This document shows positions 1 through 35,753 of a stretch of 35,753 nucleotides of DNA, one piece after another. Below the pieces are notes generated by a model. The model was not told the origin of the DNA and searched no databases. It saw nothing but the letters and a program-made list of their open reading frames with translations. A program made the position numbers and the translations under genes. Every line of letters begins with the position of its first letter. Positions within the stretch are counted from its first letter, which is position 1. The DNA is from a virus: IMG/VR virus record IMGVR_UViG_3300009537_000080, positions 1 through 35,753 of that record. One strand, given 5' to 3'.

Positions 1-77
1 AGAACATGATGATCCACTTCATTTCCACACCCCTTTTCAGTTCGCCATGAGTGATGAACTGATGGAGAGGTGGGATT
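1..77. repeat. 77-bp exact direct repeat, left copy
   Basis: Bases 1-77 are identical to 35383-35459, and the two copies diverge at the next base (a at 78, t at 35460). The left copy starts exactly at the window edge, as expected when contig ends share one assembly k-mer. On the minus strand it holds the upstream region and first seven codons (1-22) of the lipoprotein gene that is complete at 35066-35404. It therefore most likely marks where the left end joins base 35382 on a circular map, and not a biological duplication. Confidence 0.9.
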
Positions 78-84
78 ATTTATA

Positions 85-282
85 TTATGTTACAACAAAA
101 GGAGGCCATAAATGGCAACAACAATGCGGTTTTTGATAAGTTAGTTTGTATAAGGGAATTGATTCAGTGCTATAATGGGGCTTAATATCCACAAAATAGC
201 CTTTCTCTCTTAACAAGTGTATAGCCATCCCTATTTTCACCTCTTCCTCCTTTTCTTCTCTATTAAATTCTATTTTATCCAT
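85..282 (-). CDS. Hypothetical small protein, 65 aa
   Basis: I do not recognise this gene. The N-terminal third is very acidic and lysine-rich (NREEKEEEVK near residues 7-16) and the C-terminal part has a CCC-H cluster near residues 53-57. The start has no Shine-Dalgarno site and is preceded by AT-rich sequence ending in tttgtATG. It lies after the hairpin that closes the upstream zinc-ribbon cluster and just before the 77-bp repeat, so it occupies the variable junction of the presumed circular map. Confidence 0.5.
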   Translation of the reverse strand: MDKIEFNREEKEEEVKIGMAIHLLREKGYFVDIKPHYSTESIPLYKLTYQKPHCCCHLWPPFVVT

Positions 283-307
283 ACAAATATAATTATTTAG
301 TAAGTGG

Positions 308-330
308 GGGTGTCTTTGACTGGGACACCC
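308..330 (-). terminator. Hairpin after the left zinc-ribbon cluster
   Basis: Perfect 7-bp arms GGGTGTC (308-314) and GACACCC (324-330) enclose a 9-base loop just downstream of the last gene of the cluster. There is no U-run on either strand, so it may be a 3'-end stabiliser or pause and not a classic intrinsic terminator. A similar GC-rich hairpin closes the right-hand cluster at 33912-33932. Confidence 0.45.
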
Positions 331-343
331 AAGACCAGCCTTT

Positions 344-523
344 CTATTTGGATTCCTCCTTGTCCCACTCTTGCTGTTCGGCGTGGTTCAGCGAGATGGT
401 GACGTGGGTCTGACAGTCACGACACTTGGCGGTGAGGTGGGTCTGACTGACCCTCCACACCTCGAAGAGCGTCATGCACCGACAGCGAAAGCAATGTTTG
501 ACTTCTTTTTTGACGACTTTCAC
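344..523 (-). CDS. Small zinc-ribbon protein, 59 aa (cluster A, last gene)
   Basis: The product has two CxxC knuckles (CFRC and CRDC, about residues 11-14 and 34-37), expected to bind one zinc ion. A GTG start at 523 is chosen because GGAGG lies six bases upstream and because the stop of the preceding gene overlaps it as GTGA. A longer ATG-initiated frame reaching to 655 has no such support and covers the previous gene. The ligand or role is unknown. GC content is visibly higher than in the structural region. Confidence 0.65.
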   Translation of the reverse strand: MKVVKKEVKHCFRCRCMTLFEVWRVSQTHLTAKCRDCQTHVTISLNHAEQQEWDKEESK

Positions 524-705
524 AATCCGCCTCCGTTCTTGGGTTGTTGTACAACCTTGTCGTTGAAGTGTTTGCAGTCGGTACACTTCACAAGATGCCC
601 CTTGTCGCTGTCCTTGACGACTTTCTGAACAGTGATTTTCTGACAGTTGTGACAATCATGGTAGACATAATCTCCAAGGTGGAGAATGCCTTGCTTAATA
701 ACCAT
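520..705 (-). CDS. Small zinc-ribbon protein, 61 aa (cluster A)
   Basis: Two knuckles, CHNC and CTDC (about residues 19-22 and 41-44), follow the pattern CHxCQK...KV...CxxC. The same pattern appears in the protein at 34673-34837 (CHIC...CKEC), so the two may be distant paralogues in the two halves of the accessory region. The ATG at 705 is preferred; AAGGA lies about 11 bases upstream and the gene overlaps the previous one by 11 bases. Its stop overlaps the next start as GTGA. Function unknown; nucleic-acid or protein binding is the general expectation for zinc ribbons. Confidence 0.6.
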   Translation of the reverse strand: MVIKQGILHLGDYVYHDCHNCQKITVQKVVKDSDKGHLVKCTDCKHFNDKVVQQPKNGGGL

Positions 706-868
706 CACGCTTGACATCCTTACGAAGTTTGTCAATTTTATCAAGTGCCTTCGAGGTACACTTGTCCATGGTACAGAACATCACCGTTCCAGCGTGTGAA
801 GAGTAAATGCGAATGCACTTCTCTTGACCGCAGAATTGACAACGTGCTCTCACGAATGCGTGTGACAT
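695..868 (-). CDS. Small Cys-rich zinc-binding protein, 57 aa (cluster A)
   Basis: The N-terminal half carries CQFC (residues 10-13), a further cysteine at 18, and C32/C37, then a basic helical tail rich in Lys/Asp. The start is well supported: GGAGG ends six bases before the ATG at 868, and the preceding gene's TAA overlaps that ATG by one base (TAATG). No family is recognised. This frame was missed by longer overlapping frames but has the best ribosome-binding site locally. Confidence 0.65.
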   Translation of the reverse strand: MSHAFVRARCQFCGQEKCIRIYSSHAGTVMFCTMDKCTSKALDKIDKLRKDVKRDGY

Positions 869-1035
869 TAGTTATCCTCCAGCCGAAACACCCAGTGTAC
901 GACTCTCTCTTGACAGCCAGAGCACAGAAAGATTGCAACCCCAAACTCCAAATAAACATACACGTCTTGTTTGCCACACTGTGGGCAGAAGATGTTGCGA
1001 ATATGTGTAGCCTTGCTATTATCCCAGCTTATCAT
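868..1035 (-). CDS. Small zinc-ribbon protein, 55 aa (cluster A)
   Basis: Knuckles CPQC and CSGC, about 20 residues apart, form a plain zinc-ribbon, ending in a short acidic tail. Two adjacent ATG codons (1038 and 1035) are available. The second has AAGG six bases upstream and is preferred. The gene overlaps the end of the previous one by about 17 bases, which suggests translational coupling. Role unknown. Confidence 0.62.
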   Translation of the reverse strand: MISWDNSKATHIRNIFCPQCGKQDVYVYLEFGVAIFLCSGCQERVVHWVFRLEDN

Positions 1036-1192
1036 CATACACCTTCTTACACTCGTCACAGAGTGAGTCATCTTTATTAAAAAGAGCATCATGACAAGCG
1101 ACACACCTTGCCATATCGCTTAGAATAATTTTGTCCATCAGGTACAGTTTAAAAGTACCGAGGGCAATGGCGAGCAGATATATGTATGCCAC
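1019..1192 (-). CDS. Small zinc-ribbon protein with hydrophobic N-terminus, 57 aa (cluster A, first gene)
   Basis: A GTG start at 1192 is chosen because AAAGGAG lies seven bases upstream, inside a stretch nearly identical to that before the GTG gene at 34584. Residues 2-18 are hydrophobic (YIYLLAIALGTF) and could be a short membrane anchor or signal. Two CxxC knuckles follow at about residues 30-33 and 45-48. If the GTG is wrong, internal ATG codons at 1138 or 1114 would give a soluble 31-39 residue ribbon. Confidence 0.58.
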   Translation of the reverse strand: MAYIYLLAIALGTFKLYLMDKIILSDMARCVACHDALFNKDDSLCDECKKVYDDKLG

Positions 1193-1260
1193 TTGTTTTC
1201 TCCTTTCTGTTTGTTTGTGCCTGACGAGGGCGGATAGTCATGGATTCAAGGCCACTTCTA

Positions 1261-1410
1261 TCACTTCTGATTATGAGTCGCACCATCGCCGTCAGCCATA
1301 AACAAACCTGGATATTGTTCTTTCAATTTCTTTTTTGCTTCCTCATCAGTCATCGCTTTTGTTGGTGGTTTTAGTCCACCGAAGAATTTTAGTATATCGT
1401 TCTCATTCAT
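1261..1410 (-). CDS. Hypothetical small protein, 49 aa
   Basis: The product is a short charged protein with a lysine/glutamate-rich central helix (EEAKKKLKEQYPG). No family is recognised. The open frame extends to 1539, but that would run through the tRNA and promoter, so the ATG at 1410 is used. It lies about 63 bases downstream of the expected start site of the strong promoter at 1480-1508, making it the first gene of that transcript, with cluster A next. Confidence 0.55.
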   Translation of the reverse strand: MNENDILKFFGGLKPPTKAMTDEEAKKKLKEQYPGLFMADGDGATHNQK

Positions 1411-1427
1411 AAAAATAAAACCGCCTA

Positions 1428-1495
1428 TATCTTGGGGAAAATAGACGGTATTATACCTTGTTAGGTTTTTACGCTCTAGATTATACCCCAAGATA
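1428..1495 (-). promoter_or_regulatory. Inverted repeats around the 1.4-kb promoter
   Basis: Two perfect 10-bp arms, TATCTTGGGG (1428-1437) and CCCCAAGATA (1486-1495), are separated by 48 bases. One arm lies in the promoter spacer next to the -10 box and the other in the leader of the 1410 gene. Between them, 1447-1457 is a short dyad (GGTAT-T-ATACC). Spaced operators for a repressor, or an RNA stem in read-through transcripts from the tRNA, are both possible. Confidence 0.5.
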
Positions 1496-1508
1496 AGTTT
1501 TTTGTAAA
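1480..1508 (-). promoter_or_regulatory. Sigma-70-type promoter for the 1410 gene and cluster A
   Basis: On the minus strand, TTTACA (1508-1503) is followed by a 17-base spacer and a perfect TATAAT (1485-1480). The expected start is near 1473. It sits directly downstream of the tRNA 3' end. Confidence 0.65.
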
Positions 1509-1515
1509 CACTTTG

Positions 1516-1589
1516 TTCTAGAGAGTGGATTTGAACCACTGACCTCTGGGTTATGGACCCAGCGAGCTTCCAGACTGCTCTACTCTAGT
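1516..1589 (-). tRNA. Initiator-type tRNA-Met (CAU), 74 nt
   Basis: The sequence folds into a full cloverleaf: acceptor ACTAGAG/CTCTAGA, D-stem GAGC/GCTC, anticodon stem CTGGG/CCCAG with loop TCCATAA, variable AGGTC, T-stem AGTGG/CCACT with loop TTCAAAT, discriminator A. It has the bacterial initiator hallmarks: no 1-72 pair (A-A), an A11-U24 pair, and three consecutive G-C pairs at 29-31/39-41. The D-arm and variable loop closely resemble E. coli tRNA-fMet. Two features are odd: base 33 is C instead of the nearly universal U, and CCA is not encoded. The anticodon CAU reads AUG. These identity elements argue against elongator Met or lysidine Ile tRNA. Confidence 0.88.
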
Positions 1590-1595
1590 TATTTT

Positions 1596-1624
1596 ATTAT
1601 AACACACTCTCTACAAATTTTAAA
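1596..1624 (-). promoter_or_regulatory. Promoter of the initiator tRNA
   Basis: A perfect TATAAT (1601-1596) lies six bases before the tRNA 5' end, with TTTAAA 17 bases further upstream (1624-1619). The start would fall within the first bases of the tRNA, so 5' processing would be minimal. The -10 box overlaps the last codons of the small membrane gene at 1597-1746. Confidence 0.5.
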
Positions 1625-1746
1625 CCAAAATAGATGGAAGTTATGAACAGGATAAATGCAAATCCTGCTACTACCTTGACGATCCAAGGCTCACCACACA
1701 TATCTTCGTTTAATTCGCAATAGCTCTTATCTTTTTTCATACCCAT
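1597..1746 (-). CDS. Small single-pass membrane protein, 49 aa
   Basis: A polar N-terminus with two cysteines (about residues 10 and 17) precedes one strongly hydrophobic helix (residues 22-41, VVAGFAFILFITSIYF). It overlaps the end of the preceding tiny gene by about 10 bases. No family is recognised. With its two neighbours it forms a small group of membrane proteins upstream of the tRNA. Confidence 0.5.
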   Translation of the reverse strand: MGMKKDKSYCELNEDMCGEPWIVKVVAGFAFILFITSIYFGLKFVESVL

Positions 1747-1817
1747 TGGCTTAAATTATAAATCGCCCACATAATCGCAAAGATTAAAAATGTTAGTGAG
1801 GCGTATACTTTCATCAT
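1737..1817 (-). CDS. Tiny membrane peptide, 26 aa
   Basis: The peptide is essentially one hydrophobic helix (SLTFLIFAIMWAIY). The start at 1817 is preceded by the taatATG context used by most genes here. The stop of the upstream gene lies one base away (1819), giving a tight junction. It is short, so the call rests mainly on packing and context. Confidence 0.4.
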   Translation of the reverse strand: MMKVYASLTFLIFAIMWAIYNLSQWV

Positions 1818-1818
1818 A

Positions 1819-2064
1819 TTACTTTTTTTTATAGCCTTCTTCTTTGTATGGGGTAATTTTTAAATAATTTTCTAAATCTCTGATGGTTTTTTTTAAATTT
1901 TCTATCTCTTTGTCTGAATTTTGGTATCTGTTAAGACTATAACCACTCATCCTTTCAATCTTTTGCTCAATTTTTTTACCAACTATCACAAAGAATACAA
2001 ATGTTATCCCGGATATAAACCACATTGTATGTTCGAGAATAAAACTAATTGCGTCTAGTATCAT
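1819..2064 (-). CDS. Membrane protein with cytoplasmic coiled coil, 81 aa
   Basis: One transmembrane helix (about residues 14-29, WFISGITFVFFVIVG) is followed by a basic and then heptad-like charged helix ending in KKK. The layout resembles small phage membrane proteins of unknown role. It is tightly linked to the next tiny membrane peptide. Confidence 0.55.
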   Translation of the reverse strand: MILDAISFILEHTMWFISGITFVFFVIVGKKIEQKIERMSGYSLNRYQNSDKEIENLKKTIRDLENYLKITPYKEEGYKKK

Positions 2065-2082
2065 ATATTTTATATTATTATT

Positions 2083-2397
2083 TTATTCATAATCTTTTAG
2101 GTTCTCGATAAGTTCGTCAATTGTATAGACTAACCAATACAAACCATTGGCTTTTTCTAGTGCTTTTTGAAATTCTTTTTGTCCTGGACTTTGTTTGTTT
2201 TTGCCAACCTTGCACTCCACACCGATGTACTGACCGCCAATTACGATGACAATATCTGTGCCACCCACCACCCCATATCTATAAAATCCCCCTTTGTTGT
2301 TCTTAAAAGCTCCGGTATTCTGACGATAGGCGAATATCTTACGGATAGCGAGATAATCAAGACAAGAATTGACTAATGCTGTTTCATTCTGGGACAT
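2083..2397 (-). CDS. VRR-NUC family nuclease, 104 aa
   Basis: The VRR-NUC fold is a small PD-(D/E)xK nuclease, often encoded near phage recombination or helicase genes. Visible motifs are an N-terminal glutamate/helix, RQNTG (25-29), GGTD (45-48), the catalytic ExK in VECKVG (60-65) and QSPGQ (69-73). The start at 2397 is chosen over an upstream ATG because it keeps the standard domain length and overlaps the preceding HNH gene by only 14 bases. It probably cuts branched or damaged DNA, which is inferred from the family. Confidence 0.85.
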   Translation of the reverse strand: MSQNETALVNSCLDYLAIRKIFAYRQNTGAFKNNKGGFYRYGVVGGTDIVIVIGGQYIGVECKVGKNKQSPGQKEFQKALEKANGLYWLVYTIDELIENLKDYE

Positions 2398-2695
2398 AAG
2401 TAAGCTCATTATCATCGTACTCAACACCTTGTACTCGTACTCCTGTATACTCTTCGTCAATGTGATGTTCAGCACAACCAAAATAAATATTCTCTGGATC
2501 GTTGACCCACTCAGCGTCCTTTCCGCTTCGGGTTTCTTTGTGCAAGAAGTTTATATACTTGCACTCTTCAAACGGAATATATGCTTTGCACCTTTCACCC
2601 TCTATTAAAATCTCACAAACTCCACTAGCCCTCTCCCAGACTTGTTTGCAACATTTCTTATAACCTCTTAAATTTTGGGCATTACGTTTAGGCAT
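2384..2695 (-). CDS. HNH-like putative endonuclease, 103 aa
   Basis: The protein has a Cys pair near residues 27 and 36, a histidine at 52 after a hydrophobic strand, Asn 65/69, and a terminal C74..HH77-78, spaced like an HNH/His-Cys nuclease fold. It lies directly before the VRR-NUC gene and overlaps it, and follows the previous gene with the UAAUAUG junction. Such small HNH proteins in phages act in recombination or packaging; which one applies here cannot be told. Confidence 0.6.
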   Translation of the reverse strand: MPKRNAQNLRGYKKCCKQVWERASGVCEILIEGERCKAYIPFEECKYINFLHKETRSGKDAEWVNDPENIYFGCAEHHIDEEYTGVRVQGVEYDDNELTYVPE

Positions 2696-2696
2696 A

Positions 2697-2945
2697 TTAT
2701 CTTTTTGGTATTAAATTACCTTTTTCTATTTCATTTTGTATTGCATAATAAACTGCCTCTTGTTGAGCTTCTCTGATATTAGAGTCTTGCTCATCTACTA
2801 AACATCCCATACAACCATATTCAATAAAATCTTTTATTAACATCAATTTCCAACCAAAAATATTGAAACAAAACTTATGTTTTAAGTAGTCTTCAACAGG
2901 TGGATTCAATGCTTGTAGATTATCCCCACAATGCTCACATTTCAT
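2697..2945 (-). CDS. Zinc-ribbon protein, 82 aa
   Basis: An N-terminal CEHC (3-6) and a second pair, CMGC (45-48), bracket a hydrophobic middle, followed by a helical C-terminus. The start overlaps the previous stop as ATGA (2942-2945). No family is recognised. Confidence 0.6.
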   Translation of the reverse strand: MKCEHCGDNLQALNPPVEDYLKHKFCFNIFGWKLMLIKDFIEYGCMGCLVDEQDSNIREAQQEAVYYAIQNEIEKGNLIPKR

Positions 2946-3106
2946 AAATTATCCCTTATGTTAATATCTAATTTAGTTATCTTCCCACATTTTTTGCACC
3001 TCATTAAGTCTGGCTCATTGGGCAACCCGTGCCAAATAAGTTGTTTAAACCCATGCCAACATGAATATACAATGAGCTTTGCTAATATTTTTTGAATTAT
3101 TATCAT
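2942..3106 (-). CDS. Small protein with zinc knuckle, 54 aa
   Basis: A hydrophobic N-terminal stretch (IIIQKILAKLIVYSC) precedes WHG repeats and a CKKC knuckle (37-40). It is packed by ATGA overlaps on both sides (with the genes at 3103 and 2945), which supports translation. Only one CxxC is present, so zinc binding would need a dimer or the earlier Cys/His. Confidence 0.5.
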   Translation of the reverse strand: MIIIQKILAKLIVYSCWHGFKQLIWHGLPNEPDLMRCKKCGKITKLDINIRDNL

Positions 3107-3267
3107 GTTTTTTTCTTAGGTGGAGTAATTGTAATAAACTCATTTTGATACATTATTCGTAGTTTTCCATCATCTCCTGCTACCCCATGATTCTGTGCTA
3201 GACAATCAAAGATGTGGACAAATGCTTCTTCTTTTGTTTTAAAGTTTTTTTGCCAATTATTATTCAT
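3103..3267 (-). CDS. Hypothetical small protein, 54 aa
   Basis: No family is recognised. It has an amphipathic N-terminal helix, a Cys at 22 and a basic TPPKKKT tail. Its stop overlaps the next start as ATGA, and its start overlaps the end of the upstream gene by 8 bases, so it fits the run of tightly packed small early genes. Confidence 0.5.
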   Translation of the reverse strand: MNNNWQKNFKTKEEAFVHIFDCLAQNHGVAGDDGKLRIMYQNEFITITPPKKKT

Positions 3268-3589
3268 ATTTATTCATTAATGATTCAATTGATGGGAAAT
3301 CTATATGTAATCCAAACTTTTCTCCAAGATGACGGTTTAATGTCTCCCAAATCTTAGTTACTTCATCACTTGTTAATTCTGTCGTACTTTGTTTTCTTAA
3401 TTGAGAAATCTGAATAGGTCTCCAAAGATATTCTTTAATAGTACTAGGTGTCCATGGAATATCAATCCCTGGTTTTAAAGTTTTACGCATATCTAACCCT
3501 ACATCATTGAGTTCTTGTGCTAATTGTGTAAAATATAAGTGGAGCGCTTTATTCTGTTGGGTTGTCCTATGAGCAACTTTTAATTGCAT
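3260..3589 (-). CDS. Putative NinB-like recombination-associated protein, 109 aa
   Basis: The N-terminal motif RTTQQNKALHLYF resembles the 'QNK/QNR + helix' opening of NinB-like recombination proteins. The middle contains a conserved-looking IPWTP...KEYLWRPIQ block (about residues 44-63) and the end a GEKFG..IDFPS block. I recognise this as a recurrent phage protein but not its exact family, so the NinB relation is tentative. The start at 3589 is chosen because the upstream gene ends in the UAAUAUG junction. Neighbours (SSB-like, YqaJ) support a role in DNA metabolism. Confidence 0.5.
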   Translation of the reverse strand: MQLKVAHRTTQQNKALHLYFTQLAQELNDVGLDMRKTLKPGIDIPWTPSTIKEYLWRPIQISQLRKQSTTELTSDEVTKIWETLNRHLGEKFGLHIDFPSIESLMNKYE

Positions 3590-3590
3590 A

Positions 3591-4064
3591 TTAAAATGGA
3601 ATATCACTTAATGTTACACCTTGCTTCTCTGGTGTTGGAGCACCTTGCATTTCAAAAGATTGCATAGCGCTATCTACTTCTATATTTTTTACTAACTCCC
3701 CATACTCATCTAAAAACCAACTACTAGTGACAAGATAAGTAACAATACATTTTTTGCCTGCAATTATTGCTTTTCTAAACAATACTTTTACATTTTTATT
3801 AACCCAATTTTCACTATCTTCTCCAAACTCTTGAACTAACACATTGATAGTTGATTGATTAAATCCAATCTTCTTCTCACCATTACGAGTTTTAATCTTA
3901 AAGTTATATTGGTCTCCGTATGTACCTGTTTCCATTGTCCCGCTGTCTAAGATAGTAACAATGTCACCAGCTTTAATATCTGCTTCATATTTCGTACCAT
4001 CGTATTCGTAATTTTCTTTTCTTGCGAATCCTACTCCCCCACCACTTTTTATTGAGAACTTCAT
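3591..4064 (-). CDS. Single-stranded DNA-binding protein (SSB-like), 157 aa
   Basis: The final residues LSDIPF (152-157) match the SSB C-terminal tip (DDIPF type) that recruits replication and repair partners. The body has beta-strand/basic patterns consistent with an OB fold (about residues 25-115) followed by a flexible linker with Gln and Pro. It is flanked by the coiled-coil protein and the NinB-like gene in the recombination block, with UAAUAUG junctions on both sides. Coating of ssDNA during replication and YqaJ-driven annealing is the expected role. Confidence 0.75.
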   Translation of the reverse strand: MKFSIKSGGGVGFARKENYEYDGTKYEADIKAGDIVTILDSGTMETGTYGDQYNFKIKTRNGEKKIGFNQSTINVLVQEFGEDSENWVNKNVKVLFRKAIIAGKKCIVTYLVTSSWFLDEYGELVKNIEVDSAMQSFEMQGAPTPEKQGVTLSDIPF

Positions 4065-4065
4065 A

Positions 4066-5079
4066 TTATATCTTTAGTAAGTTAATTGCTTGGCTCACAA
4101 GGTCGAGAGCTTTTGCTAGTGTTTTTTTAGCTTCGTCTGATTGTAGTTTTGGCACTTCCAAGCACCCAAGCTCAACTGCGTACTTTTTCATTTTGTCTTT
4201 GTCAGGTGCAAGTTCGGCTTGTTTTTCAGCTTTCAGTCTCGCAAGTTCATCGGCTTGTGCTTTGGCGTCGGCTTCTTTTTTCAATCTGTCGTCTTCTGCT
4301 TTTTTGTCGTCAATCTCTTTTTGCAGTCTAGCTTTTTCTTTTGCGTCTTCATCAGCTTTCTTTTGCATTTCATCTGCTATCTTTTTAGCTTTCAATCTCT
4401 CTGCTTCTAATTCAGCTTCTTTTGCTTCTCGTTCTTTTGCTAGTTCGGCTTCTCGTTCCTCTGCTTCTTTTTTTAATTTGATATTTTCAAGCCTTTGAGC
4501 TTCTCGTTCGGCTTCTAACTTTTTCTCGTTCTCAATTCTATCTAGCTCAGCTTGCTTGATAACCTCTTGCTCCGCTTCCCAAACCTTTTTGGCACTTAAT
4601 AGCATGTTAGTAAACACCTCATCATTCATTTCTTTATAGTTGTATAGAGAAACATCTGCAACATATTTGCTCAACGCTAGTTCTCTCTCGGCATTTTTTT
4701 TATCTTTCTCCGCTTGTTCGATTCGTTCAAAATGTAATTCAATATCTTTGAGCTTGGTTTCATTTTCTGCTATTTTTAGTTTATATATATTACGAACACC
4801 ATCAATTGCTCTCGTTCTCAATAGATATGTTTCTTTAATTGTCTTATGTATTTCATCCCCCTTTGTTCTTACTTTTACAAATTTAAGTCGGATTTCTCTT
4901 GCTTGCTCAGATACTTCTTTTGTAATTTCTTCATGTTTATTAAATTCAACCAATTCTGTGTCTAGCTCTTTTATTGAGTTTGCAACCTCAGAGAAAGCAC
5001 CAACTATCTTTTCAGCGTCTGTTAATGGGATGCCGACTTCTTGAGATATTTTATCAACTAAAGTTAATTCTGTTGTCAT
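4066..5079 (-). CDS. Coiled-coil protein of the recombination operon (DUF1351-like), 337 aa
   Basis: After a globular N-terminus (about residues 1-110) the protein is a very long charged coiled coil (about 115-295) full of Glu/Lys/Ala heptads, ending in a small helical C-terminal domain. Proteins of this build commonly sit next to YqaJ exonucleases in phage genomes, where DUF1351 members occur; membership here is inferred from build and position. Its start overlaps the YqaJ stop as ATGA, suggesting co-translation. It may be the annealing or structural partner of the exonuclease. Confidence 0.6.
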   Translation of the reverse strand: MTTELTLVDKISQEVGIPLTDAEKIVGAFSEVANSIKELDTELVEFNKHEEITKEVSEQAREIRLKFVKVRTKGDEIHKTIKETYLLRTRAIDGVRNIYKLKIAENETKLKDIELHFERIEQAEKDKKNAERELALSKYVADVSLYNYKEMNDEVFTNMLLSAKKVWEAEQEVIKQAELDRIENEKKLEAEREAQRLENIKLKKEAEEREAELAKEREAKEAELEAERLKAKKIADEMQKKADEDAKEKARLQKEIDDKKAEDDRLKKEADAKAQADELARLKAEKQAELAPDKDKMKKYAVELGCLEVPKLQSDEAKKTLAKALDLVSQAINLLKI

Positions 5080-5693
5080 ATTTTAATTAAAGTTTGGAGG
5101 ATAGCATTCACCTCTTGAATAAAAATTGTTTGTGCCTGTTTAGCCTTTTCAACCAAACGTGCATCTCTCTCTACTTCGATAACATGGATCGGGTGGATTG
5201 GGATGTCAGGATTATAACCAACAAAGTATAGTTTTTGTAACGCTTCATTGACTACAAAATACTGTACCACTTGCCATTTATACTCATCAGGGACTTCATC
5301 AGTGAGCCAGAGTTTGACATGATTTTTACCTCCCATTGACTTAACCTCGATTGCTTCTGTGTCGTTTGTGTCTTTAATATATCCATCCGGACTTTGGGCA
5401 ATTGCAGAATTATCATCACTCTCGCATAATCCTATTTGCTCCACAATCTTGCCAGTTTCTAGTTCAAAAGTAGCGATGGCGTCTGGCTCTAGTCTAGTAC
5501 CTCGATCCATTGGATTCTCGTACTCATTATCACTATCAACCCCTACTGTTAACCTATTTGCTATCATTTCGTAGATACTCTCTTGTCTTGCTCTTGGCGT
5601 CCCCATAATTCCTTTAAGGATTGTACCAGTTAGTCTTGTCTTGCGTAATTGTTCCCACTCAGGACTTCGTTGTGCCACGTTATGTTTTTGCAT
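5076..5693 (-). CDS. YqaJ/lambda-type 5'-3' exonuclease, 205 aa
   Basis: This is a PD-(D/E)xK exonuclease of the YqaJ family that resects double-stranded DNA to start single-strand annealing. Key motifs are RSPEW (9-13), RGTRLEPDA (64-72), the catalytic Asp in SPDGY (101-105), and ExK in AIEVKS (114-119), then Q140 in WQVVQYF. Length is normal for the family. It partners with the downstream coiled-coil and SSB-like genes. No RecT/Bet/Erf annealase is recognisable, so one of those neighbours may fill that role. Confidence 0.9.
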   Translation of the reverse strand: MQKHNVAQRSPEWEQLRKTRLTGTILKGIMGTPRARQESIYEMIANRLTVGVDSDNEYENPMDRGTRLEPDAIATFELETGKIVEQIGLCESDDNSAIAQSPDGYIKDTNDTEAIEVKSMGGKNHVKLWLTDEVPDEYKWQVVQYFVVNEALQKLYFVGYNPDIPIHPIHVIEVERDARLVEKAKQAQTIFIQEVNAILQTLIKI

Positions 5694-6045
5694 ATAACTG
5701 TTTTAGTTTATTAACCTCAGCAATTACATCTCCGTCTCTTCTTTCATCCTCGCTGAGTGAAACCCACAATGTTCGTAATTCATCCATTGATTTTGCTGTT
5801 TGGAGTTTCATTATAGTTTCCTTACTATCATAAGTATTCCCCACTCTTGCAATTACTTCTGCATAATAATTCTTGTGTTCTTCTAAAAAGAAGTCTCTCC
5901 AATCAACTATAAACTTTTTTAAATCTGTGTCTTTTATAAAATCTGTTTGTACTAGTGCAATTGCTGAATTTGTAGCGTTGAAAAAAGCGATCGAAAGTCC
6001 CTTGCGGTATTGTGCGTTCTTAATTAGTTGTTCATTATTATCCAT
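5680..6045 (-). CDS. Hypothetical protein, 121 aa
   Basis: This is a mostly helical protein with a C-terminal motif (about residues 85-118, SMDELRTLW..LSEDERRD) like the short helical tails found on phage DNA-metabolism proteins. It overlaps the YqaJ gene by 14 bases. Upstream, TGTATAAT (TATAAT at 6064-6059) stands 13 bases before the ATG without a good -35, so a weak extended -10 promoter with a very short leader is possible. Confidence 0.55.
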   Translation of the reverse strand: MDNNEQLIKNAQYRKGLSIAFFNATNSAIALVQTDFIKDTDLKKFIVDWRDFFLEEHKNYYAEVIARVGNTYDSKETIMKLQTAKSMDELRTLWVSLSEDERRDGDVIAEVNKLKQLYAKT

Positions 6046-6081
6046 ATATGTTATAATGATTATACAATTTAGTAGATATAG

Positions 6082-6105
6082 AATACTCCTATGGTCGGGG
6101 GTATT
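6082..6105 (+). terminator. Hairpin with T-rich tail
   Basis: Arms AATACTCC (6082-6089) and GGGGTATT (6098-6105) pair over 8 bp with one G-T wobble and are followed on the plus strand by TTATTTTG. On the minus strand the T-rich tail is missing. It separates the 36-aa gene from the exonuclease operon and could stop antisense transcripts or mark a processing site. Confidence 0.4.
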
Positions 6106-6216
6106 TTATTTTGCGTATCTCGTGCCATGTGGCCACACAATAGGCTTCCTACTTTTCAAAAACTTGATAATTTTTCGTTCTTCTCTCCACATTTGGAGGT
6201 ATTTATAGAGTTTCAT
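6106..6216 (-). CDS. Tiny basic peptide, 36 aa
   Basis: This is a short Lys/Arg-rich peptide with two tryptophans. It overlaps the upstream gene by 14 bases and ends right before the hairpin at 6082-6105. No family is recognised; it could be real because of the packing and the aatATG start context. Confidence 0.35.
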   Translation of the reverse strand: MKLYKYLQMWREERKIIKFLKSRKPIVWPHGTRYAK

Positions 6217-6427
6217 ATTGTTTAGTTATTGAGTGAAGTTGACTCTCTAGCTGATTCACATTCGCTTGAAGGGTATCGACTTTATTATTTACCGCTTCAA
6301 CTAATTTTTTACTTAATACTTCAAACTCCTCTAGTATCATATCTACTTCATCGGGTTCGTAGATGTTAGTGCGTTCTTGCTCACGTTCGATTTCAAATGT
6401 TCGATGGGCTTGTTCGTTGTTGTACAT
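6203..6427 (-). CDS. Small coiled-coil protein, 74 aa
   Basis: The N-terminus is polar (QAHRTFEIEREQER) and the rest is a leucine/valine heptad coiled coil (about residues 28-74). Function unknown. The start is preceded by AT-rich sequence without a Shine-Dalgarno site. Confidence 0.5.
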   Translation of the reverse strand: MYNNEQAHRTFEIEREQERTNIYEPDEVDMILEEFEVLSKKLVEAVNNKVDTLQANVNQLESQLHSITKQYETL

Positions 6428-6459
6428 ATAGTTTATGTTAGTTGGGGTATCCCCCTAAA

Positions 6460-6636
6460 TTAGCTTTTATTGCCCTCTATTTGCCCCGTGGTGAGGTTTT
6501 GGGCTTCTTTACGTCTCTTTCTAGCTTCTGCTGATTTTAACCCCATTTTAGAAGCGTGTGCCTTTCTTTGTTCTGGTGTGGTTTTTGACCACCTGATTCG
6601 TGCCAGTTCCCCCGCGATGTGTGATATATCTTTCAT
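6460..6636 (-). CDS. Small basic, possibly DNA-binding protein, 58 aa
   Basis: The protein is rich in Arg/Lys in two predicted helices (about residues 11-45), with a basic segment SAEARKRRKEAQ. It is the first gene after the promoter at 6645-6673, whose -10 box ends only 8 bases before the ATG, so the mRNA may be leaderless. Promoter-proximal basic proteins in phages are often regulators, which is only inference here. Confidence 0.5.
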   Translation of the reverse strand: MKDISHIAGELARIRWSKTTPEQRKAHASKMGLKSAEARKRRKEAQNLTTGQIEGNKS

Positions 6637-6644
6637 ATGTTTAT

Positions 6645-6673
6645 ATATTACTATGTACTTGCGTATGTGTCAA
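6645..6673 (-). promoter_or_regulatory. Sigma-70-type promoter, probably leaderless transcript
   Basis: TTGACA (6673-6668), a 17-base spacer and TAATAT (6650-6645) are followed after 8 bases by the ATG at 6636. A normal start site would fall 0-2 bases before that ATG. Confidence 0.65.
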
Positions 6674-6692
6674 GTGGTCTTGTGTGGATAAC

Positions 6693-6815
6693 TCAGTCTG
6701 CCACCATCAGCAAGGCAATATGTGTGAGCAGTAGCCCTATCATGACTTTGTAATCGATTGTGGCGATTAAGATATTGCCGGTGATGTAGAATATTGTTGC
6801 TAGGATGTAGATCAT
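6693..6815 (-). CDS. Small two-helix membrane protein, 40 aa
   Basis: Two hydrophobic segments (about residues 2-19 and 24-39) with a short DYK turn suggest a hairpin membrane peptide. The start follows the preceding stop with the UAAUAUG junction (6819-6813), which supports it as a real gene. It ends about 20 bases before the -35 box of the 6.65-kb promoter. Confidence 0.45.
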   Translation of the reverse strand: MIYILATIFYITGNILIATIDYKVMIGLLLTHIALLMVAD

Positions 6816-6816
6816 A

Positions 6817-6972
6817 TTAAGCCTGTTCTAAATAATCGTTTATCAAATCTCGTAATTCTTCTAGGTATTGCTCTTCTATAAAAGCTGGTTGTTTCCCATT
6901 TTGTGAAATTGTTGCCAAGCCCATTCCCATATTAGCCACTATTGTTATGTTTGTTGATTCAAGTTTAGACAT
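6817..6972 (-). CDS. Hypothetical small protein, 51 aa
   Basis: The product has a beta-like N-terminal half followed by an acidic helix (EEQYLEELRDLINDYLE). No family is recognised. The UAAUAUG junction to the next gene and close spacing behind the 84-aa zinc protein support it. Confidence 0.48.
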   Translation of the reverse strand: MSKLESTNITIVANMGMGLATISQNGKQPAFIEEQYLEELRDLINDYLEQA

Positions 6973-7006
6973 AGTGTTTTGATTTATGAGTTAAAGTTTT
7001 TTCTAT

Positions 7007-7261
7007 TTATTCTTTTACTAAAATAGATTTGTTAATCTCCATAATTAAATCCACTGTTTGTTTCTTCCATTTCTTCCATGCACCGCAATCGCTACAGTAC
7101 GCCCCAAGCCTAAATGAATATTTTGGCATTGCAGGATTTTTGCTACCCTCATAACAAGGATTTGAAGTAAATGATATTTTTAGTATTTCTCCTGTACTTG
7201 TACCTGTCTCTGTTTTGCATTTTTCACAAACTTCGCAATCTGAAAAAATAGTGTATTCCAT
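7007..7261 (-). CDS. Zinc-binding protein, 84 aa
   Basis: CEVCEKC near residues 9-15 and YCSDCGAWKKW near residues 55-65 form two knuckles. The CxxCGxWxKW pattern is familiar from small phage proteins near replication genes, with no defined activity. It is five bases after the primase-helicase stop. Confidence 0.6.
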   Translation of the reverse strand: MEYTIFSDCEVCEKCKTETGTSTGEILKISFTSNPCYEGSKNPAMPKYSFRLGAYCSDCGAWKKWKKQTVDLIMEINKSILVKE

Positions 7262-7265
7262 AAAA

Positions 7266-9074
7266 TTAAAATGTTAGTGTCTCTAATGAATTATTGTCTA
7301 TTGCTGTTGTTATCTCGTCAAAAGAATAGCCACTTTTGTAATCTTCCCAAGCTGGTGGTTCATCCACAAAAGTTCCTTTGACAAAATATACTGTCCTGAT
7401 TGCCTCATCATATCCTCGACCTTTTTGAACATAAAGATTTGATGAATATTTTTCTGGGTAGGGTGCTCCAATATCATTGTTTCGTGCAATTTTGATAATA
7501 ACATCTGCACCATCCCCTATCTTCCCACTACCACTTAATTCATCCGACCCAAAATCTTTTTTGATTTGGCTTTTCCTATAGTGATGAATAAGAATTATTG
7601 GAATCTGTTTGTTGGCTGTAAAATTCATTATTCTTTTGGTGATTCTTTTTTGTCTATCGTTGTCTTGTTCTCTTTCATCGCCTTCGATCAAGTCAAGATT
7701 ATCTATAAAAACCAAGTCCGATGTGTCCTGTATACATTCTTCAATTGCATCCCATGTTATCGACCCACCTCTTCTAATGCTTTTAAAAAATAAATTTTCT
7801 ATTGAATTTATCTGTTTTAATTTCTTTTCAAAAGCAACTAATTTTATTTTAGGTATTTTATAATCCAACTCCTCTTCGATTGTTATCCCTGCATACTTTC
7901 TAGCGATATTCTCCTTTAGTTCTTCCTCCCCCATTTCAAGTGAAAGATACAATACTTTATGACCAAGTTCTGCATTCTTACAAGCCATGTCAAATGTAAA
8001 AGTTGTCTTACCACTATTTCTCTTCGCTCCAAAGACTGTGAAAGTACCTCTTTTGATAATTGGGAAAGCGATGTCTAACTCTCTAGTACCCCAAGTGTAT
8101 CTTAATTTGTAATCTTTTTTTATTGGCTTTTCGTTTATGATTTCTATTTGTTTAGTAATTTTTGTTTGTTCGTGTTCTCTCACCCAATCTTGAACTTCAG
8201 GAATATTATCTTTTGCCCATCTTGCTATTTCTGACTTTGACTTTCCATAGAAGCCTAGCCACTGGATCCAAGTCGGTCCACCTCTTTTACCACTACCTAT
8301 CATTCCTTGATTATCTATCCACCCATCACACATTTGACCATTCACATAGATGTACTCACCCTCAGGGCTTCTTTTTCTAAATTCAATAATTTCGTTATTT
8401 ACTATTGGAAAGCCTGACATCCTTGCGAGCATTATTCTATTATCCATTGATCCGAGCATTTGCCAAAAGTCGTCTGTGTTGATTTTTGGTTGTTTTATTG
8501 GTTGGTAGACTTCTTCTGTATATGGAAATGCTTTTATCATCTGGTCTTCAGTATAGACATTTTTTGGGGCAAGGTGGGTTATCTCGACTAGCTTTGGCTT
8601 TGTCTTATCCTTCATGTGCTTGAAGCCAGGGACTCGGAACACACGAGATATATCTTTACAAGCCTGGTCTCCACTAAACTTACTGATTAGCCCTTGGACA
8701 ATTTTCTTATAATTATCTTTAGTTCCGTCCTTTGCCAACCAATAAGCATGCACTGAGCTTTTAGTCTCAACCAAGAAGCTTGGAGCAAGGGGTGATTCTG
8801 CTAAATTCTTGTATTGTTCAGATAGTGACAAACTATCATTCTCAACAATCCAAGCATTTATACCTTTACAATCTTCTGCTCTTCGCCGACCACTAGGGAA
8901 GCTATTTGGTGTAAAGAATATCCCTGCTCCTTGTTCATTAAGCTCTATGATTTGCTCCTTCGTGAAATCTTTTGGTCTACCGCATCTTACTAAGTTCTTA
9001 TTTTTCTCATTAGGATTATCATCAAATATCTGCACTGCAAATCCTGGAAAGTGTGCAAGAAAATCTTTTGTCAT
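7266..9074 (-). CDS. Bifunctional primase-helicase, 602 aa
   Basis: The N-terminal ~180 residues resemble RepB/PrimPol-type primase domains: NAWIVEND (73-80) at the metal-binding position, TKSSVHAYW (104-112) and DISRVFRVPGF (141-151). The C-terminal half is a DnaB/RecA-like helicase with Walker A GAKRNSGKTT (349-358), Walker B LVFIDNLDL (454-462) and a downstream HH/arginine region. It would synthesise primers and unwind DNA at the fork. It overlaps the O-like initiator stop and so belongs to one replication operon. The primase motif reads VEND where DxD is usual, so the polymerising activity is less certain than the helicase. Confidence 0.85.
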   Translation of the reverse strand: MTKDFLAHFPGFAVQIFDDNPNEKNKNLVRCGRPKDFTKEQIIELNEQGAGIFFTPNSFPSGRRRAEDCKGINAWIVENDSLSLSEQYKNLAESPLAPSFLVETKSSVHAYWLAKDGTKDNYKKIVQGLISKFSGDQACKDISRVFRVPGFKHMKDKTKPKLVEITHLAPKNVYTEDQMIKAFPYTEEVYQPIKQPKINTDDFWQMLGSMDNRIMLARMSGFPIVNNEIIEFRKRSPEGEYIYVNGQMCDGWIDNQGMIGSGKRGGPTWIQWLGFYGKSKSEIARWAKDNIPEVQDWVREHEQTKITKQIEIINEKPIKKDYKLRYTWGTRELDIAFPIIKRGTFTVFGAKRNSGKTTFTFDMACKNAELGHKVLYLSLEMGEEELKENIARKYAGITIEEELDYKIPKIKLVAFEKKLKQINSIENLFFKSIRRGGSITWDAIEECIQDTSDLVFIDNLDLIEGDEREQDNDRQKRITKRIMNFTANKQIPIILIHHYRKSQIKKDFGSDELSGSGKIGDGADVIIKIARNNDIGAPYPEKYSSNLYVQKGRGYDEAIRTVYFVKGTFVDEPPAWEDYKSGYSFDEITTAIDNNSLETLTF

Positions 9075-9826
9075 AAGTCAAATCTTTTATAATATTTTGC
9101 CATTACTTCTAAAGTGTGCTTTTTCACCAATCTAAACCAAGCTGTGTTGTCCCCATGGTCTCTCTTCATTTGTTCTATTTCTTGTTCGATATCATTTTTC
9201 ACTGGAAATAAACCTTGCCATGAATTAAATACAGATTGCTCAAGCATTTTTATAGCTGTATCCACATTTTCATTTTCCAGTTTTTTTAAGGCTATTTGTT
9301 TTGCCTTATCCGTCATTGGTTTTTTTATCTTTTTTCTCATTTCAACATAATCATCCCACAACTGGTTAAATTCAACATTTTCAAAAAAAATCCCTTTCTT
9401 TTGTATTTTCTTTTGTATTTCTTTTGTATGTAAAGTTTTCTTGACTAGTTGAGAGTGTAAAACTTGACTAGTTGAGGGAGAAAACTTGACTAGTTTACTT
9501 TTCTTTACTAGTTGCCATTTGTCATAATCTTTGTTAAAAGCCCATAGATTAGAGCAATTTTTGCTACTGCCTTTCTTTACTAGTGTAATTATCTTGACTA
9601 GTTGTAAGTTATATAATGAAGTACAAATCGTTTGTTTCGATACTGGTATAGCTTCACAAAACTGTGATAATGATATTTCATCTTGCAGTTTTTGGTAGCC
9701 ATAAGTTTTGCGCCAAATAAAAAGTAGGCAAGAAATTTCAGTCCCGTTAAGCCCTGATGAAATTACTTTTTCAAGGATTTCGTTCGCTATTCTTGTGTGC
9801 CCATTTTCAAGCTGTGGTGTTGCCAT
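9071..9826 (-). CDS. Replication initiator, phage O-protein N-terminal family, 251 aa
   Basis: Residues 4-60 (PQLENGHTRIANEILE, then LNGTEISCLLFIWRKTYGYQK) match the winged-helix origin-binding domain of lambda-O-type proteins. The middle (about 100-140) is encoded by the iterons and AT-rich repeats described separately, and the C-terminal region should contact the helicase loader or the neighbouring helicase. The gene overlaps the primase-helicase by four bases. It is the first gene after the 10-kb promoter and structured RNA. The start has the AATAATATG context without a Shine-Dalgarno site. Confidence 0.85.
   Translation of the reverse strand: MATPQLENGHTRIANEILEKVISSGLNGTEISCLLFIWRKTYGYQKLQDEISLSQFCEAIPVSKQTICTSLYNLQLVKIITLVKKGSSKNCSNLWAFNKDYDKWQLVKKSKLVKFSPSTSQVLHSQLVKKTLHTKEIQKKIQKKGIFFENVEFNQLWDDYVEMRKKIKKPMTDKAKQIALKKLENENVDTAIKMLEQSVFNSWQGLFPVKNDIEQEIEQMKRDHGDNTAWFRLVKKHTLEVMAKYYKRFDL
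9391..9603. repeat. Putative replication origin: iterons plus AT-rich repeats inside the O-like gene
   Basis: The 11-mer CTTGACTAGTT occurs exactly at 9440-9450, 9463-9473, 9485-9495 and 9593-9603, with near copies at 9503-9513 (one mismatch) and 9575-9585 (two). Next to them, TCTTTTGTAT repeats three times (9397-9406, 9409-9418, 9420-9429) in an AT-rich stretch. Iterons beside an AT-rich unwinding region within the initiator gene is the organisation of lambda ori. The repeats are fitted into coding sequence (the KLVK/SQLVKK segments), so selection on DNA is likely. Confidence 0.8.
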
Positions 9827-9892
9827 ATTATTTTATATATACTTGTAATGAGCCCCCAGTTCGTATGGTTCTATTTTCATAGGTTTTTCAAT

Positions 9893-9965
9893 AAAAAAAC
9901 CTGAGCGAAGTGGCTAACGAGCTTCCCAGCCCTTGTCTCTTGCGAGACACACTTCACACAGGTTT
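9893..9965 (-). ncRNA. Structured RNA ending in a U-run (small RNA or attenuator)
   Basis: On the minus strand AAACCTG (9965-9959) pairs with CAGGTTT (9903-9897), and GAAGTG (9955-9950) with CACTTC (9912-9907), a long stem of about 15 pairs with one mismatch. Inside is a 6-bp hairpin TGTCTC/GAGACA capped by a GCAA tetraloop (9949-9934), plus a second weaker arm (GCT...AGC). Seven U follow the long stem (9899-9893). From the strong promoter at 10011-10039 this would make an RNA of about 112 nt ending just before the initiator gene. It could be a free small RNA or a leader attenuator. Confidence 0.6.
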
Positions 9966-10010
9966 CTTGATTTAAATAATTGTCTGTGGATATTTGTTAG
10001 CATTTTATCA

Positions 10011-10039
10011 ATTATATTACAACCCCTTGTGGTTGTCAA
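10011..10039 (-). promoter_or_regulatory. Consensus sigma-70 promoter with operator-like dyad
   Basis: TTGACA (10039-10034), a 17-base spacer and TATAAT (10016-10011) match the consensus exactly. A dyad ACAACC-N6-GGTTGT (10019-10036) fills the spacer and overlaps the -35 box, well placed for repression. Expected start is near 10004. The 147 bases from here up to the HTH gene (10040-10186) contain short dyads (for example around CCTAGGAG near 10105) but no gene that I can support. Confidence 0.8.
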
Positions 10040-10186
10040 GTTTCAGTCAAGGAAGGTAACTCCCATGCTCGTGTTAGCTACCCCCTCAACTTTTGACCCC
10101 TCCTAGGAGTCTATCAGCCTGAGCCAATAGTACCCTGATCGAAGTCTATACAGACACATAGTATCATGTATTTATTATATTATACA

Positions 10187-10372
10187 CTATGTAATTTTAT
10201 CGTCAACTGGTTTATCCACAATCACCTCGTTTACTGCATTTGTGACCCAGACTCGGCTACGATTCATCACCTTACCAGCTTCGTCATGTGTAAATCCTCT
10301 ACGCACCAGCGACCTAGCATAATCTTTGTATGCTTCCAATTCTCTTTGTTTCTTTTCTGTTAGTTTTGGCAT
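10187..10372 (-). CDS. Small helix-turn-helix protein, 61 aa
   Basis: The segment LVRRGFTHDEAGKVMNRSRVWVTNAV (in the middle of the protein) has the shape of a helix-turn-helix as in resolvase or sigma-region-4-like domains, preceded by a basic helix. It lies directly upstream of the dyad-bearing replication promoter, so it is a candidate regulator of it. The second of two close ATGs (10372) is preferred because it lies exactly 8 bases after the -10 of its own promoter; the first (10378) would add two residues. Confidence 0.6.
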   Translation of the reverse strand: MPKLTEKKQRELEAYKDYARSLVRRGFTHDEAGKVMNRSRVWVTNAVNEVIVDKPVDDKIT

Positions 10373-10380
10373 ATACATAC

Positions 10381-10409
10381 AAGGTACTCACTTAATGTAA
10401 TTATGTCAA
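10381..10409 (-). promoter_or_regulatory. Possible promoter of the HTH gene, short or no leader
   Basis: TTGACA (10409-10404) with a 17-base spacer leads to TACCTT (10386-10381), a weak -10. The ATG at 10372 follows 8 bases after it, the same geometry as the 6.65-kb promoter. Confidence 0.4.
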
Positions 10410-10410
10410 G

Positions 10411-10644
10411 TTATTTTTTCAATTTAACGTATATTTTGCGACCCAATCCAACCAAGGTGGTTAGTCCGGAAACACCGACAAATATTTGATTGATTATGTC
10501 TGTCAATCCACCACTTGACACTTCTACCCCTGCCAATGAAGTAAGATATAATGCTAGTGGTACTAGACCCAATAACAACCCTTTGATGGTGAGTGATAAT
10601 TCGTTCTCGTTGACACTCGATCCTAAATATTTTGGTACTCTCAT
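10411..10644 (-). CDS. Putative holin, 77 aa
   Basis: Two membrane helices (about residues 20-38, LLLGLVPLALYLTSLAG, and 50-68, INQIFVGVSGLTTLVG), a short charged N-terminus and a basic C-terminal tail (RKIYVKLKK) match small phage holins that form lysis pores. It directly follows the papain-like peptidase gene (UAAAUAUG junction). No sequence family is certain, so the call rests on topology and position. Confidence 0.65.
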   Translation of the reverse strand: MRVPKYLGSSVNENELSLTIKGLLLGLVPLALYLTSLAGVEVSSGGLTDIINQIFVGVSGLTTLVGLGRKIYVKLKK

Positions 10645-10646
10645 AT

Positions 10647-11597
10647 TTAAACTTTACGACCAAGTTTCTTAAACATCGCAGAAATCTGGTCAAATAAATT
10701 AACTTTTTTGGCGGAAATACTAACCCCTTCCGCATAGTTTTTAACATCAGGTACATCCATCCAATCCTTATTGACCCAAGCTGTTTGACCCATTAGCTCA
10801 ATAAAGTCTGGCTCTTGCTCTATGTGATGAATTTTTCCATCTGAGTCCACTAGGTAAATTTTCCCTGTTGACATGTCTCTGATAAGTTTAAAAGTCATAT
10901 CGTTTATGGTTATTTTAAGTACTTTATTATATAAGTGTCTCATCCCGAAGCTAAACGGATAATCCAAATCATATTCTAGTTTACGACCAAAGTATGAATC
11001 ATAGGCATGATATTTAGTGTCCTTGGCGACCAATATAATCGAGTGGTCAGCTCCTTGGAATTGGGATGTTCTGTTGGTGCGACTATCAACCGCTACTTGT
11101 AATGGTCCACGTCTTAGAGCTTCTTCAAAATCAGTCTTCCTAACCTTCTCATAACCATACTCATAATCCACAAACCATTTAATCCCAGTGTCTAGCACTC
11201 CGACAGGTGGATATGTAAAAAATTCATTCTCACTCATACTATCAGTAAACGGATAAATCTCTTCCGCTACCGCTCCTTTGATTCGTTTGGCTTCGGCTAC
11301 ATTATTGTGTGAGTTGCCTCTACCAGGAATAGTATTTGATACCACGGAAAGAAATCTATCAGAGTAATTAACCTCCTCACCATATTTGAATTTATGTATA
11401 ATTTCACAAGCATTGTTATTGGCGAATGAAACGCATGAATAAGTATCGAAGTTTTTTCTCTGTTGCTCCATAATAGGGACGTAGGGTCGCCAATCACCAC
11501 TATCCAGCAAGACTTCCCCACTTAGCTTGGTTTTTGCACCAAATATATAGTCTTCCTCTTTTTCTATGTCGGGTATAAACCCTGGTGTTTTGTACAT
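10647..11597 (-). CDS. Papain-like cysteine peptidase, candidate lysis enzyme, 316 aa
   Basis: The core reads DTYSCVSFANN (51-61, catalytic C55), GADHSIILVA (182-191, H185) and HAYDSYFG (197-204, D200), the order of a C1/C39-type papain fold. The last ~100 residues form a separate tail with a DMSTGKIYLVDSDGKIHHI segment resembling a small beta module. Located between a coiled-coil/TM protein and a holin, it is the best candidate for the wall-degrading lysis enzyme, since no lysozyme or amidase is visible. It could instead process virion proteins. The ATG at 11597 fits the UAAUAUG junction; an upstream ATG would add eight residues. Confidence 0.7.
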   Translation of the reverse strand: MYKTPGFIPDIEKEEDYIFGAKTKLSGEVLLDSGDWRPYVPIMEQQRKNFDTYSCVSFANNNACEIIHKFKYGEEVNYSDRFLSVVSNTIPGRGNSHNNVAEAKRIKGAVAEEIYPFTDSMSENEFFTYPPVGVLDTGIKWFVDYEYGYEKVRKTDFEEALRRGPLQVAVDSRTNRTSQFQGADHSIILVAKDTKYHAYDSYFGRKLEYDLDYPFSFGMRHLYNKVLKITINDMTFKLIRDMSTGKIYLVDSDGKIHHIEQEPDFIELMGQTAWVNKDWMDVPDVKNYAEGVSISAKKVNLFDQISAMFKKLGRKV

Positions 11598-11598
11598 A

Positions 11599-11850
11599 TT
11601 AAAATACAAATTTAAGTACAATATTTATTGTTGTTAGCAGAACCACCCCTGCAAAAATATATTTTGTGTTTACACTTACCTGTTCGCTTAGCTTGGGGAT
11701 TTCTTCAGCCACCCTAATATCGTATCTATTGATCCATTCGTTGTGCTTCGCAACTTTACCATTTAGCTCATCGAGATGAGCCTCAATTTTGCCCATAAAT
11801 GTAGCTGTCTGATTCATGAAGTTGATTGTAGTGCCAGTGAGCTTGTCCAT
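11599..11850 (-). CDS. Coiled-coil protein with C-terminal membrane helix (XhlA-like), 83 aa
   Basis: Residues 15-60 form a polar coiled coil and 63-81 a single hydrophobic helix (IFAGVVLLTTINIVLKF) at the very end. Bacillus XhlA, a lysis accessory protein, has the same build and size. Placement directly before the peptidase and holin supports a lysis role. Sequence identity to XhlA cannot be claimed. Confidence 0.55.
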   Translation of the reverse strand: MDKLTGTTINFMNQTATFMGKIEAHLDELNGKVAKHNEWINRYDIRVAEEIPKLSEQVSVNTKYIFAGVVLLTTINIVLKFVF

Positions 11851-11868
11851 ATTATGTGCCCAAGATGA

Positions 11869-12843
11869 TTATTCAAGCCTTAAAAAAGCGTTCCCTGCGC
11901 CCGCGTTGTAGATGTCCGCAATCTGTGTCGCCGTCGGACGTAGCATTGTTGGCGACGCAGCGTAGTCGACCCATAGCGCGCAGTCCGCGAGGTGTCCGTC
12001 GAGCGCGTTATTTGGCGGGTCGAGGAGCCAGTTGCCAAACTCGATAGGGTGTGTCGTGGAGTTAGCCCAGACACTAGTGACGGCGCTGTCCACTCGAGTC
12101 TCACCATTGAGCGAGAGAAATGCGTAACCTTCCGCCCAACCCATCAGCACATGATTCCAGGCGTTGAGGTTCACGCTCCCAACACTGACTGGCGAACTAG
12201 CCCAGTTAATGCCGTCTTCAGACACCACGAACTGCACCTTGCTAGATGCATTGATGACCGAGTACCAGTGCCGTTGGTTGTTGACGCCATACGAATTCGT
12301 TAGAATCAGATCACTTACTGCCCGCGGGTACACCCACGCACTCACCCAGAACGGCTTTGTTCCGTATGGGATGAAATCGAATCGGAACGCACCAGCGGTG
12401 CGGGGCCACGTTGAAGTGTTCCCCGCAATATCAATCGACCCTCGTCGACCGCCGCGTGGATGACGCAGAGCCCATCGATTAGGTGCCGCGCCATGCTGTA
12501 TCAGCGGAATATTGCCGAGCACCCCACTGTCGACGAACCCGCCAGCGATGAGGGCGCCCGTGCCTCGGAGCGGCCAGAACTCGACCAAGAAGTCATCGAG
12601 CGTGCCGGTAGTGTCGACCTGCCAGCCCGCCGCAGTACCTCCCGCTGCTGCGAAAGTAACGTCAGGAGTTAAATCTACATCCTGATCTGGCATTATGATA
12701 GTTCTTGTCGTACCAGACGCTACGTTGGCAACACTTATGTCAAGTTTTTTGGTTGGGTCGCTTGCGTCTGCGACAATTGGTTGTGAACTGCTTATTGTCC
12801 CTGGGGTAGAGTTATTTAGTCCACCCAATATTTCTTCTGGCAT
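11869..12843 (-). CDS. Tail fibre protein with LamG/concanavalin-like domain, GC-rich, 324 aa
   Basis: Residues 30-60 are a short module common in phage fibres (DPTKKLDISV...GTTRTIIMPDQDVDL). The rest (about 72-324) is a jelly-roll lectin-like domain with HPRGGRRGSIDIAGNT, WPRTAG and NAWNHVLMGWAEG motifs. It is clearly paralogous to residues 22-275 of the protein at 13554-15218, but the two modules occur in the opposite order. From about 11880 to 12660 the DNA is much more GC-rich than the neighbourhood, while the N-terminal module is not, so the domain looks recently acquired. Likely receptor binding. Confidence 0.8.
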   Translation of the reverse strand: MPEEILGGLNNSTPGTISSSQPIVADASDPTKKLDISVANVASGTTRTIIMPDQDVDLTPDVTFAAAGGTAAGWQVDTTGTLDDFLVEFWPLRGTGALIAGGFVDSGVLGNIPLIQHGAAPNRWALRHPRGGRRGSIDIAGNTSTWPRTAGAFRFDFIPYGTKPFWVSAWVYPRAVSDLILTNSYGVNNQRHWYSVINASSKVQFVVSEDGINWASSPVSVGSVNLNAWNHVLMGWAEGYAFLSLNGETRVDSAVTSVWANSTTHPIEFGNWLLDPPNNALDGHLADCALWVDYAASPTMLRPTATQIADIYNAGAGNAFLRLE

Positions 12844-12858
12844 AAATTTATAATTATA

Positions 12859-13230
12859 TTAAAATTCTATTGACTCCATCAGCTCTGTATATACATCTTC
12901 GCTATCAATTCTTGGTATATCCTCACGGATTTTATAATAGTACTCCAAGGCTTCTTTGGCTCTACCCGATAGTTTAATGTCTGCATTTTTGTATCTTGTC
13001 GCTCCTATCTTACCGATTCTCTTCTCTTCTAGTGGTATCCACTCAGCAATCTCACCCTTGTCATTCAACATCCCTTTTTCCGCACTCTGTCTTAGTAGGG
13101 TGTTTATCTCAATCACTCCTCTGATATATTCTTTTTTGTAGGCTTCTCGCTTAACTGGTTGGCCTTGTGCGTCAACCATCTCATCAAAGTTGATAATGTT
13201 AGATATGACTGATAGTGTTTCTGCTTTCAT
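12859..13230 (-). CDS. Hypothetical protein of the tail region, 123 aa
   Basis: This is a mixed alpha/beta protein with a Lys/Arg-rich centre (IGKIGATRYKNADIKL) and an acidic C-terminus. No family is recognised. It sits between two fibre genes with a UAAUAUG junction to the preceding one, so it may be a fibre connector, chaperone or minor virion protein. Confidence 0.5.
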   Translation of the reverse strand: MKAETLSVISNIINFDEMVDAQGQPVKREAYKKEYIRGVIEINTLLRQSAEKGMLNDKGEIAEWIPLEEKRIGKIGATRYKNADIKLSGRAKEALEYYYKIREDIPRIDSEDVYTELMESIEF

Positions 13231-13231
13231 A

Positions 13232-13543
13232 TTATTTCTTAGGTATTATTGGTTGCTCAATTGGCTCAATCGGTGTCACTGTGGTTGCCTCCACCTGTGC
13301 CTCTACTTTCTCAACTATGTCGATTTTAACAAATCGCCTTATAACTCCTGGGGCATCTCTTAACATTTCTCCCGCTAACTCACTTCTGGGTATTTCAAGA
13401 GTCTGTGCCTCGCCCCCTGCTTTGTAGTGGATACTTATATTTCTTATTTTATCGTGTCCGATTGTTTCAATTTGACAGGCAATTATTTCAACATCGCTAA
13501 TATCTGGTCTTTGCAATGGTTGGTCTAGTGTTACTTTAGTCAT
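13232..13543 (-). CDS. Hypothetical tail-region protein, 103 aa
   Basis: Residues 1-75 look beta-rich, and the C-terminal 25 residues are a Thr/Pro/Glu/Ile low-complexity tail (TPIEPIEQPIIPKK). No family is recognised. It is one of two small genes between paralogous fibre genes. Confidence 0.5.
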   Translation of the reverse strand: MTKVTLDQPLQRPDISDVEIIACQIETIGHDKIRNISIHYKAGGEAQTLEIPRSELAGEMLRDAPGVIRRFVKIDIVEKVEAQVEATTVTPIEPIEQPIIPKK

Positions 13544-13553
13544 ATATATGTAA

Positions 13554-15218
13554 TTATATACCGAACATCGCTCGGTATTGATTTTTTAATTCTGTGGCAG
13601 TTCTAACAACACTCTCAATGCGTACATCACCAATAACTCCGCCTAAACACTCATCAGAGCCTGATGGCCCTTCCCCGACATACCAAGGACCGCCCAATCC
13701 ATAATTTACAGCACTGCGAGTGGCTGTTAAAATTAAAGACCCATTTATATACATTCTTACGTTTGTCCCATCATAAGTATAAGCATAGTGCATAAGTTCG
13801 CCTATTGTACCTATTATGTCCCCTGTTGCGGTTGTCCCTGCACCATTTGCGTAATATCTCATTTCTCCGCTGATTAGTGACATAAGGGGGCACACAATGT
13901 CTGGGCCCGTCCAAGTAGTCCCCAGATTATAATTTTTTCCAAATGTGTGTGCAGACGCCTTTGTCCTCATAAGACGTATCCAGCATGAATGTGTGAATGT
14001 CGAGAGTTGCCCAATGACGGTATCAACAGTGACGAGTCGTTGTGTCCCCGTGTTAAGCATGTGGCCTATTCGTCCGCCCCATAGCTCACGGGGTGACCAT
14101 GTCCCCGCATTTCTTGTTAGATCTAAAGTTCCTCCACTCCCTGAATTGACTGCGGGACTTGACGTCTCATCTAACTTCCACCGGATTACAGTGTTACTGT
14201 CTACCCCAAAATCTGGGTTTACTGCCTTGGAATAGGTTGAGCCAGGGACTAGCGAAACATCCTGATTTGCCATGGTGATAACCCTTGTGTTACCTGTGGC
14301 TACTGTGCCCGCATCAATCCTAACTTGTTTAGTAGCGTCAGCTGGGTCTTGTACCAAAGAGATTGAATCAATCACTGGTACGCTATTCACAACAAAAGAT
14401 TCTACCCCAAGATAAGCATTGCCTGACCCATTATTGCGTAAGTCGGCAATCTGTTGAGCTGTTGGCTCTACCATGGTTGGCGAGGTGGCTGTGTCACACC
14501 AGAGAGCGATGTCTGCTAGGTGTCCGTCCAGTGCATTACCACTTGGTGCATTTACCCAATTACCAAATTCTACAGGTTGAGTTGTGCCTGCCCCATAAAC
14601 ACTCGCTGAGGCTGAATCAACTCGTGTTTCACCATTCAACGATACAAATTGATTTCCGTTAGCCCAGCCTATAAGTACGTGATTCCAAGCGTTTAGTGTA
14701 ACTGTGCCAACACTCTTAGGAAAGGAGTCAACCCAATTTGTGCCATCAGTTGATACTCGAAAATAAGCCTTTGAATCAGAATCAATCCCACTATAAAAGT
14801 GTCTGTTACCACCACCCCCTGAACAAGTGACTATCAAATCATTGATTGCTCTTGGATAAAACCATGCTGATATCCAAAATGGTTTTGTTCCAAGTGGTAA
14901 AAAATCACTTCGCACCCCCGTTGTTCTCGGCCAGTTACCAGTATTTCCGGCTATGTCTACCGAGCCTCTACGCCCACCTCTGGGGTGTATCATCGCCCAT
15001 CTATGCCCACTGATTGACCCCATCTCCAAATGCCAATTCTTTAATACCCCATGGTCAAAACTGCCTCCACTGGTGTTATCCCCTGCGTTTTGCATGTTCC
15101 AAAATTCCCTCAGATAAGTGCTGAGTGTTCCCGTGGTGTCTACTTGCCACCCATTACCCGCTGATATTGGATAGCCATCTGTGCCTAATAATTGCCAATT
15201 GTTCCAGTTTTTAGCCAT
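13554..15218 (-). CDS. Tail fibre protein with two LamG-like domains, 554 aa
   Basis: Domain 1 (about 22-275) carries GWQVDTTGTL, HPRGGRRGSVDIAGNTG and NAWNHVLIGWANG and is the paralogue of the GC-rich fibre domain. A fibre linker follows (about 285-330, ADATKQVRIDAGTVATGNTRVITMAN region). Domain 2 (about 340-554) is a separate LamG/concanavalin jelly roll (WKLDETSSPAVNSGSGG, MHYAYTYDGTNVRMYING). Such domains bind glycans or form the fibre head. It is one base after the 15220 gene stop. Confidence 0.8.
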   Translation of the reverse strand: MAKNWNNWQLLGTDGYPISAGNGWQVDTTGTLSTYLREFWNMQNAGDNTSGGSFDHGVLKNWHLEMGSISGHRWAMIHPRGGRRGSVDIAGNTGNWPRTTGVRSDFLPLGTKPFWISAWFYPRAINDLIVTCSGGGGNRHFYSGIDSDSKAYFRVSTDGTNWVDSFPKSVGTVTLNAWNHVLIGWANGNQFVSLNGETRVDSASASVYGAGTTQPVEFGNWVNAPSGNALDGHLADIALWCDTATSPTMVEPTAQQIADLRNNGSGNAYLGVESFVVNSVPVIDSISLVQDPADATKQVRIDAGTVATGNTRVITMANQDVSLVPGSTYSKAVNPDFGVDSNTVIRWKLDETSSPAVNSGSGGTLDLTRNAGTWSPRELWGGRIGHMLNTGTQRLVTVDTVIGQLSTFTHSCWIRLMRTKASAHTFGKNYNLGTTWTGPDIVCPLMSLISGEMRYYANGAGTTATGDIIGTIGELMHYAYTYDGTNVRMYINGSLILTATRSAVNYGLGGPWYVGEGPSGSDECLGGVIGDVRIESVVRTATELKNQYRAMFGI

Positions 15219-15219
15219 A

Positions 15220-16005
15220 TTATCCTATAAATAAATTACCAAACCCTAATTGATATAATTCTGTTTTTTGGTCAACACTTGGCTTGCTTGCCCCCCAATA
15301 ACCCACATTACACATCTTCCCGTCTAGTGGGGCAGTCGCCCCCTCCCAATCACCTATCATAAACTTTCTTCCACTCTTTTTTACGCCACCCGAGTGTGTT
15401 GTCGTGTCTATGTAACCATTGCCAACGTCAATTCCTATCTCATCAATTTCAGCGTCATGCCACACTACAATGAAGTCCCAACCAAACCCCGCTGGCGACC
15501 CGTATGTGTTGGCAGTCACAGTTGTAAAAGTAGTGCCATCCGAGACTTTCCATATATATCTATCCGTCCCAACGTCATAGGCCAGCTCATACCCTGATGT
15601 TGATGCTGTACCATTTGACCTTGTAATTATCTTCATGTCCCCCGCCTTTGCGTCCAACCATACAAAACAAGACATCCAAAAGGTGACATGTGTGTTTGAA
15701 CCAGACGCCGCCCCTTCTTTTGTAAATGCGGGTGAGGCGTGTTGTAGATTTCCTCCCTGAAAATCAATCGTCCCTTCCAACCCAGCTTGATTTGTTGCCT
15801 CCCAACCAAGTGTCCCTGATTGGATTAAGTGCCCCATGTTATTACGGTCCAGTGCATAGGGAAAGGCGTCGAGACTCTCCTTTAGTGGCCAAAAACATCT
15901 CAACCCTGTATTTAGATCGACACCATTCCAAACTGACCACCGCGATACAACATCTGGTGCAATTGCTCCTACAAATTGTCCGTTTACCCAACCTTTATTT
16001 GCCAT
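15220..16005 (-). CDS. Tail fibre protein with LamG-like domain, 261 aa
   Basis: A short N-terminal tag (GWVNGQFVGA) precedes a jelly-roll domain with VTFWMSCFVWLDA, GWDFIVVWHDAEIDEIGIDVGNG and a C-terminal PLDGKMCNVGYWG block. The last block corresponds to the ALDGHLAD.ALW block of the two paralogues. It is therefore a third, more distant member of the fibre family, lying between the coiled-coil fibre and the double-domain fibre with UAAUAUG junctions on both sides. Confidence 0.75.
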   Translation of the reverse strand: MANKGWVNGQFVGAIAPDVVSRWSVWNGVDLNTGLRCFWPLKESLDAFPYALDRNNMGHLIQSGTLGWEATNQAGLEGTIDFQGGNLQHASPAFTKEGAASGSNTHVTFWMSCFVWLDAKAGDMKIITRSNGTASTSGYELAYDVGTDRYIWKVSDGTTFTTVTANTYGSPAGFGWDFIVVWHDAEIDEIGIDVGNGYIDTTTHSGGVKKSGRKFMIGDWEGATAPLDGKMCNVGYWGASKPSVDQKTELYQLGFGNLFIG

Positions 16006-16006
16006 A

Positions 16007-17659
16007 TTATGTCATGTCAAAATATTGAAAACTTACCCCCCACTTGATACTTGTGGCTGCGACTCCAGTCACTCGCACCCTAGCCGCTGTGCCCGATACG
16101 TCCAACGTAACATTCCAAGCGGGATTACTCTCTTCTTCGTGTAATACTGTTGGTGTACCTTGGATAACTGCGTTCCCTGCTTGCCGATATACTGTTGCCA
16201 CGATTTCCCAACTTGACCTCTGAGTGTCATCTGTTCTTACGCCCACCACCATCGCTCTAATGTGATAAGCGGTATTTGCTGTTAGTGTTTGTGTCGCAGC
16301 AGTTGTTTCTGTCGCATCTGTGGTTGTCACCTCAGTTGTGTCCATGTCTAGGATATTCCACCCCGTTGAACCAACACCTGTACCCAAAATTGTTTTACCT
16401 AATACTGCAAGAATACGCCCAGGTCTCACTTCTGCGGCGTTTGAGTTAGCAGCCATGATTGCACAAGTGTGTGATGTGGATGTACCCAAGAACCCAGCAA
16501 TCGGTGTAGTACCATAATCTACCTTAACAGTATTGTTATAATCAGCTCTAACTTTACGAGCTTGAGCGTCACTATCATGTCTGATGTGGAAGCCTACAGT
16601 TGGAGCAGCTGTTCCTACTCCTACATAACCAGTCGCTGGTGTCAGTACAATATCCCCAGAAGTGGTTTTGATATGACCATCAGATTCATCATGGTACATG
16701 TAAAGTGCCTTTGTTCCTGCTGGACTCATCATCGCTACTGTTGGTGCGGTTACTCCGTTGAATAACCCCACATCCACCGCATCTATCGAAGTGTCCCCAA
16801 TCATGAATACTGGTACATCTGTTGCTCCTCCTTCTGGTAATACCAGTTTGAGTAAGTTAGCGTTAGCGTCTGTAGTGTCCCATACTAGCTTAGCGTTGGG
16901 TGCGGCTGAGGTGTTGCCCAGAGCAAAATCTACATCGTCCTCTACATGCACTGCTGTTGCCCCTCCAGCACTACCACTACTACTACCGCCACCACCTCCA
17001 CCAACATAGCTTCTAGTCTTTTTTCTGATACGTCTGTCCATGTCCTCCAGCTCTTCGTTCAGATCCTTGATAGCCCCGATTGCCAATCTTTCATTACCTT
17101 GTAATAGTTCCAACCCATCTCTGATTGATTCTCCCATTTCTGGTAGATTTTCCCCAACCTGTTTAATTGTTGGTATCTTAGGGATAACCTCTTTGTCTAT
17201 ACTATCCTTGACAATCTTGGCGGTTTTATCCAGCAACTCTTTTTCATTTGGTAGTTCCAGATAACTAATCTCTACTAACTTTTCATCCACATCCTGTATC
17301 TTCTTATCCACAACCTTCAATCTTTCTTCTAGTAGTTTGTTAGTTTCGCCTTTGATTACCAAGCTATTAACTCTTGCCAAAGCCCATGCCTTAACATTGG
17401 ATAGTGTACTTTTGTTATCCTCGGATATTTTATCAGCTTCCCTGTTTACTTTGTTTACTGCTTCTATATATAGTTCCCCCAATTCTTCTAGCCTTCGTTC
17501 TGCCAACTGAGTTTTGTCATCGACCTGTGAGGATAGGTTTTTTTCTATCTTCTTGACGTACTCAATTACATTACTAAAAGCCGAAAGAAATTCATCTCGT
17601 GTCAGTGATTCTGATACCAGTTGTATCATCTCCTGTAGTTTTTTCATCTTATCGGGCAT
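16007..17659 (-). CDS. Tail fibre with coiled-coil stalk, 550 aa
   Basis: Residues 1-215 are a long coiled coil with charged heptads. A glycine/serine hinge (about 218-232) follows, then a beta-rich shaft with fibre-like repeats (VVGVGTAAPTVGFHIRHDS type, about 330-370) and a C-terminal beta domain. The order stalk, flexible hinge, beta shaft suggests an elongated trimer attached to the tail. It starts the fibre block, so it may carry the lectin-domain proteins encoded next. Confidence 0.7.
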   Translation of the reverse strand: MPDKMKKLQEMIQLVSESLTRDEFLSAFSNVIEYVKKIEKNLSSQVDDKTQLAERRLEELGELYIEAVNKVNREADKISEDNKSTLSNVKAWALARVNSLVIKGETNKLLEERLKVVDKKIQDVDEKLVEISYLELPNEKELLDKTAKIVKDSIDKEVIPKIPTIKQVGENLPEMGESIRDGLELLQGNERLAIGAIKDLNEELEDMDRRIRKKTRSYVGGGGGGSSSGSAGGATAVHVEDDVDFALGNTSAAPNAKLVWDTTDANANLLKLVLPEGGATDVPVFMIGDTSIDAVDVGLFNGVTAPTVAMMSPAGTKALYMYHDESDGHIKTTSGDIVLTPATGYVGVGTAAPTVGFHIRHDSDAQARKVRADYNNTVKVDYGTTPIAGFLGTSTSHTCAIMAANSNAAEVRPGRILAVLGKTILGTGVGSTGWNILDMDTTEVTTTDATETTAATQTLTANTAYHIRAMVVGVRTDDTQRSSWEIVATVYRQAGNAVIQGTPTVLHEEESNPAWNVTLDVSGTAARVRVTGVAATSIKWGVSFQYFDMT

Positions 17660-17745
17660 ATTGACAAATTATTTAATCTATGGTAGTAATGGAGTATATG
17701 GCTTATCAAAAACTTCAAATCATTTTTTTAGGGATTATAATCGGC

Positions 17746-19311
17746 TTATTGTTCCGTATCGCTTTTTAGTGATCTTCCCCCTCCTTTAATAAGTTGTTGT
17801 AACAATATTATTTCATCAGGGGAGAGTTTTTTGATTGCTTCTGTGACAGGTAATTTTTTAGACGCTCCAGCAATCACTTCAATCAGCCCAGCATAAGTTT
17901 TGGGCGAAGACATTATATTCAAGATTAGTGCGGGGATAGCTACTGTAGGATTAACAGCAATACCTACCCCAGCACCACCAGCAAACGCCTTGCTACCAAC
18001 AATACCTCTAATGATGTCCATAGTCCTATTTCTTGTGGTATTTGGAACTAATTCAGATAATGATTGAATATTTTTAATCCCTTGCACCTCTTTTGTTATA
18101 TTGATGCCTAAAGTTCTCGAAACATCTTGTGCCAGATCTCTTATCTCACCTTTATTTAAATTATTTATATTGCTCAGAAAGCCCTCGGCAGAAGTTTTGA
18201 TATTTCCTTTACTATCTACAATCTTATTTCCTAATTTCTTAAGTACTGAATAATAATCTTTATATAATTGGTTTGCCTCATTTACTTCTGGCAAAACATC
18301 ATCAATAAATTTAGTTGAATCTTCAACAAGTCTCCCAGCTAACGCAATGAGTTTTTTGTTGTCCTTTCTTACTGCTTCATCAAAAAATGTTTTTACACTA
18401 GCATCAAAATCAAGTAGCTCATCAAGTGTCATGTCTTTTACACTTAATTTTCTGACTAATTCACTTATTTTATCCACTTCTTGTTTTGTCCATGGGGTTG
18501 TTCTTGTTGTGGCCTCCACAACTACCTTTTCCCCACTAGAAATAAATTTTCCTGCCTCTCGTGATTGTTTTACACTTAATCTAAATTCATTTAACGTTTT
18601 ATTTATTTCCGGTAACTTATTTGCCAAATTGAATGATGTGTTTGGGAATTGTGTTTTGACACTTTCAATAGCACTATCAAAAGTTGTTTTTGCTACTTTT
18701 TTCAAATCATTGATTGAACTTCCAATATTCTCTGCTAAACCTAAAAATGGATTGCTTGGGTTGGCTGAAACAATATCTTTTAGCCTTTCCACTTCTTCTG
18801 GAGCATTTTTTGCTAATTTATAGAAATCATCTAATTTGCTTTTTGCGACACCTGTTAAAACTTCTCCTGTACCACGCAATAATGATCTACCAAATTTTCC
18901 TGCCAACTTCGCCCCCCCTATAAATAGTTTCTCTAGTGGTAAAAAGCTTGCTACTTCAACTGCCCCACCAAGTGCCTCACCTGGTGATAACTCAGATAGT
19001 GGCTTTACCTCACCAAAGGGAGTTTCAACAGATTCTCTCCCTGTTTTTCCACCTGGTACTAAGCCCTGCACCCCACGAACAGCTGAAACAATGGGTCTTT
19101 CTAATTCCCTTGCGACTGGGGATATAAAAGTATCGGTAAGTGCTTTCAACCCCTTACCTTCTGTAAAAAAACTACCAGCCTTACTTAAAAAGCTTTGTTT
19201 AGGGGCTGGTTTGTTTATACCTAATTTTGTTGCAACTTCATCAATGTCCTTTTGGGTAGGCATTGTGGCGAAGTTTACGATTTGTCCTGATTCAAATTTA
19301 ACTTGTGGCAT
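17746..19311 (-). CDS. Putative internal virion/ejection protein, 521 aa
   Basis: The N-terminus (MPQVKFESGQIVNFA...PTQKDIDEVATKLG) resembles short leader domains of podovirus virion proteins. A Gly/Ala/Leu amphipathic region (about 95-165), helical coils (170-420) and a hydrophobic Ala/Val segment (about 445-480, GGAGVGIAVNPTVAIPALIL) follow. Amphipathic and membrane-active stretches next to another long helical protein fit the ejection proteins of short-tailed phages. Family assignment is inferential. About 86 bases without a gene separate it from the next CDS. Confidence 0.55.
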   Translation of the reverse strand: MPQVKFESGQIVNFATMPTQKDIDEVATKLGINKPAPKQSFLSKAGSFFTEGKGLKALTDTFISPVARELERPIVSAVRGVQGLVPGGKTGRESVETPFGEVKPLSELSPGEALGGAVEVASFLPLEKLFIGGAKLAGKFGRSLLRGTGEVLTGVAKSKLDDFYKLAKNAPEEVERLKDIVSANPSNPFLGLAENIGSSINDLKKVAKTTFDSAIESVKTQFPNTSFNLANKLPEINKTLNEFRLSVKQSREAGKFISSGEKVVVEATTRTTPWTKQEVDKISELVRKLSVKDMTLDELLDFDASVKTFFDEAVRKDNKKLIALAGRLVEDSTKFIDDVLPEVNEANQLYKDYYSVLKKLGNKIVDSKGNIKTSAEGFLSNINNLNKGEIRDLAQDVSRTLGINITKEVQGIKNIQSLSELVPNTTRNRTMDIIRGIVGSKAFAGGAGVGIAVNPTVAIPALILNIMSSPKTYAGLIEVIAGASKKLPVTEAIKKLSPDEIILLQQLIKGGGRSLKSDTEQ

Positions 19312-19312
19312 A

Positions 19313-21700
19313 TTAAGGTATTATTTGATAAGTATTTCCACCTGCTGTTTGCCCTGTTGGGTTAGAAAGACCTGACGATGCTTGAGACTGAAATGCACCA
19401 AGCTCACCCAATATTGTATCTGTCACAGAAACATTAAAACTTTCCGCTTCTTTAATCTTAGCTTTTATAAAAGGATCTAAACTTAACGCTTTGATTTGTG
19501 CTTCATACAAAGAATTTACCGCAGACCTCATTTGGCTCCTCGTTTCAGGTGATAGCTGATCTCCTTTTTGGAGTTTTGCAATCTTTGTATTTAGAGTGTT
19601 CGCCAATGATTGAGCTGATTGAATAAGTTTTACATCCTGATCTCTTGTGACAGCACCTTCATCTATTACCTTTTGGAATTGATTGATTGCAGCTATGTCA
19701 CCGACACCAGTCCCAAGCGAAAGTGCGGCTGTTACATTTCCTGCAAAAGTTCTCATTGAATTTGTTTTTTTGTAGGTTTCACTTTTAGATACACTATCAT
19801 TTAACCCCGATATAAAATTTTGTTGTGTTTTTGATAATCTCTGTTGTAGTAGACCTCTGCTTTCCGCATCTTTTAGTTGTGTTTGTGCTCTTGCTCTTTC
19901 CCCAGCTGTACCACCACTTGTTACGCTTGATACAGGCTCATTACCTAAAATAACTTGCTGAACAGCAATATCATACATAGATATATCTGCATTTTGAGCT
20001 TTTGCTGTTGGCACTACTTGATTTGCTTCAAACTGTTTTCTTAATTCATCTCGCTTGGCTTGACCAAAAGATTGACCAGCTTTGTTTTCTTCTTGTGCCA
20101 AAAACTGCTCAAAAGTTTGTTTTGGTGCTGTTGGTGTTGATGTTGTTGGTGGACCAGATGACCAAAGAGCCCCGCTAGAGGTTGTATTCACACTGCCACC
20201 TAATAATCTAACTTGGTCTTGATAAATCTTTGAACCAGCTAATTTAATCTTTATATCTTCTGGTGTGTCTGTAAAAAGAATCCCAGCATCAGCATATTTT
20301 GCCATTTGTTGTGCCACCACACTCGCTTTTAATTTTTCAATGTCTTTTGCGTCTTGTGTAGCTTGTTGTTGAGCTTCGTATTCTCTCTGTAAAGCAAGTG
20401 CCTGTGCTTTTTCTTCTCTTTGTAGAGATGGTTGGATTGCCTGCAATTGAGCTGATAATATTTTGTATTTGTTCTCTATGGTTGAATATTTAAGGTCTAT
20501 TGCTCGATTAACACTATCCTGAGCTTGTGCCAGTTGACCTTGTGCGATATACGCCTCACCTTGGAGCAATAAAATCTCACTAGCTATTTGGTTTCTCTTT
20601 TGAGCTATGCTACCAGTAATAGAAGCCATTGTTATTGGTTTCCCTTCTTGCTGTAGTTTGTATGCTTCAAATTCATTGGTTTTAGCGGCAATAGTATCAG
20701 CTATCCTTTGAACATTTGCTTTCTGCTCGGCTATCTTTGCTTCTGCCTCTAGTTTAGCCTGTTCCGCACCCTTGCCTGTATCTTCCTCTATCAGTTTTGT
20801 CATGGCATCCAGTATTGACTGCTCTTGCTTTTGTAGTGGCAATAATTCGGGGGCTTTTGGTGTGGCTACATTTCTCGCCCCACTAACTGCTGAATCTGCT
20901 GGTATATTTGCACCTTCCCCACCGATAATCTCTGCCCCTGGCAAATTAGTACTCTGTGCTGGTGCTAGATTCTGTGGTGATAATGCTTGTGGTACTGGCT
21001 TCTGTTGAGCAAAGTCATAGGCTACCTGTTGAGTACCCATAGCGTGCTGTATGTCTTGCAATGTTTCGCCTGTTCTAGCCATGCGTTGCTGGATAGTTTC
21101 TTGACCTGCTCCTGTGTTAGAAAGTTTGCCTGAATTTAAAAACATGGTGTCTGCTACTCTTTGGTTGTAATCTGTAGCGGTTGAATAATCAAATTGTTGT
21201 CCACCAGATTTTGTGGGGTCTACTGTCGGGGCTTGGTTAAGATTAAAAAGGTCAAACGAAAATCCTGGTGATAGACCTAACTTTTGGGCTGCGTAAGCCT
21301 CAGCCCCCAACCTTCCTGATGTGGCGTCTCCTCTTCGTTCTGTAAAATAGTTTGGTGTATTCTCAAATATAGCATTGAAGTAGTTTTTACCCTGTTCATT
21401 TACAAAAAGTGGTATCCCACTACCTTCTGCCCCCCCTAAAATAAAACCAGCACTAATAACTTCTTTGTCACTCAATCCTGTTGTATTTATACCCTTCTGT
21501 GAGAGAGCTTGCTGACCTGTTGTTAGTAACTGTCGGATGTTATTGTCTGACCTAGACATTTTACTAAATTCGGTCTCTGCAAGTTTCAACAAATAGGGGT
21601 TGTTGGTCAGCCCTGCGATACCTGTGGTAGTTTGCCCTGCTAACGAAGCAGTAAGTGGGTTATTGGCGTCTCCCTCGCCCAAGTAAGTATATTTTGCCAT
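19313..21700 (-). CDS. Large internal virion/ejection-type protein, 795 aa
   Basis: This is the longest gene in the window. The first ~200 residues are globular, then come long Gln/Ala/Lys-rich coiled coils (about 280-460), a Pro/Thr linker near 510-530, and a helical C-terminal half. There is no phage lysozyme or transglycosylase motif that I can see. Size, helical content and the position between the nozzle/adhesin genes and the second ejection-type protein suggest a DNA-ejection protein that extends through the envelope. Confidence 0.55.
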   Translation of the reverse strand: MAKYTYLGEGDANNPLTASLAGQTTTGIAGLTNNPYLLKLAETEFSKMSRSDNNIRQLLTTGQQALSQKGINTTGLSDKEVISAGFILGGAEGSGIPLFVNEQGKNYFNAIFENTPNYFTERRGDATSGRLGAEAYAAQKLGLSPGFSFDLFNLNQAPTVDPTKSGGQQFDYSTATDYNQRVADTMFLNSGKLSNTGAGQETIQQRMARTGETLQDIQHAMGTQQVAYDFAQQKPVPQALSPQNLAPAQSTNLPGAEIIGGEGANIPADSAVSGARNVATPKAPELLPLQKQEQSILDAMTKLIEEDTGKGAEQAKLEAEAKIAEQKANVQRIADTIAAKTNEFEAYKLQQEGKPITMASITGSIAQKRNQIASEILLLQGEAYIAQGQLAQAQDSVNRAIDLKYSTIENKYKILSAQLQAIQPSLQREEKAQALALQREYEAQQQATQDAKDIEKLKASVVAQQMAKYADAGILFTDTPEDIKIKLAGSKIYQDQVRLLGGSVNTTSSGALWSSGPPTTSTPTAPKQTFEQFLAQEENKAGQSFGQAKRDELRKQFEANQVVPTAKAQNADISMYDIAVQQVILGNEPVSSVTSGGTAGERARAQTQLKDAESRGLLQQRLSKTQQNFISGLNDSVSKSETYKKTNSMRTFAGNVTAALSLGTGVGDIAAINQFQKVIDEGAVTRDQDVKLIQSAQSLANTLNTKIAKLQKGDQLSPETRSQMRSAVNSLYEAQIKALSLDPFIKAKIKEAESFNVSVTDTILGELGAFQSQASSGLSNPTGQTAGGNTYQIIP

Positions 21701-21701
21701 A

Positions 21702-21983
21702 TTATTTATCTAATAAAATTTGGATTAACGTTTTCAGTTCTCCCACCGATTTCGCTTCTTTCAATTGCTGTTTGATACTCTCTTTGTCCTTTTCTTTCGT
21801 TACATGCTCTGGCTCTACCAGTTCCAGTTTGTCATCCTTAACAAGTGTGGTGTAATTCTGTTCTATCTTAACCATCTCATCTGCTGTCGGCTCAATCTCT
21901 TTACACATCAATCCTTTGGCTCTTATCTTCTCTGGAGTTCTCATAACAACCTCACCTGTTTTTTCTCTATAGTAAATATACAT
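21702..21983 (-). CDS. Hypothetical protein, 93 aa
   Basis: This is a charged helical protein (KEKDKESIKQQLKEAKSVGELKTLIQ at the end). An internal ATG (MRTPEK) could be the true start, but the outer one gives the standard UAAUAUG junction with the adhesin gene. No family is recognised. Confidence 0.5.
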   Translation of the reverse strand: MYIYYREKTGEVVMRTPEKIRAKGLMCKEIEPTADEMVKIEQNYTTLVKDDKLELVEPEHVTKEKDKESIKQQLKEAKSVGELKTLIQILLDK

Positions 21984-21984
21984 A

Positions 21985-23256
21985 TTAGTTGCGTAATTGT
22001 ATCAAAACTCCTGCATTACTTGCTGATGGAGTTGTGCCATTTGTTCCTGCTACTCCTGTGCCTCCTGGTGTTCCACCTGTCCCTCGTGTCCCTGCTGTAC
22101 CAGCTGCTACTGAAATTGTCCCCGAATCAGAAATACCATTGTACATCATAAACAAAACTCCCCCAGGCCCACCTGCTCCACCGCCACCACCGCCACCGCC
22201 ACCTGTGTTAGTTCCGGAGTAACCATTACCACCATTACCACCATTACCACCATTACCACCTGTAGCAGAAATTGTACCTGAGTTTTGTATAGTTCGTGCT
22301 GCCAAGAAAACGATACCTCCTGGTGTGCCACATCCTCCGCCTCCACCGCCTGAGCCACCATAACCTGCTGAACCACCACCGCCTCCGCCTCCGCCTCCGC
22401 CAGCTCCCGAACCTGCCCCTGTTGTGTATTTGGCTGGTACTGCTGGATTAGAAAAATCTAAAAATGTTGTGGCTGTTATACCTGTCTTTGGTTTTGTTGT
22501 TGCTAGTGTGGCTGTTTGTCCACCGCCTGCTGTACCACCTGCCCCCGGACCACCAGAACCATCACCATCTCCCCCTCCTCCGCCATCCCCTCCGCCTGTG
22601 CCATTACCACCCAAGGCATTACTAACTGCTGATCCTGAAGCACCATTTCCTCCTGCTCCACCATTACTTGATGTAGTTGCCCCAGCACCACCAGTGCCCC
22701 CTGCTCCACCTGCGGCAGCTCCTGACAAATACCCAGCTGCTACTGCTGACCCTGCTGTTCCTGCTGAGCCATTTGACCCTGGAGACCCCAACTGTCCATT
22801 TCCCCCTGCCCCACCAGCACCACCATTACCACCATTCCTTTGGATAGTCCCCTCGTTAATCAGTTTCTCTTTTACAAAAATCCTGTATCCTCCACAATTC
22901 AAATTGCCCCCCGTCTTTACAGTTAAATTTTCATAGTACATGTCGGCGGTTAACGTAACACTCCCTGTGATCTCAACATCACCATCAGAACCATCGCCGT
23001 ACAATGTATTATTTACTATTGGGCTACCATTTAAAATAATTGAGCCATCTGACTTTAATCTCCAACCAGTCACATCTTCCACAAAGTTCGCTGACTGCAT
23101 ATCATTACCCACCATCTTTGTACCACTATCCGTCGGCTTAATATTATTATCAGTTGGTAAAATATTTGGAGTATTCGGTTGCTCCATCTTACTGCTAAAA
23201 GACACCTCAGCGGTTATTGGATAATAATTGTACTCAGTTTTTAGTTCTTCTGGCAT
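21985..23256 (-). CDS. Glycine-rich tail adhesin-like protein, 423 aa
   Basis: The N-terminal 130 residues are beta-rich (DGDVEITGSVTLTADMYYEN, then VKTGGNLNCGGYRIFV). Residues 135-410 are dominated by GGxGGx and GAGG runs interrupted by short strands (IVFLAARTIQNSGTI, VLFMMYNGISDSGTI). Glycine-rich sandwiches of polyglycine-II helices are known in phage adhesins such as that of Salmonella phage S16, where loops at the tip bind the receptor. The DNA at 22220-22258 is a 9-base tandem repeat encoding NGG units. Confidence 0.65.
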   Translation of the reverse strand: MPEELKTEYNYYPITAEVSFSSKMEQPNTPNILPTDNNIKPTDSGTKMVGNDMQSANFVEDVTGWRLKSDGSIILNGSPIVNNTLYGDGSDGDVEITGSVTLTADMYYENLTVKTGGNLNCGGYRIFVKEKLINEGTIQRNGGNGGAGGAGGNGQLGSPGSNGSAGTAGSAVAAGYLSGAAAGGAGGTGGAGATTSSNGGAGGNGASGSAVSNALGGNGTGGGDGGGGGDGDGSGGPGAGGTAGGGQTATLATTKPKTGITATTFLDFSNPAVPAKYTTGAGSGAGGGGGGGGGGSAGYGGSGGGGGGCGTPGGIVFLAARTIQNSGTISATGGNGGNGGNGGNGYSGTNTGGGGGGGGGAGGPGGVLFMMYNGISDSGTISVAAGTAGTRGTGGTPGGTGVAGTNGTTPSASNAGVLIQLRN

Positions 23257-24746
23257 TAGCGTATCTTAATATACTTTAATTCTGGGGTAGTTGTGGCTGT
23301 GCCTAGTAGGCTAATTCGTAGCTGTATCTGCTCTGCTACCTTAATATCATTTGGTATTTCTGTGATTATATTTTTTGAAAGTATCGCCCCAACGTTAGTA
23401 TCAGCAAAGGCGTGGGTAACTATTTCTGTAAATGTAGCTGTTAAGTCTAGGCGGTATTCTAGTTTAATCCCTTCACCTGTTCGGAGTGGTCTAGCCAAGC
23501 ACCATTCTATCTCTTTAAATTTATACTGTTGGAGTGTCGAGCCAACCTGATACATTGGTGTTACAAAGAAGCCTGAGTAGTCTGTACCATAGGCGTATGA
23601 AGCTGAATTGGTGGTATCTATTCCATAAGTTGCATTATCTCTCCAGGCTACCAACAGCGTATCTCTTGTGACTGGTAAAATTGCCGATGGTTTCAATGGG
23701 TTGGTCGTTCCGTCAGATAGGGTTGACACAGTATGCTCTAGGCTCAAAACATTACCCCTGCCTGTCTGTTGCAAGGAATATACGCCCATTCCAGGGATAG
23801 CGGTTGAGCCACCTTGTCCAACGCCAAAAAACAGCTTCTCTTTGTAGCTGGTAATTGAGCTTGGGTAATATTCTAAATATTTACTGCCTGACAAATCTTG
23901 TGGTAATTGTCCGATAATATATGCACTCGCTCCATCACAGCGGTAAACTGTCCCACTTATCCCTGCTAGTACAATCAATGAGTTACCTACATTTTTCATC
24001 GCATGTACTCCATATTCTGCCATGATGATTGGTTGGCTGAATGATGGTGAACTGCGATCCCAAGGAAATATATCAGCTATTCGGATGTCATAGATGTTTG
24101 TACCCTGCCAAGTACCAATCATTAGATTGTTACCAAGCTCCTCGGTAGATTTTATGCGGTAATTCTTAGGTAAATCAAGTGCTTGTTGGGTGTAGGTATA
24201 ACTTGCTCCAGTTCCAGGTGCAAAGGTAGTCAATTCTTCTACTGAAAAAACAAACCTACCTGCTCCACCATAGAGCTTATCATCGTTTTTACTGACTATC
24301 ATTGGATGCCATAACACATCAGAATCAATCGTTTTCCAACCTAGTGACCAGTTACCGCTGGTTATGCCTGTGGCTGTTCCGTCACCACACACATCAAGCA
24401 AGGTATCCCTAGCTACAAATAGATAGTTATTCCAAATAGCCAAACCATTACCATGGGCATTGGTTGCAGAGGTGCCGGAGAGGACAGCCCAAGTGACCCC
24501 ACTATCAGTGGACTTGTAAACTGTCCCCGCTGAATCTAAAGCATAAATCTCACCAGTGGTAATCGGATGACGTACCACCCAGTTGATTTGTGCTACAACA
24601 GTAGAACCTGACCTTTTGGTCAAGATGTTGTTGAGTTTAACTACCCCAGGTACAGAATCAATATCTAAATTCCTAACATCCGAATACCCAATAAAGGGTG
24701 ATTTGGCAATCCCAGTTCTCGGGGCTTGTATCATTATTTCTGGCAT
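23256..24746 (-). CDS. Tail nozzle (tubular protein B-like), beta-propeller, 496 aa
   Basis: Repeated beta blades are visible, with an Asp-box STDSGVTWAVL (79-89), YGGAGRFVFSV and DNATYGIDTTN segments. The first lines (GYSDVRNLDIDSVPGVVKLNN) are typical of podovirus nozzle proteins of the T7 gp12 type. It would form the distal tube of the short tail. The stop of this gene overlaps the start of the adhesin by one base (TAATG). Enzymatic (sialidase-like) activity is not implied by a single Asp-box. Confidence 0.65.
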   Translation of the reverse strand: MPEIMIQAPRTGIAKSPFIGYSDVRNLDIDSVPGVVKLNNILTKRSGSTVVAQINWVVRHPITTGEIYALDSAGTVYKSTDSGVTWAVLSGTSATNAHGNGLAIWNNYLFVARDTLLDVCGDGTATGITSGNWSLGWKTIDSDVLWHPMIVSKNDDKLYGGAGRFVFSVEELTTFAPGTGASYTYTQQALDLPKNYRIKSTEELGNNLMIGTWQGTNIYDIRIADIFPWDRSSPSFSQPIIMAEYGVHAMKNVGNSLIVLAGISGTVYRCDGASAYIIGQLPQDLSGSKYLEYYPSSITSYKEKLFFGVGQGGSTAIPGMGVYSLQQTGRGNVLSLEHTVSTLSDGTTNPLKPSAILPVTRDTLLVAWRDNATYGIDTTNSASYAYGTDYSGFFVTPMYQVGSTLQQYKFKEIEWCLARPLRTGEGIKLEYRLDLTATFTEIVTHAFADTNVGAILSKNIITEIPNDIKVAEQIQLRISLLGTATTTPELKYIKIR

Positions 24747-24748
24747 AA

Positions 24749-25063
24749 TTATCGGTTATCTTCGTAACGTCCTTTAAGACTAGCTCTGTTTCGCTTAATA
24801 AATGAGTGTGTACCTGAGCCTGCTCCTGTCGTTGCGAGTGGTGTGCCTCCCATGGATGTTGATACTTGGAAGGTATTAGCGGTTATTCCATTGTAGACAA
24901 CATAATAATCAGTCAACAATTCTAGCCCTGTTGGTAGAGTGCCTGTGGTTTCTAGTCTTATGGTGTCCCCCTCAGCTAACTCATGAGCGGTGGCGGTAAA
25001 TACCGCCGGATCAGCGTTACTAATCGAGGTTAGCGTTATGAACGTGAATCTTGAGAATTTCAT
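24749..25063 (-). CDS. Small beta-domain tail protein, 104 aa
   Basis: The sequence TATAHELAEGDTIRL, TTGTLPTGLELLTDYYVV and NTFQVSTSMGGTPL matches a short beta module often fused into phage tail proteins; here it stands alone. It is directly followed by the nozzle gene (UAAUUAUG), so it may be an adaptor at the tail. Confidence 0.6.
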   Translation of the reverse strand: MKFSRFTFITLTSISNADPAVFTATAHELAEGDTIRLETTGTLPTGLELLTDYYVVYNGITANTFQVSTSMGGTPLATTGAGSGTHSFIKRNRASLKGRYEDNR

Positions 25064-25086
25064 ATAATGATTTTATGGGTAATGTC

Positions 25087-25106
25087 TTGAGGGGGTAAGC
25101 CCTCAA
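25087..25106 (-). other. Intergenic RNA hairpin
   Basis: Perfect 7-bp arms TTGAGGG (25087-25093) and CCCTCAA (25100-25106) around a 6-base loop lie between two virion genes. No U-run follows on the minus strand, so it is more likely a processing or stability element than a terminator. Confidence 0.4.
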
Positions 25107-25119
25107 AGATTATCCACAA

Positions 25120-25893
25120 TTATCTTGTGCGACTGAATCGAACTGTTGCTCTACCTGGTGAGACTCCATCAGTTGCAGAAAATTCTGTTAATGCTGACGA
25201 ATATACTCTACATACCAAATAAGGTGCGTTTGGTCCGATATGGATTTTGGCGACTGAACCACCGCCAACTTGTGCTCCTGCTGAAGTGCCTACGTTATTC
25301 TCAAGCACTGGTTTTGTTAGTGCTGGAATTGCATCAGCGGTTAGAATTGCTACGCCGACCGAAGAAGTGGCGTAAGGTGTTACTCCACCACCACAACCGA
25401 TACTATATGCGGTTGGTGTTGAGCTTGTCATGGTTAGTTTAACCATTGAGACTGTTGTTGTTGCCCCTGTCCAGCCAAACTTGTCAGCAATATCATATTG
25501 CAAAACTACGTTTGATGGTGAGCTTGTTACAGCCAAGAAAGGTGTTGCGAAAGCGAAGGTTGTTGTGGCATCAGCCAAATCAACATTGACGCTATATTGC
25601 AAATCCTTGCCAACTCCGAAAGCTGGACCAGGTAGCAATGAGTTTGTAGCTGACCCCAATACTCCGTCTTCGTCCTCTACCATTGGCTCATCTTCTACAA
25701 CTTCTACATCTACCTTACCTGCTAGCATGCTGGCTACTTTGTTTTCTACATTTGACCAGCTAAATCTGCTAACAGCACTAACACCGCTTGATACTGCGAC
25801 AACTCCAACAACCATCACGACAACAAGCGAGGCAATCAATCTGACTTTGGTTTTTTTAAGCTGTTCCAACAGCTGTTTTTTTAGTATAGCCAT
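25120..25893 (-). CDS. Membrane-anchored virion-region protein, 257 aa
   Basis: A basic N-terminus (about residues 1-17) and one transmembrane helix (about 18-36, LIASLVVVMVVGVVAVSSG) are followed by an acidic linker (about 58-75) and a beta-rich Ser/Thr domain with repeated TTT motifs. Signal-anchored proteins are unusual between coat and tail genes. The product may sit in the host envelope or an inner structure. The style recalls proteins from Patescibacteria-associated sequences, but that is an impression, not evidence. Confidence 0.5.
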   Translation of the reverse strand: MAILKKQLLEQLKKTKVRLIASLVVVMVVGVVAVSSGVSAVSRFSWSNVENKVASMLAGKVDVEVVEDEPMVEDEDGVLGSATNSLLPGPAFGVGKDLQYSVNVDLADATTTFAFATPFLAVTSSPSNVVLQYDIADKFGWTGATTTVSMVKLTMTSSTPTAYSIGCGGGVTPYATSSVGVAILTADAIPALTKPVLENNVGTSAGAQVGGGSVAKIHIGPNAPYLVCRVYSSALTEFSATDGVSPGRATVRFSRTR

Positions 25894-25907
25894 GTTGTTT
25901 AGATTAG

Positions 25908-26174
25908 TTATTTAGATTTTTTCTTTTCTGCGACCTTTGGTTCTGTCGGTAGTTCTACCTTTGGTTCTGTCGGTAGTTCTACCTTTGGTTCTGTCGGTAG
26001 TTCTACCTTTGGTTCTGTCGGTAGTTCTACCTTGACAGGTTTTTCCAGTTTCTCTAATTGTGCCTCTAGTCTTGCTACGTCTGCTTCATACTTCTCTGGA
26101 AATTTCTCACGCCACTCTTTGACTGGCTCGCTTCCAAGGAAGTCTAATTGTCTTTTAATTTCTTGTTTGTCCAT
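25908..26174 (-). CDS. Small protein with PTEPKVEL repeats, 88 aa
   Basis: Residues 1-45 form a charged helical segment. The remainder is four copies of an 8-residue VELPTEPK unit ending in a basic AEKKKSK tail. The repeats would form an extended, Pro-rich spacer. It lies between the coat protein and the membrane-anchored protein and may be a head decoration or linker protein; no family is recognised. Confidence 0.55.
   Translation of the reverse strand: MDKQEIKRQLDFLGSEPVKEWREKFPEKYEADVARLEAQLEKLEKPVKVELPTEPKVELPTEPKVELPTEPKVELPTEPKVAEKKKSK
25933..26031. repeat. 24-bp tandem repeat, 4 exact copies
   Basis: The unit acctttggttctgtcggtag plus ttct recurs at 25933, 25957, 25981 and 26005, with a partial copy to 26031. 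It is in frame with the VELPTEPK repeats. Base-perfect copies imply recent slippage or expansion, and the copy number is probably variable. Confidence 0.9.
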
Positions 26175-26198
26175 AATTTAAGAGTTATTGAATTAGTA

Positions 26199-26263
26199 GG
26201 GGGGATAGTAAGTTGGACATACTCGAATCGGTGGGAGACAAGCTATCCAACTTGTTACCCCCC
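26199..26263 (-). other. Long intergenic stem downstream of the coat gene
   Basis: Six G (26199-26204) pair with six C (26258-26263), and AAGTTGGA (26210-26217) with TCCAACTT (26246-26253), closing a 28-base loop. It lies right after the coat-protein stop. No U-run follows, so it may protect the coat mRNA 3' end or reduce read-through rather than end transcription. Confidence 0.55.
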
Positions 26264-26275
26264 TAGAATCTTAAA

Positions 26276-27905
26276 TTAGACGAGAGTGATCGCTACAAGT
26301 AAGTTAGCTTTCTGTGTCCAAACCTTAGCTCCGATGTTAGCCCAAACTGATATTTCACGACCAGTCTTAAGGGTTACTTTCTTTTCGTCATACTGTATGC
26401 CCTTTGGAGCGGCATAAGTAGCTGCCATTTCTTTAATTCCGAATAGTCTCTTTCCGCTGTTTGTAGCTGACAATGTACCAATTGTAGCTGTTGCGAATAC
26501 TCCTGATCGAACTACATATACTTCTACACCACCGAACACACCAGCGAAGCCGTTGTTAAGTGTTGCATCAGCAAAGTTAAATCCGTTAGACATACCAGCT
26601 TGAATGAAGCCTGTTACATCTGTGTTTTCTACTACCAAGAACATACCTTTGTAAGCATCTGAGAATCCTGCAACTTTACCAGACAAATCACCTATGATTT
26701 GGTTGATGTTACCTGGAGTTGTGAATCCACCCGCTGGAGTTGAGTATGTTTGACCTGCGTTGTTGGTCATCAAGTTCACAACGTACTTGTCTGCCAATAG
26801 GGCAACTTCTGCTCCAAGGTCGGCAATCATTGAACCGAACAAGTCAGCTCGTGATAGTGTTTCTTCAAACTCGAATAGGTGTACACCAGCTGCGATTTGT
26901 TCTGATACTGTCAATTTGTCATCAGTAGTTGTAGCTGTTGATACTGTGTAAGTTCCTGCAATAGCTGCGGCTGTTGCTGTGATTGCTGTTAGATATGGGT
27001 TTGAGATGTATCTAGCACCTGATCTGTCTACACGACAAATCTTCTCTGCCACCAATGCTGTCTTTAATGATAGGTCAAGCATTGATTGAGCATATTTAAT
27101 ACGCCATACTTCCGATAAAGTTGACGTTCCAATTGTATTCCTTCTTGTTACCCTTTCGGGGGTTGGTCATTTCTGCCAACCTCTACAACTTCTTTATGAT
27201 TATATTGTAGAGCAGACTATCGCATCCTTTTTATTAAAGGTCTTCTCGTTTAGTCGTTCACGGTGGCTTACGCCTTCCGCCCTGTCGTCTGTCCCCAGAC
27301 TTCCAAGTCAATTAGAGAAGATTTTATATGGCCTTTTGTTTACCCCAAGTATCAGTTTTCCTGTGGCATTTCACACACAGTGTCCTGCCATTGTTTATGT
27401 TCCAAAGTTCCTCACAGAGATTAGCTTCATCAATTGTTTTTATTTTGTAGTCATTGACTATATCAATAAATCTTTTTGGAAAGTGGTCAGCATTTAGTTC
27501 TATACCCTTCTCCCCACAAAATACGCATGTGAAATTGTCTCTGGTGAAAATGTCCGAACGCCACTGGCGATACTTGAATAGTTCACGAATTGTTTTTAAA
27601 AAAGGTCTTTGTTTGTTCTCCCTCCAGCGTGGGTGGTCCTTGCCAACCTTGCCGAAATTAGTATTATTCTTACCTTTTGCCCAAGGAGCAGACTTGCCTG
27701 CATGAGGTGGTCTTTGTCCTTTCTTAAAAGAGGTTTTGTTAGCTCCATGAGTTCCTTTTGTCGCCTTGCTAACTTTCTCCCTTGTTTTTTCTGGCATAGG
27801 TATACCTTTATTCCAAGGTATTTGACCTTTTGCAAATGTCATAATGAAGTCTTTAGTACCTCTATTTTAACATTTAATTCGTGTTGTAACAAATTGTTAA
27901 GCCAT
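26276..27905 (-). CDS. Major capsid protein, two exons (27905-27900 and 27139-26276), 289 aa when spliced
   Basis: The protein is an HK97/P22-like coat: after splicing it begins M-A-NTIGTSTLSEVW, then KYAQSMLDLSLKTALVAEKI and a central LADKYVVNLMTNN..., ending VWTQKANLLVAITLV. The frame of exon 2 runs upstream past its first ATG (27082) through residues typical of coat N-termini until an in-frame stop, with no start codon. The start is instead found 760 bases away as ATG GCT at 27905-27900, immediately followed by TAA. Removal of the group I intron joins GCT to AAT in frame. The scaffold-like gene precedes it, as in other phages. Confidence 0.85.
27140..27899 (-). ncRNA. Group I intron in the major capsid gene, 760 nt
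   Basis: The 5' exon ends UAUGGCU and pairs perfectly with the internal guide GGCCAUA (27333-27327), giving the U-G pair required at the splice site. The catalytic core lies at 27320-27140: a GTCTG/CAGAC hairpin, P5 GGC-GUAA-GCC, P7 GACUA (27255-27251) with UAGUC (27219-27215), P8 CCTTT/AAAGG (27240-27226), and two P9 hairpins (GGTTGG/CCAACC, CCC/GGG). The intron ends in G at 27140, as group I introns do. The guide overlaps the last codons of the HNH gene, which therefore sits in the P1 loop. Confidence 0.87.
27324..27842 (-). CDS. HNH homing endonuclease with NUMOD3-type repeats, 172 aa
   Basis: Residues 1-80 contain repeated NUMOD3-type DNA-binding motifs (GQIPWNKG, KTSFKKGQRPPHAGK, GKVGKDHPRW). 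The C-terminal HNH domain shows CVFC (106-109), DH (119-120), an Asn-rich segment near 148-151 and CVKCH (156-160). These enzymes cut intronless alleles so that the intron is copied in by repair. The gene lies within the intron loop and has its own ATG without a Shine-Dalgarno site. Its last codons (AAG GCC ATA) double as the ribozyme guide sequence. Confidence 0.9.
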   Translation of the reverse strand: MTFAKGQIPWNKGIPMPEKTREKVSKATKGTHGANKTSFKKGQRPPHAGKSAPWAKGKNNTNFGKVGKDHPRWRENKQRPFLKTIRELFKYRQWRSDIFTRDNFTCVFCGEKGIELNADHFPKRFIDIVNDYKIKTIDEANLCEELWNINNGRTLCVKCHRKTDTWGKQKAI

Positions 27906-27964
27906 AGTTATTTCTTAAATGAATGATATCCCACCGAATATTCAAGAAATAATCCCACCGCTTA

Positions 27965-28507
27965 TTATTGAATTCTTTTAAGTCGTAGAGCCATATTTGC
28001 CTCAGCTAGTTTAACCGGGTCTACTTCTCGACCTTCGTTAGCTAATGACACTATTTGCTCATGCGACAAGCTGTTGTTGCTTCTCTTAGCCTTGCCTGTA
28101 TTTGTGGCTTCGGCTGTGTTTCGTTCTTCTGCTCTAGCCTTTAAGACGATTTGCATATATGGGTCTTTTTTCAGTTCTGATACTGCTTTGCCCCTTAGTT
28201 TGGCTTCGTCTAGTAGATAGTCCACATCTTCCTCATGGATATCTCGTAGAGCGACTATGTCTTTGACTGACATGCTTGAGTCAACACTCCTGGCTGGCTC
28301 TATTTTTGGTAGAGCTTTTAATCTTTTAAGCTCTTTTTCTGCCTTCTCGGCTCGAATCTTTTGATTTCTTGCCAACTCCTCTGCTTTTGTTAGCTTTTCA
28401 GCCACATCTTCGGTGTTGTTTTCATCAATCGACTCTTCTTGATGGTCTAAAGTGCCATCTACCTCTTCTAGATTTGAGTCCTCTAGCTGGACGGTTTCAT
28501 CTGTCAT
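27965..28507 (-). CDS. Putative scaffolding protein, 180 aa
   Basis: It has a strongly acidic N-terminus (about 1-40), a charged coiled coil (40-80) and a helical, basic C-terminal third (about 150-180), the usual build of podovirus scaffolds that guide procapsid assembly. It is directly upstream of the coat gene and downstream of the portal block. Sequence identity to a named family is not evident. Confidence 0.65.
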   Translation of the reverse strand: MTDETVQLEDSNLEEVDGTLDHQEESIDENNTEDVAEKLTKAEELARNQKIRAEKAEKELKRLKALPKIEPARSVDSSMSVKDIVALRDIHEEDVDYLLDEAKLRGKAVSELKKDPYMQIVLKARAEERNTAEATNTGKAKRSNNSLSHEQIVSLANEGREVDPVKLAEANMALRLKRIQ

Positions 28508-28543
28508 AAAATGTTTTTAGGTCTTACTTTTGACCGTATTTAA

Positions 28544-29113
28544 TTATTTATTACTATTGGTAAATAACCTCTTAATCTGTTCCTCTGGTGTTTCGCTCTT
28601 AGTTCCTGCCCAGTTTTGTAATGTTCCGAATAGGTTTCTGACCTTGGCTATGATTTCTTTTCGAGCGGTTATATCTCTTAGAATATCATTATCTGTCTTG
28701 TTGGCTGTGTCCGTTAAGTTACGGAAGCCCATTGTTGGGGTTGTCCCCTCGAATAGTACCCTGATACTTTGTCTGATATAGATTATTGAAAGCTCTCTAG
28801 CCTTAACCGCTATCATCGCTTGGTCTATTGGCTTGTCTGAGATATTAACATCTAACCAATCATCTACCCCGAAGAAGATTTGCTCGTTCATTGCTCCTGG
28901 TAAAAACAACTTATCAAATATCCTGTGTAAATCTTCACCCTTGAACGTGTTAATCTTAGCTATCTCCTCCTCCTCTGTTAGTGGGATTTGAAAGAACACT
29001 TTGTAACACACTCTGATTAGTTCCTCATTTTCTGCGAATACTGTTTTAATTAGTTCTAGCTCGGCATCCGTAAACCTTGGATGCGATTGTTTTTTGTCCA
29101 CCGATTTTGGCAT
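28544..29113 (-). CDS. Hypothetical head-region protein, 189 aa
   Basis: This is a helical protein with LIRVCYKVFFQIPLTEEE and IIYIRQSIRVLFEG segments and a basic C-terminus. No family is recognised. Position between portal and scaffold suggests a head assembly or portal-associated protein. The start has only an AT-rich leader. Confidence 0.55.
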   Translation of the reverse strand: MPKSVDKKQSHPRFTDAELELIKTVFAENEELIRVCYKVFFQIPLTEEEEIAKINTFKGEDLHRIFDKLFLPGAMNEQIFFGVDDWLDVNISDKPIDQAMIAVKARELSIIYIRQSIRVLFEGTTPTMGFRNLTDTANKTDNDILRDITARKEIIAKVRNLFGTLQNWAGTKSETPEEQIKRLFTNSNK

Positions 29114-29129
29114 AGATTATAGTTAATAA

Positions 29130-30932
29130 TTATCTAGTTGGTTGTGCGAATTGTGGTAGTGGTTGTGTCTGTTGTGGTGCTTGTACCTGCGAAGCTGTTA
29201 TCTCTACTGGCGATAATCCTCCTGCTGTCTCCAGAATCTTATTGAATACCATCTTAGCGTTAGGGTCTTGGAGTATCAGCGGGTTGCTTGCAATGCTTTG
29301 TAATACTGTTGTGAGGGTAGCCATGATTGACTGTGTATCCTTAGCTTCGCTGGTTATGTCAATGTCTAATTTCCACTCCAAGTCTTTCAAAACATCCTTC
29401 CAAGTCTCAGTTTCAATATCGCTTGGCTTAATAAATCTTTGGTTGCCTAGCGGTTGCAATGATTCTCTTAGTAGTTGCTCCTCGTTGGCTATATCACCAG
29501 CTTGTTGAGCTGGGTCATAGATTTGACCGCTCAGAATCGTCTCCTTAATCTTGTCGTTTACCCTTCGTTTAGCTTCATTCGGTACATACATCATGTCTAT
29601 CTGCTTAATCTGGTGCTCTTCCAATATGGCTGATATTTCCTCGGTAGTATCTATCTTTTTCTTGAAGTGTGGAATAACAAACTGTCTCATCATCTCCTCA
29701 ATTGCTAGTCCCTTATTCTCGGTCATCAGCTCAAACAAACTGTGTGACTCCTGTAATACAGCCTGAGTTTGTCTCCATGCTGTACCTGACTTCGGTGCTT
29801 CTCCCAACATCGCTTCGCTAATTCCATTGATCTGATTCCCGATTGACTGCCATTGTCCACCGAAGGATTGCATAGCAGCTATGTCTGGCTTGTTGTTCAA
29901 CTGGGTAAGCGGTTGGTTGATGTTGTGAATCAATATATCTCCGTTCTCGATGTTAGATAACACATTTTGACCTACAAAGTTGCCATCAGAAGTCTGGAAT
30001 AACAGTTTGGACGCTAGGTCTAGCTGGTCTTTAATCTGCTTTTGGGAGTGATTGACCATCCATTGTGACTCAAATAAGTGCTCAACTGCTCCGATGGCTA
30101 GTGTTCTACCATCCTCTTGGATTAGATGACTTATCATGTACGGGTCTTTGGCTTCTCGTCCTGATGCTAGGGTGTGGTTGTCATATTCTGCCCCATCCTT
30201 GCTCTCCTGGAAGGTGATAACGTGCATTTGTTGCACATAAGTATCCTCATCACTCTCTTTGTCGGTTAGATATGATAGTGGTAATTCTCCATGTACTTCA
30301 TAAACTAGGATGTATTCACTCTTGTTGTCCTTAGTCCTGCCATCGTTGGTTTTTCTGGTGGTTAAATTATCTAGTAATTTATCAACCAACTCCTTGTTAT
30401 AGCCCTTCTTCTTGCGTAGCTGGGCTGGTGTAAACCATAGCTTCTCAATCTTTACATTGTTCTCAAAGTCTATCGGGTCAACTAATAGTCTATTCCAAGG
30501 TACTACCTCGGTGTATAGTTCGCCTTCCTTCTCCACAAACTTGGTAACTGCTGAGCCATATCTAGCTAGTGTCCTGCCCCAATCATTAAGGAATACCCCA
30601 AATCCTGACTTCTTCATCCAATCCTGTAAAAGTATTGTAGCTAGGAACGATAGGATGTATTGGTCTTGTTTGGTTGCCTTAACAGTTATATGTTTCCGGT
30701 CGATGTCTGTAGCACGTACCCACACATTAACTGCAGCGGTGACGATGTTAAAAAATGGTTTGTCCCTACCTGACGCATCCGTTTCGCCTGAGATGTGTTT
30801 ACTGTTAAGATAAGCGTCAATCCTCTCCAATGTATCTCGTAAGTTAAACGTAACAAACTCAGATATTTGGGTGTCACCTACCTTATCCTCCTTCTCAATT
30901 TTCTTGGCTAAGTCGTAGATGGTCTCATCCAT
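29130..30932 (-). CDS. Portal protein, 600 aa
   Basis: Portal proteins form the dodecameric ring through which DNA enters and leaves the head. Length and pattern fit podovirus portals: N-terminal helices, the WNRLLVDPIDFENN segment (about 145-158), a TPAQLRKKKGYN motif, a stem region around MVNHSQKQIKDQLD (about 290-305), and a Gln/Pro-rich end. It follows terminase and precedes the scaffold, the conserved gene order. Confidence 0.82.
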   Translation of the reverse strand: MDETIYDLAKKIEKEDKVGDTQISEFVTFNLRDTLERIDAYLNSKHISGETDASGRDKPFFNIVTAAVNVWVRATDIDRKHITVKATKQDQYILSFLATILLQDWMKKSGFGVFLNDWGRTLARYGSAVTKFVEKEGELYTEVVPWNRLLVDPIDFENNVKIEKLWFTPAQLRKKKGYNKELVDKLLDNLTTRKTNDGRTKDNKSEYILVYEVHGELPLSYLTDKESDEDTYVQQMHVITFQESKDGAEYDNHTLASGREAKDPYMISHLIQEDGRTLAIGAVEHLFESQWMVNHSQKQIKDQLDLASKLLFQTSDGNFVGQNVLSNIENGDILIHNINQPLTQLNNKPDIAAMQSFGGQWQSIGNQINGISEAMLGEAPKSGTAWRQTQAVLQESHSLFELMTENKGLAIEEMMRQFVIPHFKKKIDTTEEISAILEEHQIKQIDMMYVPNEAKRRVNDKIKETILSGQIYDPAQQAGDIANEEQLLRESLQPLGNQRFIKPSDIETETWKDVLKDLEWKLDIDITSEAKDTQSIMATLTTVLQSIASNPLILQDPNAKMVFNKILETAGGLSPVEITASQVQAPQQTQPLPQFAQPTR

Positions 30933-30943
30933 ACGTTTCTATC

Positions 30944-31360
30944 TTAAAACTCGGTGATTAAAATCTTCAAGTTAGGTGCTGTGCTTGTGGCCCAAACTTC
31001 ACCGATGTATAGATTATCGTTTAATAGCTCATACGATCCACCACCTGAATTTACTCTGATACCTTTGTTGATTTGTACTGTTGTGGAAGCTGCCATTGGA
31101 TTCTGGAATGATTTAAGATATATATAAATATCTGTGGCACTGTCATTAACAATCAAACCATAAGACCTTGATGTGCTGGTTGACATTACCTTAACTGGTA
31201 GGCTGGAGTGAGTAGTTGTGGCTGTATGTGTCACAGTCTCCAGAAGTGTAGCTCTTGGTGATTGAGCACCTAGATTACCCTTTGGGGCTTTGGCTATTAA
31301 CAGACCTAGTACTATGACTAACACGACTACTATCCCACCGATTAAAACTTTCTTGTTCAT
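30944..31360 (-). CDS. Signal-anchored protein between terminase and portal, 138 aa
   Basis: A basic start (MNKK) and one hydrophobic helix (residues 5-24) lead into a Ser/Thr-rich beta domain with TATTTHSS-type runs and a YIYLKSFQNP strand (about 78-87). No family is recognised. A secreted or membrane-anchored protein in the packaging block is unusual; it shares its build with the 25120-25893 protein. It may be exported to the host surface (exclusion or decoration) or be virion-associated. Confidence 0.5.
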   Translation of the reverse strand: MNKKVLIGGIVVVLVIVLGLLIAKAPKGNLGAQSPRATLLETVTHTATTTHSSLPVKVMSTSTSRSYGLIVNDSATDIYIYLKSFQNPMAASTTVQINKGIRVNSGGGSYELLNDNLYIGEVWATSTAPNLKILITEF

Positions 31361-31362
31361 AT

Positions 31363-32610
31363 TTATTTGCTTGAATTAGTTAAAATCTTATTTTGATTCA
31401 TTATAAATTGATTCTTTTGTCGTTCCATTATCCTACTGCTTGAGCCTGCACCATTAAATCCGTATCTAATTGCGTCCATTGGGTTAGACCATTCATGGAT
31501 TGTGTCGTCTGGTACTGGTTGGTGTAGTCCATTTCGCACATTTTGTGCCCAACAATAATTTTGGTATGCTTGGATTGTTTTTTGACTTCTACGAGTGACA
31601 CTTATTTTTTGATCCTGTACATATTGTATTCCTTGTGCTTTGCTCCCTGGGCCTTTTGTCGAAGCGACAATTTGCAAACCATATAGAGCCATCTCATCAA
31701 TACTTTTATCATCTTGCCCATCCGCTATTGTTAAGGCTTGGTCTGGTTGGCTGTTTATAATATCAGCCATCATTTTATTACTCATTCCTTTTTGATAAAA
31801 TATTTCGTCAATGATATATCCTCCGTTGTATTCATAAATTGCTTCCAAAACGCTCGGGTCTACACTATACCCAAAGTCTAGCCCATATCTCCACAATCTC
31901 GCTTCATGGGGTATCTCATCAATAATCTCCCAATCTTTATAAATTCTACCCTCTACATTATTCGGCTGTCCTAACCATTTGTGTTTGTAAAGGCCGGGTC
32001 TTTTTTCTTTATCATCTTCCATCTCTAACCTTATCGTCTCTGGCATCATTCCGTATTTAACTGCTATGTCATAGTTTACATTGATTATCAGTGTGTTTGG
32101 TCTTCCTTCTACTACCAGTCTGTCATGTATCGGGTCATTCTCTAATAGTCGGTTATAGGTATAGATAATCTGGCTGTTGTCTTCTCGGATTGTTGGTGTA
32201 AGTATTTCTAAAGAGCTTTTACTTACTGTTTGGGCTTCTTCTACCCAAGCTATATTTATACCTTCAATACTTTTTATGCTCTGTTCGTTTCTGTGTAAAC
32301 CTTTAAATATAAAGTCTGATCCGTTTATTTTGTTTATTATACTTTTGTCAGTTATTTCAAAATCGTTTAGTTGGTATTTATGTATCAAATCAGATAGTAG
32401 TTGGTGTGAGCTTTCTGCAATTGAACTCTGAAATTCACGAAAGCAAGCCACTCTCATCTTTTCCATCCTTGCTCTTACCAAAAGAACTCTCGCCACTGTG
32501 TGAGATTTCAACGAGAATCTTCCACCATAGACCGCTGCTTCTCTCCAGTCTTTATTAAATAACCTCCGAAATTCTGCTGGTATTTCAATCGTTTGTAGTT
32601 GGTTTGTCAT
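31363..32610 (-). CDS. terL: Terminase large subunit, 415 aa
   Basis: This is the packaging motor. The ATPase half has a Walker A variant GGRFSLKS (29-36) and Walker B INIAWVEEA (118-126). The nuclease half has GLDFGYSVDP (243-252, D245), TIADGQDDKS (294-303, D297) and NPMDAIRYGF near the end. The pattern matches the PBSX/terminase_3 type and points to a headful-like or related packaging mode, though this is not provable here. It overlaps the small subunit gene by 26 bases. Confidence 0.92.
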   Translation of the reverse strand: MTNQLQTIEIPAEFRRLFNKDWREAAVYGGRFSLKSHTVARVLLVRARMEKMRVACFREFQSSIAESSHQLLSDLIHKYQLNDFEITDKSIINKINGSDFIFKGLHRNEQSIKSIEGINIAWVEEAQTVSKSSLEILTPTIREDNSQIIYTYNRLLENDPIHDRLVVEGRPNTLIINVNYDIAVKYGMMPETIRLEMEDDKEKRPGLYKHKWLGQPNNVEGRIYKDWEIIDEIPHEARLWRYGLDFGYSVDPSVLEAIYEYNGGYIIDEIFYQKGMSNKMMADIINSQPDQALTIADGQDDKSIDEMALYGLQIVASTKGPGSKAQGIQYVQDQKISVTRRSQKTIQAYQNYCWAQNVRNGLHQPVPDDTIHEWSNPMDAIRYGFNGAGSSSRIMERQKNQFIMNQNKILTNSSK

Positions 32611-32851
32611 CTAAAAACTTAACTAAAACAGGACTCAAATCATCACCACGCAACTTAATATCTTTTGGTGCTGTACGCTTAACTACTTCAAGAGCTATCA
32701 TATCCTTTTGTTCCTCTGTTAGCCTTTTCCCTTTCATGTTAGCTCTAACTCGTTCCCAGCAACCACTAACAACTTCCTCTATTAGGCGTTGGTCTCTTGT
32801 TGATTTTCTTCCTCCTCCTTTGTTACCTGGATTACCATTTGGATTTGCCAT
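32585..32851 (-). CDS. terS: Terminase small subunit, 88 aa
   Basis: The N-terminus NPNGNPGNKGGGRKS is typical of small terminase subunits (GNKGGR motif), followed by a helical region with EEVVSGCWERVRANMKGK. It is shorter than most, but it overlaps terL in the standard position. It should recognise the packaging site. Confidence 0.75.
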   Translation of the reverse strand: MANPNGNPGNKGGGRKSTRDQRLIEEVVSGCWERVRANMKGKRLTEEQKDMIALEVVKRTAPKDIKLRGDDLSPVLVKFLDDKPTTND

Positions 32852-32899
32852 ACAGTTTAAACTTTTTCATTTTGCTAGGTTTAGCCAAATTTGTTTTAT

Positions 32900-33043
32900 C
32901 TATTTACTCAGCTTTTTTTGTCCCCACTCTGCTAGTTTCAAATATAATTCCTTGTTCTTCTGAGCAAGGTTAAACATTTCAATTAACAATTCTTTTGGTA
33001 AACTACTTTTTATTTCTATTCCCATCCAAAATATTAAATTCAT
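32900..33043 (-). CDS. Small hypothetical protein, 47 aa
   Basis: An amphipathic helical peptide (LPKELLIEMFNLAQKNKELYLKLAEW). Its ATG overlaps the stop of the upstream zinc-ribbon gene as ATGA (33040-33043), a strong packing argument. It lies immediately upstream of terS. Function unknown. Confidence 0.5.
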   Translation of the reverse strand: MNLIFWMGIEIKSSLPKELLIEMFNLAQKNKELYLKLAEWGQKKLSK

Positions 33044-33171
33044 ATAATATCTATTACTTCATGCCAAAGCTCCTCTCCACATATTGCACAATACCAGTAT
33101 CTGATTACGATTCCATCTTCCTCATCGTCAACAATGTCATTCTTGCTAGTGTCACAATCTAGACAATACAT
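33040..33171 (-). CDS. Small zinc-ribbon protein, 43 aa
   Basis: CLDC (3-6) and CAIC (28-31) flank an acidic loop (DDEEDG), forming a minimal zinc ribbon. It starts with the UAAUAUG junction and ends with an ATGA overlap, so it is coupled on both sides. Unlike the ribbons further right, it has no Shine-Dalgarno site. Confidence 0.58.
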   Translation of the reverse strand: MYCLDCDTSKNDIVDDEEDGIVIRYWYCAICGEELWHEVIDII

Positions 33172-33172
33172 A

Positions 33173-33397
33173 TTACGGAAAAAACCATTTCATTATTCTT
33201 TTAAAAGTCATTTTTTTATTCATGCAGTGATAGCACCTACCTTCTTTTAACCAGGTAATCTGGAAGGTCTTGTCACAAATTACACAGTTGTTTGATATAT
33301 ACTTATTAAGGCAAACATGACACCGGAGGGGTTTAGATCCTCGGATGGTTCTATCAGGTATTTCCACTTCGCAATCTATGCAAATGTTTTTACCCAT
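33173..33397 (-). CDS. Four-knuckle zinc protein, 74 aa
   Basis: Four CxxC pairs (CIDC 6-9, CHVC 26-29, CVIC 38-41, CYHC 55-58) suggest two zinc sites, with a basic C-terminus (KKMTFKRIMKW). The internal ATG at 33397 is chosen, because the longer frame to 33499 would begin inside the terminator hairpin. Function unknown; a nucleic-acid binding role is plausible. Confidence 0.6.
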   Translation of the reverse strand: MGKNICIDCEVEIPDRTIRGSKPLRCHVCLNKYISNNCVICDKTFQITWLKEGRCYHCMNKKMTFKRIMKWFFP

Positions 33398-33486
33398 ATG
33401 GCGAGACAGTCTAGGGGGTTGCTCGCCAATAGCCACGTTGCCACAGTAATGTGTTTTAAACGGACTGAAAGTACCCCCACATAGAT

Positions 33487-33508
33487 AAAAAAACCACAAG
33501 TCATGCGG
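33487..33508 (-). terminator. Intrinsic terminator
   Basis: On the minus strand CCGCA (33508-33504) pairs with TGTGG (33498-33494, one G-U pair) around a 5-base loop and is followed by seven U (33493-33487). The wobble pair works only in the minus-strand RNA. The stem is short, so termination may be partial. Confidence 0.55.
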
Positions 33509-33547
33509 TTCGTTCAGAAAAAAGCCAGTTCTCCCTTTAATGTGGGT

Positions 33548-33576
33548 ATTTTAGCACAAAAATGTCAACAAATCAA
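33548..33576 (-). promoter_or_regulatory. Possible promoter upstream of the terminator
   Basis: TTGATT (33576-33571), a 17-base spacer and TAAAAT (33553-33548) place a start near 33541. Only about 50 bases separate it from the terminator, so it would give a very short RNA or, with read-through, the packaging operon. Confidence 0.4.
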
Positions 33577-33610
33577 TGTACACTAATCTTGGCTAGATTA
33601 AGCGATAAAT

Positions 33611-33886
33611 TCAGTTATCACCCTCAGTTATCCCTAGTGTATCCCATATATGCTTACTATATTTTTTGAGTTTCTTTAGTGTTTGCTTACGATGTCGCTC
33701 TGTATCGTTATGATACTTATATCTGGCCACTGCATACTCCCACCATCCCCAGATTGGTAGACCTACTGGTTTACTCTCTCGCCTGACTCTAGCTTTGTAC
33801 ACTCTTCTAATCTCCAATCGACAGTTACGACATACAAAAAAGTGTGTTGGTTTTTGACATTCTCTACATTTTTTGAGACTAATCAT
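33611..33886 (-). CDS. Zinc-knuckle protein with basic tail, 91 aa
   Basis: CREC (7-10) and CRNC (19-22) form one knuckle set at the N-terminus. The rest is Arg/Lys-rich with an aromatic WGWWEYAVARYKYH stretch (about 47-60) and a basic helix. The build suggests a nucleic-acid binding protein. The ATG at 33886 is used; the frame continues upstream through the hairpin at 33912-33932 without support. Confidence 0.58.
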   Translation of the reverse strand: MISLKKCRECQKPTHFFVCRNCRLEIRRVYKARVRRESKPVGLPIWGWWEYAVARYKYHNDTERHRKQTLKKLKKYSKHIWDTLGITEGDN

Positions 33887-33911
33887 ACGACAAGTAATGG
33901 TTAGAATTGGT

Positions 33912-33932
33912 GGGGGTCTGATAGAGACCCCC
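33912..33932 (-). terminator. GC-rich hairpin after the right zinc-ribbon cluster
   Basis: Perfect 8-bp arms GGGGGTCT (33912-33919) and AGACCCCC (33925-33932) around a 5-base loop follow the lipoprotein stop. A weak T-run (AATTTTG) exists only on the plus strand. It resembles the hairpin closing the left cluster. Confidence 0.5.
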
Positions 33933-33941
33933 GAATTTTGT

Positions 33942-34223
33942 CTACTCCTGAACGATCTGGTTGCCGTATTTAGTGAGACATTGACGATACGCATCCTCAT
34001 CATCAGCATACAGCGACACATCACAGAAGTTCCCACTGGTGAAGGTCTGACACTTCTCCTTGTGGATAATCAGGCACGGTTTCCCCAGCTCCTTGCAGAG
34101 ATAGTTCGTTTCCAGCTCGCAGATTTTGAGTTCTTGCGTGGTCGCACAACCCCCCAAGAACAAAAGCATGACGAGCCAAGCGAACACCAAGCCACAGAGA
34201 ACCAGTCGCACAGCGTTGTTCAT
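33942..34223 (-). CDS. Cys-rich lipoprotein, 93 aa
   Basis: A signal sequence with lipobox LFLGGC (cleavage before C26) is followed by CATTQ and a domain with seven further cysteines. The start at 34223 has GGAGGAGG five bases upstream and overlaps the previous stop as ATGA. Phage lipoproteins of this kind can act at the cell surface, for example blocking superinfection; that role is only a guess. It presumably needs an envelope able to process lipoproteins. Confidence 0.68.
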   Translation of the reverse strand: MNNAVRLVLCGLVFAWLVMLLFLGGCATTQELKICELETNYLCKELGKPCLIIHKEKCQTFTSGNFCDVSLYADDEDAYRQCLTKYGNQIVQE

Positions 34224-34381
34224 CGCACCCTCCTCCGGTCGAAGCTGTACGTCTTCGTGCACTTCGTGCAGATGATGATGACAGCCACGGGACCGATATA
34301 GATGTTGTGTGCGATCAAGGCTTTGCACCTTGGGCAATTCAGCTTGTGCTGAATGACCGCTCCGATGTCTACGCTCCTCAT
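34220..34381 (-). CDS. Small zinc-ribbon protein, 53 aa (cluster B)
   Basis: CPRC (16-19) and CTKC (39-42) flank hydrophobic strands (ALIAHNIYIGPVAVIII). GGGAGG stands five bases before the ATG at 34381, and both ends overlap neighbours as ATGA, showing tight translational coupling. Function unknown. Confidence 0.65.
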   Translation of the reverse strand: MRSVDIGAVIQHKLNCPRCKALIAHNIYIGPVAVIIICTKCTKTYSFDRRRVR

Positions 34382-34584
34382 CCGATCCTCCCATACTTGA
34401 TGGAGTTGTAGCACTTCTGGCACACCACCATCACGTTCTCGTAGCCGACGAAGACCAACATGGACTCTCGGCTTCTGCAACTTCCGCAGATGTCCCTGAA
34501 CTGAAGAAGGACACCCTCCTCGTTCAAGATCACACCTCCTCCGAGCTTGATGGGCTTCTTGCCATCGATTTTCAGCGCTCTCAC
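34378..34584 (-). CDS. Small zinc-ribbon protein, 68 aa (cluster B)
   Basis: CGSC (33-36) and CQKC (55-58) flank strands LVFVGYENVMVV. GTG start with AAAGGAG about seven bases upstream, a leader nearly identical to that of the 1192 gene. It overlaps its upstream neighbour as GTGA and the downstream gene as ATGA. Confidence 0.65.
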   Translation of the reverse strand: MRALKIDGKKPIKLGGGVILNEEGVLLQFRDICGSCRSRESMLVFVGYENVMVVCQKCYNSIKYGRIG

Positions 34585-34763
34585 TTGTTCACTCCTTTCT
34601 GCCTACTTGGTCTCATGATGAGACTTTTTTTGTATTGAATTTCCTCTGTTGCACAAGTGTAGCACAGGCCAATTACCTCTTCGTGAGGGGCTGTACCTTC
34701 CTTCTTGATGAAGGATTTGCAGTCGGTGCAATAGACAACAACACCTTTCGACACTCCTTGCAT
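34581..34763 (-). CDS. Small zinc-ribbon protein overlapping its neighbour, 60 aa (cluster B)
   Basis: CTDC (12-15) and CYTC (34-37) form a ribbon, with a basic C-terminal tail. GGAGAGG is seven bases upstream of the ATG at 34763. The first 91 bases overlap the 3' part of the preceding ribbon gene in another frame. Both frames have proper knuckles and ribosome sites, so either both are used or one frame is a frameshifted remnant. Confidence 0.55.
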   Translation of the reverse strand: MQGVSKGVVVYCTDCKSFIKKEGTAPHEEVIGLCYTCATEEIQYKKSLIMRPSRQKGVNK

Positions 34764-34837
34764 TGTTTGACCTCTCCATCCTCCCTCACAAGTGTTACCT
34801 TGTGGCTAGTTGTTTTCTGGCAGATGTGGCAATACAT
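34673..34837 (-). CDS. Small zinc-ribbon protein, 54 aa (cluster B)
   Basis: CHIC (3-6) and CKEC (26-29) lie in the pattern CHxCQK..KV...CxxC shared with the 520-705 protein, followed by a basic, disordered tail (SSRRKVQPLTKR). GGAGG precedes the ATG at 34837 by four bases. The tail is encoded in the region overlapping the next gene, so its sequence may be constrained by that frame. Confidence 0.58.
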   Translation of the reverse strand: MYCHICQKTTSHKVTLVREDGEVKQCKECRKVLLSIAPTANPSSRRKVQPLTKR

Positions 34838-34919
34838 TTTTCCTCCAGTCCACCACACAATCTAGTTATGTGGTGAGTGGAAGTTACATTCTATACCATA
34901 CCCAGAATGTAAGACTGGG

Positions 34920-34997
34920 TTAATAATAACAATCACACTTCTCACTCGTATGACCTTGTATTTTATACCAAACTAACCAGTGTATAAATCTTTTCAT
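34920..34997 (-). CDS. Tiny peptide with CxC motif, 25 aa
   Basis: The peptide begins with a basic-aromatic segment (KRFIHWLVWYK) and ends CDCYY. It lies in the otherwise empty stretch between the lipoprotein gene and the ribbon genes, with an AT-rich start context (aatatATG). A small CCCAG/CTGGG hairpin follows its stop. Short length keeps this tentative. Confidence 0.35.
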   Translation of the reverse strand: MKRFIHWLVWYKIQGHTSEKCDCYY

Positions 34998-35065
34998 ATA
35001 TTCTCTTATTAGGGGTTAGTTATTTAGTGAAGCCCGTTGTGTCAGGTGGGCAAATCCTGTTTGAT

Positions 35066-35404
35066 CTAGAGGTCGGCTTTATCCACGAACGCATCGCAGA
35101 TTGACTTCTTTCCGTCGTAGACGATTTCCTTGAAGATGTCGCACTCCACCCTGATGATGAAGTCCTTGCAGAGGAGAAACTCCTCGAACTCTTGCGGATG
35201 TCGCACGAGGCACAGTCCATGCTCACGCAGATATTTATGGCACTGACCCTGGCCGATGTCGCCCTCGCTACAGGTTTTTACCTTGAAACAGATGTCCGAG
35301 ATGGCCATTTGGCACACGCCGTCATGGTCTGGTGGCAATGGCTCACCCTTGTAGGTGTCACAGCACCCCAGAATGAGCAGAGAGAACATGATGATCCACT
35401 TCAT
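35066..35404 (-). CDS. Cys-rich lipoprotein, 112 aa
   Basis: A hydrophobic signal (WIIMFSLLILGC) with lipobox cysteine C14 (or C15) precedes a mature part with about nine cysteines and many charged residues. The ATG at 35404 is preferred over an upstream GTG. The first codons and leader lie in the 77-bp repeat, so this is the gene onto which the left end of the window would circularise. It is similar in plan to the 33942-34223 lipoprotein but not clearly homologous. Confidence 0.62.
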   Translation of the reverse strand: MKWIIMFSLLILGCCDTYKGEPLPPDHDGVCQMAISDICFKVKTCSEGDIGQGQCHKYLREHGLCLVRHPQEFEEFLLCKDFIIRVECDIFKEIVYDGKKSICDAFVDKADL

Positions 35405-35459
35405 TTCCACACCCCTTTTCAGTTCGCCATGAGTGATGAACTGATGGAGAGGTGGGATT
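35383..35459. repeat. 77-bp exact direct repeat, right copy
   Basis: This copy is identical to bases 1-77 and covers the leader and first codons of the lipoprotein gene. Beyond it the two contexts share only short similar patches (TTATGTT). The remaining 294 bases to the window end hold the yopX fragment and would be an alternative upstream context. Confidence 0.9.
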
Positions 35460-35488
35460 TATCTTATGTTTAGTTATTGGTTAGTAAT

Positions 35489-35753
35489 TCAGGGTTTTCG
35501 TAGATGTTTTGATTCATAGATATTGCCAATGACTTCAACAAATTGTTCACTATAAACTGACTCCTCATCTCTACACCCCATATCCCATTCTGTATAATCA
35601 ACACCTAATACCCCACTGTCAGACTCTTTGACAACCGTCATCCCAAAGTCTTCTTTATTCCAAATATCAAATTCAGGGTTATCATTTGATGTTACTAAAA
35701 TGTCCCCAAAATAAATCTCTTTACCATTTTTATCTTTAAGTCCTGTGTATTGC
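35489..35753 (-). CDS. yopX: YopX family protein, C-terminal 87 residues (cut by window edge)
   Basis: The visible part opens with QYTGLKDKNGKEIYFGDIL, the signature of the YopX family, then a beta-rich core and an EVIGNIYES end. The N-terminal ~50 residues lie beyond the window. YopX proteins are widespread in phages of many hosts with unknown function. It is upstream of the 77-bp repeat and lipoprotein gene, on what may be a variant arm of the genome. Confidence 0.85.
   Translation of the reverse strand, partial: QYTGLKDKNGKEIYFGDILVTSNDNPEFDIWNKEDFGMTVVKESDSGVLGVDYTEWDMGCRDEESVYSEQFVEVIGNIYESKHLRKP

Follow-up and report, generated by a model that had tools for sequence, protein, structure and literature searches.

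The major capsid gene on the minus strand of a 35.7 kb viral record, analysed here over its whole length and referred to as the window, is interrupted between its second and third codons by what appears, from its sequence, to be a mobile, self-splicing group I intron. This element would carry an HNH homing endonuclease gene in the loop of its P1 helix, and its homing site would be the capsid start itself; we give this reading a probability of roughly 0.9. On the minus strand, ATG GCT (27905-27900) leads directly into TAA; the open frame that starts at 27139, with AATACAATTGG (AAT ACA ATT GGA), has no start codon. Exon 1, AACTATGGCT, has its last base at 27900 and, together with base 27906, forms the 5' strand of P1. 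The intervening intron runs from TAACAATTTG to AACAAGAAGG (27899-27140), and its removal restores the capsid frame.

Table 1. Features of the interrupted capsid gene and its intron (window positions)
Feature	Position	Strand	Basis
Stem-loop in capsid leader, just 5' of start codon	27908..27952	-	Hairpin predictions in relatives
Exon 1, major capsid gene: ATG GCT (Met-Ala)	27900..27905	-	Sequence and empty-site relatives
Group I intron, 760 nt, 5' UAAC, 3' terminal G (27140)	27140..27899	-	Empty sites, conserved core, U.G at 5' splice site
Probable sigma-70-type promoter of HNH gene, TTGTTA-17-TAAAAT, TG before -10	27864..27892	-	Consensus match only
HNH homing endonuclease gene, 172 aa, in P1 loop	27324..27842	-	PHROG HNH families, best E 6.8e-10
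Internal guide sequence GGCCAUA (3' strand of P1)	27327..27333	-	Exon pairing; fixed distance to P3
Catalytic core P3, P4, P5, P6, P7, P8	27213..27323	-	24-sequence alignment; model R1
P9, P9.1, P9.2 stems and lead-in to 3' splice site	27141..27212	-	Sequence; inner P9 pairs covary
Exon 2, major capsid gene, 287 codons plus stop	26276..27139	-	PHROG 267, weak AF2 model, purifying selection

The distribution of the intron is patchy. A capsid-alignment scan of viral contigs yielded 22 loci, and the intron is present in two of these, a near-identical pair, and absent from the other 20. Seventeen of the 20 intronless loci contain an unbroken ATG + GCN/TCN + AAYAC, among them L002, which is 81% identical to the window and reads ATG GCA AAT ACA ATT GGG. 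The insertion junction is thus set by intronless relatives, independently of any guide pairing, and comparison with L002 and the other empty sites places the terminal G of the intron. The original prediction of a 760-nt intron after codon 2 is confirmed by both the sequence and these relatives. No capsid relatives were found in genome_contigs, nor among cultured phages by protein search.

Four capsid relatives have no ATG start (L005 at 839, which equals L152; L155 at 3001; L157 at 3001; and L176, reverse strand, near 645), the start being replaced by ATC GCA, ATC GCT, ATT or ACG GCA. The residues that follow are conserved, as NTIGTSTL... in three and NTIIW in L176. These could be rare start codons or changes that protect against an endonuclease.

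Strong purifying selection acts on exon 2 starting with its first codon. Over codons 1-16, 11 comparisons with the window revealed 90 codon differences that are synonymous and 2 that are not; because nearly all are synonymous, this region appears to be translated, in a protein that would begin M-A-N-T-I-G-T. These data bear on the idea that the element is an HNH gene accompanied by a dead intron remnant, with the coat protein starting at the internal ATG 27082 and everything upstream untranslated. An open frame of 268 aa does run from 27082. However, NTIGTSTLSEVWRI, which lies upstream of that ATG, is almost invariant across 12 coat proteins, with changes that are synonymous, and aligned homologues lack a Met at the 27082 position. 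Moreover, both the window and a second phage, L003, retain intact guide pairing and an intact core, arguing against a dead remnant. The internal start was rejected on the conservation of the upstream residues, and we regard this explanation as exceedingly improbable.

The interrupted gene is, by its sequence relationships, an HK97-like major capsid gene. Seven of 11 capsid relatives matched PHROG 267, "major head protein", with a best E value among relatives of 8.8e-8. The AF2 model of the capsid is weak (pLDDT 48) and was used as support only; its best Foldseek matches are phage capsids of the HK97 fold. Elsewhere in the window, a gene at 26174-25908 contains a tandem repeat in which KVELPTEP is encoded several times (25940-26050), and a tRNA-Met (CAU) gene is located at 1515-1589 on the minus strand.

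The exon sequence UAUGGCU pairs with the guide GGCCAUA through seven contiguous pairs (U.G, C-G, G-C, G-C, U-A, A-U and U-A), so that the capsid AUG lies within the 5' strand of P1, as had been proposed. Among 200,000 random 7-mer pairs drawn from the region, 15 satisfied the same rule of an initial U.G and seven contiguous pairs. The corresponding helix in L003, AAUGGCU/GGUCAUU, differs by a single compensatory and a single wobble change. Where family members have a clear guide, it almost always starts 12 nt ahead of P3. Automatic 5' splice-site calls were unreliable for several family members (L086, L087, L092 and L098 types) and were left out. The U.G wobble at the 5' splice site and the terminal G at a junction confirmed by empty sites are both group I traits.

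An upstream sequence in the window, AUAUGGCU, pairs with the guide over 8 nt, scores above the true site and, with an exon end at 27989 (27989/27988), would create an in-frame fusion between the preceding gene and the capsid. L003, though, has GAGGCAAGAAGAGCT at this location and therefore lacks the cryptic site, and a single 8-mer match per kilobase is not very rare. Use of this alternative 5' splice site is accordingly very improbable, and it was rejected as not conserved in L003.

The intron contains a core with a P3/P7 pseudoknot and a P4-P6 domain. In an alignment of 24 introns, the named pairs form in 92.8% of cells and covariation is 0.367, compared to 0.04-0.10 for slid partners. The covarying stems are P3, P4, P5, P8 and P9. 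P7 (GACTA/TAGTC) and P6 are present but invariant in this set and give no covariation support, an invariance that is partly explained by the search pattern, which fixed P6, P6a and the 5' strand of P7. Model R1 scores the window core at 118 bits, the window being part of the R1 training set. Rfam group I models gave no match to the window at gathering or permissive thresholds; as the same search also misses the T4 nrdB and td introns, this negative carries no weight here. R1 in turn matches neither T4 nrdB nor td. Taken together, the guide helix, the empty sites and the covarying core support the earlier assignment, and on these sequence features the element is a group I intron. We infer guanosine-initiated self-splicing and homing from its membership in this family.

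The core was found in 50 viral contigs. Many of the family introns reside in head protein genes, several of them in major head proteins of PHROGs 9953, 283 and 1357; the family core also splits the P22-like coat gene in ctn9Y15 and the ribonucleotide reductase gene of Roseobacter phage CRP-118. The exact core pattern was absent from 84,980 bacterial and archaeal genomes, and hence no host can be named. In L118 (reverse strand, 2281 and 3259), two core copies lie ~1 kb apart, both adjoining capsid-type sequence.

The P1 loop is 566 nt in the window and L003, where it holds the HNH gene, compared to 8-19 nt in many family members. The encoded protein matches HNH families PHROG 589, 8446, 5956 and 119, and the motif CVFC...ADH...NNGRTLCVKCH can be recognised by eye. 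The earlier claim that the P1 loop harbours a homing endonuclease gene is supported. The gene is conserved under purifying selection (dN 0.21, dS 2.1 against L003). The stop codon of this gene (27326-27324) immediately follows the guide, which is thus part of the coding sequence at the 3' end; such overlap between a reading frame and the ribozyme core has been described for T4 introns (PMC3073962). In L090 and L106 a long P1 loop is instead filled by a GIY-YIG-type gene.

The HNH gene is probably expressed from its own promoter inside the intron, as judged by the consensus match in Table 1. L003 has a counterpart at the same place, TTGTTA-17-TATAAT with TG, and in the distant phage L008, TTGCTT-17-TATAAT precedes the HNH gene. 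A whole promoter scan found sites no more numerous than in shuffles. Own promoters also drive T4 intron endonucleases (PMC2988022).

Comparison of phages reveals several architectures at this one capsid site. L008 has the same junction and guide and an identical P1 that includes the AUG; its P1 loop is only 10 nt, and its HNH gene is located directly upstream of the start codon. In L175, the junction GCT|AATAC follows codon 4, the HNH gene lies in the P6 region, the P1 sequence differs and the AUG is outside P1. L176 carries a decayed HNH gene ahead of an intronless capsid gene. The window and L008 share 60% identity in HNH but just 24% in the capsid, and intron-bearing capsids do not form one clade, forcing at least 3 changes. 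That the HNH proteins are closer than the capsids and that no intron clade exists argue for horizontal movement. The architectures and the transfer pattern would fit such movement as well as a collaborative-homing route. The three positions of the endonuclease gene at one capsid site, next to the intron, within P1 and within P6, look like stages by which a mobile intron is assembled.

In the mechanism that we propose, the capsid pre-mRNA would be transcribed and P1 would form as the guide folds onto the exon, start codon included. Guanosine-initiated splicing would then join AUG-GCU to AAU-ACA to produce the M-A-N-T-I-G-T start, and a ribosome that initiates on unspliced RNA would encounter UAA after two codons. 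The HNH protein, probably made from the intron promoter, would nick or cut capsid genes that lack the intron, near their start codon, and repair of the cut gene would copy the intron in. The patchy distribution and horizontal transfer point to such cutting only indirectly.

The original prediction also held that the coat protein depends on splicing and that reading the unspliced AUG gives a dipeptide. Both statements agree with the sequence, as unspliced RNA lacks an intact coat reading frame and UAA follows two codons; it follows that any intact coat protein requires splicing. The further proposal, of a built-in control, is not supported in the form given. In its strongest form, an evolved switch, the location of the AUG in P1 would couple capsid translation to splicing, such that capsid would be made only once transcription and folding of the RNA are complete or when host conditions promote splicing. 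The AUG is indeed in P1 in two capsid lineages, that of the window and L003 and that of the far diverged L008, and a C. difficile c-di-GMP group I element is known to move a ribosome binding site (PMC3984707). By contrast, intronless relatives, one of them L002, manage without the intron, and L175 has its AUG outside P1 at the same junction. In addition, most group I introns have been described as having an in-frame stop just past the 5' splice site (PMC3073962), which makes this feature standard, and the length of P1 in the window is ordinary within the family. Finally, the AUG would remain paired with the leader in spliced RNA. Hairpins ahead of the start codon are predicted in most of 12 relatives, with z scores of -2 to -3.9 in ten, and the AUG is predicted to be paired in both spliced and unspliced RNA. 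In a secondary-structure ensemble, which leaves out tertiary contacts, the AUG is paired by the leader with a value of 0.88 versus 0.11 for the guide. We thus find an evolved switch improbable, and the start-codon position is best read as a by-product of where the endonuclease target lies rather than as a dedicated switch.

The leader stem-loops contain GGTGG motifs in the window (27908-27952) and in L002, L003, L139, L146, L150, L156 and L159, and the stem sequences vary among relatives with pairing retained. The capsid leader stem-loop is a possible cis-regulatory element.

Several known systems resemble the element in part. Mycobacteriophage LittleE likewise has a group I-type intron with a homing endonuclease frame in its major capsid gene, with U at the exon end and G at the intron end, and its splicing was demonstrated by RT-PCR and N-terminal sequencing; its endonuclease gene, however, is LAGLIDADG-like and on the opposite strand, and the intron lies within the gene, away from the start codon (PMC3706429). 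The T4 td, nrdB and nrdD introns share the group I class, homing endonucleases, own endonuclease promoters and overlap of reading frame and core (PMC2988022, PMC3073962), although I-TevI in T4 occupies the P6 loop and the window HNH gene occupies P1. In collaborative homing, described for T7-like phages, cyanophage psbA and phage ICP1 (PMC10448857, PMC2988022), the likeness lies with L008, whose HNH gene stands alone next to exon 1 and whose intron, at the same site, contains no ORF; in the window, by contrast, endonuclease gene and intron are joined. In the C. difficile c-di-GMP riboswitch/group I ribozyme, splicing also decides whether a start codon is usable, but there it places the ribosome binding site and is ligand-controlled (reviewed in PMC3984707). 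No riboswitch aptamer was found in the window by Rfam.

The kind of intron is thus known, and its position at a start codon is unusual; a literature search of open-licence papers turned up no report of a phage intron so near a start codon. In T4, introns are spliced more readily if exon 1 is being translated (PMC2988022, PMC3073962). In the window, unlike in T4, exon 1 is only two codons long, so a ribosome that initiates at the start codon would occupy P1 and cover the 5' splice site, in conflict with splicing. Splicing may therefore compete with translation initiation, the ribosome at the AUG blocking splicing, the reverse of T4, and P1 blocking the ribosome, a tentative proposal that we consider possible but unlikely. 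If true, capsid output would be set by splicing kinetics or ribosome supply. More broadly, the analysis exposes a viral family of group I introns, many in capsid genes, that Rfam misses. The T4-derived ribosome-as-chaperone model does not accommodate so short an exon 1, and the capsid intron would therefore provide a natural test of how ribosome and ribozyme share one RNA.
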